Shown here in pieces: positions 1 to 64,000 of a stretch of 64,000 nucleotides of DNA. Numbering within the stretch: the first letter of the stretch is position 1; each line of letters begins with the position of its first letter. Source of the DNA: Dysgonomonas sp. PF1-14 (GTDB lineage: Bacteria; Bacteroidota; Bacteroidia; Bacteroidales; Dysgonomonadaceae); the NCBI RefSeq assembly GCF_029892965.1, contig NZ_JARXWN010000002.1:1-64000 (forward strand), given 5' to 3'. The notes under the pieces are model-generated. The model did not search any database, was not told the origin of the DNA, and saw only the letters and a list, made by a program, of their open reading frames with translations. The position numbers and the translations under genes are program-made.

Positions 1-95
1 CTTTCGGCTTCTCGGCGCCGTACAAGGTGCTGGACGAGAAACTGGGATTCACTGCTGATAACGTTTACAAACAGGTAAAAGAGTATCTAAAATAA
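1..95 (+). CDS. tkt: Transketolase, C-terminal end (partial)
   Basis: Only the last 30 codons are in the window (frame from base 3, TAA at 93-95). The visible residues run FGFSAPYKVLDEKLGFTADN and end in VKEYLK, matching the usual C-terminus of bacterial transketolase, the thiamine-diphosphate enzyme of the non-oxidative pentose phosphate pathway. The next gene, rpiB, starts 6 bases after the stop and acts in the same pathway, which supports the call. The catalytic domains are outside the window, so the assignment rests on a short tail plus context. Confidence 0.75.
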   Translation, partial: FGFSAPYKVLDEKLGFTADNVYKQVKEYLK

Positions 96-101
96 ACTGC
101 C

Positions 102-548
102 ATGATACCAACAGATAAACCCATCGGCCTTGCCAGTGACCATGCCGGCTATGAGATAAAGAAGTACCTCATCAGCCTGTTCGATGCAGAAGGGATCAAG
201 TACACTGACTTTGGCACATACAGTACCGATAGTGTAGACTATCCCGACTTTGCCCACAAGCTGGGTGCTGCCATCGACAACGGTGAATGTGACTACGGCG
301 TATCAGTCTGCGGTACGGGTAATGGCATCAATATGGCGCTGAACAAGCACCATAAGGTACGTAGCGCCTTGTGTTGGAATACAGAAGTTGCACGCCTCGT
401 CAGATTGCATAACGATGCTAATGTACTGACGCTACCCGGACGATTTGTATCTCAGAAGGAAGCTTACGATATGGTAAAGATCTTCTTCGATACAGCTTTC
501 GAAGGGGGAAGGCATCAGAACAGAATCGACAAGATACCTTGTATTTAA
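102..548 (+). CDS. rpiB: Ribose-5-phosphate isomerase B
   Basis: Interconverts ribose 5-phosphate and ribulose 5-phosphate in the cytoplasm. The 148-residue protein has the normal RpiB/LacAB length and landmarks: SDHAGYEIK near residue 12, the catalytic Cys70 followed by GTGNG (71-75), and RLHNDANVL around 101-109, which supplies the sugar-phosphate-handling His. It starts 6 bases after the transketolase stop, so the two are probably co-transcribed as a non-oxidative pentose phosphate pair. A hairpin terminator follows. Nothing is missing or unusual. Confidence 0.95.
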   Translation: MIPTDKPIGLASDHAGYEIKKYLISLFDAEGIKYTDFGTYSTDSVDYPDFAHKLGAAIDNGECDYGVSVCGTGNGINMALNKHHKVRSALCWNTEVARLVRLHNDANVLTLPGRFVSQKEAYDMVKIFFDTAFEGGRHQNRIDKIPCI

Positions 549-571
549 AGCAAAGAACTCTTATATAGAAG

Positions 572-599
572 ATAGCCGGTTTCATCAGAGACCGGCTAT
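572..599. terminator. Bidirectional hairpin terminator between rpiB and dgt
   Basis: Arms ATAGCCGGT (572-580) and ACCGGCTAT (591-599) pair perfectly around a 10-base loop and run into a T-rich stretch on the + strand. It sits between the convergent rpiB and dgt genes and can serve both. Confidence 0.8.
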
Positions 600-612
600 T
601 TTATTTCCTATT

Positions 613-1941
613 TTATACGGTCGGTAAACTCATACCCGTTATCTTACGATAGAGGTCGAGTGCATACACATCTGTCATTCCCGATACGAAATCGAGGACG
701 GACATCACTTTGTCATAAGTAGAATCTGAAGCGGCGTAGAATTGTTCCGGTATGCGGCTCAGAATAAGTTTGGAATACTCGGTCTGAGGACTTTGCATAG
801 CTGAAATGAACGTATCCAACAGGAACCCTATAATGCGATGCCCGGCAAGCTCTATATCTACTACGTCTTTTGTCTTGTATATCTTAGCTACACTGACTGC
901 TGTCGCATTCTTATTAGCTGTATTGGGTAATTCGCTGATGTGTTTGATTAGCGCACCTTCAAATTTGCCTTCCAGTATCAGTTCTTCATTATCCATAAAC
1001 ACCCTTACACACTCATCTACAAGCAATCCGATAACGCTCGAACGCAAGTAAGCTATCTGTTCGTTCGTATCGTGTACCACTCGCATCGTACGGCGCATTT
1101 TCTCCTGTCGCTGTTCAGGAAAGAAATTCATAAACAGACTGACTGTCTGCTCGGTAGACAATAAGCCCAGCTTGTGTGCATCTTCTATATCCATTATCTT
1201 GTAACAGATATCGTCGGCAGCTTCTACCAGATAGACCAACGGGTGACGGCAATACGTCAATGGTGACTCCTGAATACGGCGCATACCGAGTGTATCGGCA
1301 ATTTTTCTGAAATCTTCTTCTTCGGCCTGAAAGAATCCGAATTTTCCTTTGCCCTGTCCTGCAACAGACGAATAAGGATATTTGGCTATAGATGCCAACA
1401 TGGAATAGGTCAGAACGAAACCTCCGCGCCTGCGTCCGTTGAACTGATGAATAAGCATACGGATAGAATTGGCATTTCCCTCGAATGTGGTAAAATCTTC
1501 CCATCGTCCGCCCTGTTCTCTGATCTCAGCCTCGAGCTGTTTTCCCTTACCTTCCGAAAAGTAGCTCGTAATCGCCCTTTCGCCCGAATGACCGAAGGGC
1601 GGATTACCCAGATCGTGGGCAAGGCATCCGGCTGCAACGATAGAGCTTATCTCTTCGAAGTCGGCTTCCGATGCCGGATATTTCTTCCGCAGCTCTTTCC
1701 CGATGATCATTCCGAGCGATCGCCCTACACAAGACACTTCCATGCTGTGAGTCAGCCTGTTGTGAACAAACACACTACCCGGAAGGGGAAACACCTGTGT
1801 CTTGTTTTGCAGCCGCCTGAACGGTGACGAAAATATAAGCCTGTCAAAATCGCGCTGAAAATCGGTACGGTCGTGATGTTTACCATCCTGATATTCTTCC
1901 ATACCGAAGCGTTTTGCCGAAAGAAGTTGTTGCCAATTCAT
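613..1941 (-). CDS. dgt: Deoxyguanosinetriphosphate triphosphohydrolase (dGTPase), HD domain
   Basis: Hydrolyses dGTP (and probably other dNTPs) to the nucleoside and tripolyphosphate, acting in nucleotide pool control. The 442-residue protein carries the HD-superfamily metal site: NRLTHSMEV (His65), the HD pair in LAHDLGNPPFGHSGE (H109, D110) and His118 in the same stretch, with a later aspartate in the segment EAADDICYKIMD. The conserved N-terminal segment FQRDFDRLIFSSPFRRLQ is typical of dGTPases. It is a monocistronic minus-strand gene with the terminator at 572-599 downstream. Length and motifs fit the family; substrate range in this organism is not shown by sequence. Confidence 0.93.
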   Translation of the reverse strand: MNWQQLLSAKRFGMEEYQDGKHHDRTDFQRDFDRLIFSSPFRRLQNKTQVFPLPGSVFVHNRLTHSMEVSCVGRSLGMIIGKELRKKYPASEADFEEISSIVAAGCLAHDLGNPPFGHSGERAITSYFSEGKGKQLEAEIREQGGRWEDFTTFEGNANSIRMLIHQFNGRRRGGFVLTYSMLASIAKYPYSSVAGQGKGKFGFFQAEEEDFRKIADTLGMRRIQESPLTYCRHPLVYLVEAADDICYKIMDIEDAHKLGLLSTEQTVSLFMNFFPEQRQEKMRRTMRVVHDTNEQIAYLRSSVIGLLVDECVRVFMDNEELILEGKFEGALIKHISELPNTANKNATAVSVAKIYKTKDVVDIELAGHRIIGFLLDTFISAMQSPQTEYSKLILSRIPEQFYAASDSTYDKVMSVLDFVSGMTDVYALDLYRKITGMSLPTV

Positions 1942-1975
1942 ATTTTATATCATTTTTGACGTAAAAATATACTTT

Positions 1976-2959
1976 TTACTTTTTACGCATATCTTTGTAT
2001 TTAGTATAAACTACAGAATATTGTTCTTCATTCTGTGTCTCACTATTCGGAACCGGATCTATATAAGAAATTGATTTACTTTCAAACCTCATCAAATAAC
2101 TGCTGATTATCGGATAGCCGTTCTCATCCCACTTCAAAACATCGAGAGCTCCCGAAAGAGCAGAGTCTTTGCCCTGAGTCTGTTTCTTATTCTTTGTATC
2201 CAACTCAAACAATGAATTACTCCATACAAACGATGGGCTTTCATTACGGGAATGCTTAGCTGCATACAATTCTAAATTAGAATTCAATATCAAAGCACTT
2301 TCGTCCGGACGTGTCTGATAACTCAAATGCAGCGTGTCATAATCAGCCTTTATTGTTCCGTTTATCTGGATTCTGGTATTATTGAGAATCATGATAAACT
2401 TCAGATCTGCAAAAACCATATTCCCGTCTTTATATGTATATTCTACAATATCCTGATAGTTATCACTCGTTAAATCACCATCATAGTAACGTTTCTTCCT
2501 CTTTATAAAATCACCCTCCCATTCGAATTCATCTACCAAAGGCATTGTATAACCTTCGGGCTGCTCTGTACGTTTTACAATTCTTCCCGATGCATCACAT
2601 TCCAGCTTTACTTTTATATCCTGCTTTTGTGATATTCCGGTGTTTACGTCCTTATCTTCTTTTACACCTTCAATCTTAATCGTTTTACCCGAACGTATAT
2701 AATCACATGTTATCAGGGTTTTCTCTTTCCATCTGCCAAGACTGTCTTTTCCATAGTGCCTCGTAACAGACCGCTCCAAATACCCCTTATCGTCATAAAT
2801 ATATTCCTCATAAGGCCTTCTTATAGAATCATCGAATGCAATCTCCGTTGATTCTATCCTTATCACATCGTTATCAACCTTTGGCGGTTTATTACTACAT
2901 CCCTGGGATACAACAAGAAGCAGAATTGACAACAATAATATCAGTTTTGTCTGTTTCAT
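1976..2959 (-). CDS. Hypothetical lipoprotein
   Basis: I do not recognise the family. The reading frame can begin at 2983, but the ATG at 2959 gives MKQTKLILLLSILLLVVSQG followed by Cys, a classic lipoprotein signal, so I prefer 2959. The mature part (about 300 residues) is polar, with short repeated patterns resembling toothpick/RHS-type text such as YDDKGYLERS, DASGRIVKR and WDENGYP, each with an acidic residue, Gly and an aromatic. These are seen in many secreted Bacteroidota proteins of unknown role. It lies 34 bases upstream of dgt's start with no clear operon link. Likely anchored in the outer or inner membrane; function unknown. Confidence 0.7.
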   Translation of the reverse strand: MKQTKLILLLSILLLVVSQGCSNKPPKVDNDVIRIESTEIAFDDSIRRPYEEYIYDDKGYLERSVTRHYGKDSLGRWKEKTLITCDYIRSGKTIKIEGVKEDKDVNTGISQKQDIKVKLECDASGRIVKRTEQPEGYTMPLVDEFEWEGDFIKRKKRYYDGDLTSDNYQDIVEYTYKDGNMVFADLKFIMILNNTRIQINGTIKADYDTLHLSYQTRPDESALILNSNLELYAAKHSRNESPSFVWSNSLFELDTKNKKQTQGKDSALSGALDVLKWDENGYPIISSYLMRFESKSISYIDPVPNSETQNEEQYSVVYTKYKDMRKK

Positions 2960-3123
2960 ATATTCATTATATATTATTTCCAAACTTCAAATATACTTCT
3001 TTTTCGGCAAAACAGAGCAGAGCTGTGAAGAGTGAAGAGTTAGTATTTTATCTCTTCCTCTTGTCACGCCGACCATAGGGAAAAGTCTCTTTTGTAATCA
3101 TTCTCCTCTTCGGGGCTTTGTAG

Positions 3124-3158
3124 CTCCCTCTCCCTTTGGAAAGGGCTAGGGTGAGGAG
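3124..3158. repeat. GC-rich palindromic repeat
   Basis: CTCCCTCTCCCTTT pairs with AAAGGG...GGGTGAGGAG around a two-base centre, with a small bulge. This kind of intergenic palindrome is common in Bacteroidota genomes (recollection, not searched). It directly abuts the TTTTAAC unit at 3161. Confidence 0.6.
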
Positions 3159-3160
3159 GA

Positions 3161-3179
3161 TTTTAACTAAAATGTAACG
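3161..3179 (+). repeat. 19-bp TTTTAAC repeat unit, copy 1
   Basis: TTTTAACTAAAATGTAACG, followed directly by a second AATGTAACG. Same unit as at 36646, 36834, 37016 (minus orientation) and 46616, 46859, 47070 (plus orientation). Confidence 0.8.
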
Positions 3180-3226
3180 AATGTAACGTTTTTGCATTGT
3201 TTTTGTTTTTTTGTTACCTTTCTTTT

Positions 3227-3410
3227 AGAGCCTGTTTAAATTTTATTCGTTTAGGTTTTCAGAACTATTTTTGGAATGATTTTTTCTTATCTGAAGCGCG
3301 AATAGCGGGCTATTCAAGCTGAAGAAAGGAGAAAATGGGACAAAAAGAGACTGAAAATGAACGAAAGAAGAACGATAACAAAATGTTTTGGTAAAATTTA
3401 AACAGGCTCT
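3227..3410. repeat. 184-bp foldback (MITE-like) element, copy 1
   Basis: The ends are inverted repeats, AGAGCCTGTTTAAATTTTA and its complement. The interior continues to pair imperfectly up to a central AATAGC-GG-GCTATT, so the whole element can fold into one long hairpin. Copy 2 at 16207-16390 has exactly the same length. No open reading frame is present. I see no clear target duplication. Confidence 0.8.
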
Positions 3411-3472
3411 TACTATTCTCTTTTGTAGCCTCTCTTTAGAGCAGGGCTGTTAAGTTCTGATTTCTATTCAAT

Positions 3473-3597
3473 TAATTGCCTCCACTTTTAAGTGGAGGAA
3501 TAAGGTTGATAATTGTGATATGGCTTTAGCCAAATCAGATTTGACTAAAGTCTTCTTAAAGAATACTTCTTACCCACGCCTTAAAAGACGTGGCAAC
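3473..3597 (+). repeat. Multi-hairpin intergenic repeat, copy 1
   Basis: Runs from AATTGCC to GGCAACT and holds four small palindromes: CCTCCACTT/AAGTGGAGG (3479-3498), TGGCTTTAGCCA (3521-3532), GACTAAAGTC (3543-3552) and CCACGCCTTAAAAGACGTGG (3574-3593). Related copies lie at 6411-6530, 36669-36791 and 46731-46855, with a fragment at 4368-4392. The organisation resembles REP/BIME-type repeats. Confidence 0.8.
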
Positions 3598-3652
3598 TCG
3601 CAGAACTTAACAACCCTGTCTTATGGGAAGGTTTGGAAGGGCTGCTTTTCAT

Positions 3653-4225
3653 TTATAATATTACCGTTGTGTACCTGTCGTCATCATCTGTCTCTCCATT
3701 GTCCTGCTGACGGATTTCGTGGGGCTGTGGGCTTGTCACCTTATCCAGAAATTTACTCACCATCTGTGTGGAGGCTTCCACATCGGCATCTTTCGGGAAT
3801 TTTAGGACAAAAGGCCTGCTGGTCTGTTCGGTTTCTTTTTGCTTTTCACGCTTCTTGTCCTGACGGTCGAGCACGAGCTTCATTACATGCGCTTTTGGTG
3901 CGCGCTTACGCTTAGTTACTACGCGGTTCTTTATTTTCTCGCCGCCCCAGCCATCGTCTTCGTAGGTGATGCGTTCGGTGACTTCTATATAACCTTCGAG
4001 CTGGTCGCGCAGGGAGTGGCGCACAAGGGTGGCGAGAGATTCGTCGCGGCGGTCTTCGGCTTCTTCTATGGCTCGGCGGAAGTCGCTGCGGGTTTTCTTC
4101 CATTCGTAGAAGGTTTTGGTCGTTAGTTTCAGGGTTCTGCAAATTTCGGTGATGGTGTAGTTGTCTTGTTCTATCAGTTTTACTATTTTCTCAACAAGTC
4201 TATCGCTGTATTTCATGGTTTTCAA
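3653..4225 (-). CDS. Orphan HTH protein, phage terminase small subunit-like
   Basis: The N-terminus (about residues 5-50) reads as a helix-turn-helix: SDRLVEKIVKLIEQ, then ITEICRTLKLTTKTFYEWKK, the kind of DNA-recognition fold found in small terminase subunits and the phBC6A51-type HTH family. A long charged, Arg/Lys/Glu-rich region follows, with an acidic C-terminus. Small terminase subunits recognise phage packaging sites, but no large terminase, portal or capsid gene is nearby, so this is an isolated gene or a relic. It is bracketed by multi-hairpin repeats at 3473-3597 and 4368-4392, and its DNA looks richer in GC than its neighbours, both hints of transfer. An alternative start is the internal Met at residue 4. 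Function is uncertain. Confidence 0.65.
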   Translation of the reverse strand: MKTMKYSDRLVEKIVKLIEQDNYTITEICRTLKLTTKTFYEWKKTRSDFRRAIEEAEDRRDESLATLVRHSLRDQLEGYIEVTERITYEDDGWGGEKIKNRVVTKRKRAPKAHVMKLVLDRQDKKREKQKETEQTSRPFVLKFPKDADVEASTQMVSKFLDKVTSPQPHEIRQQDNGETDDDDRYTTVIL

Positions 4226-4367
4226 AATTCTTTAGTGAATACTTTTTCGGTATTGATAAAGTTGTTTGAAAAGGATGAAAAGTTTAGGAAACCACAGAGT
4301 AGTAACACAGAGTGAACATGGAGTTTTGTAGGTGCGTAAAATATTACATCCGAAGTGAGAGGTCTAG

Positions 4368-4392
4368 ATTGCCACACCTTTTAAGGCGTGGG
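4368..4392 (-). repeat. Fragment of the multi-hairpin repeat
   Basis: TTGCCACACCTTTTAAGGCG continuing to TGG matches the CCACGCC hairpin end of the repeat family; the other three hairpins are absent. The terminal stem has one mismatch (CACACC against GGCGTG). Confidence 0.65.
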
Positions 4393-4422
4393 TTAGGCAA
4401 ACCGCACCAACAAGGGATAACC

Positions 4423-4839
4423 CTATTCCCCAATCCGCTTTATTCGTTCGGTTATCTTATACTGCCCATTTTCTGTGGAATAATACAATTTATCTATTTG
4501 ATATCTGATAGTATCTTTCCGGACATATAAACTGAATATTCTCGCCCCATGCTCCCAGTTTCCCTGACTTGTATAGAGCAAATCGAATCCTTCCCCATGT
4601 AAGTATCTATAAATAAACGATGTATCATTCTCCATTATTATACCCGAATCATCATATAAATCGACAATTTCTACCTGTGCTATTTTTTCAGGATATTTTG
4701 CCATATCCAGAAATTCAGCTTTCGATAGTTGAATATATTCTCCATCTACAGACGGCTCAATCGGTTTGGCTGTATTTGTGCTTCCTGCACAGGCAAATAA
4801 GAAGCAGAAAAACAGCAATATGTATAAGTATCTAATCAT
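4423..4839 (-). CDS. Small hypothetical lipoprotein
   Basis: No family recognised. The frame is open from 4878, but the ATG at 4839 gives MIRYLYILLFFCFLFACAGS, a short lipoprotein signal with a lipobox LFAC, so I place the start there (138 residues). The mature part contains an acidic, aromatic-rich core including EFLDMAKYPEKIAQVEIVDL and ends in KRIGE. It has its own position between a repeat fragment and the divergent MFS gene. It is probably membrane anchored on the periplasmic or outer side; role unknown. Confidence 0.65.
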   Translation of the reverse strand: MIRYLYILLFFCFLFACAGSTNTAKPIEPSVDGEYIQLSKAEFLDMAKYPEKIAQVEIVDLYDDSGIIMENDTSFIYRYLHGEGFDLLYTSQGNWEHGARIFSLYVRKDTIRYQIDKLYYSTENGQYKITERIKRIGE

Positions 4840-4953
4840 TTGGCTAAACGGGTTTTCATTTCTCAAATATAACCACAATTTTCTATAAAATCATATATCA
4901 AAATCCATCTCTCCGTTCACAAAATATAACGTTCGACTTACTGCTAATTTAAT

Positions 4954-4961
4954 TACCTTTG
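4954..4961 (+). promoter_or_regulatory. -7 promoter element for the MFS gene
   Basis: TACCTTTG matches the Bacteroidota TAnnTTTG element and lies 27 bases before the ATG at 4989. It overlaps the TTG that would open the longest reading frame, which argues against that start. Confidence 0.6.
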
Positions 4962-4988
4962 CACCCGCGTTGGTTATTGATTTCACAA

Positions 4989-6404
4989 ATGAAAATAGAC
5001 AGGTCTTACACAGTTTCCCTTATTGTCGCTATTGCATTCTTTATGCAGGGACTCGATACCACTGCTGTAAATACGGCTGTGCCCGCGATGGCGCGTTCGT
5101 TCGGAACCGATGTAGTACACCTCAGTGCGGGAATAACCTCATACCTGATAGCTCTGGCTATCTTTATTCCTGTCAGCGGCTGGATTGCCGACCGTTACGG
5201 CACACGTAAGGTATTCTGTACAGCTATCATCCTGTTTGTGCTGGCATCGGCGCTGTGCGGTACTGCACAAACACTGACACAGTTTGTACTGTTCCGCATA
5301 TTTCAGGGAATGGCTGGAGCTATGATGACACCTGTGGGACGGCTTGCCGTACTGAAAGCTACCCCGAAAGAGAATCTGGTAACAGCTATGGCTTACATTA
5401 CATGGCCTGCACTGGTAGCTCCTATCTTAGGCCCGTTGGTGGGCGGATACCTGACTACATACTGGACATGGCGCTGGATATTTTACCTCAATATACCTAT
5501 CAGTATAATATGTGTGAGCCTTGCATGGCATTTTATACGTGAAGAGAAAGACGATGGGCAACCCAAACGGCGCTTCGATGCGGTGGGCTTTGTACTGAGC
5601 GGACTTGCCCTTGCCGGATTTATGTACGGGGTAGAACTACTCAGCCGCGCAGAAGTTCCTTATTATGTGTCACTGATAGTGATTCTGGTTAGTCTGGGAC
5701 TACTGACTTTCAATGTACTTTATTCGCGGCATATATCGAATCCGCTGATAGACTATTCGATTATAAAAATACCGACTTATAAGATCACGATATTCACAGG
5801 CTCGTTGTCGCGTATGGTTATCGGGGTAGCACCTTATCTGGTTCCGCTGATGTTTCAGGAAGGTTTCGGACTGAATCCGTTTCAGTCGGGAATGCTGTTT
5901 CTGGCAACAATGGCAGGAAATCTGACGATGAAACCGGCTACTATCTGGATAATGCGTCACTACAATTTCCGTACGGTACTGGTTGCAAACGGATTTATGG
6001 TAGCTCTGTTTACGTTCTTCACTTCGCTGTTGCTGCCGACTACTCCGGTGATACTTATCGTTGCCGTTATGTTCCTGTCGGGAATGTTTCGCTCTATGCA
6101 GTTCAGCGCAATTACGACACTGGCTTTTGCCGAAATACCTCAACAGCGTATGACGGCAGCTAACACATTATACAGTACTGTGCAACAGATGTCGACCGGT
6201 ATGGGTATTGCTATGGGGGCTGTTTTCCTGCGTTTCTCTAATATGATAAACGGAGGAGCAGAGCAGCATTACTCGGTTGCCGATTTCAGACTGGCATTTA
6301 TATTTGTGGCCATACTGGGTGTTGTCTCCCTATATGGATTTACCAAGCTCGCTCCCGATGCGGGTGATGCTGTACGGGTAACCAAAAGGGACAGGAACGG
6401 GTAA
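4989..6404 (+). CDS. MFS transporter, DHA2 (EmrB/QacA-type) family
   Basis: A proton-driven exporter of the inner membrane; drug or metabolite substrate unknown. The protein (471 residues from the ATG at 4989) is almost entirely hydrophobic with about 14 predicted membrane segments, as in DHA2 members. MFS motif A is seen as GWIADRYGTRK, and the DHA2-typical WRWIFYLNIPI occurs near residue 160. The longest frame begins with a TTG at 4959 that falls inside the promoter, so 4989 is preferred. No membrane-fusion or TolC partner is adjacent, so whether it works in a tripartite pump is open. A multi-hairpin repeat begins 6 bases after the stop. Confidence 0.88.
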   Translation: MKIDRSYTVSLIVAIAFFMQGLDTTAVNTAVPAMARSFGTDVVHLSAGITSYLIALAIFIPVSGWIADRYGTRKVFCTAIILFVLASALCGTAQTLTQFVLFRIFQGMAGAMMTPVGRLAVLKATPKENLVTAMAYITWPALVAPILGPLVGGYLTTYWTWRWIFYLNIPISIICVSLAWHFIREEKDDGQPKRRFDAVGFVLSGLALAGFMYGVELLSRAEVPYYVSLIVILVSLGLLTFNVLYSRHISNPLIDYSIIKIPTYKITIFTGSLSRMVIGVAPYLVPLMFQEGFGLNPFQSGMLFLATMAGNLTMKPATIWIMRHYNFRTVLVANGFMVALFTFFTSLLLPTTPVILIVAVMFLSGMFRSMQFSAITTLAFAEIPQQRMTAANTLYSTVQQMSTGMGIAMGAVFLRFSNMINGGAEQHYSVADFRLAFIFVAILGVVSLYGFTKLAPDAGDAVRVTKRDRNG

Positions 6405-6410
6405 TTTTAG

Positions 6411-6530
6411 TTGCCTACGATTTTAAGTGAAGAAGGGATAGTATGCCAATAAAATCTTTTACAAAAGTTCTTTTTGACTAAAGTCATTATTAGAGAAATC
6501 CTATTCCACGCCTTAAAAGGCGTGGCAATT
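6411..6530 (+). repeat. Multi-hairpin intergenic repeat, copy 2
   Basis: Runs from TTGCC to GGCAATT. The last hairpin is perfect, CCACGCCTTAAAAGGCGTGG (6506-6525), and GACTAAAGTC is retained, while the first two hairpins have decayed. It fills almost the entire gap between the convergent MFS and TPR genes, so it may act as their transcription terminator. Confidence 0.75.
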
Positions 6531-6537
6531 TCCAAAA

Positions 6538-7695
6538 TTAGTCTATTGGCGTAAGCCTTGTATCTCCTTTTACTATTTCTATAATATACGGTTTCAGTAT
6601 TTCATAACCGATGTACGAGTCTGCCGAAATACCGCCTGAATACCGTACCGAATCTTTTGTAACTACTGTATGATATTTTCCTTTAGCCTTATCCGTATCG
6701 GAAGGGATATATTCCAAGAATACGGTGGATTCGATGTTTCCCGCACTATCCGACACATAAAATATGTTCTTTACCAGCGGATTCCCTGTCGGCTCTTCAT
6801 AGCGTTCGTATGCGGAAACGGATTTTGCTCCTACCATAAAATTATCGATACAGAACATATCCGACAGACTGGTAGTCGCCAGCAAACCGCTGCTATGTGC
6901 ATCGTACATACGTTCTTTATATACTTTGGCATTGGCATTATCACCTAATGCGTTACTGCATTGCACAAGCTTCTCGTATGAATAATAGTCGTCAGGAAAA
7001 TATTCGGTGAGTTCTTTATATGCATCCTGTGCCTTGCTGTAATTACCATCATTATACTCAAGGTTACCGATATTATAAAGTACGGTAACATATAGTTCTT
7101 TATCTTTTACAATCTTCGACTTTGCCGTATAAAAGGCTTCAAGTGCTTCTTTTATCTTATCCATGCTGGCATAGGATGCGCCGATCATGTAATAGCCTTT
7201 TTCGGCAGGAACTGCCATGCTTACCGCATTTTGGTAGTTTTCTAATGCCTGATCGAATTTTTCCTGAGTATAATAAATATCACCGACAGCTACACGGTAT
7301 CCGGCTTCGTCGGGCGACAGGCTTATTGCTGCCTGCATGTTCTTCAGTGCCTGCGAGTAATCGCCTATCACACTATTGATCATACTTTCCACATAATAAG
7401 CCGGAGCGTGTTTCGAGTCTTTTTTCTTTGCCATTTCAGCAAATATAGTAGCATTTTCGAGATCTTCGATATGGAAATAAGACATGGCGACATACGTAAG
7501 TTCATTGGCCGAAAGTGTACGTGGCTTACCGGAAAAGCGATTGATGATCTCATTGTATTGCTCATTTTCGAACATTATTCTTATATCATCCGAAGGCTGT
7601 ACCACTTGCATATCGCCCGGCAAAAATGTATTGCCGGAGACATAAGAAACACCTGCACAGTGAAGAACCAGCAAAAAAAGTATGATCTTTTTCAT
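6538..7695 (-). CDS. Exported TPR-repeat protein
   Basis: Residues 1-21 form a signal peptide (MKKIILFLLVLHCAGVSYVSG). Residues of about 60-270 are a run of tetratricopeptide repeats, with recognisable units such as ALKNMQAAISLSPDEAGYRV, YYTQEKFDQALENYQNAVSM and LEYNDGNYSKAQDAYKELTE. The C-terminal 110 residues form a separate domain without repeats that I do not recognise. TPR arrays bind protein partners; here they would act in the periplasm. It is monocistronic, convergent with the MFS gene. No enzymatic motif is seen. Confidence 0.8.
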   Translation of the reverse strand: MKKIILFLLVLHCAGVSYVSGNTFLPGDMQVVQPSDDIRIMFENEQYNEIINRFSGKPRTLSANELTYVAMSYFHIEDLENATIFAEMAKKKDSKHAPAYYVESMINSVIGDYSQALKNMQAAISLSPDEAGYRVAVGDIYYTQEKFDQALENYQNAVSMAVPAEKGYYMIGASYASMDKIKEALEAFYTAKSKIVKDKELYVTVLYNIGNLEYNDGNYSKAQDAYKELTEYFPDDYYSYEKLVQCSNALGDNANAKVYKERMYDAHSSGLLATTSLSDMFCIDNFMVGAKSVSAYERYEEPTGNPLVKNIFYVSDSAGNIESTVFLEYIPSDTDKAKGKYHTVVTKDSVRYSGGISADSYIGYEILKPYIIEIVKGDTRLTPID

Positions 7696-7784
7696 GATAT
7701 TTAATTTTTTAGATCCAACGTATCATTGTCGTTAGTAGATACCCGATACAATGAATACTTTGTTTTATTTAGTGAATGAATTAT

Positions 7785-8870
7785 TCAGAACCACTTTTGT
7801 TTCCTTATCCACAGATAAGAAAGGATAGCTACCAATACAAGGACAGCCCATGAGCCAATATATCCGTACTCCCAGTCGAGCTCGGGCATAAACTTAAAAT
7901 TCATACCCCATACGCCTACCATAAATGTAAGCGGAATAAATATAGTGGAGACAATCGTCAGTCGCTTGATGATCTCGTTCATCCGCATATTATTATTGTT
8001 GTAATAAAGATCGGACACCGACGTCAGCGTTTCATAGAAAGAAGCCAGGTCGCCGAGAGTGGTGCGCATACGATCGTCAAAGTCTTCAAAATAAACAAGG
8101 TTCTCTTTGAGGATCAGTTCATTTGAGTTATGCAGCAAATTGCTGAACTCTTCACGCATCGAAACCACCGAACGTTTTATGTGCATATAATTTACCCTGC
8201 ATGTATGTAAAAGCCGCAGTGTATCTGCCGATTTATTATCGGTTATCAGAGATTCTTCCATATTGGCCAGATGATCTTCCATTATCATCACAGTATTGAT
8301 ATTGGAGAGATTTACAGCATTCAGTAAGATGTAGAGTAAAAAATCGCCAGCCTTTTGTCTTATCAGTATATTATCTTCCTCAATTTCCTTCTTTACATCG
8401 TCGAATACAGGGACTAGTTCTTCCTGAAAACTGATAATATAGTCGGCTCCCAAGATAAAAGCAATCTGCATATCGTCAATGTTAGCCGTATCGCCCACCT
8501 GATGGAAAGACGACATTAGCATATAAGTCACTTTATCGTAAACTACAGCTTTTACTACCTGCTGGTCGGCCAACAGGTCTTTTACATCAAAGCCATGCAA
8601 TCCCGCTTCGCGGCAAATACGGTTTACAACGGCAGCATCGGATATACCGGTTACTTTAAACCAGTTCACTTTGGTTTTATCAATATAGTCTTTAAAGGCC
8701 GACTGCAAGGGAATATTTTTCACATTCAACTGCCGGGCATCATATTGAATCAACTCGATAGTCATCGGAATATTCTTATCTCCGAAATAAGCGGGCTTTG
8801 ACAAAAGATAATTATTCCGGGCCAACCTGCGTTTGTTATTCTTCGTTCCTTTCACTGTTTTTCCGCTCAT
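7785..8870 (-). CDS. corA: CorA-family magnesium/cobalt transporter
   Basis: Forms a pentameric inner-membrane channel for Mg2+ or Co2+. The 361-residue protein has the CorA plan: a large soluble N-terminal domain, a long helix leading to the first membrane segment (TIVSTIFIPLTFMVGVWGM), the signature GMN at residues 322-324, an acidic loop FKFMPELDWEYG and a second membrane helix ending in a basic tail (RKQKW). The first 35 residues are unusually basic (KGTKNNKRRLARNN) and may be an extension; a Met at residue 36 is an alternative start. Convergence of motifs makes the family call strong; the ion preferred cannot be read from sequence. Confidence 0.93.
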   Translation of the reverse strand: MSGKTVKGTKNNKRRLARNNYLLSKPAYFGDKNIPMTIELIQYDARQLNVKNIPLQSAFKDYIDKTKVNWFKVTGISDAAVVNRICREAGLHGFDVKDLLADQQVVKAVVYDKVTYMLMSSFHQVGDTANIDDMQIAFILGADYIISFQEELVPVFDDVKKEIEEDNILIRQKAGDFLLYILLNAVNLSNINTVMIMEDHLANMEESLITDNKSADTLRLLHTCRVNYMHIKRSVVSMREEFSNLLHNSNELILKENLVYFEDFDDRMRTTLGDLASFYETLTSVSDLYYNNNNMRMNEIIKRLTIVSTIFIPLTFMVGVWGMNFKFMPELDWEYGYIGSWAVLVLVAILSYLWIRKQKWF

Positions 8871-8915
8871 ACTACCTAAAGATAATATACTGTATCAAAA
8901 GTAAGAATAAAATAC

Positions 8916-8923
8916 TATATTTG
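8916..8923 (+). promoter_or_regulatory. -7 promoter element for the sulfatase-fold transferase
   Basis: TATATTTG fits TAnnTTTG. It precedes a leader of about 65 bases containing two very short upstream reading frames before the ATG at 8992. Confidence 0.6.
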
Positions 8924-8991
8924 CACACTTAGCCGGCTTATTTATGTAAATGCAACCCGGTACGGTAATTACAAATGAACGCTGATCGTTG

Positions 8992-10623
8992 ATGAAGGAA
9001 GTTCTGAATATACTGAAACAAAAGAAACTTCAATTCTTTTTTCTGTTCTATATTTTACTACTGGTTCCTATTTTGTGCCCCCTTGCCCAAAATCTGAATT
9101 TCTTTGATAAAATCGCCATTTTCGCTGTATGCGGTCTGTTGTTTGCCGCTATATCGGTGTTATCACTTTTCATTGACTCTAAAGCCGAGAAGACTATATA
9201 TGCCATCTTGCTGGCAATATCCATTATTCCGGGTTCCATCTATCTGGCATACCTGCTTTTTGCAGGCGTACTGCTCGAGCAGAACAGTGTTACCAGCCTG
9301 TTCGAAACCAATCCCGAGGAGAGCCGCGAGTTTGTTGCACACTACCTCAGCCTGTGGGTAATAACAGGAGTACTAGTCTATGCAGCGATACCCATTATTA
9401 TGATCTGCCTGATGAAGCCTTTCGAACGGCTGAGCAAAAGAAAACACACATTGCTTTTCATATCTAGCATTGTTGTTATTCTGGCTGTTATCAGCATCAA
9501 TCAGTTGTCGCGCTCGGTATATTTCATCAATATATACAAGACATTCATCACTTACAAAATCCGTACGACAAACGAGATAAAAACGATACGGGAACGGCAA
9601 ACAGAAACTTATGAGGTTACCTCCATCAACCACGATACTATTCCTCAGACAATAGTCGTAGTCATCGGCGAATCGCTGAATAAGCACCATATGTCGCTAT
9701 ACGGCTACGGGCGCGAAACCAACCCGCTACTATCGGCGTACGGCGACAGCCTTATTGTGTACAACGATGTGGTTTCGCCGCAGGTGCATACTATTTCGGT
9801 CATGCGATCGGTTCTTTCTATGATAGAGCCGAAACATGCGGATTATTTTACAAAAAAGCCTTCGTTATACGAACTATTCAACCGCGCAGGATATAATACA
9901 TACCTTATCAGCAATCAGGAATTCAGCGAAGAATGCCGTTCGAGCTACGATATCCTGCTCACGCTGGCCAAGAAGAAATACAATCTGGCTCCGTACAGGC
10001 AACACGACGATATAGTGCTGCCCGTACTGGATTCGGTACTGAATAGTGGAAGCAATAAAAACAAACTGATACTTATACACCTGATAGGCAACCATATGGC
10101 GTACGAATTCCGCTACCCGAAAGAGTTTATTGTGTTCAACAACAAAAAAGACAGCCTTATTACACAAAAGCCTTACATGGAGATTAATGATGTAAAAACT
10201 GTCGATAAATACGACAATTCCGTATTATACAACGACTATCTCATACACAGTATTATCCGCTCACTAGAGAATCATCATGTAGAGAATACGGCTATGATAT
10301 ATTTTTCGGATCATGCCGAAGAACTGTACGACTATCGTAGGTTTGCAGGCCATGCCTACGAAAAGGTATCTCCGGCCATGTGCGAGATTCCTTTTATGAT
10401 ATGGATGTCTCCCTCATACAGGCAGCAACGCAAAGATCTGGTATTCGACATAAATCGTCCGTATTCAACGGCTGATTTTATCTATTCCATATCGGATATT
10501 GCGGGGCTGAAATATAAAGATTATGATGATAGCCGCAGCCTGTTTTCTAAAAACTTTGTAGAAAGGGAACGTCTTGTAGGCAGTAAGAAATATGAGGAGA
10601 TAAGAAGGAAGTTTGAAGAATAA
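8992..10623 (+). CDS. Phosphoethanolamine transferase-like membrane enzyme (EptA/CptA type)
   Basis: Belongs to the alkaline phosphatase/sulfatase superfamily and probably moves phosphoethanolamine to lipid A, core sugar or another surface glycan. The N-terminal third (to about residue 190) has around five membrane helices. The periplasmic catalytic domain opens with TIVVVIGESLNKHHMSLYGY, the EptA-type GES...S-x-x-GY signature, followed by GRETNP. Metal-binding residues are seen in MIYFSDHAEELYD. The ATG at 8992 is chosen over the TTG at 8989; it overlaps the TGA of a 5-codon upstream frame. An unrelated-looking short gene begins 10 bases after the stop. The acceptor is not determined. Confidence 0.85.
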   Translation: MKEVLNILKQKKLQFFFLFYILLLVPILCPLAQNLNFFDKIAIFAVCGLLFAAISVLSLFIDSKAEKTIYAILLAISIIPGSIYLAYLLFAGVLLEQNSVTSLFETNPEESREFVAHYLSLWVITGVLVYAAIPIIMICLMKPFERLSKRKHTLLFISSIVVILAVISINQLSRSVYFINIYKTFITYKIRTTNEIKTIRERQTETYEVTSINHDTIPQTIVVVIGESLNKHHMSLYGYGRETNPLLSAYGDSLIVYNDVVSPQVHTISVMRSVLSMIEPKHADYFTKKPSLYELFNRAGYNTYLISNQEFSEECRSSYDILLTLAKKKYNLAPYRQHDDIVLPVLDSVLNSGSNKNKLILIHLIGNHMAYEFRYPKEFIVFNNKKDSLITQKPYMEINDVKTVDKYDNSVLYNDYLIHSIIRSLENHHVENTAMIYFSDHAEELYDYRRFAGHAYEKVSPAMCEIPFMIWMSPSYRQQRKDLVFDINRPYSTADFIYSISDIAGLKYKDYDDSRSLFSKNFVERERLVGSKKYEEIRRKFEE

Positions 10624-10633
10624 AAGAATCTGT

Positions 10634-11083
10634 ATGAAATGGTTTTCTAAAAGAAGAAAAATAGAGGATGATCTGCTATTGGAAAAAATCAGTATAAAAA
10701 CACTGAATGAATATCTTCCTGTAAAATTTTCAGACTTAGCACCTAAATACTTGTATGAAGGCTATGGTGATACCATTACCAATGAAGATGAGATCATTTT
10801 CGAATTAAACAATGCAGGGTTAAACTATATAGGAAATTTAGATAATATTATTCCCGATAATTTTATTAAACTCATTAAAGAGCATAACATAAATATAAAT
10901 TATCTCGGAATACTAAGGTTGTTACTAATCATAACCGATTTAGACAGCTATCTTGAATATTACGTCCAATATTATATTAACGACTGGGATATAGAAAGTA
11001 TGGAATCCCTCAATGATTTCCTTATCGACTACGGTATTACATATTCTTATATACAAGATTTTTTAGACAAGAAGAAAATATAA
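10634..11083 (+). CDS. Hypothetical protein
   Basis: Unrecognised 149-residue protein, rich in Ile, Asn, Asp and Tyr, with no signal peptide or membrane segment. A basic start (MKWFSKRRKIEDD) is followed by an acidic, helical-looking body. The longer frame would open with a TTG inside the end of the upstream gene, so the ATG at 10634 is preferred. It follows the phosphoethanolamine-transferase gene by 10 bases and precedes a terminator, so it is probably the last gene of that transcript. The strong AT bias suggests a locally acquired or fast-evolving gene. Confidence 0.6.
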   Translation: MKWFSKRRKIEDDLLLEKISIKTLNEYLPVKFSDLAPKYLYEGYGDTITNEDEIIFELNNAGLNYIGNLDNIIPDNFIKLIKEHNININYLGILRLLLIITDLDSYLEYYVQYYINDWDIESMESLNDFLIDYGITYSYIQDFLDKKKI

Positions 11084-11106
11084 CGATGTGATCTCAGAAA
11101 ATAAAA

Positions 11107-11140
11107 TAATGAGTTATAAGCCTCAGCTTATAACTCATTA
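11107..11140. terminator. Bidirectional hairpin terminator
   Basis: TAATGAGTTATAAGC (11107-11121) pairs perfectly with 11126-11140 around the four-base loop CTCA. It lies between a plus-strand gene and the convergent GH57 gene. Confidence 0.8.
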
Positions 11141-11157
11141 TTACACTTACACATATA

Positions 11158-12675
11158 TTATTTCTTTGTAGCTTTCGGCTTTGCTTCTCCCTTAGGTTTA
11201 GCCTCTGTTTTTGGCTTGGCAGCAGGCTTTGCTTTTGTAGTCGCAGTAGTTTTTGGTTTCTCCTCTGCTTTTGGCTTTACCTCTGTAGCTTTTGGTTTTA
11301 CTTCCACTTTTTTCTCAGCAACCAGTTTTGCCTTTGGTTTGCTGGCGGCAGCTTTCGGTTTTGGGGCAGCTTTACTTTCTTTAGCAGCCGGCACAGGATT
11401 ACCTTTGGTTTCCAGTTTCTTTATTGTTTCTTCCAAACGGTCGATTTCATCGGCCTGATTGTGAATTGTGGTCAGCAAAGCATTCAACTCTTCCGTTTCT
11501 ATCGAACTAGGGAACTCAGCTTCGACCCTTTCTTTAAAGTCACTCAGCACATTCATATAAGTGTTGAATGCTTCGTAAGGTGACGGGAAGGGACTGAATG
11601 GCAGATCGTTCTTTGTACCCATATAATAGAAATGGTCGCTCGATTGCAGGTAAATCCAGTCCTGTATCAATCGTCTCGACTGGCTGAGATTTACCCGTTC
11701 AGCTATTTCGTACAATTTATGGAATGCCTCCTGCTGCAATGTATTTCCCAGCCATGGCGATACATCTCTCTCCTCGCCTACCCACGATATGGGGTGCATA
11801 GATGAGATACTACCCACAGGCTTCAATGTATTCAATACTTCGCTAGGGGTGGCAAATCCGATATTCTTTTCGGCAGCAAAGCGTGGCAAGGCTTTCAGGA
11901 AATCGAAGATTCCCGAACTCCTCTTCTGGAAGTTACCCAATGCCTCATAGTTCATGAAGAGATTGATTGCCTGTTCTTCTTTTGGTGTTGCCGCTATCCA
12001 GTTGATAAATTTGTCGGCTGTAAGCGGATATTCGCTCCAGTTATAATTGGAGAAACGCGTTGCTATATCATCGCTGAACTTAGGGTTGCGCATCAGTAGT
12101 TTCAGTTTAGGCTGTGCTGCCGACTGATATACATAGTTGGGGCTTTTCCATCCCAGCGTTCTTTTGGCACCCGGTGTCAGCATACCGATGAATCCCATTT
12201 CGTGAACAAGTTCCGCGATTTCATCGGAGAATATAAGTTCTGTATTTCTGAATACCTTTGGCTTCTGTCCGAAAAGGCTTTCTATCTTATCGCTATGGTC
12301 TTTGACCTGCTTCTTGAAGCCTTCGGGGTCGATAAGGGAGGCCAGCGAATGCCCTTGTGTTTCGGCCAGAAATTCTACACAGCCCGTATCGGCCAGTTCT
12401 CTGAATCCGTCTATCACTTCAGGGGCATATATCTCTAACTGATCGAGCGCTACACCCGATATAGAGAATGCAGCTTTAAACTTTCCCTTGTATTCCTTTA
12501 TCATGTCCAGTATGACTCTGTTGGCCGGAACAAAAGAAACCTCAGCTACCTGCTGTATGAAATCTTCGTTGGCAAAGTCGTCATAGTAATAGTGGTCGCC
12601 GCCAATATTGAAGAACCTGTAACGTTTGAGGCGGTGCGGCTGGTGTATCTGGAAGTAGAAGCAAATATTTTTCAT
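11158..12675 (-). CDS. GH57 family glycoside hydrolase with Lys/Ala/Pro-rich tail
   Basis: Probably an intracellular alpha-glucan-active enzyme (alpha-amylase or 4-alpha-glucanotransferase type). GH57 landmarks are visible: HQPHR at residues 11-15, AETQGHSLASL, FRNTELIFSDEI, the segment LFMNYEALGNF and a later SSDHFYYMGTK. No signal peptide is present. Residues 424-505 are a low-complexity tail of repeated KPKA, AKPK and EVKPK units, like a histone-H1 or bacterial Hc1 tail, separated from the catalytic part by a short coiled coil (IDRLEETIKKLE). The start lies 13 bases after the GT4 stop, and the debranching gene is further upstream, so the three form a glycogen-metabolism operon. The tail is unusual for the family. 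Confidence 0.88.
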   Translation of the reverse strand: MKNICFYFQIHQPHRLKRYRFFNIGGDHYYYDDFANEDFIQQVAEVSFVPANRVILDMIKEYKGKFKAAFSISGVALDQLEIYAPEVIDGFRELADTGCVEFLAETQGHSLASLIDPEGFKKQVKDHSDKIESLFGQKPKVFRNTELIFSDEIAELVHEMGFIGMLTPGAKRTLGWKSPNYVYQSAAQPKLKLLMRNPKFSDDIATRFSNYNWSEYPLTADKFINWIAATPKEEQAINLFMNYEALGNFQKRSSGIFDFLKALPRFAAEKNIGFATPSEVLNTLKPVGSISSMHPISWVGEERDVSPWLGNTLQQEAFHKLYEIAERVNLSQSRRLIQDWIYLQSSDHFYYMGTKNDLPFSPFPSPYEAFNTYMNVLSDFKERVEAEFPSSIETEELNALLTTIHNQADEIDRLEETIKKLETKGNPVPAAKESKAAPKPKAAASKPKAKLVAEKKVEVKPKATEVKPKAEEKPKTTATTKAKPAAKPKTEAKPKGEAKPKATKK

Positions 12676-12688
12676 ATCTTAAATTCTT

Positions 12689-13948
12689 TTATTTACATAA
12701 ATTATTATAAATATCTCTTACTTTTTGCCCTGCATATTCCCACTTGATATTGTCCACTTCTATCTTCCCTTCTTTGCTTAGGAAATCAGACATGGCATCG
12801 TAGGTACATATAGAGTAGATAGCATCTGCCATTCCGTCTACATCCCAGTAGTCTACCTTAACAGCTTTGTCGAGAATCTCGGCGCAACCCGACTGTTTGG
12901 ATATAATGGTAGGTATGCTGCATTGCATGGCCTCAAGCGGAGAGATACCGAAAGGTTCGGAAACAGATGGCATAACATATACATCACTTCTTTTCAGCAT
13001 TTCGTACACTTGTTTCCCCTTTAGGAAACCTGTGAAATGAAAGCGGTCGGAAATTCCTTTTTCGGCAGCGAGATATATCATACGTTCCATCATATCGCCA
13101 CTGCCGGCCATAACGAAGCGGATATGCTTGGCTTTTTCGAGTACGCGTGCGGCTGCTTCCACGAAGTATTCGGGACCTTTCTGCATAGTGATACGTCCTA
13201 AGAATGTGACCACTTTGTCTTTCGTCCCTTTTTCGGGATTGATGGCTAGTATTTCGGCGCTTAACGGCTCTACGGCATTGTGTACGGTAGTTACCTTTGC
13301 CGGATCCTGAAAGTATTTCTCAATGACAGTTTTACGGGTGAGCTCGCTCACACAGATTATATGATCGGCATAGTCCATTCCGTTTTTCTCCATCTGATAT
13401 ACCTGCGGATTTACATTGCCGCGACTACGGTCGAAATCGGTGGCGTGTACATGTATGACCAACGGTTTACCTAATATATTTTTGGCGTGTATTCCGGCCG
13501 GATAGGTAAGCCAGTCGTGCGAGTGTATGATGTCGTAACCCTCTGTACGAGCTATGACTCCGGCTACAATGGAGTAGTTGTTGATCTCCTCGAGCAGGTT
13601 GTCGGGGTATTTTCCCGAAAATTCGATACATCCCAGATCATTTGTATGCAGATATCTGAAATCGGCATAGATATGATCCCTCAGATTGTAATATTCCTGC
13701 GGATCCATATATCGGGAAAGCCTTTCGCTAACATAATCCCAATGGACGTCATTCCATACAACAGGAGTATTGCATGCTCCTATTATTTTCAGGAAACTTT
13801 GATCCTCATCGCCCCATGGCTTGGGAATCACAAATGTAATATCCATATCGGGCTGCATTGCCATGCCTCTGGTCAGCCCATAGCTGGCAGTGCCGAGTCC
13901 CCCCAGTATGTGGGGAGGAAACTCCCATCCAAACATTAATGCTTTCAT
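12689..13948 (-). CDS. GT4/GT5-like glycosyltransferase, glycogen synthase type
   Basis: Probably extends alpha-1,4-glucan chains from a nucleotide-sugar donor. The N-terminus MFGWEFPPHILGGLGTA is the starch-synthase catalytic motif (K/R-x-GGL). The second Rossmann domain begins near residue 243 with VVTFLGRITMQKGPEYFVEA, and the donor-binding site reads VMPSVSEPFGISPLEAMQ near residue 325, with the conserved E-x7-E. Length (419 residues) suits GT4-type enzymes. It lies between the GH57 and debranching genes on the same strand, a layout I know from Bacteroides glycogen loci. Whether the donor is UDP- or ADP-glucose is not visible. Confidence 0.87.
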   Translation of the reverse strand: MKALMFGWEFPPHILGGLGTASYGLTRGMAMQPDMDITFVIPKPWGDEDQSFLKIIGACNTPVVWNDVHWDYVSERLSRYMDPQEYYNLRDHIYADFRYLHTNDLGCIEFSGKYPDNLLEEINNYSIVAGVIARTEGYDIIHSHDWLTYPAGIHAKNILGKPLVIHVHATDFDRSRGNVNPQVYQMEKNGMDYADHIICVSELTRKTVIEKYFQDPAKVTTVHNAVEPLSAEILAINPEKGTKDKVVTFLGRITMQKGPEYFVEAAARVLEKAKHIRFVMAGSGDMMERMIYLAAEKGISDRFHFTGFLKGKQVYEMLKRSDVYVMPSVSEPFGISPLEAMQCSIPTIISKQSGCAEILDKAVKVDYWDVDGMADAIYSICTYDAMSDFLSKEGKIEVDNIKWEYAGQKVRDIYNNLCK

Positions 13949-13959
13949 CTATCTTTTTT

Positions 13960-14057
13960 ATAAGTTACGAATTACGAGTTACAAGTTACGGGGAACGAGC
14001 CTGATCGATAAAACTTGTAACGTGTAACTGCCTGAAAGGCACAGTAACGTGTAACTA
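13960..14057. repeat. Degenerate GTTAC/GTAAC short repeats
   Basis: A run of AAGTTACG, AATTACGAG, TTACAAGTTACG followed by two copies of GTAACGTGTAACT (14018 and 14044 regions). It sits in the 115-base gap between the debranching and GT4 genes. A similar degenerate tract lies at 39394-39433. Confidence 0.55.
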
Positions 14058-14063
14058 ATTTAT

Positions 14064-16031
14064 TTAATATTCATCTGCAAAAGATTTTTGTATCTCTAAA
14101 GCCCGCAATACTCCTGCTACATTGGTGGCGTACGATATCGGGCCATGACCGAAATAAGGTATGCTGCCGTCGTATATGGCAGACAGGGAACCAATACAGT
14201 CGTTCGACATTTCTTCTTCGGTACCGATCAGAAGCCGCTCGAGGAAGGATATTCCGCTTCGCTGGAATATTTTCAGATAGGCTTCGATATATGGTCCCAG
14301 CAGCCAAGGCCATGCAGCTCCGTTGTAGGCACTATACATCCTGTCGTTTAACGAACCTTCGCTACGAGGCCTGAACCCGATGCTTTTAGGGCTGAGCGAA
14401 CGTATGCCTTTCGGTGTCAATAGCTCTTTGGTGATTATATCCAGTATAGACTTGCTCTGACGCTTATCCAACAACGGATAGTCGCAGGCTATAGCCAGAA
14501 GCATATTAGGCCTTACACTCCAGTCTACATAGTTACCCACCACATAGTCGTAGAGGTAACCGCCATCGTTGAGAAAGACTTCGAGGAACGAAGTTTTTAC
14601 CAACTCGGCCAGTAGCCCCATTTTTTTATCCAGTTTTTCGTTTTCGTTATGCCTGGCTATTTCCTGATTGAACATCAGGGCGTTGTACCAAAAGGCATTT
14701 ACTTCTACCAGACATCCTGTACGCCCCGATCTGATGCTTTCGTCTGCCACCGTACTGTGCATCCAGCTAGGGAAGTTGGAACGATTGTCTACACTGAGCA
14801 ATCCGTTTGTCAATGGTCTCAGGTTCGGATGTTTTCCCTCCTGTATGAATGTAACCATCCGGTTTACCAGATCGGCATATTTGAGATGAAAGCGTGCCGG
14901 ATCTTCGATGAAGAATTTCTTCAGTGAGCGAATCAGCCATAACAACACGTCGGCATTACCTATATCACTCAGAAAGCCATAAACGGGCTTTCCTTTCATA
15001 AAGTCTTCTATTATTGGAACAGCTGTATCTACAACTTGTTCAAAAGCCTCGGGCTTTCCTGTGCTCAGCGTCAGTCCGGGCAGAGCCATGAACTGTTCGC
15101 GCGCGGCTACTCTTCCCCAAGGGTATCCGTTGAGCAGGTATAACTCGTCTTTTGACGGACGGAAATAGAACTGATGGGCTGAGTTTTTCAGGCAGTTGAA
15201 AAAAGAGGAACGGGGAGTCCTGTCTTTTATACCCTCTTCGAAAAAAGTGATAAGCCGCTGTGTATTTGCCTGCACATCACTAGCCGAAAAAATAATGGAT
15301 TCGCCTTTGGTGATAGGTAGTTCGAAGTAACCCGGCACATAGAGGTCTTCCTTATATTCCAGTCCTTCTTCCTTATCTCTTTCGTACTCGATCCCTTTGT
15401 ACCAGCTGGGTTCGAATATAAAATCAACCTCTTTGTTGAATTGCATAAACAGTTCGGGATAACCGCTGTACATCTGCATGCTGATACCGTTCTCTACCTC
15501 TTTGTAGCCATGTTCGGCAACTGAGTTTTCCTGCGTAAGTTGATTTATCTCCCGGAATGCAAGAAACGGCTTGAAGCGTATGGTGGTAGGCGAATGTGCA
15601 TCGAGCAATGTGTAACGGATGAAAATGGAATTGTCTTCGAGCGAAAACATCTTTTCTTTTGATAAGATAACACCTCCTACACGGTAGATGGTACGCGGCA
15701 GCGAGTCGCAATCGAATTCGCGTATATATTTATGCCCCATCGGACTGTAATTGTTCCCATCATACTTGTGTATTCCCAGATTGAACTCGGCTCCATGCTG
15801 TATAACAGTTTCATCGAAAGACGAAAGCAGTACATGGTTAGAGTTGTCGAGTTTGGGAACAGGCATGACAAGCAGTCCGTGCTGTTTGCGTGTATTACAT
15901 TCTACAAGTGTTGTACAATGATAGGCACCGCGCCGGTTGGTTCTCAATATCTCTCTTTTGAGGGAATATTCGAGGTTGACCATACGGCTTTTGTCGAATT
16001 TCAGATATGTATTAGCCTTATTATGACCCAT
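14064..16031 (-). CDS. Amylo-alpha-1,6-glucosidase / glycogen debranching enzyme
   Basis: Removes alpha-1,6 branch residues from glycogen-like polymers. The 655-residue protein has an N-terminal beta-rich domain (about 20-270, with RREILRTNRRGAYHCTTLVE-like text at the start) and a C-terminal (alpha/alpha)6 barrel of the GDE_C type. Typical stretches are LPGLTLSTGKPEAFEQV, VEVNAFWYNALMF, YVDWSVRPNMLLAIAC, and IRSLSPKSIGFRPRSEGS followed by YNGAAWPWLLGPYIEAYL. No signal peptide, so it acts in the cytoplasm. It is the first gene of the minus-strand glycogen operon; 115 bases separate it from the GT4 gene. The call is firm, the exact bond specificity is inferred from the family. Confidence 0.9.
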   Translation of the reverse strand: MGHNKANTYLKFDKSRMVNLEYSLKREILRTNRRGAYHCTTLVECNTRKQHGLLVMPVPKLDNSNHVLLSSFDETVIQHGAEFNLGIHKYDGNNYSPMGHKYIREFDCDSLPRTIYRVGGVILSKEKMFSLEDNSIFIRYTLLDAHSPTTIRFKPFLAFREINQLTQENSVAEHGYKEVENGISMQMYSGYPELFMQFNKEVDFIFEPSWYKGIEYERDKEEGLEYKEDLYVPGYFELPITKGESIIFSASDVQANTQRLITFFEEGIKDRTPRSSFFNCLKNSAHQFYFRPSKDELYLLNGYPWGRVAAREQFMALPGLTLSTGKPEAFEQVVDTAVPIIEDFMKGKPVYGFLSDIGNADVLLWLIRSLKKFFIEDPARFHLKYADLVNRMVTFIQEGKHPNLRPLTNGLLSVDNRSNFPSWMHSTVADESIRSGRTGCLVEVNAFWYNALMFNQEIARHNENEKLDKKMGLLAELVKTSFLEVFLNDGGYLYDYVVGNYVDWSVRPNMLLAIACDYPLLDKRQSKSILDIITKELLTPKGIRSLSPKSIGFRPRSEGSLNDRMYSAYNGAAWPWLLGPYIEAYLKIFQRSGISFLERLLIGTEEEMSNDCIGSLSAIYDGSIPYFGHGPISYATNVAGVLRALEIQKSFADEY

Positions 16032-16206
16032 GTTACGGATAAGTTATTCGGTTTATATAAAGTACAATAATAAACAAAAGGATATATTTGCTCGATATAT
16101 CCGTTTTTAAAGATAGTAAAAATGTTAAAGATTTGCTCCTTTTTTAGAAATGTTTATGAACATAGCAACAAATTTCAGAAGACTATAACGATAGTTTTTA
16201 TTATTT

Positions 16207-16390
16207 AGAGTCTGTTTAAATTTTATTCATTCAGATTTTTAGAGCCATTTTGGAAATAATTTATTCTTTTTTGAGGTGATAATAGCGGGCTATTTAAACC
16301 GATAAAAGGGATAAATTAAACCAAAAGAGCCTAAAAATGAATGAAAAAGAATCTGTAATAAAATATTTTGGTAAAATTTAAACAGACTCT
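16207..16390. repeat. 184-bp foldback (MITE-like) element, copy 2
   Basis: Same length and layout as the element at 3227-3410, with ends AGAGTCTGTTTAAATTTTA and complement and a central AATAGC-GG-GCTATT. Compared with copy 1, terminal GAGCC/GGCTC is changed to GAGTC/GACTC on both arms, and TTTTCAG is changed to TTTTTAG on the left with a matching shift on the right, so pairing is kept. Confidence 0.8.
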
Positions 16391-16539
16391 AAATGCAGAT
16401 TAGGATTAGGATTTTGATTATATGTTCGATTTCTTCCTGCGTGTAACTCCTATCTCAGTTTAATTCTTATAAATTTAGCACATATCTAACGCGCACTCCC
16501 GTGCTTGTTTTTCATTTTACATACGCTTTGCTCCTGTGA

Positions 16540-17001
16540 CCGTTGGTTGGCATTGCCCAAAACGAAACAAAAAGCTAGTGCTCCGTTTCTCGCCGACCCA
16601 CCAACGGCTTGCCGGCTAAAAGGGACAAACATGCTGTTGCCTCATCCCTTTTTACGCTGACTTCACCGGATGGGTGCCCCCACTGCGGAACTAATGCACA
16701 GAACCGCAATGCGGCGACAAGACAGAATCTTTTTGTCGTCTCCCGATCGTGCGTCAGCCTGCGCCGTTAGCTTTATGGACGGGGCACCCGTAGGGTGAGA
16801 AAGGCGTAAAAACGAAAACGTGTTTGAGCTTGGCTACTGATTCTAACTATACAAGTCTTAGAGCTAGTTTTTTCGTTTAGCCTTTAAGCCCTTTTACGGG
16901 TCGTCCGATGAAGCGTGGCGCTAAAGCGTTTTGCTTACTTTGCGGCTTTGGGCAAAGTAAGGTAAGCAATTTTTAATTGCGCGCAATAAGAAATCGGACG
17001 A
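16540..17001. other. Cluster of nested inverted repeats, possible structured RNA or decayed element
   Basis: Visible pairings: CCGTTGG (16540) with CCAACGG (16601); two 31-base arms at 16650-16680 and 16781-16811 agreeing at about 23 positions; CGACAA (16715) with TTGTCG (16733); TTGCTTAC plus TTTGC (16931-16943) with GCAAA and GTAAGCAA (16952-16969); the 12-bp palindrome ATTGCGCGCAAT (16976); and an outer TCGTCCGAT (16901-16909) with ATCGGACGA (16993-17001). No family recognised. Confidence 0.6.
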
Positions 17002-17174
17002 TTATATTAAACATGAAACTAACTACACACAAACCTTATTTAGAACTATTTTAGTTAATGAAGTATCTTTTATCATTCCGTTAAATAATTGTAATTTATG
17101 GTTTTATTGAGCATTTGGCTGTATAGCAAACTATAACTTATTAACCGGCGGCGCGCTAATGTTTAGTATTTTTA

Positions 17175-17182
17175 TATCTTTG
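17175..17182 (+). promoter_or_regulatory. -7 promoter element for lgt
   Basis: TATCTTTG, an exact TAnnTTTG match, 49 bases before the lgt ATG. Confidence 0.65.
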
Positions 17183-17231
17183 TAGTCCTGAAATAAAGTT
17201 ATATAATACTAAATCGAAATAAGTTAAATAT

Positions 17232-18278
17232 ATGCTTTCATTTATAACGTGGGATGTAAATCCGGAGGCCTTGTCTTTGTTTGGGCGCGAAATACGCTGG
17301 TATGGTATTCTGTGGGCGGCCGGAGTCCTTTGTACTACGATGGTGGTACAAAAAATGTATAAATATGAGAAATTACCGGACAAATGGTTCGATTCCTTAT
17401 TTATATATGTCCTGACAGGGTTGATCATAGGCGCACGTCTGGGGCATTGCCTGTTTTACGATCCTGTGGCCTATCTGTCGCATCCGCTCGACTTGCTGAA
17501 AGTATGGGAAGGTGGACTAGCCAGCCATGGCGGTGCTATCGGGATGACTATCGGGGTATGCCTCTATTCGCTGAAGATTACCGGTAAAAAGATTAATTGG
17601 AAGCATCTGGGTATCTCCTCCGTTATAGGCCTTGTACTCGGTGCTGCATGCTACTATATCTATAAGCTGATAACGGGAGCAGAATCTTCGCTCGACCTGT
17701 TACTATATCAGTTTACATTTATGGGATTCTTTATAGGCGTGTGTGTGTCTTTGGTATATACAACGCGTGAAATGTCGATAAAAACACTGGACAGACTGGT
17801 TATAGGCGTGGCTATCGGTGCTACATCCATCCGTCTGGGCAACCTGATGAATTCAGAAATATACGGTGGTGCTACCGAATTACCTTGGGGTTTTAATTTC
17901 GTAAGAGACGTAAAATGGCACTGGCCACTGGCTCAGGGTGGCTCTGGCGAATTGCCATGCCATCCTACACAAATATACGAAGCTTTGGTTTACTTGTTTT
18001 TGTTCGGTTTAGGCTTATATCTCTTCTATAAGACGACAGCTAAAAACAGGACGGGGCTTATCTTGGGAATATCGCTTATCGGTATTTTCTTTTCCCGTTT
18101 TCTGATAGAATTTATTAAGAACATACAAGAGCCATTCGAGATACAGATGATAGATACGATAGGCATCAATATGGGACAATTGCTTAGCCTGCCGTTTGTC
18201 ATCTGGGGTGTCTGGCTGGTATGGAGTGCATTGAAACGAGAGCCGGAAACTACAGAAAATCTAAATAAAAAGAAATAG
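17232..18278 (+). CDS. lgt: Prolipoprotein diacylglyceryl transferase
   Basis: Transfers diacylglycerol from phosphatidylglycerol to the lipobox cysteine of prolipoproteins, the first step of lipoprotein maturation at the inner membrane. About seven hydrophobic segments are visible. Family hallmarks are GARLGHCLFYDP, the strongly conserved GGLASHGGAIG, and RLGNLMNSEIYG (the Lgt signature with its essential Arg, Asn and Glu). At 348 residues it is a little longer than enterobacterial Lgt because of an insert near residues 120-150, which is common in Bacteroidota. The flavodiiron gene starts 18 bases after its stop and may share the transcript. Confidence 0.94.
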   Translation: MLSFITWDVNPEALSLFGREIRWYGILWAAGVLCTTMVVQKMYKYEKLPDKWFDSLFIYVLTGLIIGARLGHCLFYDPVAYLSHPLDLLKVWEGGLASHGGAIGMTIGVCLYSLKITGKKINWKHLGISSVIGLVLGAACYYIYKLITGAESSLDLLLYQFTFMGFFIGVCVSLVYTTREMSIKTLDRLVIGVAIGATSIRLGNLMNSEIYGGATELPWGFNFVRDVKWHWPLAQGGSGELPCHPTQIYEALVYLFLFGLGLYLFYKTTAKNRTGLILGISLIGIFFSRFLIEFIKNIQEPFEIQMIDTIGINMGQLLSLPFVIWGVWLVWSALKREPETTENLNKKK

Positions 18279-18296
18279 AAGAAAATCTAAACTAGT

Positions 18297-19499
18297 ATGT
18301 TAAAACCTATTCCTATAAAAGATGATTTGTTTTATATAGGTGTAAACGACCGCACAAAACATCTTTTCGAAAATTTATGGCCTTTACCCAAAGGTGTTTC
18401 ATATAATTCATATCTAATTGTCGATGAAAAGACTGCTCTGTTCGATACCGTAGATGTATGTTATTCGGATCAGTTCTTTCACAAACTCGAAATAGCACTT
18501 GATGGCAGGCTGCTCGACTATGTAATCATTAATCACATGGAACCCGATCATTCGGGCTCTCTGGGATTGCTGAGGAGCCGTTTCCCGAATGTACAGGTAG
18601 TAGGCAACAAGCGTACTGCCGATATGGTGCAGGGCTTTTTCGGAATAACCGATGGTGTAATGGTAATAGACGATCTGGACGAATTATCGCTGGGTAAGCA
18701 CAATCTTGTTTTCCATCTGACGCCTATGGTACACTGGCCGGAGACTATGATGACCTACGATACTACTTATAAGATAGTATTTTCGGGCGATGCTTTCGGT
18801 ACATTCGGCACATTGGATGGTGGTATCACTGATGCCCAGTTGCACCCCGAACGATATTATGACGAAATGATCCGCTATTACTCCAACGTGGTAGGTAAAT
18901 TCGGTTCGCCTGTGCAAAAGGCATTGGAAAAACTGGCTACGCTCGATATTAAATATATCTGTTCTACACATGGCCCGGTATGGACATTGGACGACCAGAT
19001 AAAGAAAGTAATAGGCATATATGATAAACTCAGCCGCTACGAAGGCGATGAGGGTGTAGTTATAGCTTACGGCAGTATGTACGGGCACACAGAGCAAATG
19101 GCAGAGACGATTGCTTATGAGCTTGCACAGCAAGGGATACGAGAGGTGATACTGCACAATGTTTCGAAACGCTCGCATTCTTACATCATCCGCGATATAT
19201 TCAAATATAAAGGTCTCATAGTAGGTTCTCCTACATATAATAACAAGTTATTTCCTGAGGTAGAGTATCTGTTGTCTAAGATAGAAGGACGTGATATGAA
19301 AAACCGTTATTTCGGCTACTTCGGTTCATTCACATGGGCAGGTGCGGCAGTGAAACGCCTGGCACAATTTGCTATCGATACCAAGTTTGAAGTAGTGGGC
19401 GAGCCGGTAGAAATGAGACAGGCTATGCGCCTCGACACCTACGATGCGTGTATCTCGTTGGGTAAAGCTATGGCAGATAGATTGAAACAAGACAGATAA
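18297..19499 (+). CDS. FprA-family A-type flavoprotein (flavodiiron protein)
   Basis: Reduces O2 to water or NO to N2O, protecting anaerobes from oxygen and nitrosative stress. The N-terminal metallo-beta-lactamase domain carries the di-iron ligands: H80-x-E82-x-D84-H85 (NHMEPDHSGS), H146 (HWPET), D165 (FSGDAFGTFG) and H225 (CSTHGPVW). The C-terminal flavodoxin domain begins near residue 251 with the FMN-phosphate loop GSMYGHTEQMAE. All ligands are present, so it should be active. The electron donor (rubredoxin-type) is not adjacent. It lies 18 bases after lgt; a strong terminator follows. Confidence 0.93.
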   Translation: MLKPIPIKDDLFYIGVNDRTKHLFENLWPLPKGVSYNSYLIVDEKTALFDTVDVCYSDQFFHKLEIALDGRLLDYVIINHMEPDHSGSLGLLRSRFPNVQVVGNKRTADMVQGFFGITDGVMVIDDLDELSLGKHNLVFHLTPMVHWPETMMTYDTTYKIVFSGDAFGTFGTLDGGITDAQLHPERYYDEMIRYYSNVVGKFGSPVQKALEKLATLDIKYICSTHGPVWTLDDQIKKVIGIYDKLSRYEGDEGVVIAYGSMYGHTEQMAETIAYELAQQGIREVILHNVSKRSHSYIIRDIFKYKGLIVGSPTYNNKLFPEVEYLLSKIEGRDMKNRYFGYFGSFTWAGAAVKRLAQFAIDTKFEVVGEPVEMRQAMRLDTYDACISLGKAMADRLKQDR

Positions 19500-19519
19500 A
19501 CTGTTGAGACATAAATTAT

Positions 19520-19560
19520 ATATAAATAGGGCTGTCAATCAAAGACAGCCCTATTTATAT
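19520..19560 (+). terminator. Hairpin terminator after the flavodiiron gene
   Basis: A perfect 17-bp stem (19520-19536 with 19544-19560), core AGGGCTGTC/GACAGCCCT, around a 7-base loop, 21 bases after the stop codon. Confidence 0.8.
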
Positions 19561-19677
19561 GTCAGCAACCAGATTCTTTATGATTATTTGCCACGCCATT
19601 TAGTAACTGTTTAAATTTGATTGGCACTCTTATTTTGTATTAAGTAATACATAATATTTGTTGTCGTTTTCAATTCT

Positions 19678-19736
19678 GTAGGGGCGAAATATCTTTCGCC
19701 CGCAACTATATCGGGCGAAAGATATTTCGCCCCTAC
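19678..19736. repeat. Long hairpin of the GTAGGGGCGAA repeat family
   Basis: A perfect 25-bp inverted repeat (19678-19702 with 19712-19736) around a 9-base loop, beginning GTAGGGGCGAAATATC. Outer flanks 19641-19664 and 19753-19776 also pair (TAAGTAAT...ATTACTTA), so the unit is about 136 bp. Related GTAGGGGCGAA/TTCGCCC pairs occur at 36901-36970 and 46955-47025 and a remnant at 48115-48126. Confidence 0.75.
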
Positions 19737-19915
19737 TACCTAAGAAAATAAGACAATATTTATTATCCATTACTTATTTCAAATATATTTTTTCTTTTTA
19801 TTCGCAGGTTTAGCGGGCTAAACCAAAAGTGGAAAGTAGAAAATAGAGAAGAAAGAATAAAAGTTACTTAAGGTATGGGATAATAGTATATCTCATTTTA
19901 TTATGGTCTGATGGA

Positions 19916-20668
19916 TTACTCCTGTACTGCCAGATAATTATAGTCACTCACTACCTTACGCAGAAAAACCTTATCTGGACCGTCGTAGCTATAACCTGTT
20001 ATGGTCTTTATCTTATCGGCAAGCCTTTGGCTGAAGTAGTCATTGTCGCGCATACGCTTATCTTCGGTGATAGAAATAATAGTCTGAATATCCCTGTCCG
20101 ACAATTTATCCAACACATCGGCATAAGTAACCTTGTAGTCTTCATGAAAATCGAGATCGGTAATAGACAATTCCCTGTTACTGGCATTCAGCCTCAGATC
20201 GATAACCGTAGTACCTGCCAGCAGATCGCCTAAACGTTGCGACTTTTTGGTAACGGCGACCATAATAACACCGAGAAATCCGTATGTCATCGAAAAATCG
20301 ACGAGCCTGAACAGCCACCTTATCAGGAAAGAACCTGTGGACGGTGCTGTGCCATCGACATTTACCACCCTGATCTTCATTATCATCTTACCGGGACTCT
20401 GTCCGTTATTTAATGTTTCGAACAGAAGATCATAAAATACTATAGGAAAAAAGAACACAATCCAGATAAGAATAGCAGCCAGTTCCCCATCTAACACCGC
20501 CTGAGCACCTAACGGATTTGAATATATGAATGAGAATATCCACAGCCAACCGAAGAACCAGACAATAATAAGAATATAGTCTATAATATAAGCTAATATT
20601 CGTTTGCCTATATTAGCTACTTCATAGTCTATTGTTACGTTTTGCGTGGTTTGAACTTCTATTATCAT
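19916..20668 (-). CDS. RDD-family membrane protein
   Basis: Residues 15-150 form an RDD domain: the conserved Arg-Asp pairs appear in GKRILAYIIDYILIIVWFFG and in LSIRWLFRLVDFS-type text (FLIRWLFRLVD), with three to four hydrophobic segments. NNGQSPGKMIMKIRVVNVDG is the typical RDD loop. The soluble C-terminal 90 residues are helical, with ITDLDFHEDYKVTYADVL. Function of RDD proteins is mostly unknown; some act in ion transport. It is transcribed divergently from the SpoIIM-DUF58 operon across a 125-base region holding two facing promoters, so it is probably part of the same functional cluster. Confidence 0.85.
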   Translation of the reverse strand: MIIEVQTTQNVTIDYEVANIGKRILAYIIDYILIIVWFFGWLWIFSFIYSNPLGAQAVLDGELAAILIWIVFFFPIVFYDLLFETLNNGQSPGKMIMKIRVVNVDGTAPSTGSFLIRWLFRLVDFSMTYGFLGVIMVAVTKKSQRLGDLLAGTTVIDLRLNASNRELSITDLDFHEDYKVTYADVLDKLSDRDIQTIISITEDKRMRDNDYFSQRLADKIKTITGYSYDGPDKVFLRKVVSDYNYLAVQE

Positions 20669-20690
20669 CTTTTTTAATACAAGTAATTGG

Positions 20691-20698
20691 CAAATTTA
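20691..20698 (-). promoter_or_regulatory. -7 promoter element for the RDD gene
   Basis: TAAATTTG on the minus strand, 23 bases before the RDD start; it faces away from the TATATTTG element at 20752. Confidence 0.55.
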
Positions 20699-20751
20699 GT
20701 TTTTTCAAATGATTATTTATATATTTTTATTATTATTTTCGCCCAAAGAAC

Positions 20752-20759
20752 TATATTTG
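20752..20759 (+). promoter_or_regulatory. -7 promoter element for the SpoIIM-DUF58 operon
   Basis: TATATTTG, exact TAnnTTTG, 34 bases before the ATG at 20794. Together with the element at 20691 it makes a compact divergent promoter pair. Confidence 0.65.
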
Positions 20760-20793
20760 TAATAATATACGAATACTTTATTCACCTATTTGA

Positions 20794-21765
20794 ATGAGAG
20801 AAGCCGCATTTATTAAAGAGAATAGAGATAAGTGGCAAAAGATAGATAACGAAACAAAAGGAACAGCTATTCCTGCGGAGACTTTGGCTAACAACTTTAT
20901 AGAACTTACCGACGACTTGTCGTATGCACGTACTTTCTATCCCAAATCTCAGACCGTCAGATATCTGAATCAGCTTACAGGCCGCTACTTTATAAATATA
21001 TACCAGTATCGCAAAAGGGATAAGGGGCGCTTCTTCCGCTTCTGGAAAGAAGAATTACCGCTTATCATGTATAAGTACAGGAAGCATATGCTCTATTCTT
21101 TCCTGTTCATGTTTGCCGGTGTATTACTTGGTGTATTCTCTTTGCAGCAGGAATCGCAATTTGCGAATCTTATACTCGGTCCCAGCTATGTGAATATGAC
21201 AATCGAAAACATAGAGAAAGGCGATCCTATGGCTGTCTATAAAGACGATGCCAAGCTTTCCATGTTTTACGGCATAGGGACAAATAATATACGTGTAGCC
21301 TTTCTTGCCTTCATTTTCGGCATTTTCTTTTCGGCTGGCACTGTATGGATTATGTTTTCTAACGGGGTTATGCTCGGGGTGTTCCAATATCTATTTTATA
21401 CCAAAGGGTTGCTGTTTACATCTGCCATCACTATCTGGCTGCATGGTACGCTCGAAATATCGGCTATCATCATTGCAGGCGGGGCGGGGCTTATCTTAGG
21501 CAACAGCCTGTTGTTTCCGGGCAGTTATAAGCGGTCTTATCTGTTGATGAAGTCTGCCAAAGATGCGCTGAAAATTGTGGTCGGGCTTATCCCTGTATTC
21601 ATTACAGCCGCCTTCATCGAGAGTTATCTTACACGGCTCACCGAAATGCCTGTGTATTTCAACCTGACGATTATAGGCCTCTCAGCCTTATTCATTATAT
21701 GGTATTTCATCTATTATCCTTACCTTGTCAATAAAAGAAAACATGAAAGAACAAGAGAAAATTAA
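20794..21765 (+). CDS. Stage II sporulation protein M-like membrane protein (SpoIIM/DUF95)
   Basis: The 323-residue protein has a soluble helical N-terminus (about 1-100) followed by several membrane segments. The SpoIIM-type signatures are SFLFMFAGVLLGVFSLQQES, FGIFFSAGTVWIMFSNGVMLG and the conserved WLHGTLEISAIIIAGGAGLI. In Firmicutes SpoIIM acts in engulfment, but this lineage does not sporulate, so the role here is different and unknown. It is the first gene of an operon with DUF4129, DUF4350, MoxR and DUF58 genes, a combination found across Bacteroidota and Actinobacteria. The next gene overlaps its 3' end by 23 bases. Confidence 0.85.
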   Translation: MREAAFIKENRDKWQKIDNETKGTAIPAETLANNFIELTDDLSYARTFYPKSQTVRYLNQLTGRYFINIYQYRKRDKGRFFRFWKEELPLIMYKYRKHMLYSFLFMFAGVLLGVFSLQQESQFANLILGPSYVNMTIENIEKGDPMAVYKDDAKLSMFYGIGTNNIRVAFLAFIFGIFFSAGTVWIMFSNGVMLGVFQYLFYTKGLLFTSAITIWLHGTLEISAIIIAGGAGLILGNSLLFPGSYKRSYLLMKSAKDALKIVVGLIPVFITAAFIESYLTRLTEMPVYFNLTIIGLSALFIIWYFIYYPYLVNKRKHERTREN

Positions 21766-22618
21766 GTTATTCGGAAGCAGAGACTTTGCCGGAAACTTCG
21801 ATATGTCGCTAAAATTTATCAAACAGAACTTTTTTCCTATAGCTAAGGGAATCGCCTACCTGATCCCTCTCTTCCTCATAGGCTCATATTTCATACCTAA
21901 TATATTTAAACTTTATTATCATCTTGGAGGCAATGTGAACAACCCCAATGCGGCAAACCTCGTGTTTGAAGACTTTTCTCCTCTAGGTGTATTTGTCGGC
22001 TATATATTATTTGGTGGAGCCATGCTGGCTATAGCGTTATACACAATTTCTTACATGGCATTATATGTAAAATCGGAAGACGGAGTAGTAAACAGTTCTG
22101 ATGTATGGAAAAAAGTGACAGGGGCTATATTGCCTATACTAGGCGCATCCATCCTGTTCGGCATTCTAGTCCTTATAGGATCGGTACTTTGCTATATTCC
22201 GGGAATTATGGTTGCCGTTTATTTAGGATTCTATATCTACGTGTATATCAACGAGGATTTGGGTATCATCGACAGTTTCAAGCGCAGCTACGAACTGGTA
22301 CAGAATAATTTCTGGATTACACTCGGTTTTAGCATTGTATTTTCTTTCCTTATAGGTATGGTAGCGATGGTATTTACCGCTCCGTTTTATGTAGGTATGA
22401 TAGCGAGCATGTTACAGGTAGAATTCTTCGCAAACGATATCGTGTTTATTATATTCGTTTTCATTGCCATAATAGGATATACATTCCTTTACCCCGCATT
22501 CTATATGGCAATGGGCGTAATGTACTACAGCCACAGAAACAAACTGGAAAATCTGGACTTAAACACAGAGATAGACAATATAGGCAGCTACAACAACGGA
22601 CAAAACCCTCCGTATTAA
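21743..22618 (+). CDS. Integral membrane protein of the MoxR-DUF58 cluster
   Basis: A 291-residue protein with about six hydrophobic segments and a soluble start (MKEQEKIKLFGSRDFAGNFD). The repeated pattern of a large amphipathic loop followed by GxxxxG-rich helices recalls DUF975/DUF4013-type membrane proteins, but I cannot assign a family firmly. The longest frame opens with a TTG at 21725; I use the ATG at 21743, which still overlaps the SpoIIM-like gene by 23 bases. It is certainly co-transcribed with its neighbours. The C-terminus is polar and Asn-rich (NTEIDNIGSYNNGQNP). Role unknown. Confidence 0.75.
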   Translation: MKEQEKIKLFGSRDFAGNFDMSLKFIKQNFFPIAKGIAYLIPLFLIGSYFIPNIFKLYYHLGGNVNNPNAANLVFEDFSPLGVFVGYILFGGAMLAIALYTISYMALYVKSEDGVVNSSDVWKKVTGAILPILGASILFGILVLIGSVLCYIPGIMVAVYLGFYIYVYINEDLGIIDSFKRSYELVQNNFWITLGFSIVFSFLIGMVAMVFTAPFYVGMIASMLQVEFFANDIVFIIFVFIAIIGYTFLYPAFYMAMGVMYYSHRNKLENLDLNTEIDNIGSYNNGQNPPY

Positions 22619-22627
22619 AAACTAAGA

Positions 22628-23374
22628 GTGACAGGCAGTAAACTACATATCACTCTGGTCAGGGGCATTCTCATAATGCTCTTCGCCTGTTTGTACCTCT
22701 CATCGGCAGCACAAGCTGACTCTATTCCCATTCCACAAGTTGAGCAAGCAGCCGAACCAGTAGAATTCAGAGTTCCTGATAAAACTAAAATAGAAGAGTT
22801 CCAGAAAGACAGCCGTTTCAATTACGAACGTGTAGAGAAGCAAGCTTCGTGGTGGGACAGGCTTCTCGGTAAAATCATCTACTTCTTTGCCCGCCTGTTT
22901 GGGGAAACCATTGGTAGCGGGATACCCAGCATGGTGGTTATTCTGGTCATAATACTCGCTTTGAGCCTGATCACACTAAAGTTGCTGGGCGTGGATTACA
23001 AATCTATTCTGAGCAAGAAAAAAGTAGATACATCCGAAATAGATATCTATTCGGAGAATGTCCATGATATGGATTTCGACACACTGATAGCCAATGCCCT
23101 AAAGAACAGGGACTACAGGCTGGTCATACGATTTCTCTACCTGAAAAGTCTGAAATCGTTGTCAGATAAAGAGATTATAGAATGGAAAGCCAATAAGACC
23201 AACTATAGTTACCAGTACGAAATAGAGAATTCGGCACTGCGTTCTAAATTTCTGGAAGCTACGCTGATTTTCGACTATGTATGGTATGGTGAGTTCTCTC
23301 TTGACGAACAGCAATTCTCCGATGTGTATAGCAGGATGGACAGCTTTAATAAAACGATAGCCAATGAAAGATAA
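22628..23374 (+). CDS. DUF4129-domain protein
   Basis: Residues 1-30 look like a signal or anchor (LVRGILIMLFACLYLSSAAQA). A second hydrophobic segment at about 95-115 (SMVVILVIILALSLITLKLL) leaves a cytoplasmic C-terminal DUF4129 domain (about 155-248) with the typical LVIRFLYLKSLKSLSDKEII and the later segment YVWYGEFSLDEQQFSDVYS. DUF4129 proteins are partners of MoxR/DUF58 operons and of transglutaminase-like proteins; biochemical role unknown. The start is a GTG 9 bases after the previous stop; an internal ATG at 22676 is possible. The DUF4350 gene overlaps its end by 11 bases. Confidence 0.8.
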   Translation: MTGSKLHITLVRGILIMLFACLYLSSAAQADSIPIPQVEQAAEPVEFRVPDKTKIEEFQKDSRFNYERVEKQASWWDRLLGKIIYFFARLFGETIGSGIPSMVVILVIILALSLITLKLLGVDYKSILSKKKVDTSEIDIYSENVHDMDFDTLIANALKNRDYRLVIRFLYLKSLKSLSDKEIIEWKANKTNYSYQYEIENSALRSKFLEATLIFDYVWYGEFSLDEQQFSDVYSRMDSFNKTIANER

Positions 23375-24755
23375 GAAGATAATAGCACTGATAGCTGTGA
23401 TTGTCATCTTAGTATTCGGGTTGGCATACGCAAAAAGCAAAAGTCCAAAAGCTGTGGACTGGCGTCCTACGTTTATCAATACCAGGACAAGCCCCTACGG
23501 TACATATATTACATACAAGCTGCTCGACAGTATATTTTATACCAAGAATATACGCACTACCCGCGTGCCGATATACAATAACCTGAAAAATGGGTTGGAC
23601 GAATATTTCGGAAAAGACGAGGCTTACGATTTAGACAGTTACGAATCATACGATTACGGACAGCAGGAAGATAACAGCAATACGGATAACATAGAGGAAA
23701 CCTATACCATGAGCGATATTCCCGTCGAAGAATATGACAATACCGACAGCCTGGAATACGTTGAAGAAAACAGCGATCCTACAGCATGGTATCATTATTT
23801 GGACAACCTGTCGGATACCTCGTCCTACCTGTTCATCAATCGGGAATTCAACCTTGACAAGCTAGACCTGGAATATCTGCTCGATTTTGCCGGACTGGGA
23901 AATAATGTATTTATTTCTGCCGAGTTTTTCGATCATAAGCTGGAAGACACATTAGGAATCAGAAGCAACAAACCGTATAATTACAATGATACCATATTTT
24001 CGTTGACAGACTATCCCACAAAAAAATATAGGTTTCAAAGCCTACAGGGCAGCACAAAGCTGAATACCGACAGTTGCAAGCATCCCGTAAGAACATTAGC
24101 TTTTAATAATGTAAAAGATACTGTATTCATCGATATTTCGTACGGAAAGGGACATATCTATCTGCATACCATCCCTACCGCCTTTGCCAATGTGAACATG
24201 TTGCAAACCGATAAGTACGACTTCGGTTTCAGATGCTTGTCGTACCTACCCAAAGACAATAAGATCATATGGGACGAATACCAGAAACAGGGATCTATAG
24301 CTGAAGGCAGCACATTCAAGGTAATGCTGGAAAATCCGCCTCTGCGCACTGCTCTGTATATCATTCTGGGAGGATTCCTTCTGTTTATGATTTTCAGGGC
24401 AAAACGTACGCAGCGTGTCATTCCTGTAATACAGCCGCCGGTAAATTCATCACTCGAGTTTCTGGGAACAATAAGCAACCTCTATTACAAAAAGAAGGAC
24501 TTACATACCATCGTGGAGAAACGCCATGCTTATTTCCTCGATTTTATCAGGAAAAACTATTATATGTCGACCGAAAATATCGACAATGATTTTACAAACG
24601 TACTCAGTGCCAAATCGGGTGTAGATAAAGAAAAACTGAATGAGCTCTTCTTTCTGTACAAAGATATGATGAGCCTAGCATATATACCCAACGAAACATT
24701 TTTGAAATACAACCACTTGTTGGAAGAATTTTATAGAAACGTGAAAAACAAATAA
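23364..24755 (+). CDS. DUF4350-domain protein
   Basis: A 463-residue protein with an N-terminal membrane anchor (IIALIAVIVILVFGLAYA), a periplasmic domain and a second membrane segment near residue 330 (LRTALYIILGGFLLFMIFRA), then a helical cytoplasmic tail. WRPTFINTRTSPYGTYITYK and the segment EYLLDFAGLGNNVFISAEFF are DUF4350 hallmarks; related proteins have a glutamine-amidotransferase-like fold without the catalytic set. An acidic, Tyr/Asp-rich insert (about 85-150, with YDLDSYESYDYGQQED) is notable. It overlaps the DUF4129 gene and precedes moxR by 12 bases, so the cluster is a single transcript. Confidence 0.82.
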   Translation: MKDKKIIALIAVIVILVFGLAYAKSKSPKAVDWRPTFINTRTSPYGTYITYKLLDSIFYTKNIRTTRVPIYNNLKNGLDEYFGKDEAYDLDSYESYDYGQQEDNSNTDNIEETYTMSDIPVEEYDNTDSLEYVEENSDPTAWYHYLDNLSDTSSYLFINREFNLDKLDLEYLLDFAGLGNNVFISAEFFDHKLEDTLGIRSNKPYNYNDTIFSLTDYPTKKYRFQSLQGSTKLNTDSCKHPVRTLAFNNVKDTVFIDISYGKGHIYLHTIPTAFANVNMLQTDKYDFGFRCLSYLPKDNKIIWDEYQKQGSIAEGSTFKVMLENPPLRTALYIILGGFLLFMIFRAKRTQRVIPVIQPPVNSSLEFLGTISNLYYKKKDLHTIVEKRHAYFLDFIRKNYYMSTENIDNDFTNVLSAKSGVDKEKLNELFFLYKDMMSLAYIPNETFLKYNHLLEEFYRNVKNK

Positions 24756-24767
24756 ACAGAATCATAT

Positions 24768-25742
24768 ATGTCAGACCTAGAATTCCAGTCGAGAATAGAT
24801 TTCTCCGAATTGAGCCAAAGCGTTCAGAACATAAAGAGTGAAATAGGCCGCGTCATCGTAGGTCAGCACCAGCTGATAGAACAAATGATTGTGGCTATTC
24901 TGGCAAACGGCCATATACTAGTAGAGGGCGTACCCGGTGTGGCCAAAACCCTTTCGGCAAAATTGCTTGCCAAAACTATAGAGGTAGGTTTCAGCCGCAT
25001 ACAGTTTACCCCCGACCTCATGCCTTCCGATGTATTGGGTACAAGTGTATTTATACCGGGATCGGGCAAATTTGAATTTAAAAAAGGGCCCGTATTTTCC
25101 AATATTGTACTGATAGACGAGATAAACCGTTCCCCTGCTAAAACGCAAGCAGCCTTGTTTGAGGTGATGGAAGAGCGTCAGGTGACGAATGACGGTACGA
25201 CCTACAAAATGGATTATCCGTTCCTTGTAGTAGCTACCCAAAACCCGATAGAACAGGAAGGCACATACCGCCTGCCCGAAGCACAGCTCGACCGTTTTCT
25301 GTTCAAGATTCTGGTAGATTACCCGAATATTGTGGATGAAATAACCATTCTGGACAGACAAAACAAAGGTGAGCTTTCTGCCGATATCGGTATCAATCCG
25401 GTACTGACGGCAAGCAAGTTGCAAGAACTGAGAAACGCTGTAGACAAAGTGCTGGTAGAGCATCACTTACTGGAATATATAGCCCAGATAGTAGCTGCCA
25501 CACGCCAAAGCCCTTGGATAACATTGGGTGCTTCGCCGCGTGCATCACTGGCTATACTCAATTCGGCAAAGGCACTGGCTGCCATCAGAGGGCGCGACTT
25601 TATCACGCCTGACGATATCAAAGAAATGGCTGTACCTGTACTACGCCACAGAGTTATATTAACACCCGAAAAAGAAATGGACGGTACATCTACCGACACA
25701 ATTATATGCCAACTAATAGACAAAGCGGAAGTTCCCCGATAA
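24768..25742 (+). CDS. MoxR-family AAA+ ATPase
   Basis: A chaperone-like AAA+ ATPase thought to remodel or insert metal cofactors into partner proteins. Walker A is GVPGVAKT (54-61), Walker B LIDEIN (D117, E118) with the MoxR-typical INRSPAKTQAALFEVMEE, and sensor text ATQNPIEQEGTYRLPEAQLD with arginine finger DRFLFKI. Length 324 suits the APE2220/MRP subgroup. It lies just upstream of a DUF58 protein, the normal partner, whose frame overlaps it by 37 bases. Substrate unknown. Confidence 0.93.
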   Translation: MSDLEFQSRIDFSELSQSVQNIKSEIGRVIVGQHQLIEQMIVAILANGHILVEGVPGVAKTLSAKLLAKTIEVGFSRIQFTPDLMPSDVLGTSVFIPGSGKFEFKKGPVFSNIVLIDEINRSPAKTQAALFEVMEERQVTNDGTTYKMDYPFLVVATQNPIEQEGTYRLPEAQLDRFLFKILVDYPNIVDEITILDRQNKGELSADIGINPVLTASKLQELRNAVDKVLVEHHLLEYIAQIVAATRQSPWITLGASPRASLAILNSAKALAAIRGRDFITPDDIKEMAVPVLRHRVILTPEKEMDGTSTDTIICQLIDKAEVPR

Positions 25743-27073
25743 TCCGGTTCTTTAAGAGTCTGTATCTTACAAACCGTTTCTTCGTCACACTGGCTCTATG
25801 TGTGATGGGCTTCTTTGCGTGCTTTATCTTCGATGAGTATTATTACATAATGCAGATTCTCTTTGGGGTATTCTGCGTATTCCTCCTGCTCGACATCGTA
25901 TCGGCATACCGGCAGAAGAAAGGCATCACTGCATCGCGAAACTGCCCTGAGCGGCTCTCGAACGGAGATGTGAATACTATTTCGATAGAAGTATCTAACC
26001 GATACCCATACAAGGTGAATATAAAGATCATTGAGGAAGTACCATTCCAGTTCCAGAAAAGGGATCTTACATTCAATGCCTCGCTGGACAACGATGCGAC
26101 CGAAACATTCTATTATGACCTGCGTCCTACCCAGAGAGGTCTTTACCTGTTCGGCGCACTGAATATCTATGCAGCAGGGATATTCGGCTTTGTAAGTAAA
26201 CGCTATATATTCGACAGTCATAAAGATGTGGCCGTTTACCCGTCATTCATAGAAATGCACAAATATGAGCTGCTCGCCGCATCGCACCGCCTGACGGACT
26301 ATGGTATAAAGAAGATCAGACGCATCGGGCATGCTACCGAATTTGATCAGATAAAGCATTATACATTTGGCGATGACCCGCGCACCATCAACTACAAGGC
26401 TACAGCACGCATGAATCAGCTGATGGTAAATACATATCAGGAGGAGAAGTCGCAGCCTGTATATTGCCTCATAGACAAAGGGCGGACAATGAAGATGCCG
26501 TTCAACGAAATGACATTGCTCGATTATGCTATCAATTCTACTTTGATGGTATGCAGTACAGCGCTGAATAAAGGTGATAAGGCCGGACTGATTACTTTCT
26601 CTAAAGATATAGACGAGCTACTGCCTGCGGACAAACAACGCCGCCAGCGAAATAAAATACTGGAAACGCTGTATGCACAGCGAACCGACTTTAAAGAGTC
26701 GGACTATGAACGCCTGTACGTTACGGTGAGAAGAAAACTGACACAACGCAGCCTTATTATTCTGTACACCAACTTTGAGACTGTAAACGGTATGCGCCGC
26801 CAGTTAAGATACTTGGGGCGTATGGCTAAGGATCATTTAGTACTGGTCGCATTTTTCCTCAACTCGGAATTTAACGAGGTACTCGATTCACAACCGGCAA
26901 ATATAGAGGAAACATTCCGTAAGGGAATGGCAGAAAAGCTATCAAACGACAAGTTCCTCATCGTAAAGGAGCTGAACAGGCACGGTATTCATACCATACT
27001 ATCCAAGCCGGAAAATCTGACAATTAATTCTATCAACAAATATCTCGAATTTAAAGCCAGAGGATTGATATAA
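25706..27073 (+). CDS. DUF58-domain protein
   Basis: The expected partner of MoxR ATPases. Two hydrophobic segments at about 25-65 anchor it; a beta-rich region follows. The DUF58 signature is clear at about 205-240: RIGHATEFDQIKHYTFGDDP, RTINYKATARMN. The C-terminal half resembles a von Willebrand A-like fold (VYCLIDKGRTMKMPFNEMTL) with a modified metal site (D-x-G-x-T rather than DxSxS). Start at 25706 lies inside moxR, so translation is likely coupled. Last gene of the operon. Proposed to act in envelope assembly or signalling; not proven. Confidence 0.9.
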   Translation: MPTNRQSGSSPIIRFFKSLYLTNRFFVTLALCVMGFFACFIFDEYYYIMQILFGVFCVFLLLDIVSAYRQKKGITASRNCPERLSNGDVNTISIEVSNRYPYKVNIKIIEEVPFQFQKRDLTFNASLDNDATETFYYDLRPTQRGLYLFGALNIYAAGIFGFVSKRYIFDSHKDVAVYPSFIEMHKYELLAASHRLTDYGIKKIRRIGHATEFDQIKHYTFGDDPRTINYKATARMNQLMVNTYQEEKSQPVYCLIDKGRTMKMPFNEMTLLDYAINSTLMVCSTALNKGDKAGLITFSKDIDELLPADKQRRQRNKILETLYAQRTDFKESDYERLYVTVRRKLTQRSLIILYTNFETVNGMRRQLRYLGRMAKDHLVLVAFFLNSEFNEVLDSQPANIEETFRKGMAEKLSNDKFLIVKELNRHGIHTILSKPENLTINSINKYLEFKARGLI

Positions 27074-27077
27074 AAAA

Positions 27078-27110
27078 ACGACCGGTAAGTAATTTCTCTT
27101 CTCCGGCCGT
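27078..27110 (-). terminator. Hairpin terminator for maeB
   Basis: Read on the minus strand, ACGGCCGG pairs with CCGGTCGT (one G-U) and runs into TTTTTTTA. The wobble and the T-run orientation favour use by maeB rather than by the convergent DUF58 gene. Confidence 0.65.
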
Positions 27111-27131
27111 TCTTCCCATTACATTCTAAAA

Positions 27132-29414
27132 CTATTTATTAGCATCTTTACTGGCTATGGCATCTACTACCGCTACAGCCGTAAGGTTTATTATATCTCT
27201 GACCGAGCTTTCTATGTCGGTAAAGTGTACGGGCTTGCGTAACCCCATCTGTATAGGGCCGATGCTTTCGCCTGCAATACCGAGTTCCATCAACAGTTTA
27301 CTGGATATATTGGCTGAACTCAGGTTAGGGAATATCAATGTATTCACATCTTTACCTTTCAGTGTATTGAACGGGAATGCATGGTCTCTCAGATCCTTAT
27401 TCATGGCAAAATTCAACTGCATTTCTCCATCGATAACAAAGTCCGGATAATTCTCGTGGAAATATTTGATAGCATTGGATATACTTTTCGGGCCACCATC
27501 TACATCTGCACCATAGTTAGAAAACGACAGCATAGCCATCACCGGCTCGGTAGCAAAATAGCGTACTGTATCGTGCGACAGTTTTACGATCTCGATCAGT
27601 ACATCTTCATCCGGCCAGCGATTGATCAGCGTATCGGCAAGGAAATAAGGGCCTTTTTTAGTCTGTACAATGTGCATAGCCGCAAAATGCTTATACTGAG
27701 GCTTCAAACCGATAACTTCAAGCGCTGTGCTTGCAAATTCGCGATAGTGGCTGTACACTCCCGTAATAACGGCATCGGCATCACCTGTCTCCACCATCAT
27801 CATACCAAAATAGTTGCGATCGCTCATTTTCTCGAATGCTTCCTGATAGCGGATACCTTCCCTCGATTTTTTATCACTCAGTATAGTAGCATAGCGGGAA
27901 CGGCGTATGTCTTCCGAAATATTACGGTGGTCTATTATCTCAACTCCTTTCAGGTCGATACCATTTTCGCGGGCAATATTTCTTATGCGGTCTTCACTAC
28001 CCAGCAAAATAGGATGACACAGGCCTTCTTTGTGTGATATAACGGCCGCCTTTATCATATTGATATGATTACCTTCACAATACACCACACGCTTCGGTTC
28101 ACTTTTAGCCAGAGTATTCAGACTATGGGTAAGCTTATTGCTATATCCCAGCATTTCATCCAGCCTGTTTTCGTATGCTTCCCAGTCTGTTATCTCTTTG
28201 CGGGCTACACCGCTTGCTATTGCTGCTTTTGCCACAGCTATAGATACTACCGTCAGCAAACGCGGATCGAGAGGCTTGGGTATAATATAATCGCGCCCGA
28301 AACTCAGTTTTTTAATTTCATAGGCTGTGTTTATTACATCGGGAACAATATCTTTTGCCAGATCGGCAATAGCACGCGATGCAGCCAGCTTCATTTCTTC
28401 ATTTATAGAGGTTGCCCTCACATCGAGTGCCCCTCTGAAAATATAAGGGAAACCGAGTACGTTGTTCACCTGATTAGGATAATCGGAACGTCCTGTGGCA
28501 AAAATAATGTCGTCGCGTGATGCCATCGCTTCGTCATACGAAATCTCAGGATTCGGATTAGCCAATGCAAAGACAATCGGATCATTATTCATTTTGCGTA
28601 TCATCTCTTTGGTCAGCACATCGGCAGAAGAAAGTCCGACAAATACATCTGCACCTTCTATGGCATCGTCGAGTGTAACAAGGTCTGTATCTGCTGCAAA
28701 ATATTTCTTTGTCTCGTTCAGGTCTTGTCGTTTGGTAGAAAGCACTCCCTTGCTGTCGCACATAATAATGTTTTCTTTTTTCAGCCCGAACTTCATATAC
28801 AACTTGGTACAGGCTACAGCCGAAGCTCCGGCACCATTGACCACAAGTCTGACCTTAGTAATGTCTTTCCCCGCTATATCCAGAGCGTTCAGTAAGGCTG
28901 CGGCAGATATAATGGCTGTCCCATGCTGGTCGTCGTGCATCACAGGTATATCGAGTTCTTCTTTCAACCTTTTTTCTATTTCGAAGCATCCGGGTGCTTT
29001 TATGTCTTCCAGATTGATACCCCCGAATGTAGGTGAAATCGCTTTTACCGTCTGTATAAATTTTTCAGGGTCTTTCTCATCCACTTCTATGTCGAATACG
29101 TCTATCCCTGCATATATCTTAAACAGCAGACCTTTTCCCTCCATCACCGGTTTACCTGCCAATGCTCCGATATCGCCCAGCCCGAGAACAGCTGTGCCAT
29201 TCGAGATAACAGCTACCAGATTTCCTTTAGCTGTGTAGTCGTACGCCAGTTGAGGATCTTTTTCTATTTCGAGACAAGGTTCGGCTACTCCCGGAGAGTA
29301 TGCCAGCGATAAGTCGTTTTGAGTACTGTGCGGTTTGGTAGGAACAACTTCAATTTTACCGGGCTTGCCTGAACTATGATACTTCAAGGCAGCTTCTTTA
29401 GTAACTTTAGGCAT
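27132..29414 (-). CDS. maeB: NADP-dependent malic enzyme with C-terminal phosphotransacetylase domain
   Basis: Converts malate to pyruvate and CO2 with reduction of NADP. The 760-residue protein has the MaeB two-part plan. The malic enzyme part (about 1-420) shows SLAYSPGVAEPCLEI, GTAVLGLGDIGALAGKPVME, the Tyr/Lys catalytic region and the Rossmann motif VVNGAGASAVACTKLYMKFG. The C-terminal part (about 430-760) resembles phosphate acetyltransferase (PILLGSEDRIRNIARENGI, MVETGDADAVITGVYSHYRE) but serves as an allosteric domain in this family. It is monocistronic, with a promoter element at 29453-29460 and terminator downstream. Nothing is truncated. Confidence 0.95.
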   Translation of the reverse strand: MPKVTKEAALKYHSSGKPGKIEVVPTKPHSTQNDLSLAYSPGVAEPCLEIEKDPQLAYDYTAKGNLVAVISNGTAVLGLGDIGALAGKPVMEGKGLLFKIYAGIDVFDIEVDEKDPEKFIQTVKAISPTFGGINLEDIKAPGCFEIEKRLKEELDIPVMHDDQHGTAIISAAALLNALDIAGKDITKVRLVVNGAGASAVACTKLYMKFGLKKENIIMCDSKGVLSTKRQDLNETKKYFAADTDLVTLDDAIEGADVFVGLSSADVLTKEMIRKMNNDPIVFALANPNPEISYDEAMASRDDIIFATGRSDYPNQVNNVLGFPYIFRGALDVRATSINEEMKLAASRAIADLAKDIVPDVINTAYEIKKLSFGRDYIIPKPLDPRLLTVVSIAVAKAAIASGVARKEITDWEAYENRLDEMLGYSNKLTHSLNTLAKSEPKRVVYCEGNHINMIKAAVISHKEGLCHPILLGSEDRIRNIARENGIDLKGVEIIDHRNISEDIRRSRYATILSDKKSREGIRYQEAFEKMSDRNYFGMMMVETGDADAVITGVYSHYREFASTALEVIGLKPQYKHFAAMHIVQTKKGPYFLADTLINRWPDEDVLIEIVKLSHDTVRYFATEPVMAMLSFSNYGADVDGGPKSISNAIKYFHENYPDFVIDGEMQLNFAMNKDLRDHAFPFNTLKGKDVNTLIFPNLSSANISSKLLMELGIAGESIGPIQMGLRKPVHFTDIESSVRDIINLTAVAVVDAIASKDANK

Positions 29415-29452
29415 AGTGCTACAGCTTTTAAGAAATTATAAACTAATATCAG

Positions 29453-29460
29453 CAAAGGTA
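29453..29460 (-). promoter_or_regulatory. -7 promoter element for maeB
   Basis: TACCTTTG on the minus strand, 38 bases before the maeB ATG. Confidence 0.6.
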
Positions 29461-29598
29461 TGAAAAAGGAACTGTACGGAAGACTTATTTAACAATAATC
29501 ATTATGATTAAATAACATGTTTAAAAGCATATAATCGAGAATAAAAAGACTAACAGACACCCATTTTAAGTATTTTTAATTTCAAAATGACAAAAAAA

Positions 29599-30600
29599 TC
29601 ATTTATTCTTCAATACCTCACGAGCTTTCTCTATGATTGTATCCAGCCCCTTAGCCATATCTTCGTCTGTCATATCCACTTTTATATCAGGGTCTATGCC
29701 AAATTCGATCTGGTTCTTTTCGGCATCGAGAAACGGAGAAGCTGAAAAACGTACAGACCAGCTATTTGGAATTTCGGAAGTGAAAGGCAGGCCGCTCCCC
29801 CCTCCTGTCCTGTCACCTATAAGGATTGCATTGGGTGCATAGCGCATGGCATTTACAAAATCGTTGGCGGCACTAAAACAACTGCGGTTGGTAAGTACGG
29901 CTACTTTCTTCTGATATCTGACACCACTGGATGGCTCCACATATATTTCGTATGGCTTAGAAAAATCGTTATGTCCTTTGCCGGTCTTGTGCATGACATG
30001 GCTCACCAGCGTTTTTTTATTCATGAAGTGAGACGCCAGTTTTTCGCTGTTCGACATATATCCTCCGCCATTATCCCTGAGATCGAGAATAATACCATCG
30101 CAGATAGCAAGCCGGTCGAGTACCTGATTGAGGTTGCCCTCTCCTATTCCACTCGAAAAGCTACCGTAATAAACGTACCCTATATTATCGTCAAGTATCT
30201 TATATCTCAATCCTCCGGCAATGCCGTAATCGGTACCGAGATAGTTTTTCTGTATTTTTGCATCAAAATTATCGGGATAGTCTTCAAACCATTTCCAGTA
30301 ACGGGCTACATTGTGGCTAGCCACAAGATTGACGTGACCGTCTTTCACCTCAGCCAGCATTTCGCCCATTACGCCGAAAAAGGCATCGTTACTCATATTT
30401 TCACTTATGCGCTCCGAGTAACGCTTGTGGACTTCGTTCCAATCTACATTTTTGTATTCGAAAAAGCAGTAATGTTCATCCATTATTTTCCACAGAACTT
30501 CAAAGTTTCCTCTCTTAGTATTGGTTTGTTGGGCATCTTCTTCGAAACATGAAGAAAACAGTAAGGTAAATAAAAGATATATAACGATTTTACTTTTCAT
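29599..30600 (-). CDS. S41-family peptidase lipoprotein
   Basis: The signal MKSKIVIYLLFTLLFSSC ends in a lipobox cysteine (SSCFEED), so the mature 315-residue protein is membrane anchored outside the cytoplasm. The tail-specific protease core is seen in ICDGIILDLRDNGGGYMSN and in NRSCFSAANDFVNAMRY, which holds the nucleophile Ser in the S-A-A-N position. After it, GDRTGGGSGLPFTSEIPN shows a glycine-rich loop where CtpA enzymes have the catalytic Lys, placing it in the tricorn/IRBP-like branch. A single PDZ-like region may be missing. It has its own promoter (30670-30677). Substrates unknown. Confidence 0.87.
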   Translation of the reverse strand: MKSKIVIYLLFTLLFSSCFEEDAQQTNTKRGNFEVLWKIMDEHYCFFEYKNVDWNEVHKRYSERISENMSNDAFFGVMGEMLAEVKDGHVNLVASHNVARYWKWFEDYPDNFDAKIQKNYLGTDYGIAGGLRYKILDDNIGYVYYGSFSSGIGEGNLNQVLDRLAICDGIILDLRDNGGGYMSNSEKLASHFMNKKTLVSHVMHKTGKGHNDFSKPYEIYVEPSSGVRYQKKVAVLTNRSCFSAANDFVNAMRYAPNAILIGDRTGGGSGLPFTSEIPNSWSVRFSASPFLDAEKNQIEFGIDPDIKVDMTDEDMAKGLDTIIEKAREVLKNK

Positions 30601-30669
30601 CTAGCTGGTTTTTGCGGGTACTCATCTCATATAATGATTCGGTTAATACTATCAGCATTAGCCGTTCGA

Positions 30670-30677
30670 CAAATATA
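30670..30677 (-). promoter_or_regulatory. -7 promoter element for the S41 lipoprotein gene
   Basis: TATATTTG on the minus strand, 69 bases before the start, in the gap after the GH25 gene. Confidence 0.6.
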
Positions 30678-30732
30678 CGAGATTTTTCCACGATTGGAAA
30701 CAGCAAGTAATTTATCCAATACGAAAAAAACA

Positions 30733-31524
30733 TCAGGGTAATAACAGTTCCTTAAACTCTTCGTATGAATAGCGGTAGTAATTGAGGTCTACATGACCAT
30801 CAACTCCGGGTAGTTCCCCTTTATGCGAAAACTGCCAGATTCTCCAGTTCTTTAAATCTTTCGAGGGTTCATTATGCAGGTCGCACATCCAGATAATGTT
30901 ATCTGCAAAATTTCCTTTTATATACAGTTTATAGCAGTCCTTATTTGTATATATTACAGGATGTACGCCGAAACGTTCGTATAGTTCGTTTTCGAGGGCT
31001 TTCAATTCAGTTATTACCCCTTCTACATATTTGGCATCTTTGCTGTAGGGGTTTGCAGGCGAGTGCTCTACATCTATGGCAGGAATCATATCTCCTTGTT
31101 GGAATTTCGCTTTTTTCAGGAAATGTTGTGCCTGTTCTTTACCCGACAGACCGAAAGTATAGAAGTGGTATGAGCCTGTTTTGATATTGGATTTGCGAGC
31201 CAGATCGTAATTATAAGGATAATTCCGGTCTTCGTGTGTCGTGCCCTCTGTGGCTTTCAGGTAGGCAAATGTAATATTCTGGTCAAGTACACTTTCCCAG
31301 TTTAGTATCGGGTTATGATGCGAAACGTCTATACCTTTTACAAAGTACTTATTGGAATCAAAAGTTTCCGATTCCCCGAAGTAGTCTTTTATGATAAAAA
31401 AGGCAAAAAGACCTAAACATACCACAACAACAAAAAGCAGAATATACTTTTTTCCATTCTGCTTATCTGTTTTTTTCTTGCGGGTTACCTTTTTTCGCGG
31501 CTTGCGAACAGTCTTTTTAGCCAT
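30733..31524 (-). CDS. GH25 lysozyme-like muramidase, membrane anchored
   Basis: Probably cleaves the N-acetylmuramic acid beta-1,4 linkage in peptidoglycan. The N-terminus is very basic (MAKKTVRKPRKKVTRKKKTD), followed by one membrane helix (about 28-46), so the enzyme is exported and anchored. The GH25 domain begins at about residue 63 with VKGIDVSHHNPILNWESV; AYLKATEGTTHEDRNY and IPAIDVEHSP carry the catalytic acidic residues, and IWQFSHKGELPGVDGHVDLN is the usual end. It lies 9 bases after rfbC, so it is transcribed with dTDP-sugar genes. The basic tail could instead bind acidic surface polymers. Confidence 0.9.
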   Translation of the reverse strand: MAKKTVRKPRKKVTRKKKTDKQNGKKYILLFVVVVCLGLFAFFIIKDYFGESETFDSNKYFVKGIDVSHHNPILNWESVLDQNITFAYLKATEGTTHEDRNYPYNYDLARKSNIKTGSYHFYTFGLSGKEQAQHFLKKAKFQQGDMIPAIDVEHSPANPYSKDAKYVEGVITELKALENELYERFGVHPVIYTNKDCYKLYIKGNFADNIIWMCDLHNEPSKDLKNWRIWQFSHKGELPGVDGHVDLNYYRYSYEEFKELLLP

Positions 31525-31533
31525 CCAAATCGG

Positions 31534-32082
31534 TTATTCAAATATTGCAGTCTCCGAAAAAATCTTTCCTGCCTTATCTTTTGCCGACAATATAAGTTCA
31601 TCCTCACTTATACCCCAATCTATATTTATAGTCGGGTCGCTCCATAGCAGAGATGCTTCGTGCTGAGGGGCATACACATTGTCTACCTTATACGAAAATA
31701 TTGCTTCCGGACTTAAAACCAAGAATCCATGTGCAAATCCGCGGGGAACAAAAAACTGTTTTTTATTATCTTCGGTCAGTTCTATAGAGAGGCTTTGCCC
31801 GAATGTGGGAGAAGATCTGCGCAGGTCTACAATAACATCGAGCACACTTCCTTTGAGTGCTCTTACCAGTTTTGCCTGAGCATATTCTCCTGTCTGATAA
31901 TGCAACCCGCGTAAAACACCGCGTGTCGATTTGGATTCATTGTCCTGAACGAAATCTACTTTCCCTATATGTTTCTCGAAATCTTCTTTTTTGAATGATT
32001 CCATAAAGTATCCACGTTCATCGGTGAATACTCTGGGCTCTATTACCCATACTCCCTTTATGCTTTGCTCCGTAAATTTCAT
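31534..32082 (-). CDS. rfbC: dTDP-4-dehydrorhamnose 3,5-epimerase
   Basis: Epimerises C3 and C5 of dTDP-4-keto-6-deoxyglucose in dTDP-L-rhamnose synthesis. The 182-residue cupin protein has the usual length and motifs: VFTDERGYFMESFKKEDF, FVQDNESKSTRGVLRGLHYQ, and the segment VRALKGSVLDVIVDLRRSSP, with the catalytic His in LRGLHYQ and Tyr in SYKVDNVYAPQHEASLLWSD. It lies 3 bases after rfbA. The rfbB and rfbD genes are not in the window, so the pathway must be completed elsewhere. Confidence 0.95.
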   Translation of the reverse strand: MKFTEQSIKGVWVIEPRVFTDERGYFMESFKKEDFEKHIGKVDFVQDNESKSTRGVLRGLHYQTGEYAQAKLVRALKGSVLDVIVDLRRSSPTFGQSLSIELTEDNKKQFFVPRGFAHGFLVLSPEAIFSYKVDNVYAPQHEASLLWSDPTINIDWGISEDELILSAKDKAGKIFSETAIFE

Positions 32083-32085
32083 ATA

Positions 32086-32949
32086 TCAGTCCAATAAGCT
32101 TAGAATATATTGTCCGTACGCAGTTTTGTCGAGACGCTCTCCTAATACACGCAGTTGTTTATCATCGATCCATTTGTTTCTCCATGCTATCTCTTCAATA
32201 CAAGAGATATAGAAACCCTGACGATTTTGGATAGTCTCCACATAGTTTCCGGCTTCGAGCAGGCTGTCACAGTTACCTGTATCGAGCCAAGCAAATCCGC
32301 GTCCGAACAACTGTACCTGCAATGTACCTTCTTCGAGGTAACATTTGTTGAGGTCTGTTATTTCATACTCGCCACGAGCCGATGGTTTTAAGGCTTTAGC
32401 TTTTGCTGTTACACTGCTATCGTAGAAGTAAAGACCGGGAACAGCGTAATTCGATTTCGGAACAGATGGTTTTTCTTCCAATGATAATACTTTACCATTC
32501 GCATCGAATTCAACGACTCCGTATGCACGCGGGTCTTTCACATAGTAGCCGAATATACAGGCTCCATTATTCAATGAGGCGGCTTCCTTCAACATTTTGG
32601 AAAATCCTTGCCCGTAAAACATATTATCACCCAAAATGAGGCAGCCGGGTTCACCATTGAGGAATTTCTCACCCAGAACGAATGCCTGTGCCAGACCGTT
32701 AGGTACTTCCTGCACTATATATTCAAACTTCATACCTAATTCTTCGCCCGAGCCGAACAGGTCTCTGAACATAGGCAAATCACGCGGGGTAGAGATAATC
32801 AATACTTCGCGTATTCCGGCCAACATCAGCGTAGACAAGGGATAATAAATCATAGGTTTGTCATATACCGGCATAATCTGCTTCGATATAGCTTTGGATA
32901 GGGGGTAAAGTCGTGTTGCACTTCCTCCTGCAAGGATAATACCTTTCAT
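32086..32949 (-). CDS. rfbA: Glucose-1-phosphate thymidylyltransferase
   Basis: Makes dTDP-glucose from dTTP and glucose 1-phosphate, the first step to dTDP-rhamnose. The 287-residue protein shows the nucleotidyltransferase signature [20 protein letters not shown] at the N-terminus, [35 protein letters not shown] and the later [18 protein letters not shown]. All expected sites are present. It is the first gene of the rfbA-rfbC-GH25 transcript, with a TATATTTG promoter 31 bases upstream. Confidence 0.96.
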
Positions 32950-32980
32950 CTTCTGTAATGGATTTTTAATTAATATTGTG

Positions 32981-32988
32981 CAAATATA
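32981..32988 (-). promoter_or_regulatory. -7 promoter element for rfbA-rfbC-lysozyme
   Basis: TATATTTG on the minus strand, 31 bases before the rfbA ATG. Confidence 0.65.
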
Positions 32989-33201
32989 ACCTTAATAGTG
33001 ATAAATACACAACCCTGCAATCATGATTTTTGCATTTTAACTGAGGGTTTCTTTTATCTGATCTGTGACATGATACAATATTTCACGTTTTTTGTTAAAA
33101 ATAAGATATATATAACCATGCCAAATTTCGCTATTTCTAAAAAAAAGTATTCCTTTGTGTTGATTTATTACGATATAATATATTATTAGATTACCAATCC
33201 G

Positions 33202-34944
33202 ATGAATAATAAATATTTTGCATTTCTTGCACTTCTTCTGCTATGCGGAAGTTTCTCTATCCATGCTCAGGACAACCCTGAAAAAGCGAAACAACAGCAA
33301 CGCTACTTCGATATAAATAAGAATATAGAGATATTCAACTCTGTCGTACGCGAGATGGACTTGTTCTATGTAGACAGTATAGATATCAATAAAAGTGTAC
33401 GGAGCGGAATAGACAATATGCTGAACACGCTCGATCCTTACACTACCTATTTCAACAAGGACGACATGAAGGATTTCAGCACACAGATTACCGGTGAGTA
33501 TGCCGGCATCGGGGCTGGGATCGCCTTCAAAGACAATAAAGTAGCCATTACAGAACCCTTTGAAGGAAAACCGGCAGATAAGGCGGGGCTAAAGGCTGGT
33601 GATTATATTCTCGAAATAGACGGAAAAGATATGACTACCTGCGAGAAGGTAGAAGGCGAAGCTTTCGGGCGTACACTCAGTAGTTTTGTCAGTTCCAATC
33701 TGAAAGGGCAACCCGGTACTACCATACAGTTGAAAGTAGAACGTCCGGGTGAGAAAAAGCCAATGTTAGTAAAAGTAGTACGTGAAAAAATCAATATCGA
33801 CCCAATACCATATTACGGACTGGCAGATGCGAAGACCGGATATATAAACTTCAATAGTTTCACTGATAAGAGCGCAATGGATGTAAAAAATGCCTTCCTC
33901 GATCTCAAAAAACAAGGCATTACATCTCTGGTTTTAGACCTGCGCCAGAACGGCGGAGGTATTCTCGAAGAGGCTGTACAGATCGTAAACATGTTTGTTC
34001 CGAAAGGAAAAGTCGTACTATCTACTAAAGGGAAACTGAAACAACTGGACAGAACATACCGCACCACTCTGGAACCTACCGATACGGATATCCCCATCGT
34101 GGTACTGGTAGACAGGGGATCGGCTTCTGCTGCTGAGATTGTTGCAGGATCGTTGCAGGATATGGACAGGGCAGTGCTGATAGGTGAACGCACATTCGGC
34201 AAAGGGCTGGTACAGTCGCCTCGCGAACTTCCATACGGAGGTGGAATCAAAGTTACCACATCAAAATATTATATACCAAGCGGCAGATGCATACAGGCCA
34301 TAGACTATTCGCACCGTAATGCCGATGGCAGCGTAGGACGCATACCCGACAGCCTGACCACCGTATTCCATACAGAAGCAGGACGCCTGGTAAGAGACGG
34401 CGGAGGTGTATCGCCGGATATCATATTCGAAGAAGAAAAAGTACCAACTATCACCTATTACCTGGCAAATCAATACATCGTTTTCGACTGGGTTACCGAC
34501 TGGGCTACCAAACATAAGTCTATAAGCTCGCCCGAAACATTCTCTATATCGGATAGCGACTACGAAGATTTTAAAACATACGTTAAATCGAAAGATTTCC
34601 AGTACGACCGTATGAGCGAAAAATCAATGGCATCGCTCAAAGAGGTGATGGAATTTGAGGGATATATGAAATATGCCGGAGATGAATTTAAAGCATTGGA
34701 AGCAAAACTGGTTCCTAACCTCGACAGAGACCTTGAAACCTTCAAAGACGATATAAAGAAACAAGTAAATACCGAAATCATCAGGCGTTACTATTACCAG
34801 AAAGGCGAATATATCTATACGCTGAAAAATGATAAGGAACTGGCTAAGGCCATAGAAACGCTGAACGATACCGAGTTGTACAAAAAAACGTTGTCTGCAC
34901 CCGAAAAGGCAGAAGTTGAGAGTCAGAATATAGCATTAAACTAA
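33202..34944 (+). CDS. C-terminal processing peptidase (S41A, CtpA/Prc-like)
   Basis: A periplasmic protease that usually cleaves unfolded or envelope-remodelling proteins at their C-termini. Residues 1-22 are a signal peptide (FLALLLLCGSFSIHAQ). A PDZ domain follows near residues 95-190 (TGEYAGIGAGIAFKDNK, GKPADKAGLKAGDYILEIDG). The catalytic core is complete: Ser309 in DRGSASAAEIVAGSLQD and Lys334 in GERTFGKGLVQ, exactly 25 residues apart as in CtpA. A C-terminal helical extension (about 430-580) is typical of Bacteroidota members. No clear TAnnTTTG promoter is seen; a terminator follows. Its substrates are unknown. Confidence 0.94.
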   Translation: MNNKYFAFLALLLLCGSFSIHAQDNPEKAKQQQRYFDINKNIEIFNSVVREMDLFYVDSIDINKSVRSGIDNMLNTLDPYTTYFNKDDMKDFSTQITGEYAGIGAGIAFKDNKVAITEPFEGKPADKAGLKAGDYILEIDGKDMTTCEKVEGEAFGRTLSSFVSSNLKGQPGTTIQLKVERPGEKKPMLVKVVREKINIDPIPYYGLADAKTGYINFNSFTDKSAMDVKNAFLDLKKQGITSLVLDLRQNGGGILEEAVQIVNMFVPKGKVVLSTKGKLKQLDRTYRTTLEPTDTDIPIVVLVDRGSASAAEIVAGSLQDMDRAVLIGERTFGKGLVQSPRELPYGGGIKVTTSKYYIPSGRCIQAIDYSHRNADGSVGRIPDSLTTVFHTEAGRLVRDGGGVSPDIIFEEEKVPTITYYLANQYIVFDWVTDWATKHKSISSPETFSISDSDYEDFKTYVKSKDFQYDRMSEKSMASLKEVMEFEGYMKYAGDEFKALEAKLVPNLDRDLETFKDDIKKQVNTEIIRRYYYQKGEYIYTLKNDKELAKAIETLNDTELYKKTLSAPEKAEVESQNIALN

Positions 34945-34950
34945 TAAACA

Positions 34951-34983
34951 AACAGGAGGTATCCCAACCGGATATCTCCTGTT
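34951..34983 (+). terminator. Hairpin terminator after the CtpA-like gene
   Basis: AACAGGAG...ATCC (34951-34964) pairs with 34970-34983 around CAACC, then runs into TTTT. It begins 7 bases after the stop. Confidence 0.8.
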
Positions 34984-35086
34984 TTTATCATTGATATAAT
35001 CACTGACTGAATAAAACCTGACAGCCAAAACAATAACTTGTTCAATATTTTACGTCCGACAACTAAGGTCTTCCACTAAAAATTAT

Positions 35087-35094
35087 TATCTTTG
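35087..35094 (+). promoter_or_regulatory. -7 promoter element for the DUF4290-rimM operon
   Basis: TATCTTTG, exact TAnnTTTG, 107 bases before the DUF4290 ATG, giving a roughly 100-base leader in which I see no riboswitch. Confidence 0.6.
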
Positions 35095-35201
35095 TCGTCC
35101 TGTTGAGGGCTAAATATGAAATTACCAATAAACTACAAGTAACAGCAAATAGATTTTTGGCCCGTATCATAAATATACAAAAGCATAACCCAACTTAAAA
35201 A

Positions 35202-35816
35202 ATGGAATATAATACCCAATTAAAGAAACTGGCTCTTCCCGAGTATGGAAGAAATATACAGAATATGGTTGACTACTGTCTGACTATACCTGAGCGGGAA
35301 GAACGCAAACGATGTGCAAATACAATCATCAACATTATGGGAAATATGTTTCCTCATCTGCGTGACGTAAACGATTTCAAACATATATTGTGGGATCATC
35401 TGGCTATCATGTCCGACTTCAAACTGGATATAGACTATCCGTACGAGATAGTAAAAAAGGAAGACCTTTATTCTAAACCATCCAAAATAGAATACAGCCG
35501 TCCCGATATGGAATACCGTCATTATGGTAAAACATTGGAGAAAATGGCTAAGATGATAGAATCCATAGAAGACCCGAAAGAGCGTGAGCAATTCACATTG
35601 TTGGTTGCTACACATATGAAAAAATCGTATATACAATGGAATAAGGAAGTTGACGATCAGAAAATATTTGTAGACCTGTACGACTTATCGAATCGAAAGG
35701 TGGATATCCGCAATTCGAACATTAAGTTACCGGAAATGAAGGATCTGGGACAACGCAACAATAACAGCAGCAACAATAATAACGGCAAGAAAAACCAGCA
35801 GCAAAAGAAGAAATAA
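35202..35816 (+). CDS. DUF4290-domain protein
   Basis: A conserved Bacteroidota protein of unknown function. The 204 residues include the family text LALPEYGRNIQNMVDYCLTI, REERKRCANTIINIMGNMFP and DVNDFKHILWDHLAIMSDF. It is soluble, without a signal, and ends in a low-complexity tail of Asn, Gly, Lys and Gln (NNNSSNNNNGKKNQQQKKK), encoded by near-repetitive AAC/AGC/CAG codons that are prone to slippage. rimM starts 16 bases after the stop, linking it to ribosome maturation. In the Bacteroides loci I recall, murA lies between these two; here it is absent. Confidence 0.88.
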   Translation: MEYNTQLKKLALPEYGRNIQNMVDYCLTIPEREERKRCANTIINIMGNMFPHLRDVNDFKHILWDHLAIMSDFKLDIDYPYEIVKKEDLYSKPSKIEYSRPDMEYRHYGKTLEKMAKMIESIEDPKEREQFTLLVATHMKKSYIQWNKEVDDQKIFVDLYDLSNRKVDIRNSNIKLPEMKDLGQRNNNSSNNNNGKKNQQQKKK

Positions 35817-35831
35817 GGTTTAACGACGGGA

Positions 35832-36350
35832 ATGATAAAGGAGAGTGAAGTTTTTAAAATAGGGAAACTTGTCAAACCACATGGTATAAAAGGTGAAATA
35901 AGCTTTGCCTTCGAAAACGATGTATTCGATCGTGTAGATTGTCCGTACCTGATTTGCCGCATCGACAATATACTTGTACCCTTCTTTATCAAAGAATACC
36001 GTTTCAAAGGCAGTGAGACTGCGCTTATCACCTTTGAGGATATAGACAGCGACCGCAAAGCCCTGCGAATGGCGGGTCTCGATGTCTATTTTCCCCGCAA
36101 ATATTATGAAGAAGACAGCGATGAGAATATAGAATATTCGTGGAACTTCTTCATCGGATTTTCGGTAACGGACAAGCTTGCCGGAGAACTGGGCATAATA
36201 GAAGCCATAGATGATAAGACACTGAATACTCTCTTCCTCATAAAGAACGAGGATGAAGAACTGATTATCCCTGCCACAGAAGATTTCATCGAAAAGGTAG
36301 ACCCCAAAAAGAAAGTATTATATCTGAACCTGCCCGAAGGACTGATATAA
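35832..36350 (+). CDS. rimM: Ribosome maturation factor RimM
   Basis: Binds ribosomal protein S19 and helps mature the 30S head. The 172-residue protein has the N-terminal RimM barrel (FKIGKLVKPHGIKGEISFAF) and a C-terminal PRC-barrel (YSWNFFIGFSVTDKLAGELG and LIIPATEDFIEKVDPKKKVL), ending in the usual LNLPEGL. Length matches the family. Transcribed with DUF4290. rpsP and trmD, its common neighbours in other phyla, are not adjacent. Confidence 0.95.
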   Translation: MIKESEVFKIGKLVKPHGIKGEISFAFENDVFDRVDCPYLICRIDNILVPFFIKEYRFKGSETALITFEDIDSDRKALRMAGLDVYFPRKYYEEDSDENIEYSWNFFIGFSVTDKLAGELGIIEAIDDKTLNTLFLIKNEDEELIIPATEDFIEKVDPKKKVLYLNLPEGLI

Positions 36351-36645
36351 CAATCCCAATCCATCCACAATCTACAGCATACTCTTGCATTTACAGAATT
36401 TAAAAAATTGCATATTGACAGAATATAGAGTCTATTAATTGCAATTTTCTATATTTATACCTTATATTACCAAAAATAAAATTATAACTTTGCTTTTTAA
36501 GTTAGTAATGTAATTTATGGTTGAAACTATTATTATTTTTTATTGATATTTTTATCAATATAGCAGGGTTGCTAAAACTTATCCGCTCCTTTGCTAAAGG
36601 AGGTTATGGATAGAAAAGTAATAAAAAAGAAAAATAATGCGAAAC

Positions 36646-36664
36646 CGTTACTTTTTAGTTAAAA
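36646..36664 (-). repeat. 19-bp TTTTAAC repeat unit, copy 2
   Basis: Reverse complement of TTTTAACTAAAAAGTAACG. It bounds the block that holds the multi-hairpin repeat at 36669. Confidence 0.8.
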
Positions 36665-36668
36665 TCTT

Positions 36669-36791
36669 AATTGCCTCCTGCTTTAGCTGGAGGGTTGAAA
36701 GATAAAAAATGAAAGGCTTTAGCCGAAATACTTTGACTAAAGTCATAGTTTGACAAATTAGTATTCCATGCCTAAAAAAGGCATGGCAATT
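36669..36791 (+). repeat. Multi-hairpin intergenic repeat, copy 3
   Basis: From AATTGCC to GGCAATT. The final hairpin reads CCATGCC/GGCATGG where the others have CCACGCC/GGCGTGG, a compensatory base-pair change. GGCTTTAGCC and GACTAAAGTC are intact. The core is nearly identical to copy 4 in reverse. Confidence 0.82.
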
Positions 36792-36833
36792 AAAAAAATA
36801 ACGTTGCATTTGTCACTCACTGCTGACTGAATA

Positions 36834-36851
36834 GTTACTTTTTAGTTAAAA
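36834..36851 (-). repeat. 19-bp TTTTAAC repeat unit, copy 3
   Basis: Reverse complement of TTTTAACTAAAAAGTAAC. Separates the multi-hairpin block from the GTAGGGGCGAA block. Confidence 0.8.
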
Positions 36852-37015
36852 CAATCTCAGACGAAGGCGCTAAGACGCAAAGAGAGAGAATACTAGCCTG
36901 TAGGGGCGAACCTATGTATTCACCCGAAAGACGAAGAAAACGGATAGACCCAACGGCCTGCCCCTACAAGAGGAAAAGTAACAAGAGTTGAAAAACAGTG
37001 CTATTTCATTACATT
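36852..37015. repeat. GTAGGGGCGAA block, first locus
   Basis: Contains AAGGCGCTAAGACGCAAAGA, CTAGCCTGTAGGGGCGAACC and, facing it, CCTGCCCCTACAAGAGG. Its reverse complement matches 46879-47069 over most of its length (roughly five bases in six by eye). Confidence 0.75.
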
Positions 37016-37034
37016 CGTTACTTTTTAGTTAAAA
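37016..37034 (-). repeat. 19-bp TTTTAAC repeat unit, copy 4
   Basis: Reverse complement of TTTTAACTAAAAAGTAACG, preceded by a further CATTACATT. It ends 11 bases before the proB -7 element, so it supplies the -33 region of that promoter. Confidence 0.8.
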
Positions 37035-37044
37035 TTTTAATAGC

Positions 37045-37052
37045 TAAATTTG
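37045..37052 (+). promoter_or_regulatory. -7 promoter element for the proB operon
   Basis: TAAATTTG, 14 bases before the proB ATG; bases 19-24 upstream of it belong to the TTTTAAC repeat unit. Confidence 0.6.
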
Positions 37053-37065
37053 TTTTATATAATAA

Positions 37066-38142
37066 ATGAAAGATCGGATAATAGTAAAAATAGGAAGTCA
37101 GATACTTACCCGCAGAGACGGCACGCTGGATGTAACCCGCATGTCGGCACTGGTAGATCAGATTGCGGAACTACATAAGGGAAATATAGAAGTGATACTT
37201 GTCTCTTCGGGGGCTGTAGCATCGGGCAAAACGGAAATCAAGGCCAAAGCAAAGCTGGATACGGTTTCTTCGCGCCAACTTTATTCATCCGTAGGGCAGG
37301 TAAAGCTTATAAACCGCTATTCAGACCTGTTTCATCAACATGGAATTGTTTGCGGACAAATACTGGTGACAAAGGAGGACTTTGCCACGCGCCGCCACTA
37401 TCTCAATCAGAGGAACTGTATGGGCGTGATGCTCGACAACAAAGTAATTCCTATAGTAAACGAAAACGATGCTATTTCCGTAAATGAACTGATGTTTACG
37501 GACAATGACGAATTGTCGGGGTTGGTAGCTGCTATGATGGGCGGAAAAAAGCTGATCATACTGAGCAATATAGACGGTATATTCAGTGACGACCCTAAAA
37601 AGCCTGATGCAAAACTGTTCAGGACGATAGACATACATAAAGACAATATAGAAAACTCTATACAGTCATCGAAATCGGCTACAGGACGCGGAGGTATGAC
37701 AACGAAATACAATGTTGCCCGCAAAGCGGCCGAAGAGGGCATAGAAGTGATTATAGCCAACGGACGCAGGGAAAATATACTGATAGACCTCGTAAAAGGA
37801 AAAGAAGAGGCCTCAACCCGTTTCATACCCTCCACTAAAGGCACTACCAGTGTAAAAAAATGGATAGCACACTCCGAAGGTTTTACCAAAGGGGAGATAC
37901 ATGTAAACCAATGTGCGCGTGAAGTGCTATTGAGCGACAAAGCCGTAAGCCTGCTACCTGTAGGGGTTACCAGTATCACCGGTAATTTCGAGGCTGATGA
38001 TATTGTACGTATTATCGACGAAGCAGGGAAACAGATCGGTATAGGAAAAACGGCATACAGCAGTGAGAAAGCAAAAGAGATAATCGGAAAGAACAATAAG
38101 AAAGCAATTATTCATTACGACTATTTATATATTGAGAAATAA
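37066..38142 (+). CDS. proB: Glutamate 5-kinase
   Basis: Phosphorylates glutamate to glutamyl 5-phosphate, first step of proline synthesis. The amino-acid kinase domain (about 1-250) shows [43 protein letters not shown] and the later [22 protein letters not shown]-terminal PUA domain (about 275-358) is present, ending in [11 protein letters not shown]. proA starts 2 bases after the stop. The operon continues to argF'. Translation starts only 14 bases after the -7 element, so the leader is very short. Confidence 0.96.
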
Positions 38143-38144
38143 AT

Positions 38145-39398
38145 ATGGACGACTATCACCAGAGTACGTTCCGGCAGGTTAGAGAAGCAGGCAGAAGCCT
38201 GAACTTGCTGGAAAAAACAGAAATCGATGCAATACTGGAAGCTATTGCTAAAGAAACCGAGTCTAAGATGTATTACATCCTTGCCGAGAATCAGAAAGAC
38301 CTGCAACGGATGGATACAAGTAACCCAAAATACGACCGCCTGCTGCTCGACGAAGAGCGCATTATGGACATCGTAAAAGATATCCGCAAGGTGGCCACCC
38401 TACCCTCTCCTACAGGAAAAACACTGATACAGAAAACACTGGATAACGGATTGCAACTTTCTAAAGTCACTGTTCCGTTCGGAGTTATCGGTATTATTTA
38501 CGAAGCCCGCCCGAATGTGAGCTTCGATGTATTTTCATTATGCCTCAAATCGGGTAATGCCTGCATACTGAAAGGAGGTTCGGATGCCCGTTTTTCGAAC
38601 GAAGCCATTATAGACCTGATACGGAATGTACTGGACGAAAACGGCGTGAATCCGAATGTATGTACGCTATTGGCTAACGACCGCGCAGCAACTGAGGAAC
38701 TATTGAATGCACGCGACTATGTAGACTTGATCATTCCACGCGGAGGGCAGGAACTGATAAACTATGTACGCGAAAATTCCCGCATACCGGTCATAGAAAC
38801 AGGTGCAGGCGTATGCCATACATACTTCCATAAAGACGGAGAGCTCGATAAGGGACGAAGGATAATTACAAACGCTAAAACCCGAAAAGTGAGTGTATGT
38901 AACTCACTGGATTGCCTCGTTATAGACAAAGACAGACTGGATGACCTGCATTTTCTTTGCGAAGAACTGGAAAAGAAAGATGTAGTAATATATGCAGACA
39001 AACAGGCTTATGAAGCCCTGTTCCCATACTATTCATACGACTTGCTGAAGAAAGCAGACGAAACGAGTTTCGGCACCGAATTTCTGGACTATAAGATGTC
39101 GATCAAGACCGTAGGGAACATTGAAGAAGCCATCAGCCATATATCTCAATACAGTTCTAAACACAGCGAAGCCATAATCAGCGAAGACAGAGAAGCAATC
39201 TCTATTTTCGAAAAAATGGTAGATGCAGCCTGTGTTTATGCCAATGCATCGACAGCCTTCACCGACGGGGCACAGTTCGGTATGGGGGCAGAAATCGGAA
39301 TAAGTACCCAGAAGATGCACGCACGAGGCCCGATGGCTCTGGAAGAATTGTGCACTTATAAATGGATTATAGAAGGAAACGGGCAAACCAGATCATAA
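38145..39398 (+). CDS. proA: Glutamate-5-semialdehyde dehydrogenase
   Basis: Reduces glutamyl 5-phosphate to the semialdehyde with NADPH, second step of proline synthesis. The 417-residue aldehyde-dehydrogenase-fold protein has [35 protein letters not shown], the catalytic Cys252 in [13 protein letters not shown] and the C-terminal [20 protein letters not shown] followed by [15 protein letters not shown]. Complete and typical. The stop is followed by a degenerate ATTATAAGTTATGA tract before the next small gene. Confidence 0.96.
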
Positions 39399-39433
39399 TT
39401 ATAAATTATGAATTATAAGTTATGAGTTATAAA
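39394..39433. repeat. Degenerate AATTATAAGTTATG tract
   Basis: Overlapping imperfect copies of ATTATAAATTATGAATTATA between proA and the next gene, similar in style to 13960-13991. Confidence 0.5.
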
Positions 39434-39494
39434 TCTGAGAATAACCTGTAACTATTATCCCAGTCTTCATATATCCATTAAAACAAATTATCGT

Positions 39495-39680
39495 ATGAAA
39501 AAGAAGAAGAAGAAACCCACAGGGAAAATTACAATAGAGGATTTTATAAAAGCTGTAAAGAAAGCCGACAGAGAGAACGAGTTGTCCCAATCTGCCGGAT
39601 GGAGGAGGACTACCTCCATACATAAGAGTAAAAAAGTTTACGACCGTAAAAAAGAGAAAAGGAGTATTCCCGATGAGTAA
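39495..39680 (+). CDS. Small basic hypothetical protein
   Basis: A 61-residue protein with an extremely basic start (MKKKKKKPTGKITIEDFIKA) and further basic clusters (RRTT, KKVYDRKKEKR). It has no signal or membrane segment. The reading frame overlaps the acyltransferase start by 8 bases (translational coupling) and sits inside the proBA-argF' operon, which supports it as a real gene. The text IEDFIKAVKKADRENEL suggests one amphipathic helix; it may bind nucleic acid or the ribosome, but that is speculation. Confidence 0.65.
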   Translation: MKKKKKKPTGKITIEDFIKAVKKADRENELSQSAGWRRTTSIHKSKKVYDRKKEKRSIPDE

Positions 39681-40581
39681 CGAACGTATTATAAGACTCG
39701 ACTATTTCAGGATTATACTCAGTTTATTAGTCATTACATTGCATTCGCAACCGCTGTTTAGTGAAGATTCACTTACCGGATGGTTTATATCCAATGGAAT
39801 AGCCCGTATAGCCGTACCCTGTTTCTTTATTATCAGTGGCTACTTTATAGCCGGACGATTGGATAACAGGAGGGAGTTAGCCCAATACCTGTCCCGGTTA
39901 TTAATCGTATATATTGTATGGACTGCAATCTATCTGCCCACTTATATAGGCACAGTGGCACCACGCTCATTGATCACGTTTTCTATACTCGGCTATTACC
40001 ATTTATGGTTTCTTCCGGCACTCATACTAGGTGTACTGATGTTGAAAGCCGCACACTCTTTCATAAAGAATGACAACATCATACTATTAAGCACTCTCAT
40101 CCTATACATTGCAGGGTATATACTGGAATCGTACGGATTCCAGAACAGATTGTTTTGCAACGGAATCTTTTTTGGCTATCCGTTCGTTGCTATAGGTTAC
40201 TATATCAATAAAAACAGAGTTGCCGAAAATATAAAACCTGTATATATATATCTGCTGCTGATTGCCGGATCTGTAGCACTCTTTACCCAGTCGTATCTCG
40301 ATTATGGTATTGAAATGTACAGAAACATGTCTACGGCTCTTATTATACTGTGTCCTGCCCTGTTTATATACATTATAAAGGGGGCGAAGCTGGGAGATAG
40401 CAACGAATATATCGATAAACTTGCATCAGGGATTTATTATATCCACATAATGGTGATAACAATGATCATCCCCTTATCGGAAACGGACAACATCTATAAG
40501 TATCCTGTTATTGCCGGCATTTCGATACTATTAGCTATCTTTATTATCTTTTTGAACAAACGCATAAAAATATTTTTGTAA
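39673..40581 (+). CDS. Acyltransferase family 3 membrane protein
   Basis: Likely O-acetylates a surface sugar or other envelope component. The 302-residue protein has about ten hydrophobic segments and opens with RIIRLDYFRIILSLLVITLH, the acyltransferase-3 start that contains the conserved Asp/Arg and the active-site His region, followed by IARIAVPCFFIISGYFIAGR. Similar to fucose-4-O-acetylase and OatA N-terminal domains. It overlaps the small upstream gene by 8 bases and shares one base with argF', so all are co-translated. Its presence in a proline/arginine operon has no obvious metabolic reason. Confidence 0.85.
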   Translation: MSNERIIRLDYFRIILSLLVITLHSQPLFSEDSLTGWFISNGIARIAVPCFFIISGYFIAGRLDNRRELAQYLSRLLIVYIVWTAIYLPTYIGTVAPRSLITFSILGYYHLWFLPALILGVLMLKAAHSFIKNDNIILLSTLILYIAGYILESYGFQNRLFCNGIFFGYPFVAIGYYINKNRVAENIKPVYIYLLLIAGSVALFTQSYLDYGIEMYRNMSTALIILCPALFIYIIKGAKLGDSNEYIDKLASGIYYIHIMVITMIIPLSETDNIYKYPVIAGISILLAIFIIFLNKRIKIFL

Positions 40582-41534
40582 TGAGAACATATACTAATGT
40601 CAAAGATCTCGGCGACCTGAATGCTGCCGTAAAAGAAGCCCTTGAGGTCAAGAAAAACCGTTTTGCCTACAAGTCTCTGGGTGAGAATAAAACCCTGTTG
40701 ATGGTATTTTTCAATTCGAGCCTGCGCACACGTCTGAGCACACAAAAGGCGGGTATGAATCTCGGTATGAACACGATGGTACTGGATATAAATCAGGGAG
40801 CATGGAAGCTGGAAACCGAGCGCGGCGTTATTATGGACGGAGACAAATCGGAGCATATACTCGAAGCCATACCTGTGATGGGCAGTTACTGCGACATCAT
40901 CGGAGTACGGGCATTTGCTCAGTTCGAAAATAAGGAAGACGACTATCAGGAGAAGATACTGAATCAGTTCATTCAATATTCCGGAAAGCCGGTATTCAGT
41001 ATGGAAGCTGCAACAGGCCATCCGCTACAGGCATTTGCCGACCTGATAACAATAGAAGAATATAAAAAGACTGCACGCCCAAAAGTAGTACTTACATGGG
41101 CACCGCATCCAAAAGCTTTGCCACAGGCTGTACCGAACTCATTTGCTGACTTCATGAATGAGGCTGATGTAGACTTCGTTATCACACACCCTGAAGGCTA
41201 TAACCTCGATCCGAAGTTTGTACGCGGTGCGAAGGTAGAATACGATCAGGATAAAGCCCTTGCCGGCGCCGACTTTGTATATGCCAAGAACTGGGCTGCA
41301 TACGCAGATCCTAATTACGGCAAGATATTGAGCAAGGATATGTCGTGGACTGTGACTAGCAAGAAGATGGCGCTGACTAACAATGCTTTCTTTATGCACT
41401 GCTTGCCTGTACGCCGCAATATGATTGTAAGTGACGATGTTATCGAAAGCCCTCAGTCTATTGTAATACCTGAAGCAGCCAATCGCGAAATATCGGCTCA
41501 GACTGTTATAAAAAGGATGTTGGAAAGCCTGTAA
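40581..41534 (+). CDS. argF': N-succinylornithine carbamoyltransferase
   Basis: Carbamoylates N-succinyl-L-ornithine in the succinylated arginine route of Bacteroides. The 317-residue protein has the carbamoyl-phosphate motif FFNSSLRTRLSTQKAG, a GYNLDPKF region, ATGHPLQAFADLITIEEYKK and HCLPVRRNMIVSDDV near the C-terminus. The close text resemblance to the B. fragilis enzyme, and differences from ordinary ornithine carbamoyltransferase such as WKLETERGVIMDGDKSEHIL, support the succinyl-specific call. Last gene of the proB operon; the ATG shares its first base with the previous stop codon. Confidence 0.9.
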   Translation: MRTYTNVKDLGDLNAAVKEALEVKKNRFAYKSLGENKTLLMVFFNSSLRTRLSTQKAGMNLGMNTMVLDINQGAWKLETERGVIMDGDKSEHILEAIPVMGSYCDIIGVRAFAQFENKEDDYQEKILNQFIQYSGKPVFSMEAATGHPLQAFADLITIEEYKKTARPKVVLTWAPHPKALPQAVPNSFADFMNEADVDFVITHPEGYNLDPKFVRGAKVEYDQDKALAGADFVYAKNWAAYADPNYGKILSKDMSWTVTSKKMALTNNAFFMHCLPVRRNMIVSDDVIESPQSIVIPEAANREISAQTVIKRMLESL

Positions 41535-41581
41535 GATATAGTGAGGGGATACTTCTTGCAATGAATATTCCCCTTATCCCA

Positions 41582-43990
41582 TTAGAACGGATACCCCACA
41601 GCAATGTGCCATGCCGTATTCTTCTTTATCTTGTATGGCTCAGTGATAGGCCATCTTTTCGTATTCGGATCTTTGGACGGATCGTATGCCTTCCAACCGC
41701 AATCGAGACGGATCAACACATATTTGAAGTCGAGACGAAGCCCTAAGCCCCAAGCCAGAGCTATCTCTTTGTAGAACTCGTTGAACTTGAAGCTACCGCC
41801 TTCTTGTCCTTCATATTCTTTCATAGTCCATATATTGCCGGCATCGACAAAAGCACCCATTTCAATCACCCAAAACAGCTTACTGCGGAATTCGATACTG
41901 GCATCGAGCCTTATATCTCCTGAATGGTAATAGAAGTTATCCTTATCATTCCCCTCTCCGCTACCTCTGAAGTAGTATGATCCGGGTCCCAGCTCACGAA
42001 TAGCCCAGCCTCTGACACTATTCGCACCACCCGAGAAGAAACGCTTCTGGATAGGTATCTGCTGGTTGTTTCCATACGGATAGGCAATACCTGCTCCGGC
42101 ATGCCATGCTATAGAGTTCTTATCATCTACCTGATAAGTCTTGCTATAATCGACCGTTCCGCGTACATACTGGGCATAGTTAGTACCAAACACCTGCTTG
42201 GAACCTTCCTCATCAGGCTTGGTATTTGCAATAGCTGCCCCCAGGGCCAAAACGTTTCCGGCAGTTTCGACTGATGCTCTTAACGAATATATCGGTCTGT
42301 TGCGTCTGGTAGGACTGGCCAGGTTTGTCCGCGAGAATGTATAGCCCATACTCATAATAAAGTGGTCGGTAAAGCTATATCGGCGGGCAGGTATCGAGAG
42401 GTTATTGTAAAAATTCTGATTGAGACTGTTAGGAGGCAAATGTACATAACTGATGTCGATCAGATCGAAGATATGCCTGTTCAGAGACAGATTCCTGTCT
42501 TGCCATATATACTTCACTCCGGCAGATAAAACCGTTCGGGTAAAGAACTCAGGTCTCCGTTGGTAGGTATAACTTGTACTGAACTGGGTAGAAGCATGTA
42601 TGCGTCTTCTGAAATCCTTTGCCAGAAATGGGAACATAAAACGAGGGAATGTAAGTGAGGTTTCCCCTCCTATCTCAAAGTAGTTCTTGGAAAAGCTTGT
42701 AAAGCTTGGAGTAATTGCCTCATAAGCCGCTCTCAGCTTCACATTAAACAACTCTGCCCCTCTGAATGTATTACGATGCAGATAACCTAGTTCGCCTCCT
42801 ACTCCGAAATAGCCACCCGAGTTAGTACCTTCTACTCCGGCAGATACACCTTGTTTCTTATCGGGAACGCATGTTATCGTACAGCGCAGCTTTGTAGAAT
42901 CATTCTCCCAGAACTCTGTATAGCTGATATTCACATTCTTCAATATCTGCAACTGCGACAAAGCGCTATAGGTTACAGAGGTCATGTTCTCATTATAATA
43001 TGTTCCGGGTATTATATAACAGTTGTTGAGGAGGATATGGGGCTTTATATATTCCCCACGCGGTCCGTATATAATCTTATAGCCGTCTTTTGTATATACC
43101 GATGATTCCTTGTAGTTACTTATATCTCCATCTTCCAATGGGTTGTAATCTACATACAATTCAACCTCATCTACTAAATAACGGCGGTGAGGTGTTTCTA
43201 TCGTTTGACCTCCTTGTCCCCGCTGTGTAAAAGGCAATATGACCAGATCTAGATCAACCTGATTCTTACCTAATGTAGAATCTCCCTCAAACTCTATATA
43301 TTCGGTATTGAAAGCATAGTACCCTGTACGTCTGAAGATGGATGATATTCTTTTCCGCTCTTCCTCCAGCATATCCAGATCGAGTGTGGATCCGGTTTTC
43401 ACTAACGTATTCCACCCTAACAAAGTATCTATATTGAGGGGTATTCTCCTGAGGTTTTTATTGGAAGAACGCGATAGCCTCATAAAAAGCTCGGGGTTAG
43501 ATATAATACTGTCATTTACATCTATTGTATAGTTTCTTATCCGGTATGGTTCTCCTGCTTTTATATTGTAAGTAACTTTAGCTTTCTTATTTTCGAGCTG
43601 CACTTCCGGTGTGACTTTCGCGTTCTGGTAGCCCTTATTCTTCATCATGCGTTCAAGGGTGGTTATCGATTGTTGCAACATGGTGCTATCGTACAGTATA
43701 GGAGCGTCTCCTGCATTACGCAAAGTACGGTTTATCCATTTAGTGGTGTCTTCACCTGATAAGTTGTAAATAAAGAGAGGTAGCTTAAAAAGAGTAAATG
43801 TCTTAAAATTAGGCTTCTGTTTAATGTAAGTTTCCATTTCGTAAGAAGGGATAACATTCTTGTCGCTCTTTACTGTCGCACTTGAAAGCAAGTATTCGCC
43901 ATCGGGTACAAATTTAGTTGTACTACAGGATGAGATCAGCAATATCAAGCAGGATACAAAACAAAAAGACGCAAATAATCTAAACTTCAT
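41582..43990 (-). CDS. tamL: TamL-type Omp85 outer-membrane lipoprotein (BamA/TamA family)
   Basis: The signal LFASFCFVSCLILLISSC ends in a lipobox (SSCSTTKFVPDGEYLL), the mark of the Bacteroidota TamL lipoprotein. POTRA-like repeats follow (for example NKKAKVTYNIKAGEPYRIRN and a segment EEERKRISSIFRRTGYYAFN). The C-terminal half is a 16-strand-type barrel with the Omp85 motif VRGWAIRELGPGSYYFRGSG (substrate VRGY/F loop) and the terminal HIAVGYPF. It probably inserts or secretes outer-membrane proteins with TamB; no tamB is adjacent. It converges with argF' 47 bases away. Confidence 0.9.
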   Translation of the reverse strand: MKFRLFASFCFVSCLILLISSCSTTKFVPDGEYLLSSATVKSDKNVIPSYEMETYIKQKPNFKTFTLFKLPLFIYNLSGEDTTKWINRTLRNAGDAPILYDSTMLQQSITTLERMMKNKGYQNAKVTPEVQLENKKAKVTYNIKAGEPYRIRNYTIDVNDSIISNPELFMRLSRSSNKNLRRIPLNIDTLLGWNTLVKTGSTLDLDMLEEERKRISSIFRRTGYYAFNTEYIEFEGDSTLGKNQVDLDLVILPFTQRGQGGQTIETPHRRYLVDEVELYVDYNPLEDGDISNYKESSVYTKDGYKIIYGPRGEYIKPHILLNNCYIIPGTYYNENMTSVTYSALSQLQILKNVNISYTEFWENDSTKLRCTITCVPDKKQGVSAGVEGTNSGGYFGVGGELGYLHRNTFRGAELFNVKLRAAYEAITPSFTSFSKNYFEIGGETSLTFPRFMFPFLAKDFRRRIHASTQFSTSYTYQRRPEFFTRTVLSAGVKYIWQDRNLSLNRHIFDLIDISYVHLPPNSLNQNFYNNLSIPARRYSFTDHFIMSMGYTFSRTNLASPTRRNRPIYSLRASVETAGNVLALGAAIANTKPDEEGSKQVFGTNYAQYVRGTVDYSKTYQVDDKNSIAWHAGAGIAYPYGNNQQIPIQKRFFSGGANSVRGWAIRELGPGSYYFRGSGEGNDKDNFYYHSGDIRLDASIEFRSKLFWVIEMGAFVDAGNIWTMKEYEGQEGGSFKFNEFYKEIALAWGLGLRLDFKYVLIRLDCGWKAYDPSKDPNTKRWPITEPYKIKKNTAWHIAVGYPF

Positions 43991-44145
43991 TGAACCAACC
44001 TAAACGTATATTAACTATAAACTAATATGTGCAAAATATGCAACAACAATTAACAGATACTCCATTTTCATATCCTCTTTTACAATAATAAACCCTTCGG
44101 ATATGAAATGAACGACAAATTTAGGGTTTTAATTGTTTCTTTTTG

Positions 44146-44153
44146 TAGTTTTG
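44146..44153 (+). promoter_or_regulatory. -7 promoter element for the VOC-methyltransferase pair
   Basis: TAGTTTTG fits TAnnTTTG, 30 bases before the VOC ATG. Confidence 0.5.
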
Positions 44154-44182
44154 TTACAAAAAGAATCTTAAACCACTAGAAA

Positions 44183-44575
44183 ATGAGACTTCATCATACA
44201 GCCCTATGGGTAACCGATCTGGAAAAGGTTAAGGAGTATTATATAAAACACTTCGGTGCAACATCGAACGAAATATATGTAAACCCCATTACCGGATTCT
44301 CCAGTTACTTCCTTACTTTCTCTTCGGGAAGCCAGTTAGAGATCATGCACAGACACGATATAGCTGACAATCTGAATGATAATATCACCCAATATAAAGG
44401 CTACATACACCTCGCCTTTTTGGCAGATACCCCCGAAGAGGTAGACGCCAAACTGAAAGAGCTGCAAGATGCCGGATACCCTATCCTCAGAGGCCCACGT
44501 ACAACAGGCGACGGCTATTACGAGTTTGAAACGCTTGATCCCGAGGGCAACAGGCTCGAAGTTATATCTAAATAG
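44183..44575 (+). CDS. VOC-family protein (glyoxalase/bleomycin-resistance fold)
   Basis: A 130-residue single-domain vicinal-oxygen-chelate protein. The N-terminal MRLHHTALWVTDLEKVKEYY supplies the first metal-ligand His, YIHLAFLADTPEEVDAKLKE the second His region, and YYEFETLDPEGNRLEVIS the terminal Glu. This pattern is like lactoylglutathione lyase-related or unnamed VOC proteins; the reaction cannot be told from sequence. The SpoU methyltransferase gene follows after 6 bases, so they are co-transcribed. Confidence 0.88.
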   Translation: MRLHHTALWVTDLEKVKEYYIKHFGATSNEIYVNPITGFSSYFLTFSSGSQLEIMHRHDIADNLNDNITQYKGYIHLAFLADTPEEVDAKLKELQDAGYPILRGPRTTGDGYYEFETLDPEGNRLEVISK

Positions 44576-44581
44576 AACCGG

Positions 44582-45334
44582 ATGAGCCTGAGCAAAAACA
44601 AACTGAAATATATACGGTCGCTAAAGGACAAAAAGTTCCGTACCGAGTATGGCACTTTCGTAGCCGAAGGCAATAAGATGGTAACCGATCTGCTACCATA
44701 CCTCAAGTGCCAGTTACTCATTGCCACTGCTGACTTCTTGTCCGAAACGGATATATCCGATATAGACGAAGTTATAGAGGTAAGCCCGAGCCATCTGGGA
44801 CAGGCCAGTTTCCTTCAGAATCCTCAGCAGGTATTAGCCGTATTCTATCAGTCCAAGCCCGAAAACAGTGTCGATATAGATAACTTGTTATCGCTCGCTC
44901 TGGATGGCATACAAGATCCCGGTAATCTGGGTACTATCGTCCGTCTTGCCGACTGGTACGGCATCCGCCATATCTTCTGCTCGCACGACACTGCCGATAT
45001 ATACAATCCCAAGGTGGTACAGGCCACAATGGGAGCTTTGGCTCGTATTAGTGTTCATTATGTCGATCTGCCGGACTTCCTCTCTGGGAAGAAACATCTC
45101 CCGATATACGGCACATTGCTTGATGGCAAAAATATGTACGAACAAGAGATAACCCCCAACGGAATAATTGTAATGGGCAATGAGGGTAACGGTATACGCC
45201 CACAAGTGGAACGCCTGATAACCAGAAAGCTCTATATACCCAATTATCCTGTCGGGAATCCGACTTCCGAATCGCTGAACGTAGCCATAGCAACAGCCAT
45301 AGTATGTGCCGAATTCAGAAGGAGAAGCCTGTAA
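44582..45334 (+). CDS. SpoU/TrmH-family RNA 2'-O-methyltransferase
   Basis: Methylates the 2'-OH of a ribose in rRNA or tRNA using S-adenosylmethionine. An N-terminal substrate-binding domain (about 1-95) is followed by the trefoil-knot domain with motif 1 QDPGNLGTIVRLADWYGI, motif 2 GIIVMGNEGNGI and motif 3 IPNYPVGNPTSESLNVAIAT, which carry the conserved Asn, Glu and Ser/Asn. Length 250 is normal. The RNA target is unknown; some relatives modify 23S rRNA. It converges with the ATP-grasp-like gene 7 bases away. Confidence 0.92.
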   Translation: MSLSKNKLKYIRSLKDKKFRTEYGTFVAEGNKMVTDLLPYLKCQLLIATADFLSETDISDIDEVIEVSPSHLGQASFLQNPQQVLAVFYQSKPENSVDIDNLLSLALDGIQDPGNLGTIVRLADWYGIRHIFCSHDTADIYNPKVVQATMGALARISVHYVDLPDFLSGKKHLPIYGTLLDGKNMYEQEITPNGIIVMGNEGNGIRPQVERLITRKLYIPNYPVGNPTSESLNVAIATAIVCAEFRRRSL

Positions 45335-45341
45335 TAATTGC

Positions 45342-46526
45342 CTACCTGACCAGTATATACGCCCTGTAGCGGCTCTCCGTATTTACCGGACACAATGCAA
45401 GATAACCGGACATTAACCTCCCATTGGCAAACTGTGCAGGATATTGTTTCTGCATTTGCCTGTGCTTACCGAATATTTCTCCCTCTCGTGCACTGAAATC
45501 GAGATAGAAGCGACCTTCTACTCCTTGCATCAGATAATTCTCGTAAAGACGAAGTGACAAATATCCCATATTGTAGCGCATATTGATTTCGAGACAGGGA
45601 TGAAGCCTATAACTGTCTCCGTCTTTATAGATCATCATATCCACCCCGATGCAGCCATTGTACAATCCTGCATATTTATCTCGTAATATAGCTATAAGAC
45701 CTGCTTTTACATCATTCAGCAGCGATAGGTCTATCTGTTCAGACAGCTGTTTCTCTATACTGTCTTGTGTCCCCAGATAATTAGATTCATAACCTCCTTT
45801 AGCATTGGTATAAAACAGTGAGTATCCTGTAAACTCTAAGCCGCCTTGTCCATCGGAAAGAAATTCCATAGCAAAATCAGTTTGCTTATCCAGTACGGAT
45901 TCTACCGATACACTACCCTGCTTCTTCAATATTCCATGCAATATCTGCCGCTCGGTGCGGGTAAGTCCGGTAACAGGTAACCACAACAACCCTCTGCCCG
46001 ATGAAGAATAAGGGGCTTTTGCCAGTAACTGGCTCTCTGAATTATTTACCGCCACTTCTATTTCATCTAAATCGGTATAAAACTGAGGTATGATATCATG
46101 CTGAATAAGCGGCAACTGTTCCGTCAGGCTTATCAGACAATCGTGGGCTGCCTGTCTGCTATGCAGATAAGTATATTCGTCTCTCCACAAAGGAATTCTC
46201 AGATCAAGTTCTAATTCTTCATTCAATTCGGTAAAATAGTGTACCGCTTGCGGCGATATTCCCCAAAGTCCTATATATTCACTCCTATATTTATATAGAC
46301 TTTCTTTCGATACTGGTAAAGGGATAGTCGGCAAATTTGCTTTCAGAAAAGAAAAAAAAGCATCATTCTCTTGTTGGCTAACAAAAACGACATCGTCTGA
46401 TTTACCATACCAAGCCGGCAGATAAGCCAATTCGTGTTGCATAGCTACCACATTGGCCGGAGCAGTGTAATAAGGCGATGCGTTATGTACGGCGGTCTCA
46501 TGACCGGGATTAAAGTAGAGAATCAT
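45342..46526 (-). CDS. Conserved hypothetical protein, ATP-grasp-like
   Basis: I know this type only as a conserved Bacteroidota hypothetical. Features that recall the ATP-grasp fold are a Gly/Ser-rich nucleotide loop (AKAPYSSSGRGLLWLPV, about 165-181), an acidic/hydrophobic strand (DFAMEFLSDGQGGLEFTGYS), and a C-terminal metal-binding strand YRLHPCLEINMRYNMGYLSL with Glu and Asn in the E-x-N positions. The N-terminus MILYFNPGHETAVHNASPYY is unusual and strongly conserved-looking. No signal is present. If it is a ligase, the substrate is unknown. Monocistronic on the minus strand. Confidence 0.65.
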   Translation of the reverse strand: MILYFNPGHETAVHNASPYYTAPANVVAMQHELAYLPAWYGKSDDVVFVSQQENDAFFSFLKANLPTIPLPVSKESLYKYRSEYIGLWGISPQAVHYFTELNEELELDLRIPLWRDEYTYLHSRQAAHDCLISLTEQLPLIQHDIIPQFYTDLDEIEVAVNNSESQLLAKAPYSSSGRGLLWLPVTGLTRTERQILHGILKKQGSVSVESVLDKQTDFAMEFLSDGQGGLEFTGYSLFYTNAKGGYESNYLGTQDSIEKQLSEQIDLSLLNDVKAGLIAILRDKYAGLYNGCIGVDMMIYKDGDSYRLHPCLEINMRYNMGYLSLRLYENYLMQGVEGRFYLDFSAREGEIFGKHRQMQKQYPAQFANGRLMSGYLALCPVNTESRYRAYILVR

Positions 46527-46615
46527 TCATTTTTCTTTTAACGATGTGAAGGTAATACTTTTATCAATTAACAGTCAACAATGATCAAAAGATTGACATC
46601 TGAAAACCGAATAAT

Positions 46616-46633
46616 TTTTAACTAAAATGTAAC
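46616..46633 (+). repeat. 19-bp TTTTAAC repeat unit, copy 5
   Basis: TTTTAACTAAAATGTAAC, followed by an extension CAACGATC...GAGTGAAGCG shared with copy 6. Confidence 0.8.
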
Positions 46634-46730
46634 AACCAACGATCACAAGAGTGAAGCGTATGTAAAAGTAATGCTTCCGCGTTGTTTCTACTCTTACTTT
46701 TACCCTGTAGTACAGGATGTCTGGTTGTAT

Positions 46731-46855
46731 TAGTTGCCACGCCTTTTAAGGCGTGGGTAGGAGTCGTAAGGAAAAGGACTTTAGTCAAAGTATTCGGCTA
46801 AAGCCTTTCATTTATTATCCTGATTTTATCCTCCAGCTAAAGCAGGAGGTAACTA
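46731..46855 (-). repeat. Multi-hairpin intergenic repeat, copy 4
   Basis: Reverse orientation: TAGTTGCCACGCC...GGAGGTAACTA. The hairpin CCACGCCTTTTAAGGCGTGG is perfect, and the core with GACTTTAGTC and GGCTAAAGCC is nearly identical to copy 3 at 36669. Confidence 0.82.
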
Positions 46856-46858
46856 AAA

Positions 46859-46877
46859 TTTTAACTAAAAAGTAACG
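46859..46877 (+). repeat. 19-bp TTTTAAC repeat unit, copy 6
   Basis: TTTTAACTAAAAAGTAACG, followed by CAACGATC...GAGCGAAGCG as at copy 5. Confidence 0.8.
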
Positions 46878-47069
46878 AATCAACGATCGGCAGAGCGAAG
46901 CGGAGCCAATGTAATGGAATAGCCCTGTTTTCAATTCTTGTTACTTTTCCTCTTGTAGGGGCAGACCGGTGTGTCTGTCCGTTTATCCGTCTTTCGGGCG
47001 AACATATAGGTTCGCCCCTACAGGCTAGCATCTTCTCCCTTTGCGTCTTAGCGCCTTCGCGTGAGACAA
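46878..47069. repeat. GTAGGGGCGAA block, second locus
   Basis: Reads CTCTTGTAGGGGCAGACC, then TTCGCCCCTACAGGCTAGC, then TTTGCGTCTTAGCGCCTTCG. It matches the reverse complement of 36852-37015. Confidence 0.75.
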
Positions 47070-47088
47070 TTTTAACTAAAATGTAACG
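47070..47088 (+). repeat. 19-bp TTTTAAC repeat unit, copy 7
   Basis: TTTTAACTAAAATGTAACG followed by AATGTAACG, the same doubled form as copy 1 at 3161. Confidence 0.8.
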
Positions 47089-47196
47089 AATGTAACGATT
47101 TTCATCCTTTTTTCTTTTTCATTACTTTTCATTACTTATATCTGATTGATAACTCTTTATCTTTACCATATAGATAAAGATTACATAAAAAAATAA

Positions 47197-47225
47197 AAAA
47201 CCGCAATCGAAAAGACTGCGGTTTT
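47197..47225 (-). terminator. Hairpin terminator after the peroxiredoxin gene
   Basis: AAAACCGCA (47197-47205) pairs with TGCGGTTTT (47217-47225); on the minus strand the stem runs into a T-rich tract. 50 bases past the peroxiredoxin stop. Confidence 0.75.
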
Positions 47226-47275
47226 CCATGAACTAAATTAATCCATAATATTTGCACCCAATTATGAGATAAATT

Positions 47276-47911
47276 TCAATGTTTATGTGACAGATAATCA
47301 GAAATGCCTTCTTGAGTTGCTTTCAATGCTTTATCGCCTTTTTTCCAGTTTGCAGGACATACTTCACCATATTCTTCGGTAAACTGTAATGCGTCTATCA
47401 CGCGGATAACTTCGTCTACACTACGTCCCAGAGGCATATCGTTTACTACCTGATGACGGACAACACCGTCTTTATCGATGAGGAAAAGACCTCGATAAGC
47501 CTGTGGTGTACCATTGAATACATCCTCACCCTGATCGTTGTAGTCAAATCCTCCTGCCAATACATCGTATGCAGTAGAAATCATAAGCGACTGATCGGAA
47601 ACCAATGGATATTTTACACCTTTAATACCACCTTCTTTCTGTTCTGTTTGCAGCCATTTCCAGTGCGAGTTAGCCGAATCTGTTGATGCACCTACAACAG
47701 CAACGTTGCGTGCATCAAAATCAGCCATACGCTCTTGGAAAGCAATGATCTCTGTCGGGCAAACAAACGTAAAGTCGGCAGGATAGAAGAAAAATACTAC
47801 ATATTTCTTTCCTTCAAATTGCTTCAAAGAGAAACCTTCTACTATTTCATTTCCGTTGATAACGGCATTGGCTTGGAATGCCGGAGCTTTTTTCCCCACT
47901 AATACTGACAT
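47276..47911 (-). CDS. Typical 2-Cys peroxiredoxin (Prx1/AhpC family)
   Basis: Reduces hydrogen peroxide and organic hydroperoxides in the cytoplasm. The peroxidatic Cys51 is in FYPADFTFVCPTE and the resolving Cys185 in EVCPANW; the conserved Thr and Arg are present. At 211 residues it has the long C-terminal arm of the Prx1 subgroup, longer than the roughly 188-residue AhpC that pairs with AhpF, and no ahpF is adjacent, so thioredoxin is the likely reductant. The promoter has TATCTTTG and, upstream, an inverted repeat that could bind an OxyR-like regulator. Confidence 0.94.
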   Translation of the reverse strand: MSVLVGKKAPAFQANAVINGNEIVEGFSLKQFEGKKYVVFFFYPADFTFVCPTEIIAFQERMADFDARNVAVVGASTDSANSHWKWLQTEQKEGGIKGVKYPLVSDQSLMISTAYDVLAGGFDYNDQGEDVFNGTPQAYRGLFLIDKDGVVRHQVVNDMPLGRSVDEVIRVIDALQFTEEYGEVCPANWKKGDKALKATQEGISDYLSHKH

Positions 47912-47942
47912 AGTTAATCTTTTTTTTAAGTTATTATTTATA

Positions 47943-47950
47943 CAAAGATA
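47943..47950 (-). promoter_or_regulatory. -7 promoter element for the peroxiredoxin gene
   Basis: TATCTTTG on the minus strand, 31 bases before the ATG. Confidence 0.65.
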
Positions 47951-47973
47951 GCACCAGACAGGAGATAAGTCAA

Positions 47974-48000
47974 ATAGATATTAATTATGTTAATATCTAT
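47974..48000. promoter_or_regulatory. Candidate operator upstream of the peroxiredoxin promoter
   Basis: Perfect 11-bp inverted repeat, ATAGATATTAA and its complement, around 5 bases. It begins 23 bases upstream of the -7 element, where an activator would bind. Ends ATAG and CTAT recall OxyR half-sites. Confidence 0.45.
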
Positions 48001-48211
48001 ATTTTTTATAAGTTATGATGATATCATACCCTTATACATAATGATAGAAGATAGTAATATATTTCCCAATGCTGCTGTAAGTCACGAAACAACGTTCGAC
48101 GGTAGCCAATTATCATTCGCCCCTACAATACAAATACAACTATAAATATTACTCCAATAACATTTAACAGTAAAAATTCCACATATACCCTCCTACTTGC
48201 AATGAATGAAC

Positions 48212-48219
48212 TATCTTTG
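48212..48219 (+). promoter_or_regulatory. -7 promoter element for the PatB/MalY aminotransferase gene
   Basis: TATCTTTG, exact TAnnTTTG, 27 bases before the ATG at 48247. It lies inside the longest reading frame, so the frame's first ATG (48202) would be upstream of transcription. Confidence 0.65.
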
Positions 48220-48246
48220 CATCCGTATAACAAAAGCTCTGATAAC

Positions 48247-49434
48247 ATGCCTAAATATAATTTTGACGAAATCGTAAACCGCAAGGGTACAAATGCCCTG
48301 AAAACCGATGCCCTCGAGCCACGTTACGGAAACCCCGATCTGATCCCACTATGGGTAGCCGATATGGATTTCAAATCGCCTCCCGCCATAACAGAAGCAA
48401 TCATAGAACGTGCCAAGCATGGTATTTTCGGATACACCTGTGCATCACAGGCATACTACGACGCTATTATCAACTGGATGAGCCGTCATCACGACTGGAA
48501 AATACAGCAGGAATGGATTACTTTCATTCCGGGTATAGTAAAAGGAATTGCATTCGTTGTAGATTGCTTTTCATCCGTAGATCATAAAGTAATTATACAA
48601 CCTCCGGTTTATCATCCGTTCCGTATAATCCCTAACCTGCATCATCGCACAGTGGTAGACAATCCGCTTATTCTCGAAGCAGGACAATACAGAATGGATA
48701 TAGAAGGTTTGAAAAACCTGATAGACCCTGCATGCCGCATACTTATACTCTGCAATCCGCACAATCCGGGAGGACGGGTATGGACGCGTCAGGAACTCGC
48801 AGATATAGCAGAAATTTGTTACGATAACAACATACTGGTCATATCAGACGAAATACACTCCGATCTTGCTTTTGCACCTCACAAGCATATCCCTTTTGCC
48901 AGTGTATCCGACAAGGCAGCTCAAAACAGCATTACCTTTATGGCACCGAGCAAAACGTTTAATATAGCCGGTATTGTCAGTTCTTTCTCCGTTATTCCAA
49001 ATAAGGAATTAAGGGAAAAATTCCATGCTTACCTGTCGAGCAGCGAACTCGAAGAAGGGCATATATTCGCCTATCTGGCAGCACAGGCGGCGTATGATCA
49101 TGGAGGCGAATGGCTGGCCGAAGCAAAGGATTATATACGGAAAAATATTACTTTTGTAGACGAATATCTGAAAGTGAACATTCCTCAGATAAAAGCAATG
49201 ATACCTGAAGCCTCATTCTTGATCTGGCTCGATTGCAGGGAATTGAATATGTCGCAAAAAGAACTGGTTTCATTTTTTGTAGATGATGCCAAATTGGCAC
49301 TCAACGACGGCACAATGTTCGGACAAGGCGGTGAGGGCTATATGCGGATGAATGTAGGTACACCGTTGGTGAATATACAAAAAGCGTTGGATAATCTTAA
49401 AAAGGCGTTGGAAACAAAACAAATACGTTCCTGA
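48247..49434 (+). CDS. PLP-dependent aminotransferase of the MalY/PatB cystathionine beta-lyase family
   Basis: Fold-type I pyridoxal-phosphate enzyme, probably a C-S lyase on cystathionine or a related sulfur amino acid. Motifs (numbered from the ATG at 48247): PLWVADMDFKSPPAI near residue 35, ILCNPHNPGGRVWT near 167, ISDEIHSDL near 200, the Schiff-base Lys236 in FMAPSKTFNIAGI, and MRMNVGTPLVNIQKALDNL at the end. I use the ATG at 48247 because the promoter lies within the longer frame. Length 395 suits PatB. The exact reaction (cystathionine lyase versus aminotransferase) is not resolved. Confidence 0.9.
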   Translation: MPKYNFDEIVNRKGTNALKTDALEPRYGNPDLIPLWVADMDFKSPPAITEAIIERAKHGIFGYTCASQAYYDAIINWMSRHHDWKIQQEWITFIPGIVKGIAFVVDCFSSVDHKVIIQPPVYHPFRIIPNLHHRTVVDNPLILEAGQYRMDIEGLKNLIDPACRILILCNPHNPGGRVWTRQELADIAEICYDNNILVISDEIHSDLAFAPHKHIPFASVSDKAAQNSITFMAPSKTFNIAGIVSSFSVIPNKELREKFHAYLSSSELEEGHIFAYLAAQAAYDHGGEWLAEAKDYIRKNITFVDEYLKVNIPQIKAMIPEASFLIWLDCRELNMSQKELVSFFVDDAKLALNDGTMFGQGGEGYMRMNVGTPLVNIQKALDNLKKALETKQIRS

Positions 49435-49484
49435 GTTTGTTCTAAGCGAAATTAGGCACGATTATTGTCAATAGAATGAAAAAA

Positions 49485-49500
49485 GAGTCTCAATAGACTC
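49485..49500 (-). terminator. Hairpin with T-run on the minus strand
   Basis: GAGTCT (49485-49490) pairs with AGACTC (49495-49500). On the minus strand the stem is followed by six T residues, the layout of an intrinsic terminator, though no minus-strand gene lies just upstream. Confidence 0.4.
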
Positions 49501-49533
49501 GGGTTATTAATTTAAACAAACAAATACTTTAAA

Positions 49534-50151
49534 ATGAAAATTTCAACAAATAAGTTCGTTGCTCTATCTTACGACCTGAATGTGGGCGAAGGTGAGGAAC
49601 GCGAGCTGATGGAAAGAGCAACTGCCGAAACTCCGCTCGAATTTATTTATGGTACAAACTCGATGCTTGAGGCTTTTGAGAAAAACCTTGACGGATTGGC
49701 GGAAGGTGATTCTTTCAACTTTGTACTTACTCCGGAACAGGCATACGGCGAATATGACGATGAAGCTGTAGTAGACCTGCCTCGCAATATATTTGAGCAA
49801 GACGGTGTACTCAACGAAGAAGTTATCTTCGAAGGTAATATCGTTCCGATGATGGATACTAACGGTAACCGTCTGAATGGTTCTGTCGTAGAAGTGAAAG
49901 ACGATATTATAAAAATGGATTTCAACCATCCATTAGCCGGCGAAACATTGAACTTCAGTGGTAAAGTTCTTTCTGTAAGAGAATCTACTCCTGAGGAAAT
50001 AGCTGCATTGTTTGCACCTAAAGGTGGATGCGGTTGTGGTTCGGGCTGCGGTTGCGGCGACGAAGAAGGAGATTCTTGCGGATGCGGCAGTCACGACGAA
50101 AAAGAAATGGCAGGCGGATGTGGCTCAGGTTGCGGATGCGGCGGACACTAA
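49534..50151 (+). CDS. SlyD-like FKBP peptidyl-prolyl isomerase with Cys/Gly-rich metal-binding tail
   Basis: Catalyses prolyl cis-trans isomerisation and acts as a chaperone in the cytoplasm. The FKBP domain spans about 1-70 and 125-155 around an insert-in-flap (about 70-120), as in SlyD; VALSYDLNVGEGEERELMER and PLEFIYGTNSMLEAFEKNLD are typical, with QAYGEYDDEAV in the flap. The tail from residue 167 has repeated GCGCGSGC-type motifs and His (SCGCGSHD, CGCGGH), a likely nickel/zinc store as in SlyD, though richer in Cys than His. A strong terminator follows. Confidence 0.9.
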   Translation: MKISTNKFVALSYDLNVGEGEERELMERATAETPLEFIYGTNSMLEAFEKNLDGLAEGDSFNFVLTPEQAYGEYDDEAVVDLPRNIFEQDGVLNEEVIFEGNIVPMMDTNGNRLNGSVVEVKDDIIKMDFNHPLAGETLNFSGKVLSVRESTPEEIAALFAPKGGCGCGSGCGCGDEEGDSCGCGSHDEKEMAGGCGSGCGCGGH

Positions 50152-50175
50152 TAAGTATAAGCTTTATTATATAGT

Positions 50176-50208
50176 AAAAAAGACAGGATACGGTATCCTG
50201 TCTTTTTT
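50176..50208. terminator. Bidirectional hairpin terminator between the FKBP and GH13 genes
   Basis: AAAAAAGACAGGAT (50176-50189) pairs with ATCCTGTCTTTTTT (50195-50208) around a 5-base loop. Both flanks are poly-A or poly-T, so it can serve both convergent genes. Confidence 0.88.
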
Positions 50209-50230
50209 AGTTATATCGTATAGCGTTTTG

Positions 50231-51673
50231 CTATTTTTTTATCCAAACAGCCAGATTTTTTCCATCGACAAGGAAATTACCATTACCATCGGCATCGATG
50301 GTCACAGTTTCTTTAATATCCCCTGTGCATTCATACCATACTTCTCCTGCCCTGTTCTTCCCTACATTCATCACCTTGTGCCCGTCTTCCCCGTTAGAGA
50401 TGAGAAGTGCAAGCCCCGAACCTGAATGATCTTTATCACCCATCCGTACAAGACCGACAGTAGCCGGATGATCGAAATAATTTATCTGTTCGCCGTAAGC
50501 ATATTTACGGCGGATGTCCAATAGTGAATCTATAATTTCAGTATGAGGTGATTTTTTGCCTGTTATTCCGTAATAGTCTCCATAGAAAACGCAAGGGTAA
50601 CCGTCTTTCATCAGCATTATCAGTGCGTATGCCGATGGTTTGAACCAATCCTGTATCTGCGATTGCAGTGAACTGCCTTCTTGCGAATCGTGATTGTCGA
50701 CAAAGGTAACTCCAAGCTCAGGGTGAACTATCGACAGTGAATTATTCAGTATGTTCTGCATATCATAGTCTTTACCTTTCACAGAAGCTTCATACAGGTT
50801 GAAGTGAAGAGGTACGTCGAACAGGTCTACACTATTGTCTACTGCTTCCAAATAGTTGTTCAATGTCAGCAGGTCACCGTTCCAGTATTCACCTACGGCA
50901 TAAAATTTCTTTCCCCGCTTTGCTCTCACAGCATCCAGAAACTGTTTGATAAAAGTATCCTTCATGTGCTTGATGGCATCGAGACGCATACCATCGAGAT
51001 TCAATTCTTCCGATACCCAGATACCCCAGCGGTTCAGTTCTGCTACAACTTCGGGATGATCAAGATCAAGATCGTTACACAGCAAGAAGTCGTAATTTCC
51101 ATTCTCGGAATCGACACCACTGCTCCAGTTCTTATTCTCGCCCACTACGCGAAAAATACCGCTCCGCTTTTTGGCATCGTCGAATCCTACTCCCGAAAAA
51201 TGCTGCCAGTGCCACTTAAAATCGGAGTACTTATTGCCCCTCCCTTTGAAGAGGTAGCCAGTCCATGCTTGTATTTCAAATTCGTCGCTGATATCTTTTG
51301 TGCGGTCGTTCGGATCTACCTCTTTCACCATGAAACGTTCGGTATAGTCGCCCTCTGCCTTATGGTTCATAACGGCGTCGAGATATACCGATATCTGGTA
51401 CTTATGTAGCTCGTTTATAGCCTCTTTCAGTTCCTGCTTCGTACCGTACTTAGTCCTGATTGTATTGTTTTGGTCAAATTCGCCCAAGTCGTAGAGATCG
51501 TATGTCGCATATCCTTCGTCCTGCTGTTCGTCTGCTTTGTAAGCAGGGGGAATCCATACGGCTGTAATGCCTATTTCATGCAAATGCCGGGCATCTGCTT
51601 TGAGTTGCTTCCACAGATTACCGTCGTTAGGCAGATTCCATTCGAAATACTGCATCATTACGCCATTTTTCAT
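50231..51673 (-). CDS. GH13 alpha-amylase, cytoplasmic type
   Basis: Hydrolyses alpha-1,4 glucans. The 480-residue protein has no signal peptide, so it acts on intracellular glucans or imported oligosaccharides. The GH13 regions are complete: VYLDAVMNHKAEGD (region I), LDGMRLDAIKHM with nucleophile Asp232, FYAVGEYWNGDL with acid/base Glu262 and GVTFVDNHDS with Asp329. The layout is that of liquefying cytoplasmic amylases (GH13_5-like). It stands alone, not within the glycogen cluster at 11-16 kb, but would act on the same polymer. Confidence 0.94.
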   Translation of the reverse strand: MKNGVMMQYFEWNLPNDGNLWKQLKADARHLHEIGITAVWIPPAYKADEQQDEGYATYDLYDLGEFDQNNTIRTKYGTKQELKEAINELHKYQISVYLDAVMNHKAEGDYTERFMVKEVDPNDRTKDISDEFEIQAWTGYLFKGRGNKYSDFKWHWQHFSGVGFDDAKKRSGIFRVVGENKNWSSGVDSENGNYDFLLCNDLDLDHPEVVAELNRWGIWVSEELNLDGMRLDAIKHMKDTFIKQFLDAVRAKRGKKFYAVGEYWNGDLLTLNNYLEAVDNSVDLFDVPLHFNLYEASVKGKDYDMQNILNNSLSIVHPELGVTFVDNHDSQEGSSLQSQIQDWFKPSAYALIMLMKDGYPCVFYGDYYGITGKKSPHTEIIDSLLDIRRKYAYGEQINYFDHPATVGLVRMGDKDHSGSGLALLISNGEDGHKVMNVGKNRAGEVWYECTGDIKETVTIDADGNGNFLVDGKNLAVWIKK

Positions 51674-51915
51674 AACTGCTGATCGTTTAGTGTTAGTTTG
51701 CGTCCTATCCTATTTTCTATATAATCATAGTAATGAACGTCTTCCGGCTTATTATTGTTTAACTCAACAAGGAGAAGTTCTTTTGTAGCCGTAGTAACTT
51801 TTTCTTTATATTATACCGCAATATGGTTTATCTAAATTTAGACTCTACAAAAATAATAGACAAAATTATTTAGGGCAAATTTAGTTACTAAAGTTTCAAA
51901 TAAAAAAGTTATCTG

Positions 51916-51923
51916 TATATTTG
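51916..51923 (+). promoter_or_regulatory. -7 promoter element for the Bax-inhibitor-1 gene
   Basis: TATATTTG, exact TAnnTTTG, 32 bases before the ATG. Confidence 0.65.
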
Positions 51924-51955
51924 CCGAAGCAAATCAATTAAAATACGACTACAAA

Positions 51956-52711
51956 ATGGCACTTTTTAAATCAGGAAATCCATCTTTTGGAGATAGTACA
52001 TACGAAAAGGCAGGACAGGCTATAGACAGCAGTCAGGCAATGACAGTAAACGGCGCAATCGGGAAAACAGGGATTCTTCTCTTACTTGTAGCATTCGGAG
52101 CTGTTATTACATGGAATATGTACACTAGTATTACATATTCGGCTTTAGTAATACCTTTATTCTGGGTAGGATTTGTTGGCGCGCTCATTATGTGTATTGC
52201 CATCTGTATAAAGAAAACGCTGGCCCCGTATCTATCACCGGTATATGCCGTACTGGAAGGCTTGGCATTGGGTGGTATATCCGCCATCCTGAATTCATAT
52301 TATCCGGGTATCGCACTACAGGCTATCAGCCTCACATTTGTGGTGGCTACAGTTATGTTGTTACTGTACCGTTTTGGTGTTATAAGGGCAACTGAGAGAT
52401 TCAAGAGCATTATTTTTATAGCAACGGCAGCCATTGCTGTTTTCTATCTGGGTAGCTTTATCCTGTCATTCTTTGGCATTTCATCCCCTGCATACGCGTC
52501 TACCCCTCTGGGAATAGGCATCAGCGTATTTGTAGTAATAATAGCAGCGCTAAACCTTATCATCGATTTCGACTTTATAGAGCAAGGTGCGGCATATCAG
52601 GCACCTAAGTATATGGAATGGTATGGTGCTTTCGGACTGATGGTAACATTAGTATGGTTGTATATCGAGATCCTGCGCTTACTGGCTAAGATAGCTGCCA
52701 GCAGCAGATAA
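51956..52711 (+). CDS. Bax inhibitor-1/YccA-family membrane protein
   Basis: A seven-helix inner-membrane protein; bacterial homologues conduct Ca2+ or regulate FtsH. The 251 residues contain a short soluble start (FKSGNPSFGDSTYEKAGQA), then seven hydrophobic segments, including VYAVLEGLALGGISAILNSY and IDFDFIEQGAAYQAPKYMEW, the segment with the conserved acidic residues, and the family-typical YGAFGLMVTLVWLYIEILRL near the end. Complete. A terminator shared with the convergent aldo/keto reductase follows. Physiological role unknown here. Confidence 0.92.
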   Translation: MALFKSGNPSFGDSTYEKAGQAIDSSQAMTVNGAIGKTGILLLLVAFGAVITWNMYTSITYSALVIPLFWVGFVGALIMCIAICIKKTLAPYLSPVYAVLEGLALGGISAILNSYYPGIALQAISLTFVVATVMLLLYRFGVIRATERFKSIIFIATAAIAVFYLGSFILSFFGISSPAYASTPLGIGISVFVVIIAALNLIIDFDFIEQGAAYQAPKYMEWYGAFGLMVTLVWLYIEILRLLAKIAASSR

Positions 52712-52733
52712 GCAATCAACAAAATATGTCATA

Positions 52734-52770
52734 ATAACAAAAGGGATGCAGCTTGCATCCCTTTTGTTAT
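52734..52770. terminator. Bidirectional hairpin terminator
   Basis: ATAACAAAAGGGATGCA (52734-52750) pairs with 52754-52770 around GCT. It serves the convergent Bax-inhibitor-1 and aldo/keto reductase genes. Confidence 0.85.
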
Positions 52771-52788
52771 ATATTTAAAAAATCTGAT

Positions 52789-53733
52789 CTAATATTTAGC
52801 AGCATTATTAAGGCGTGATACAATTTCACTATCCAGTTTTATATCTACTGCTTTCAGAATATCCAATTGTGAAGCTTTAGATACACTGGCAATAGGTGCC
52901 GTAACAGAAGGACGGGCTATCAGCCATGCCAATGCTACTTGTGCAGGCGTTGCGTCCAGCAAGTCGGCTACTTCGATCAGCGTTTCTATTATGTGCCGTC
53001 CCCTGCTGTTGATATAGCCTTTTACCGCATCGGAACGATTACCACCCACCGGCTCGTTAAAACGGTATTTACCTGTAAGGAAACCGCTGGCAAGCGAATA
53101 ATATGTTACTACTCCAAGTCCGTATTCTTCTGCCATAGGTTCGTATTCCACTTCATATTTCATGCGGTCGTACAGATTGTATTCGGGTTGAATGCAAACA
53201 TACTCAGGCCAGCCATTCTCGCGGCTTTTATCTATGGATTCTTCTATTCTGAATGCGCTCATATTGGAAGCGCCGATATAACGTACCTTACCCTCTTTTA
53301 CTAGTTGAGCATATGCTTCAAGCGGTTCCTCTACGGGAAGCGTCATGTCATCATAATGAGTAAAATAGAGATCTATATGATCGGTCTGTAAACGGCGAAG
53401 CGAATCTTCCACCTGTTTCAGTATATAACTTTTCTTGAGTCCTTTGTTATCGGGAGATATTTCAGCACCAACTTTCGTAGCAATAATCAGGTTGTCTCTT
53501 TTACCGGATTTTTTTAGCCAATTGCCAATAATGGTTTCCGACTCGCCACCCTTGTTTCCGGGTACCCATGCAGAGTAGATGTTAGCTGTATCTATAAAGT
53601 TGAAACCTGCGTCAACGTATGTATCCAGTATTTCAAATGAGGCTTTTTCATCGGCAGTCCAGCCAAAAACGTTCCCACCCAAAGAGAAAGGATATACTTC
53701 AAGATCCGATTTACCTATTCTTCTTTTTTCCAT
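52789..53733 (-). CDS. Aldo/keto reductase
   Basis: NAD(P)H-dependent reductase of aldehydes or ketones with the (beta/alpha)8 fold. The catalytic tetrad is intact: Asp48 and Tyr53 in FNFIDTANIYSAW, Lys87 in LIIATKVGAE, His126 in DLYFTHYDD. Cofactor-binding text IARPSVTAPIASVSKASQL lies near the C-terminus. At 314 residues it resembles the YajO/YghZ-related AKRs of general metabolism. It stands alone on the minus strand; substrate unknown. Confidence 0.92.
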   Translation of the reverse strand: MEKRRIGKSDLEVYPFSLGGNVFGWTADEKASFEILDTYVDAGFNFIDTANIYSAWVPGNKGGESETIIGNWLKKSGKRDNLIIATKVGAEISPDNKGLKKSYILKQVEDSLRRLQTDHIDLYFTHYDDMTLPVEEPLEAYAQLVKEGKVRYIGASNMSAFRIEESIDKSRENGWPEYVCIQPEYNLYDRMKYEVEYEPMAEEYGLGVVTYYSLASGFLTGKYRFNEPVGGNRSDAVKGYINSRGRHIIETLIEVADLLDATPAQVALAWLIARPSVTAPIASVSKASQLDILKAVDIKLDSEIVSRLNNAAKY

Positions 53734-53806
53734 ATATCTATTATATTATGTATTATAGATGAACAAACCGGTAATCGTAAAAGTTTTCAACAGGAGGGAA
53801 AATCAA

Positions 53807-54223
53807 TCAGTCCTTATGTGTAAACAGCCTTTCCATAATCACATAATCGTACCCGTCGCGCGAAAAACGTTCGTCAGTCTCCGCATAACCGAATTTCTTA
53901 TAAAAGTCGGTAGCATTGGCACGCGCATTACACCACAGGCGGTCAAACTTCATATCGTTGGCATAATCTATCAACCATTGCATCAAAGCCGAAGCGTACC
54001 CTTTGCCCTGCTCTTGCTGAAGAGTAGCCAGCTTGCGAAACTGCACCTCGCGTCCATGCAGAAAAACGGACATAACAGAAACCAGCACATCGTTTTCATA
54101 TACGCCTATGTGCAGCCCCATTTTGTCGTCCGGCAGTTTTACATACTCTGTATCTCTATCGGGATACATCACTTGCTGGCGAATCGCCAATACTTCTTCA
54201 TAAGGAGCTTCTGAAATTATCAT
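53807..54223 (-). CDS. GNAT-family N-acetyltransferase
   Basis: Transfers an acetyl group from acetyl-CoA to an amine. The 138-residue protein has the GNAT motif A pyrophosphate loop LATLQQEQGKGYASALMQWL and the later FYKKFGYAETDERFSRDGYD. Small and single-domain. It starts 4 bases after the DUF3943 gene stops, so the two are one transcript. Substrate unknown. Confidence 0.88.
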   Translation of the reverse strand: MIISEAPYEEVLAIRQQVMYPDRDTEYVKLPDDKMGLHIGVYENDVLVSVMSVFLHGREVQFRKLATLQQEQGKGYASALMQWLIDYANDMKFDRLWCNARANATDFYKKFGYAETDERFSRDGYDYVIMERLFTHKD

Positions 54224-54227
54224 ACGG

Positions 54228-55709
54228 TTAAAATTTATAAGTTAACATCAGGCGGCCTTCGTATGTACTGGAAAATACATCGTCGAAGTACCTGTAGTTG
54301 GTATCACGCGTATAGTTATACCCTATTCCGGTAAGGAACAGATGATTATGTAATTTGAGATCGGCACGCAGACTGATAGCATGCAGTATTGCCTGCGAAC
54401 GGTCGCCCTGATAGTCGAATTCATGGACATTAATATTTTCCCAGTCTACGTCCTGTGGATAGCCTTTCCATGTGAACATACGATAGATTTCATAATTACC
54501 GGAAACACTTATCTTATCTTTATACGCCAGATTGAAACCTGTTTTTGTACTGAATCCACTGGCAAGATTGTAATTACGCATATCTACGACATAATGATCG
54601 CTAAGCGCCCCACCCAAAAACACCAGATTGGCGTGCAGGAAAGCATCGAAACTGACATTACGTACACGCTTGCTCTGATATATCAGTCCTACCCCTGCCG
54701 AAGCGGGAGTACAGAACTTATAGGGAATCTTATTTGAAGTATCGGAAATAGTATCGGAATCATAATAGTCGAAATGCTGATAGAATCCCAAACTGAGAAA
54801 ATCCTTCTGGCTGTCTATCAAATCTGTTACATACAACCGCCCTAATATATTTAACTGGCTCAATATAGGTTGGGAACCATGACCATTGAGATTGCTGCGG
54901 AATGTAAAATAGTCGTACGGCTTTTTGTTCTCTGTAGAAAAACGGTCACCGTATTCGATGTTTATATCCATCGCAGCCCCTACCCCTTTGTCGAGAATCT
55001 CGCCTTTCAGCTCTAATGCTCTCACTCCGGCAGATATTTCCACGCTGACATCGGGCACTCCGAATTGCTTACCCGAAGTAGAACGCGTACGCCACGCATC
55101 GCCATTCAGCACGCGTGTCAGTCCGCGCGTAGGAGCAATAATAAATCCGGCAAGTTCGCGTCCGAAACGGTTCATGCCTACCTTACGGTCGTCGAGTACC
55201 AGATCGGATGTACGGTAAAAAACCTCACCAAGTGCCAATCCGCCGATAGGCGTAGCCATAATATCGTTGACCGAAGGGTATTCATTTTCCATAAACAACT
55301 CCCACATGGCACTTCCACCCAGTGTGAACAGTCCCGATTCCCAGTAATTATAACCTCTGGAACGGGCTGAATTGAAATAAAGATTGCCATGATACGGATG
55401 CAGGAACATATTGTTTCCCATATCGTCGTTGTCCCAAACCCACTTATGTTTGAGGTTCTTCCGTATCGTTTTTATATTTATATAGGCATATTGCTGCTTA
55501 GCCACATAACGGTTGAAAGCCCACAGCCCCATATTGATAGAGAAATTCTGTGTAGCCGCCGCCAGACCTTTTTTCTGAGAATAGTATGCTATATCCACAG
55601 AATCAGCCGGCTTGGGAGGAAGTACCTGATACCGGATTGCAAACTGAGCCTGCGCCGACAAGATTATTACGAACAGGAATATTATTGTTAAGTGAAGCCT
55701 ATTCTGCAT
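54228..55709 (-). CDS. DUF3943-domain protein, probable outer-membrane beta-barrel
   Basis: A signal peptide (LHLTIIFLFVIILSAQAQ) is followed by a 470-residue protein with alternating strands and a C-terminal aromatic end (TYEGRLMLTYKF), fitting an outer-membrane barrel. The DUF3943 centre is seen in NMFLHPYHGNLYFNSARSRG, SALWE-like text (GGSAMWELFMENEYPSVNDI) and GLALGEVFYRTSDLVLDD. Function unknown. First gene of a pair with the GNAT acetyltransferase; TATCTTTG lies 39 bases upstream. Confidence 0.85.
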   Translation of the reverse strand: MQNRLHLTIIFLFVIILSAQAQFAIRYQVLPPKPADSVDIAYYSQKKGLAAATQNFSINMGLWAFNRYVAKQQYAYINIKTIRKNLKHKWVWDNDDMGNNMFLHPYHGNLYFNSARSRGYNYWESGLFTLGGSAMWELFMENEYPSVNDIMATPIGGLALGEVFYRTSDLVLDDRKVGMNRFGRELAGFIIAPTRGLTRVLNGDAWRTRSTSGKQFGVPDVSVEISAGVRALELKGEILDKGVGAAMDINIEYGDRFSTENKKPYDYFTFRSNLNGHGSQPILSQLNILGRLYVTDLIDSQKDFLSLGFYQHFDYYDSDTISDTSNKIPYKFCTPASAGVGLIYQSKRVRNVSFDAFLHANLVFLGGALSDHYVVDMRNYNLASGFSTKTGFNLAYKDKISVSGNYEIYRMFTWKGYPQDVDWENINVHEFDYQGDRSQAILHAISLRADLKLHNHLFLTGIGYNYTRDTNYRYFDDVFSSTYEGRLMLTYKF

Positions 55710-55747
55710 TTATTATATCCCGATTTGTTTCAATTTCTTTCAGGATG

Positions 55748-55755
55748 CAAAGATA
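55748..55755 (-). promoter_or_regulatory. -7 promoter element for the DUF3943 gene
   Basis: TATCTTTG on the minus strand, 38 bases before the ATG at 55709. Confidence 0.6.
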
Positions 55756-55806
55756 ATCTTTTTCAGCAACGACTATAGATTATAATCTCTTCTAATTTTC
55801 TTTTAT

Positions 55807-58437
55807 CTATTTCAATTTGAAACGGGCTTTAAGCATGACCTCTGCCGGGCGTAAGTCGTAGGAGGAATAATAACGGCTCACATCATTATAAAATGCTGAT
55901 ACGAATTGTTTTACATTAAACACATTGGTATAGTCCAACATTAATTCCACCTTTTTCCATTTATATTTTACCCTGATATCGCCAAAAGATATCGACCGGC
56001 TACCCGATACGATAGCATTGTTATAAAAATGCTCATACCGCAGATTTATTATCAGTGATTTTGTTGGAAAAATATTCAATTGTACATCCTGCGATGTAGA
56101 ACGGATAGGCTTAAATTTTTCACCACCGGTTTTTATTTTACTTTCATTCTGGGAATAGCGGAACTGATATTGGACACTCGCTACAGAACCAAGATTTGTA
56201 ATAATGCGTGGAGAAAGAGAAAATCCCTGATTTGAATAATCAATGACTTTTCCTTGATTTATCTGTGAGGACTGACTGTTTTTATAGCTCCCATTTAGAA
56301 ACACCTTAGACCTTAAAGACTCTATATCTTTGCTGATACTCAGATATACATTGAGCCCCTTGGTGGTATTCGGCATGTCTATTGTAGACTGAACTTTGAG
56401 GATGTCCTGATAATAATAATCATAAAGCAGATTAGCACGATTATGAAAGTAATCGACATAGACCGTCCCGAAAAGAGTTGTAAGCGGGTTTCGGTAGCTT
56501 AATCTAAGACCAGCATTCTGAGCCTGTTGCTTGAATAATTTACCATCATTTCGCAGCAAATTACGATATGATGACATAATATAACCTGTATAAGCATCAT
56601 TGATGGAGCCCATCGAATTATTGTACCTGTAATTGAGAGAGGTTTCCCAAAAAGGTGAAATTTTATAATTGGCAAAAAAAGATGGATTAATATAAAAGTA
56701 CGTGTTATCATCAGCATCTTTAGCTATTTTATTATTCTTACTGAGAATAATATAACTTAAAGGCAAAGACAGTGACACATTCAATTTTGTCCCTTTTGCA
56801 TAGGAATATACGGGCTTAAAAATCCATTCGAATTTATTCTGCCTCAAATTATTTCTCAGCGAATCGGCAGTATCGAACAAAACACCTGTATGCAGTTTTG
56901 ATTTCAGGCGTTGTATATCTGCCCGGAAACTGAGTTCGTAATCCTGTCTGAGCGATTTTTCTCCAAGTCCTAACGAAACCTTGTTATATGATGAAAAACT
57001 TTCCGATTCAACATCCTGTATCATAGTTTCTGATCCCTGTGCGGAATCAAACAACTGAGTGTGCAACAAGGGTTGCACGCTCAGTGTCTGCGAAATAGTG
57101 TTGTAGCCGTTGAAAGAATAAATAGTCCATGTATGTTTATTCTTGGTCTTTACCATATCGAATGTATTATTTATACTATAATCAGGCTTTTTGAGAGACT
57201 GGAAAACATTATCTCCGGAAAAGGCATCTCCCCTTTCCCTATCCCAAGTACCCGCCAATTTTAATGAATTATTGAAATAATACTTTGTCTTGTTCGCATT
57301 TAACTGGATATCGGCATTCAGCTTTTCTTTTCTCAGTCTTGAGTTTAACTGTTCTTCTATCCTGAGATTATTTTCTTCAGCTAAATAATATTCAGTGAGG
57401 GCATAACTATCCCTGCGTTGCAGATCGTTCAGATAATTTAAATTTGCTGTTAGCTGATAATCTTTCTTCAGGCTCCACAGATTATTCAGAGATACTGTAT
57501 TTACCTGATTGTCTAAGTAACGTTTTTCGCTGATCGCGGGTGTAGAAGGACTTTGAATATTTAATAAGGCTTTATTACTTTTCTGTGACATATCATTCGA
57601 ATAAAAAGACGATTGTTCGCGTCCGGTATCATCTCCCGAGTTATTACCTTTATAGGTGGTAATATTCTGAAGCTTCTTTGTGATATACATAGCGGTAAGC
57701 TCATTATTCCATAGTAAAGGTGATGCCCCTGCCCCTACTTGTGCGTTAGCGATAATAGTACCTTTTGCCGAATCCTTTAGTTTCAGATTTATGGCGGCTT
57801 CTTCCGAAAAGCCCCTGTCTTTAAGTGCTTTTATTGGTTGATGGTTTTCCAAAACCTGTACTGTAGCGACATCTTTTGCCTCAATATTATTTGTAGCAAT
57901 GCCATAACGCCCCTGCAACAAGTCAGCATTTTCTATATAAAATTTATTGATGGGTTTGTCCTGATAGAGTATTGCTCCATCATCTTTGACTTCTATACCC
58001 GGCATTTTTTTCAGTACATCACCGATAGTCCGGTCATTTATATCCGAAAAGCTCTCTACCAAATAGTTTAATGTATCTCCTGCCTGTCGTATTTTAGGCG
58101 GTTTAATCTTAACTTCATTCAATACAATGGATTCCATTTCTATTACAAAATTGATATCCTGACTGCAATTTGCGATTACACGCGATTGCTTTTTTACATT
58201 GAATCCTGATACAGCGACAATTATACTATCACTTTTTCCTTTATACTCAAGCCTGTACTTTCCCGCATTGTCTGTCATTACATAACCCGACATGAGCTTA
58301 TTCCCTTTTTCATGGATAGTAATATTAACTTCAGATACAGGCTTGTTCGTCTCATCCTTTACAACCCCACTAATAATAGTCTGAGCCTGTCCGGCGTAAG
58401 GAAGAAGAATAAGCAAAAGGAAAAGATACTTTTTCAT
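55807..58437 (-). CDS. Outer-membrane beta-barrel protein with CarboxypepD-regulatory and plug-like domains
   Basis: TonB-dependent-receptor-like protein. A signal peptide (YLFLLLILLPYAGQAQ) leads to a carboxypeptidase-regulatory-like beta domain (about 18-100, ISGVVKDETNKPVSEVNITI), a plug-like domain (about 125-230, IGDVLKKMPGIEVKDDGAIL, LYQDKPINKFYIENADLLQG) and a long C-terminal barrel ending in MLKARFKLK. I see no clear TonB box. At 876 residues it is in the range of the OMP_b-brl_3 family. It starts 9 bases after the GLPGLI gene and shares its regulated promoter, the standard pairing in Bacteroidota. Cargo unknown. Confidence 0.88.
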   Translation of the reverse strand: MKKYLFLLLILLPYAGQAQTIISGVVKDETNKPVSEVNITIHEKGNKLMSGYVMTDNAGKYRLEYKGKSDSIIVAVSGFNVKKQSRVIANCSQDINFVIEMESIVLNEVKIKPPKIRQAGDTLNYLVESFSDINDRTIGDVLKKMPGIEVKDDGAILYQDKPINKFYIENADLLQGRYGIATNNIEAKDVATVQVLENHQPIKALKDRGFSEEAAINLKLKDSAKGTIIANAQVGAGASPLLWNNELTAMYITKKLQNITTYKGNNSGDDTGREQSSFYSNDMSQKSNKALLNIQSPSTPAISEKRYLDNQVNTVSLNNLWSLKKDYQLTANLNYLNDLQRRDSYALTEYYLAEENNLRIEEQLNSRLRKEKLNADIQLNANKTKYYFNNSLKLAGTWDRERGDAFSGDNVFQSLKKPDYSINNTFDMVKTKNKHTWTIYSFNGYNTISQTLSVQPLLHTQLFDSAQGSETMIQDVESESFSSYNKVSLGLGEKSLRQDYELSFRADIQRLKSKLHTGVLFDTADSLRNNLRQNKFEWIFKPVYSYAKGTKLNVSLSLPLSYIILSKNNKIAKDADDNTYFYINPSFFANYKISPFWETSLNYRYNNSMGSINDAYTGYIMSSYRNLLRNDGKLFKQQAQNAGLRLSYRNPLTTLFGTVYVDYFHNRANLLYDYYYQDILKVQSTIDMPNTTKGLNVYLSISKDIESLRSKVFLNGSYKNSQSSQINQGKVIDYSNQGFSLSPRIITNLGSVASVQYQFRYSQNESKIKTGGEKFKPIRSTSQDVQLNIFPTKSLIINLRYEHFYNNAIVSGSRSISFGDIRVKYKWKKVELMLDYTNVFNVKQFVSAFYNDVSRYYSSYDLRPAEVMLKARFKLK

Positions 58438-58446
58438 AGTTCAGAT

Positions 58447-59343
58447 TTACTCCGTTTCCAATTGCAGATACTCATTCTTATTCTTCTTTTGCACCATTAC
58501 CACATTGCCCGCATTTATATTTACAGCCATGCCTCCCGACTGTTGCCTTTTCAGTTTTGCTAAATCTTTTCTGCTGGCTTTTATATAATCGTCCCTCTCC
58601 ATAAATATCTTTTTAGGCGTATTTAATTGTTCCAGACCGACTATTTCGAAAGAAAATAGTTTCTCGGAATCTTCGGCTTTCAGTATCAGACCGGGTAAAC
58701 CATAAAACTTCCATGGACCGTCACTGACAGGAATATCCGGACTAAACCAGACTTCATAATTTCTACCATGAAAACTAGTTGTAGCCTTTTGGCACAGATA
58801 ACCCAACACAGTCAATGTATCGGTTGTAATATTCCACTGTTGACTTTCGTTTCCTGTATATTTATATTTTGAGATACTATTTTCCGCTTTATCAATAATT
58901 ATTATCTCACCCAATGAGCGTTTTTTATACAAACGGGCTGTTTCTCCTTTCACTCCGGACTCCACTGTCGTTCCTTGATTACCTATTGCAGACATATCCC
59001 CGTCTTTCACTACGGAGATATTTCGTATAGCTCCGGCACTCAATCCATTTTTCATAAAATCGCCAAAAAGGGAATCACGCCTCATACGATTGGCATCATA
59101 ATAAACAGAAATCTGCTTACCGATATCCAGAGTCATAGTATCTGTTTGTTGAAACACTTCTTTATCAATAGTTACAGGTTGTACAAGTTTATAATAACAG
59201 CGGATAGTTGCATTATCCAGACTGTCCTGTACTACTTCCTTTTTCATTGAACGTATCTGCACATTATTATTGGTCACCACACTCTGAGAGCATACAAAAA
59301 CTGTTGATAACAAAAATGTTGACAAAAGAATTAGCTGTTTCAT
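58447..59343 (-). CDS. GLPGLI-family protein
   Basis: Named for the motif seen here in WKFYGLPGLILKAED. The 298-residue protein has a signal peptide (LILLSTFLLSTVFVCSQS) and a beta-rich body with the family segment VLGYLCQKATTSFHGRNYEV followed by WFSPDIPVSDGPWKFYG. These exported proteins occur next to outer-membrane barrel proteins, as here (9 bases), but their function is unknown. The C-terminus is charged (VQKKNKNEYLQLETE). Expression should depend on the twin palindromes in the promoter at 59370-59422. Confidence 0.92.
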   Translation of the reverse strand: MKQLILLSTFLLSTVFVCSQSVVTNNNVQIRSMKKEVVQDSLDNATIRCYYKLVQPVTIDKEVFQQTDTMTLDIGKQISVYYDANRMRRDSLFGDFMKNGLSAGAIRNISVVKDGDMSAIGNQGTTVESGVKGETARLYKKRSLGEIIIIDKAENSISKYKYTGNESQQWNITTDTLTVLGYLCQKATTSFHGRNYEVWFSPDIPVSDGPWKFYGLPGLILKAEDSEKLFSFEIVGLEQLNTPKKIFMERDDYIKASRKDLAKLKRQQSGGMAVNINAGNVVMVQKKNKNEYLQLETE

Positions 59344-59369
59344 ATAGATTCATTTTTATAGTTACAAGG

Positions 59370-59377
59370 CAAAGTTA
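59370..59377 (-). promoter_or_regulatory. -7 promoter element for the GLPGLI operon
   Basis: TAACTTTG on the minus strand with a TTTG -33 element at 59396-59399, separated by 18 bases, a good Bacteroidota promoter. It directly touches the operator at 59378. Confidence 0.7.
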
Positions 59378-59393
59378 GTCTATTTTTTTAGAC
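59378..59393. promoter_or_regulatory. Candidate operator 1 of the GLPGLI operon
   Basis: GTCTATTTTTTTAGAC, a GTCTA-N6-TAGAC palindrome filling the spacer between -33 and -7. A protein here would block RNA polymerase. Confidence 0.65.
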
Positions 59394-59406
59394 AACAAAT
59401 CATTCC

Positions 59407-59422
59407 GTCTAAAAAAATAGAC
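59407..59422. promoter_or_regulatory. Candidate operator 2 of the GLPGLI operon
   Basis: GTCTAAAAAAATAGAC, the exact reverse complement of operator 1, upstream of the -33 element. Centre-to-centre spacing of 29 bases allows two dimers on related DNA faces. Confidence 0.65.
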
Positions 59423-59443
59423 ACAAGTGTGAAAAAATAAAAA

Positions 59444-59470
59444 AAGGAAATAAGTAAGACCTATTTCCTT
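59444..59470 (-). terminator. Hairpin terminator after the Bcr/CflA-type MFS gene
   Basis: AAGGAAATA (59444-59452) pairs with TATTTCCTT (59462-59470); on the minus strand the stem runs into a long T tract. 28 bases past the MFS stop. Confidence 0.8.
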
Positions 59471-59497
59471 GTATTATCTGATGTAGAACAAACTGCT

Positions 59498-60733
59498 TTA
59501 TCGAATCAAATCCTTGCTATATTCTTCTCGCACATTTATCCTGCTGAATACAATAATAAAAGCCAGCATACTGCACAGGAAGAAAGCCAGACCGACAGCG
59601 ACTATAGTACCATCACTTATAAAGCTGGATACAATGGTACAGATAAAAGCTACTGCCAACTGTATAGACCCGAATAACGCCGACGCTGTACCGCTACTGT
59701 TAGTATCGGCAAAAGGTGTTATAGCCAGTTCTGTAGTTGTAGGGAATAGCACACCTATAGGGAATACATAGAAGAACAGAACAATAAGTATCCCTGTCAT
59801 ACTTATTCCTATATACATGGCTGTCAATAATATCAGACCGGCTACTGTCATAAACAACAAAGCATATTTTACTAGCTTATTTGTAGCGACATACTTTTGA
59901 AATACACTGGTGAGAAACGAACTCAGCATCAGCCCAAAAGCATTGATAGAAAATATAATGCTGAACGCACCGCTCGAAAATCCTCCTTTTTCCATGATAA
60001 GGAAAGGCCCATTAGCCACATATATCATCAGAGCACCGTTTACTATACCGGCAATAAGGGAATAGACAACGAACTTTCTGTTTTTAAGAATGCTCCAATA
60101 ATCCTTTACTACATTTGTTTTCTCCTGATCTGCACTTTGCTTATGCGTTTCGGGCAGGGCAGACAGAGTAAGCAGAAACAGAAATATTCCCAGACCGGCC
60201 ATTGCTCCGAACAGAGCTTTCCAGTTAAACAGCTGCAAAATACCATTGCCGATACTCGGCGCCAATATAGGAGCAATACCCATGATAAGAGCAAGTAAAG
60301 CATATATCTTCAATGTTTTCGACTTGTCGAAATAGTCAGTCACTATAGCACGGGAAATAACAACTCCGGCACAACCGCCAATCGCTTGTAGGAAGCGTAC
60401 GACCCACAGTTGTTCTACCGTCCTCACATAGATACAAGCAACGGAAGCCAGTGTGAATATAACCAGAGATACCAATATCGGTTTCTTTCGTCCGAATTTA
60501 TCGGCTAAAGGCCCCCATATCAGCTGACCGACAGCAAATCCGGCTAAAAATGTCGACAACGAGATTTGCACAGAAGCGACCGATGTGGAAAATGCTTCGG
60601 ATATCATGATAAATCCGGGCAGATACAGGTCTATACTCAATGGCTCGAGTGCCGTAAGCAAAGCCAGAATAATAATAACAATCCATTGGATAAAACTAAA
60701 ACCTTTCATACTTTTTCTTATTTTGGTGGACAA
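59498..60733 (-). CDS. Bcr/CflA-type multidrug MFS exporter
   Basis: A proton-driven inner-membrane exporter of the DHA1 Bcr/CflA group. The 411-residue protein has 12 hydrophobic segments. The group signature is SIDLYLPGFIMISEAFSTS in helix 1, with MFS motif A GPLADKFGRKKPI after helix 2 and FLQAIGGCAGVVISRAIVTD in helix 4-5. Substrates may be drugs, sulfur compounds or peptides. The AraC regulator lies 61 bases upstream on the same strand, so its product probably controls this gene. The start could be at the ATG of residue 9 (MKGFSFIQWIV). Confidence 0.92.
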   Translation of the reverse strand: MSTKIRKSMKGFSFIQWIVIIILALLTALEPLSIDLYLPGFIMISEAFSTSVASVQISLSTFLAGFAVGQLIWGPLADKFGRKKPILVSLVIFTLASVACIYVRTVEQLWVVRFLQAIGGCAGVVISRAIVTDYFDKSKTLKIYALLALIMGIAPILAPSIGNGILQLFNWKALFGAMAGLGIFLFLLTLSALPETHKQSADQEKTNVVKDYWSILKNRKFVVYSLIAGIVNGALMIYVANGPFLIMEKGGFSSGAFSIIFSINAFGLMLSSFLTSVFQKYVATNKLVKYALLFMTVAGLILLTAMYIGISMTGILIVLFFYVFPIGVLFPTTTELAITPFADTNSSGTASALFGSIQLAVAFICTIVSSFISDGTIVAVGLAFFLCSMLAFIIVFSRINVREEYSKDLIR

Positions 60734-60794
60734 AAGTATAAAAGATACAAGGCAGGTTTCTTATAATTATGGGCTGTTTACTTGCACAAATGGG

Positions 60795-61625
60795 CTAATT
60801 ATCCCTGAATTCGGTCGGGGTCAGTCCTGTATGCAGTTTAAAAAACCGGGTAAAGTAGGCAGGTTCGCTGAACCCCAGATCGAAAGCTATTTCTTTCAGG
60901 CTTTTCTTTCTGAGCCTGATTTCCTTCTTTATTTCCAGTATCAGCTTTTCCTGAATATGCTGCTTTACAGTTTTACCAGTCCCTCTCTTGCAAGCTTCGT
61001 TAATAGTCCGGTTAGTCATCCCGAAATGATCAGCATAAAAATCGGTTTCTCGCTCGGTGATAAAATTGCGGTCTATCTGTTTCATCAATTCGGCGACCAG
61101 CGAATCGCTTTTATTATCGACAGCATCTGTATTCACAAAAAGGGCTGATATGTGAAAAAGGAATGCCTCCATATAAGATTCCATAAGCACAAGCCTGTTA
61201 TTACCATTGTATTCCTCTAAAACAAGCTCATTCAACCGTTTGAGCATATCAACAGTATTATTATCCAGTTTGAGAAAAGTGCTTGCTGTGTAACCGTTCA
61301 GATAATCGGATTTCAGATGCTGATTGATATTAAAAAGTACATCGTTATGTATGGCATACAGGAAGCCCTCCTTGCCATCTACGTCCAACCGGTCTATTTG
61401 TCCGGGAAATATCAGTACCACCTGATTTTCTTCCAGAACGTATTCTTCAAAATCGAGAAAGTATGTCTTATTTCCATCTGTTTTGGTAAACCAAAGGAGC
61501 TGATAGAAATCGTAACGCTGATAATTATCGAAAACAGTATCTTCTCCCATCTCTTCCAGACGGAATATCTCGATGAACTTATTATCACCGAGCTTGTTCA
61601 GGAATATATCTTTGTTGTCGATCAA
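60795..61625 (-). CDS. AraC-family transcriptional regulator
   Basis: The C-terminal 100 residues (about 175-276) hold the two HTH motifs of AraC/XylS proteins, with the second signature segment LKEIAFDLGFSEPAYFTRFF followed by KLHTGLTPTEFRD. The N-terminal cupin-like part (about 20-120) senses a ligand and reads YQLLWFTKTDGNKTYFLDFE and QVVLIFPGQIDRLDVDGKEG. Complete, 276 residues. It sits just upstream of a multidrug-type MFS exporter in the same direction, the usual pairing of an inducer-sensing activator with its efflux target. The ligand is unknown. Confidence 0.93.
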   Translation of the reverse strand: MIDNKDIFLNKLGDNKFIEIFRLEEMGEDTVFDNYQRYDFYQLLWFTKTDGNKTYFLDFEEYVLEENQVVLIFPGQIDRLDVDGKEGFLYAIHNDVLFNINQHLKSDYLNGYTASTFLKLDNNTVDMLKRLNELVLEEYNGNNRLVLMESYMEAFLFHISALFVNTDAVDNKSDSLVAELMKQIDRNFITERETDFYADHFGMTNRTINEACKRGTGKTVKQHIQEKLILEIKKEIRLRKKSLKEIAFDLGFSEPAYFTRFFKLHTGLTPTEFRDN

Positions 61626-61755
61626 CTTCTTTAATGCTTATTTGTACCGGATACAAAAATAATAAAGATATGGCTACCTGCTGAACAATAGGCTGAAAAC
61701 TATGGTTTAAATAAATAATATAGAGCAAACATCAGTTTGTATGGAAATAATCATG

Positions 61756-61763
61756 TAAATTTG
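61756..61763 (+). promoter_or_regulatory. -7 promoter element for crcB
   Basis: TAAATTTG only 4 bases before the crcB ATG, with TTTG at 61736-61739 (spacing 16). Transcription should begin at or next to the start codon. Confidence 0.5.
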
Positions 61764-61767
61764 AAAC

Positions 61768-62124
61768 ATGTTAAAACAGATACTATTAGTTGGTACAGGA
61801 GGCGCAGTGGGCAGTATTTTACGGTTTCTCACTTCGGTTTTCGTTACCCGGTCCGAGCCTTTTCCGTTCCCTGTAGCTACATTTATCGTAAACATATTGG
61901 GATGCTTCTGCATCGGACTTTTCGCCAACCTGATACCGTCCAACAATCTGCGTTTCCTGCTCATCACAGGTTTTTGCGGAGGTTTTACCACATTTTCCAC
62001 CTTTGCCAGCGAAACCATTACGCTGGTAAATAATAACCAGACACCTATTGCCATCACTTATGTCGTATTAAGCTGTGTCATAGGTGTTGCCGCCGTATGG
62101 TTGGGAATGTATGTCACCAGATAA
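61768..62124 (+). CDS. crcB: Fluoride exporter CrcB/Fluc
   Basis: A dual-topology dimeric fluoride channel of the inner membrane that relieves fluoride toxicity. The 118-residue protein has four hydrophobic segments and the family motifs GGAVGSILRFLTS, NILGCFCIGLFANL with the pore Asn, and GFCGGFTTFSTFASE with the conserved Phe and Thr/Ser tracks. A single gene is present, so it forms a homodimer. I looked for a fluoride riboswitch upstream and found none. The next gene starts 93 bases downstream. Confidence 0.94.
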   Translation: MLKQILLVGTGGAVGSILRFLTSVFVTRSEPFPFPVATFIVNILGCFCIGLFANLIPSNNLRFLLITGFCGGFTTFSTFASETITLVNNNQTPIAITYVVLSCVIGVAAVWLGMYVTR

Positions 62125-62217
62125 TTTACCTTTTTAGTAAATTTAACGTTCTTCGGAATGCAAATCGTCATCAAAAAGCATCTATACAGTATCGCACAAT
62201 AAAAAGAACACAAGCAT

Positions 62218-64000
62218 ATGAAAAAGCAAATTTTAATTAGTTTAATATTATTATTTAGCATCACCATGTCTGCACAAGTATCAAACAACAAATACGACAG
62301 TGACTGGAAACTGGTAACCCAGTATGAAAAACAGAGTCTTCCTCAGTCTGCTACAAAGCAGGTAGACCTCATACTGCAAAAGGCTATCTCGGATAAGAAT
62401 AATACACAAATAATCAAAGCACTAATCTATAAGAGTAAGTACAAGAAGAATATAGATAGCAGCGATAACGAAGGTCTGTTCCATGATCTGGATTCGCTAG
62501 CAAAACAGACAAGCGACATTGCTGAAAAGTCGTTGCTGCACTCTATGTTGGCAGAGTTGTATGTAAACTATTATCAGAACGACCAGTGGACAATCCGTCA
62601 GCGTACCAATTTGGCTGATTTCGTACCAGAAGATATGAAGGAATGGAGCAGTAATATCTTCAAAAATAAGATTATAGAGAATATCGACCTCTCCATAAAA
62701 GATGCTGCCGCACTGAAAGGAAAGACAACAAAAGATTACAACGATATCATTCTATTGGGAACTGACGGGCAAAAATACTACCCTACCCTCTACGACTTCC
62801 TGATGCAGCGAACTACCTATATAGCCGAAAGCATACAAAGTATCGAAAATCAAGAATTCGACCTTTCCCCTACAGGCTTTAGTATAGAGCAACTGACCGT
62901 TCCTGCCGATGAATATATCAAGCTGAATATAAGTACTGATGTGGCAAAGAGTCAGCCTGTGCTGTTGTATTATCAGCAGTTTCTGAAAGAATTGCTTTCC
63001 CGTGACCTGAAATCGACAGCAGCATTGACCGATATAGACCGGATAGAATATCTAGGCAGATATTCCCGTTCTTTCTCCGGAGAAAAAAGATTAGAGGTTT
63101 ATACCAACCTGTATAAGATGTATGAAAACAGCGAAGTATCTACCGAAATAATTGATAAAATCACTGACGCATATAATTACGGACTACCCAACCTTAGTGG
63201 AAAGGAAGTAAATAAATCTATATATGACTGGCTGAACAAAGGCATCGACAAATACCCTGCCTCTTACGGAGCCAGCCTGTTGAGAGAGAAAAAAAATCAG
63301 ATGGAAAACCCCATACTGAATATAATGGGAAACAACCTGCAATATCCCGACAGTCTGGCAAAACTGGATATTATTCATAAAAACATTCAGGCATTAAGCG
63401 AAAAGCCAAAGCTCACCCTGTATAAAGTAGAGAAAGGCAGATACAATATTATAAAAGAATATCCTCAAACCCTTGTATCGGCAACAACATATAATGAAGA
63501 TACCTTATCTGTCGATCTCGGAAATCTGCCGATAGGGAAATACTGTTTTAGCACATTATCGAAAGCAGTTTTAGATAATCCTCCTAAGAATTCTTCGACC
63601 AGAAACAATCGTTACGACTTTGTTGTATCGCGCCTTGTATCTTTCTCACGCAATAGCGGATTACACGAATATGAGATATTTGTGGTAGACCGCATTTCGG
63701 GTAAACCTATGAAGGATGTGAGTATCAGCATTTACCCACAACAAGGTGATAATAAAGTAAAAAAGACCGGACTTATAGAAACACTCAAAACTAACGAACT
63801 GGGACTGGCTGTTTATAAAGATAAATTACATGCCGATGATTACAATAGTTATTATGTGGCATCGTACAAAGTTGCATTAGGTAACGATTCGTGCCTGAAT
63901 GCAGAGAATCTGAACGGATCAAACCACAGATGGAGAGGCGTACAAACTCAAAGCGATCCTCAGCCGGCAATCTCCGTATTCAACGACAGAAGCATTTACA
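62218..64000 (+). CDS. Alpha-2-macroglobulin family protein (partial, runs off the window)
   Basis: An open frame from the ATG at 62218 to the last base, 594 codons, with no stop. Residues 1-20 are a signal peptide (MKKQILISLILLFSITMSAQ) without a lipobox. The middle is helical (about 25-330), then beta-rich MG-like domains follow: GLHEYEIFVVDRISGKPMKD near residue 480 is the MG2 lead-in, and the last residues VFNDRSIY are the start of the F-x-D-R-x-x-Y-R-P-G signature of bacterial alpha-2-macroglobulins. These trap proteases in the periplasm or act on the surface. Whether it has the thioester cannot be seen. Confidence 0.82.
   Translation, partial: MKKQILISLILLFSITMSAQVSNNKYDSDWKLVTQYEKQSLPQSATKQVDLILQKAISDKNNTQIIKALIYKSKYKKNIDSSDNEGLFHDLDSLAKQTSDIAEKSLLHSMLAELYVNYYQNDQWTIRQRTNLADFVPEDMKEWSSNIFKNKIIENIDLSIKDAAALKGKTTKDYNDIILLGTDGQKYYPTLYDFLMQRTTYIAESIQSIENQEFDLSPTGFSIEQLTVPADEYIKLNISTDVAKSQPVLLYYQQFLKELLSRDLKSTAALTDIDRIEYLGRYSRSFSGEKRLEVYTNLYKMYENSEVSTEIIDKITDAYNYGLPNLSGKEVNKSIYDWLNKGIDKYPASYGASLLREKKNQMENPILNIMGNNLQYPDSLAKLDIIHKNIQALSEKPKLTLYKVEKGRYNIIKEYPQTLVSATTYNEDTLSVDLGNLPIGKYCFSTLSKAVLDNPPKNSSTRNNRYDFVVSRLVSFSRNSGLHEYEIFVVDRISGKPMKDVSISIYPQQGDNKVKKTGLIETLKTNELGLAVYKDKLHADDYNSYYVASYKVALGNDSCLNAENLNGSNHRWRGVQTQSDPQPAISVFNDRSIY

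Follow-up and report, generated by a model that had tools for sequence, protein, structure and literature searches.

The window, by which the whole 64,000-nucleotide stretch analysed is meant, contains a gene-bearing element (W1) and two arrays (W2 and W3) in which a 19-base unit recurs (Table 1). All seven copies of the unit given by a sequence-only reading of this DNA were recovered, where 0.05 would be expected by chance and 0 of 100 shuffles held seven; five of the seven are exact 19-mers, and those at 36833 (placed by that reading at 36834) and 46616 deviate at the last base. The three units of each array share one orientation, and a block characterized by GTAGGGGC (B) and a multi-hairpin block (A) stand in opposite order at the two loci, as had been described. 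W1 ends near 4281 and includes the gene for the family's own protein, which was overlooked in that reading. The MITE-like insert of W1 is also present, by reading, in L172 and L173. A search of the window against Rfam at gathering score gave no match, and a defence library gave none either.

Table 1. Coordinates of the repeat elements and associated features in the window
Feature	Position	Strand	Remarks
Element W1, gene-bearing	3161-4281		holds TerS-like gene
Unit U (type I), left edge of W1	3161-3226	+	
MITE-like insert between unit and gene of W1	3227-3410		19-bp perfect inverted ends
Block-A-type (REP-like) repeat between unit and gene of W1	3462-3606		85% to L039 block
Orphan terminase-small-subunit-like HTH gene	3656-4216	-	187 codons; stop codon 3653-3655
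T-box TATTGATAAA of W1	4251-4260	+	reverse complement TTTATCAATA, 5' of gene
T-box (TATTGATAAA) of W2	36551-36560	-	
Unit 3 of W2	36646-36664	-	then tail
Block A (REP-like multi-hairpin) of W2	36665-36790	-	
Unit 2 of W2	36833-36851	-	
Block B (GTAGGGGC...CCCCTAC) of W2	36852-36967	-	with TTTGCGTCTT stretch
Unit 1 of W2	37016-37034	-	31 bp before start codon, gene at 37066
Unit 1 of W3	46616-46634	+	89 bp before start codon, gene 45342-46526(-)
Block A of W3	46732-46858	+	
Unit 2 of W3	46859-46877	+	interior with 30-bp insert 46880-46909
Block B of W3	46955-47069	+	with TTTGCGTCTT stretch
Unit 3 of W3	47070-47088	+	then tail
T-box TATAGATAAA of W3	47169-47178	+	

A genome-wide scan of the kind that had been proposed, made with an 18-base core of the unit at up to 2 mismatches, gave 117 matches, and the reversed-pattern control gave 6. 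The unit family is far larger than the window alone could show, and the unit is the edge of widespread small modular DNA elements in this Dysgonomonas-type bacterium. Towards the neighbouring gene, an element consists of the T-box (TTTATCTATA), a gene related to the phage terminase small subunit (TerS) or a non-coding tail, and the unit U', in which two direct repeats, GTTACnTTC-GTTACwTTTT, are followed by TAGTTAAAA; the arrays have the plan (unit-block)n-unit-tail and usually close in the T-box, TATAGATAAA. Both ends of the element are present in gene-bearing and gene-less copies. The 51 type I arrays were built, with clustering per strand, from the 100 of 117 unit places that were listed; among these matches, 49 of 51 arrays have the unit directed at the start codon of the adjacent gene, 1 to 342 bp away, and a T-box, located by regular expression, lies beyond the last unit in 41 of 51, being found beyond the gene in all four gene-bearing type I copies. 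In a strand-blind check, 49 neighbouring unit pairs less than 600 bp apart share a strand and one does not, the exception involving a 2-mismatch site in L057. For other genomes the orientation count covered 71 of 94 loci, single records from unrelated taxa being left out, and of the 60 arrays that could be called, 52 have the left gene on the minus strand; 16 others could not be called. The genes that neighbour arrays look, by eye, like unrelated housekeeping functions. A search of 51 flanks for promoters of the neighbouring genes found TAnnTTTG more commonly on the gene side (22 versus 6 on the other strand), at no fixed distance from the unit as judged by eye.

The gene in W1 encodes an orphan TerS relative; with this one, the genome has 13. 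In the window protein, a match to phrog_309 spans residues 2-150 of 187, the Pfam family Sf6_terminase scores 26.5 bits, just below the cut-off of 27, and the top structural match in BFVD has an E value of 4e-8 and a TM score of 0.57; matches in the PDB are weak (E 0.18). The predicted fold comprises an HTH, a long helix, a beta hairpin, and a helix; a single-sequence prediction was poor (pLDDT 55), and the fold used was obtained with an 11-row alignment (pLDDT 77). From these matches and the predicted model, the protein resembles TerS in sequence and predicted fold beyond the HTH. Besides the helix-turn-helix family HTH_Tnp_1, no transposase or nuclease domain scored over its cut-off. Phage relatives were found in two Porphyromonas phage records (40% over 80 residues), a search for plasmid relatives found none, and two viral relatives tested (L328, L331) adjoin a Terminase_6N gene. 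Two large-terminase (TerL) queries gave no match beside the 13 copies in this genome; their only matches, to Terminase_6N or phage TerL, are at C3:67585 and C3:126901, near none of these copies. The TerS-like gene, whose product is no recognised transposase, lies between unit and T-box in W1, L172, L173, and L174, and these four TerS-I genes match the L174 copy at 95-97%. Together with five TerS-II genes they occupy separate loci, each between the unit of its own family and a T-box, and the TerS gene appears to spread with the elements that carry it. Of 93 TerS genes, 75 have a T-box within 120 bp 5', compared with 4 for the opposite strand and 1 for the 120 bp behind the gene; the T-box probably doubles as a promoter.

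The second TerS subfamily has a unit of its own (type II), with 186 copies against 2 in the control; 26 type II arrays were drawn from 30 of these 186 places, and among the matches listed the unit faces the start codon in 24 of the 26 and a T-box is present in 22. Recognition-helix type and the motif behind the gene also vary together. In 93 TerS genes (80 fetched from the 107 matches of relatives, and the 13 of this genome), those with K at a residue of the recognition helix have the motif GTYAC behind the stop codon in 45 cases and GTMAGG in 0, whereas those with N, H, E, or Q have GTYAC in 3 and GTMAGG in 18 (Fisher p 1.9e-13, uncorrected for relatedness). A tree-aware test, of low power (median p 0.25, range 0.125-1), had four independent contrasts on supported branches, which went the same way in 2.7 on average and never the opposite way. 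Of the 86 TerS genes whose residue could be called, 20 lack a recognised motif within 600 bp, and a K-type motif accompanies 3 of 34 non-K genes. The unit appears to serve a stray DNA-packaging protein of phage type as its binding site.

The presence of blocks A and B in both orders had been read as modular shuffling with the unit as the junction, rather than as one duplicated segment. The two window loci are indeed not one duplicated segment, because their B cassettes are homologous (unit interior 93% identical, with 104 matching nucleotides of the block), their A cassettes differ, by reading, in their units, and the A cassette at 46.6 kb matches L053 (unit interior 100%) and L054 (269 bp at 93%). 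That units edge the modules is also upheld: 185 of 380 between-element alignments of at least 90 bp begin, in both partners, no more than 8 bp from the start of a unit, compared with 0 to 14 when the unit positions were shifted by 25 to 80 bp, and in 93 of the 185 a unit that comes first in one element is paired with a unit internal to another. Where copies lie at unrelated loci, their homology breaks off sharply at the unit and runs out near the T-box. The orthologous locus L084/L046 retains the frame T-box-U'-block-U'-gene around different blocks. However, units and blocks do not generally travel together; median unit identity (aligned columns only, gaps excluded) is 0.805 for 145 same-block pairs and 0.829 for 1160 different-block pairs, the observed mean is reached in 1629 of 2000 permutations, and unit-block linkage, sought as proof of cassette travel, was not found overall.

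A genome-wide look for a transposase or recombinase with adjacent units had been proposed in the sequence-only reading. The single Y1_Tnp match (C8:49611) lies in a 3.3-kb locus that has neither a T-box nor a unit end at up to 1 mismatch; one AATTAACTAAAA is present at 2 mismatches. This HUH transposase was therefore rejected as the partner of the unit. The flanks of its gene hold a match to block A on the upstream side (best E 4e-13) and, by reading, the same palindrome on the downstream side; a repeat flanking the RAYT gene, as in REP/RAYT systems, was found for block A only. Because it resembles the flank of the resident Y1 transposase gene, block A was probably inserted independently, and many blocks look like separate insertions.

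The TerS family is present in 20 of 25 genomes of the genus and 0 of 16 outside it. Some sites carry an element in one species and lack it in another (L135 versus L037 of this genome, and L055 of this genome versus L157); they show presence or absence only, with no base-exact junction because the flanks are too diverged. Several elements occupy the same gap in different species, and some are therefore old. Among 41 elements no enriched flank duplication indicative of a target site was seen. By eye and without statistics, TTTTAACTAAAA agrees at about 8 of 10 bases with the reverse-complemented T-box end; terminal inverted repeats are imperfect at best. The integron integrase model TIGR02249 gave 33 matches, none over the cut-off, and 14 control genomes match likewise.

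We favor, with a probability of roughly 0.55, the interpretation that the arrays are gene-less derivatives of a TerS-bearing family of mobile elements of the genus. The TerS-like protein would bind U' as the specificity factor of the element, strand transfer would be performed in trans by an enzyme of host or phage, and recombination between units would generate multi-unit arrays, between whose units REP-like palindromes would insert, at least block A deriving from the resident Y1 transposase. Unit recombination and palindrome insertion together could leave separate loci with the same kinds of block in a different order. The interpretation is based on the unit counts, the T-box end, the TerS genes at separate loci and the T-box 5' of most of them, the distribution of TerS within and outside the genus, the array orientation in other genomes, the covariation of helix and motif, the homology edges, and the filled and empty sites; against it are the lack of target-site duplication and of a transposase or nuclease domain, the imperfect terminal inverted repeats, the outcome of the tree-aware test, the TerS genes with no recognised motif or an unexpected K-type motif, the absence of general unit-block linkage, and the age of some elements. 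A RAYT/REP-like logic built on a TerS protein is likely. It is a more doubtful proposal that this is mobile DNA that encodes only TerS and its own recognition site and that moves or is copied by means of a borrowed catalytic partner, perhaps the large-terminase nuclease of a phage; if so, the dispersed unit arrays would be miniature versions of it, and host DNA packaged from arrays a by-product.

Other explanations account for parts of these observations. If TerS-like proteins were transcription factors and U arrays their operators, spread and kept by selection, the facing of start codons by both types of unit, the several sites common to different species, and the T-box at promoter distance from TerS genes would be expected, but the neighbours look functionally unrelated, the distance to the start codon varies, and paralogues with different units coexist; we regard such a regulatory network as unlikely. 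It is also improbable that U is simply an old AT-rich repeat whose copies undergo RecA-type exchange with TerS as a passenger: homology edges at units and the reassortment of units and blocks agree with this, but the T-box at the other end, whole-element homology with unrelated flanks, and helix-unit covariation are left unexplained.

Improbable as well, in our judgment, is a packaging parasite, in which TerS and U' form a mobile pac-like module and TerS steers a phage large terminase to U arrays, so that host DNA is packaged and the module spreads by transduction or protects by mis-packaging. The near full-length relationship of the protein to TerS, the Terminase_6N genes adjoining viral relatives, and a covariation consistent with a TerS-site pair are in its favor. 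However, a relative of that phage large terminase occurs in 5 of 25 genus genomes, and any Terminase_6N match in 13 of 25, compared with 20 of 25 for TerS, and the fixed orientation to genes and the element ends are left unexplained.

Under the mobile-element interpretation, a large intergenic repeat family gains a candidate protein partner that is a phage packaging protein rather than a transposase. Should the pairing prove causal, terminase small subunits would have been recruited as factors for spreading DNA; nothing of the kind was found in the literature searched. The old question of what protein is responsible for spreading an orphan family of intergenic repeats becomes testable, and a natural set of helix-site pairs is supplied for TerS recognition.

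The BOX elements of Streptococcus pneumoniae (PMC3049150) are likewise intergenic, with end modules and a variable number of internal modules, but BOX repeats one internal module, whereas here the terminal unit repeats, with unlike blocks between; that account, as far as available, describes no TerS partner. BrickBuilt, a MITE of Porphyromonas gingivalis with promoter activity (PMC4596501), similarly lies between genes in a member of the Bacteroidales and is built of a leader, tandem units, and a tail, but its 23-bp tandem bricks without spacers and its inverted-repeat ends are unlike U arrays. Integron arrays share cassettes in the same orientation, a site behind each payload, and possibly a promoter at one end; U arrays differ in having no integron integrase above cut-off, non-coding cassettes, and dozens of loci. 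The protein resembles phage terminase small subunits (Sf6 gp1, phBC6A51) in sequence family and predicted fold, but is multi-copy on the chromosome, away from TerL matches, with its own unit behind the gene. REP/REPIN sequences and RAYT (TnpA_REP), in which a protein family coevolves with many intergenic cognate sites that flank its gene (PMC8266576, PMC3733652), share with the present family a single protein family, numerous intergenic sites, sites flanking the gene, and protein-site coevolution; RAYT, however, is a Y1 HUH transposase that acts on hairpins, whereas here a TerS relative is paired with a direct-repeat site.

The seven copies of the 19-bp unit that the sequence-only reading had placed in the window were confirmed, one coordinate being shifted by one; by chance 0.05 copies would be expected, and no shuffle out of 100 gave as many. 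The two loci with three same-orientation units each (arrays W2 and W3) do carry the same two blocks, the multi-hairpin block A and block B, a GTAGGGGC palindrome block, in reversed order. A scan of the genome (4.58 Mb, 49 contigs) with the 18-base core of the unit, allowing up to two mismatches, gave 117 matches, compared with 6 for the reversed pattern. Forty-six stretches from 100 listed unit places, together with the window, yielded 51 arrays that contain 1 to 6 units at spacings of about 88-451 bp, and neighboring units less than 600 bp apart are on the same strand in 49 of 50 pairs. The last unit is followed by a tail and then by a T-box, TATAGATAAA or a close variant, which was found by regular expression in 41 of the 51 arrays and which lies past the gene in the four gene-bearing copies. 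Its reverse complement, TTTATCTATA, makes up the element's upstream terminus when the element is read along with the adjoining gene. Both the left edge of the unit, (A)TTTTAACTAAAA, and the T-box are sharply conserved, and one more conserved position lies ∼16 bp past the T-box.

Features located by coordinate (window positions unless another locus is named)
Feature	Position	Strand	Details
Unit at start of gene-bearing element W1	3161
MITE-like insert	3227-3410		184 bp, perfect 19-bp inverted ends AGAGCCTGTTTAAATTTTA; similar sequence (by eye) in L172, L173, L178 and near L031
W1 open reading frame	3653-4225	-
W1 T-box	4251
Block-A-type palindrome	6473-6530		Not in any array
Site compared with L203	∼29416
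Array W2	36.6-37.0 kb
Array W3	46.6-47.1 kb
Insert in W3	46880-46909		30 bp, CAACGTTCGACAGAGCGAAGCGGAGTCAA-type; similar site inside many units of other arrays
Apparent tandem duplication	L048, ∼2466-3090		Start of neighboring gene and unit together
Y1_Tnp match (L352)	G000:C8:49611-49952		147-codon open frame, RAYT-like

With the unit turned to the left, the left-hand gene is on the minus strand and the unit faces its start codon in 49 of 51 arrays, gene calls around the arrays being made with a purpose-made simple codon score. The flanking genes are in tandem in the same sense in 35 cases (the right-hand gene being the gene for the terminase small subunit (TerS)-like protein itself in four), in tandem in the opposite sense in 1, divergent in 14, and convergent in 1; by eye, the neighboring genes look unrelated. 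Since 6 of 31 window gaps of at least 60 bp are convergent, the arrays seem to avoid such gaps. In other genomes, the orientation agrees in 52 of 60 callable arrays and disagrees in 8 (16 more were not callable), and tandem arrays number 29 versus 1 in the opposite sense.

Comparison of 41 elements of this type (type I) and 22 of a second type (type II), with up to 400 bp of flank, indicates that alignments between elements begin at the unit edge and that many end near the T-box. For example, L032 and L076 align over 370 bp at 82% identity, the first unit of L032 corresponding to an internal unit of L076, and the alignment ends 12-13 bp beyond the T-box. The proposal that the unit is the edge of a module is borne out by 185 of 380 alignments of at least 90 bp, whose starts fall no more than 8 bp from a unit in each of the two partners (55 first-first, 37 internal-internal, and 93 mixed); shifting the units by −60, −40, −25, 25, 40, 60, and 80 bp reduced the count to 8, 14, 11, 0, 0, 6, and 1, respectively. 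An internal T-box is present in 1 of 52 inter-unit cassettes. Some cassettes were copied whole: in L053/W3 and L043/L044 the unit interiors are identical (100%) and the block is matched, and the block B cassettes of W2 and W3 have unit interiors that are 93% identical. However, shuffling of unit and block together does not hold as a rule, because the unit variant has no predictive value for the block when all cassettes are taken together. The median unit identity is 0.805 for same-block pairs (n = 145) versus 0.829 for the others (n = 1160), and the observed value was reached in 1629 of 2000 permutations, so the arrival or movement of most blocks was not tied to the unit variant.

Elements occupy a common gap in different species in several comparisons (L105 and L185 with L064, L084 with L046, and L147 with L035), and both units of L110 lie in the same gap as L067. 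The gap is shared with the element in opposite orientation in L122/L033 and L160/L069, and the element is absent from one partner in L157/L055, in L037 of this genome compared with L135, and in the window site compared with L203, a TerS locus whose repeats are without the TTTTAACT part. In L084/L046 the frame is kept but the block between two units differs; given the shared gaps too, blocks turn over within frames that can be old.

Among 44 blocks of at least 60 bp classified by signature, 17 are type A, type B lies within 10, and 9 have none of the signatures; blocks occur outside arrays at 12 places in ∼308 kb of sequence chosen around arrays. The genome has a single Y1_Tnp match. On its upstream side the flank is similar to the A blocks of several arrays (best E 4e-13), and the downstream flank, by reading, has the same palindrome, which makes block A the probable REP or REPIN of this RAYT-like gene.

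The W1 protein exceeds the Pfam cut-off for HTH_Tnp_1 and is slightly below that for Sf6_terminase, and in PHROG it hits several families of terminase small subunits (phrog_309 across residues 2-150 of 187). The top match of its model (pLDDT 77) is a viral terminase small subunit (E 4e-8); in the PDB, Sf6 gp1 and phBC6A51 rank highest but are weak (E 0.18). A Terminase_6N gene directly follows each of the two viral-contig relatives (L328 and L331) whose next gene was tested. Thirteen members of the family are present in the genome, and one of them contains stops. The four TerS-I genes (95-97% to the L174 copy) are in type I elements, and these near-identical copies have been multiplied or homogenized in this genome. 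Five others (TerS-II; 46-48%) are in elements that instead have the unit TTTTAACTAAAACCT[GT]AC, which has 186 genome matches (control, 2); sampled type II arrays have the same architecture, the left gene being on the minus strand in 24 of 26 and a T-box being present in 22 of 26. In the remaining four (L180-L183), both element ends are not clearly present. A pattern with four open bases, TTTTAACTAAAANNNNAC, has 259 matches (control, 0); by hand tally, 100 listed places comprise 42 [AT]GTAAC, 56 nC[TC]nAC, and 2 with neither.

TerS relatives are present in 20 of 25 genomes of the genus, with up to 19 copies, and in 0 of 16 genomes from elsewhere in the order; among the matches listed, the unit is found in Dysgonomonas and allied assemblies, with single matches in unrelated taxa. 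G003, a single-contig genome of 5.2 Mb, has 19 TerS-like matches and one type I unit only; the genes read there have mostly GTTACCTTTGTTAC-type motifs, with the TAGTTAAAA end missing. For 93 TerS genes, the first motif in the 600 bp past the stop codon was set against the residue at x in the helix [IL][ST]Rx..Y.W. With Lys, the motif was GTYAC in 45, GTMAGG in 0, and none in 7; with Asn, His, Glu, or Gln the numbers were 3, 18, and 13, and with x unassigned 4, 0, and 3, respectively. Fisher's p is 1.9e-13, uncorrected for the relatedness of the genes; a tree built without the HTH yields 4 independent contrasts if restricted to supported branches (6 otherwise), on average 2.7 in the same direction and never opposite (median p 0.25). 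Of the 93 genes, 75 have a T-box in the 120 bp upstream, most commonly 22 or 42-48 bp before the start codon, a position that also suits a promoter; the other strand of this interval has one in 4 cases, and the 120 bp following the gene in 1.

The pairing of helix type and motif, the common ends of gene-bearing and gene-less forms, and the subfamily-specific units make it probable that the TerS-like protein is the specificity factor of these elements, and arrays may grow by recombination between units. Domain searches recognized no catalytic domain in the protein, a profile search gave no integron integrase above its cut-off in the genome, and the large terminase is patchily distributed across the genus.

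The literature search turned up no paper on chromosomal TerS-repeat elements. Known repeat systems for comparison include RAYT/REP (PMC8266576, PMC3733652), BOX elements (PMC3049150), and BrickBuilt (PMC4596501). TAACTGA repeats are reported in Beggiatoaceae and some Bacteroidetes (PMC4679880); by eye, similar GTTAACTGA-type short direct repeats are also present in array tails here, such as those of L033, L075, and L076.
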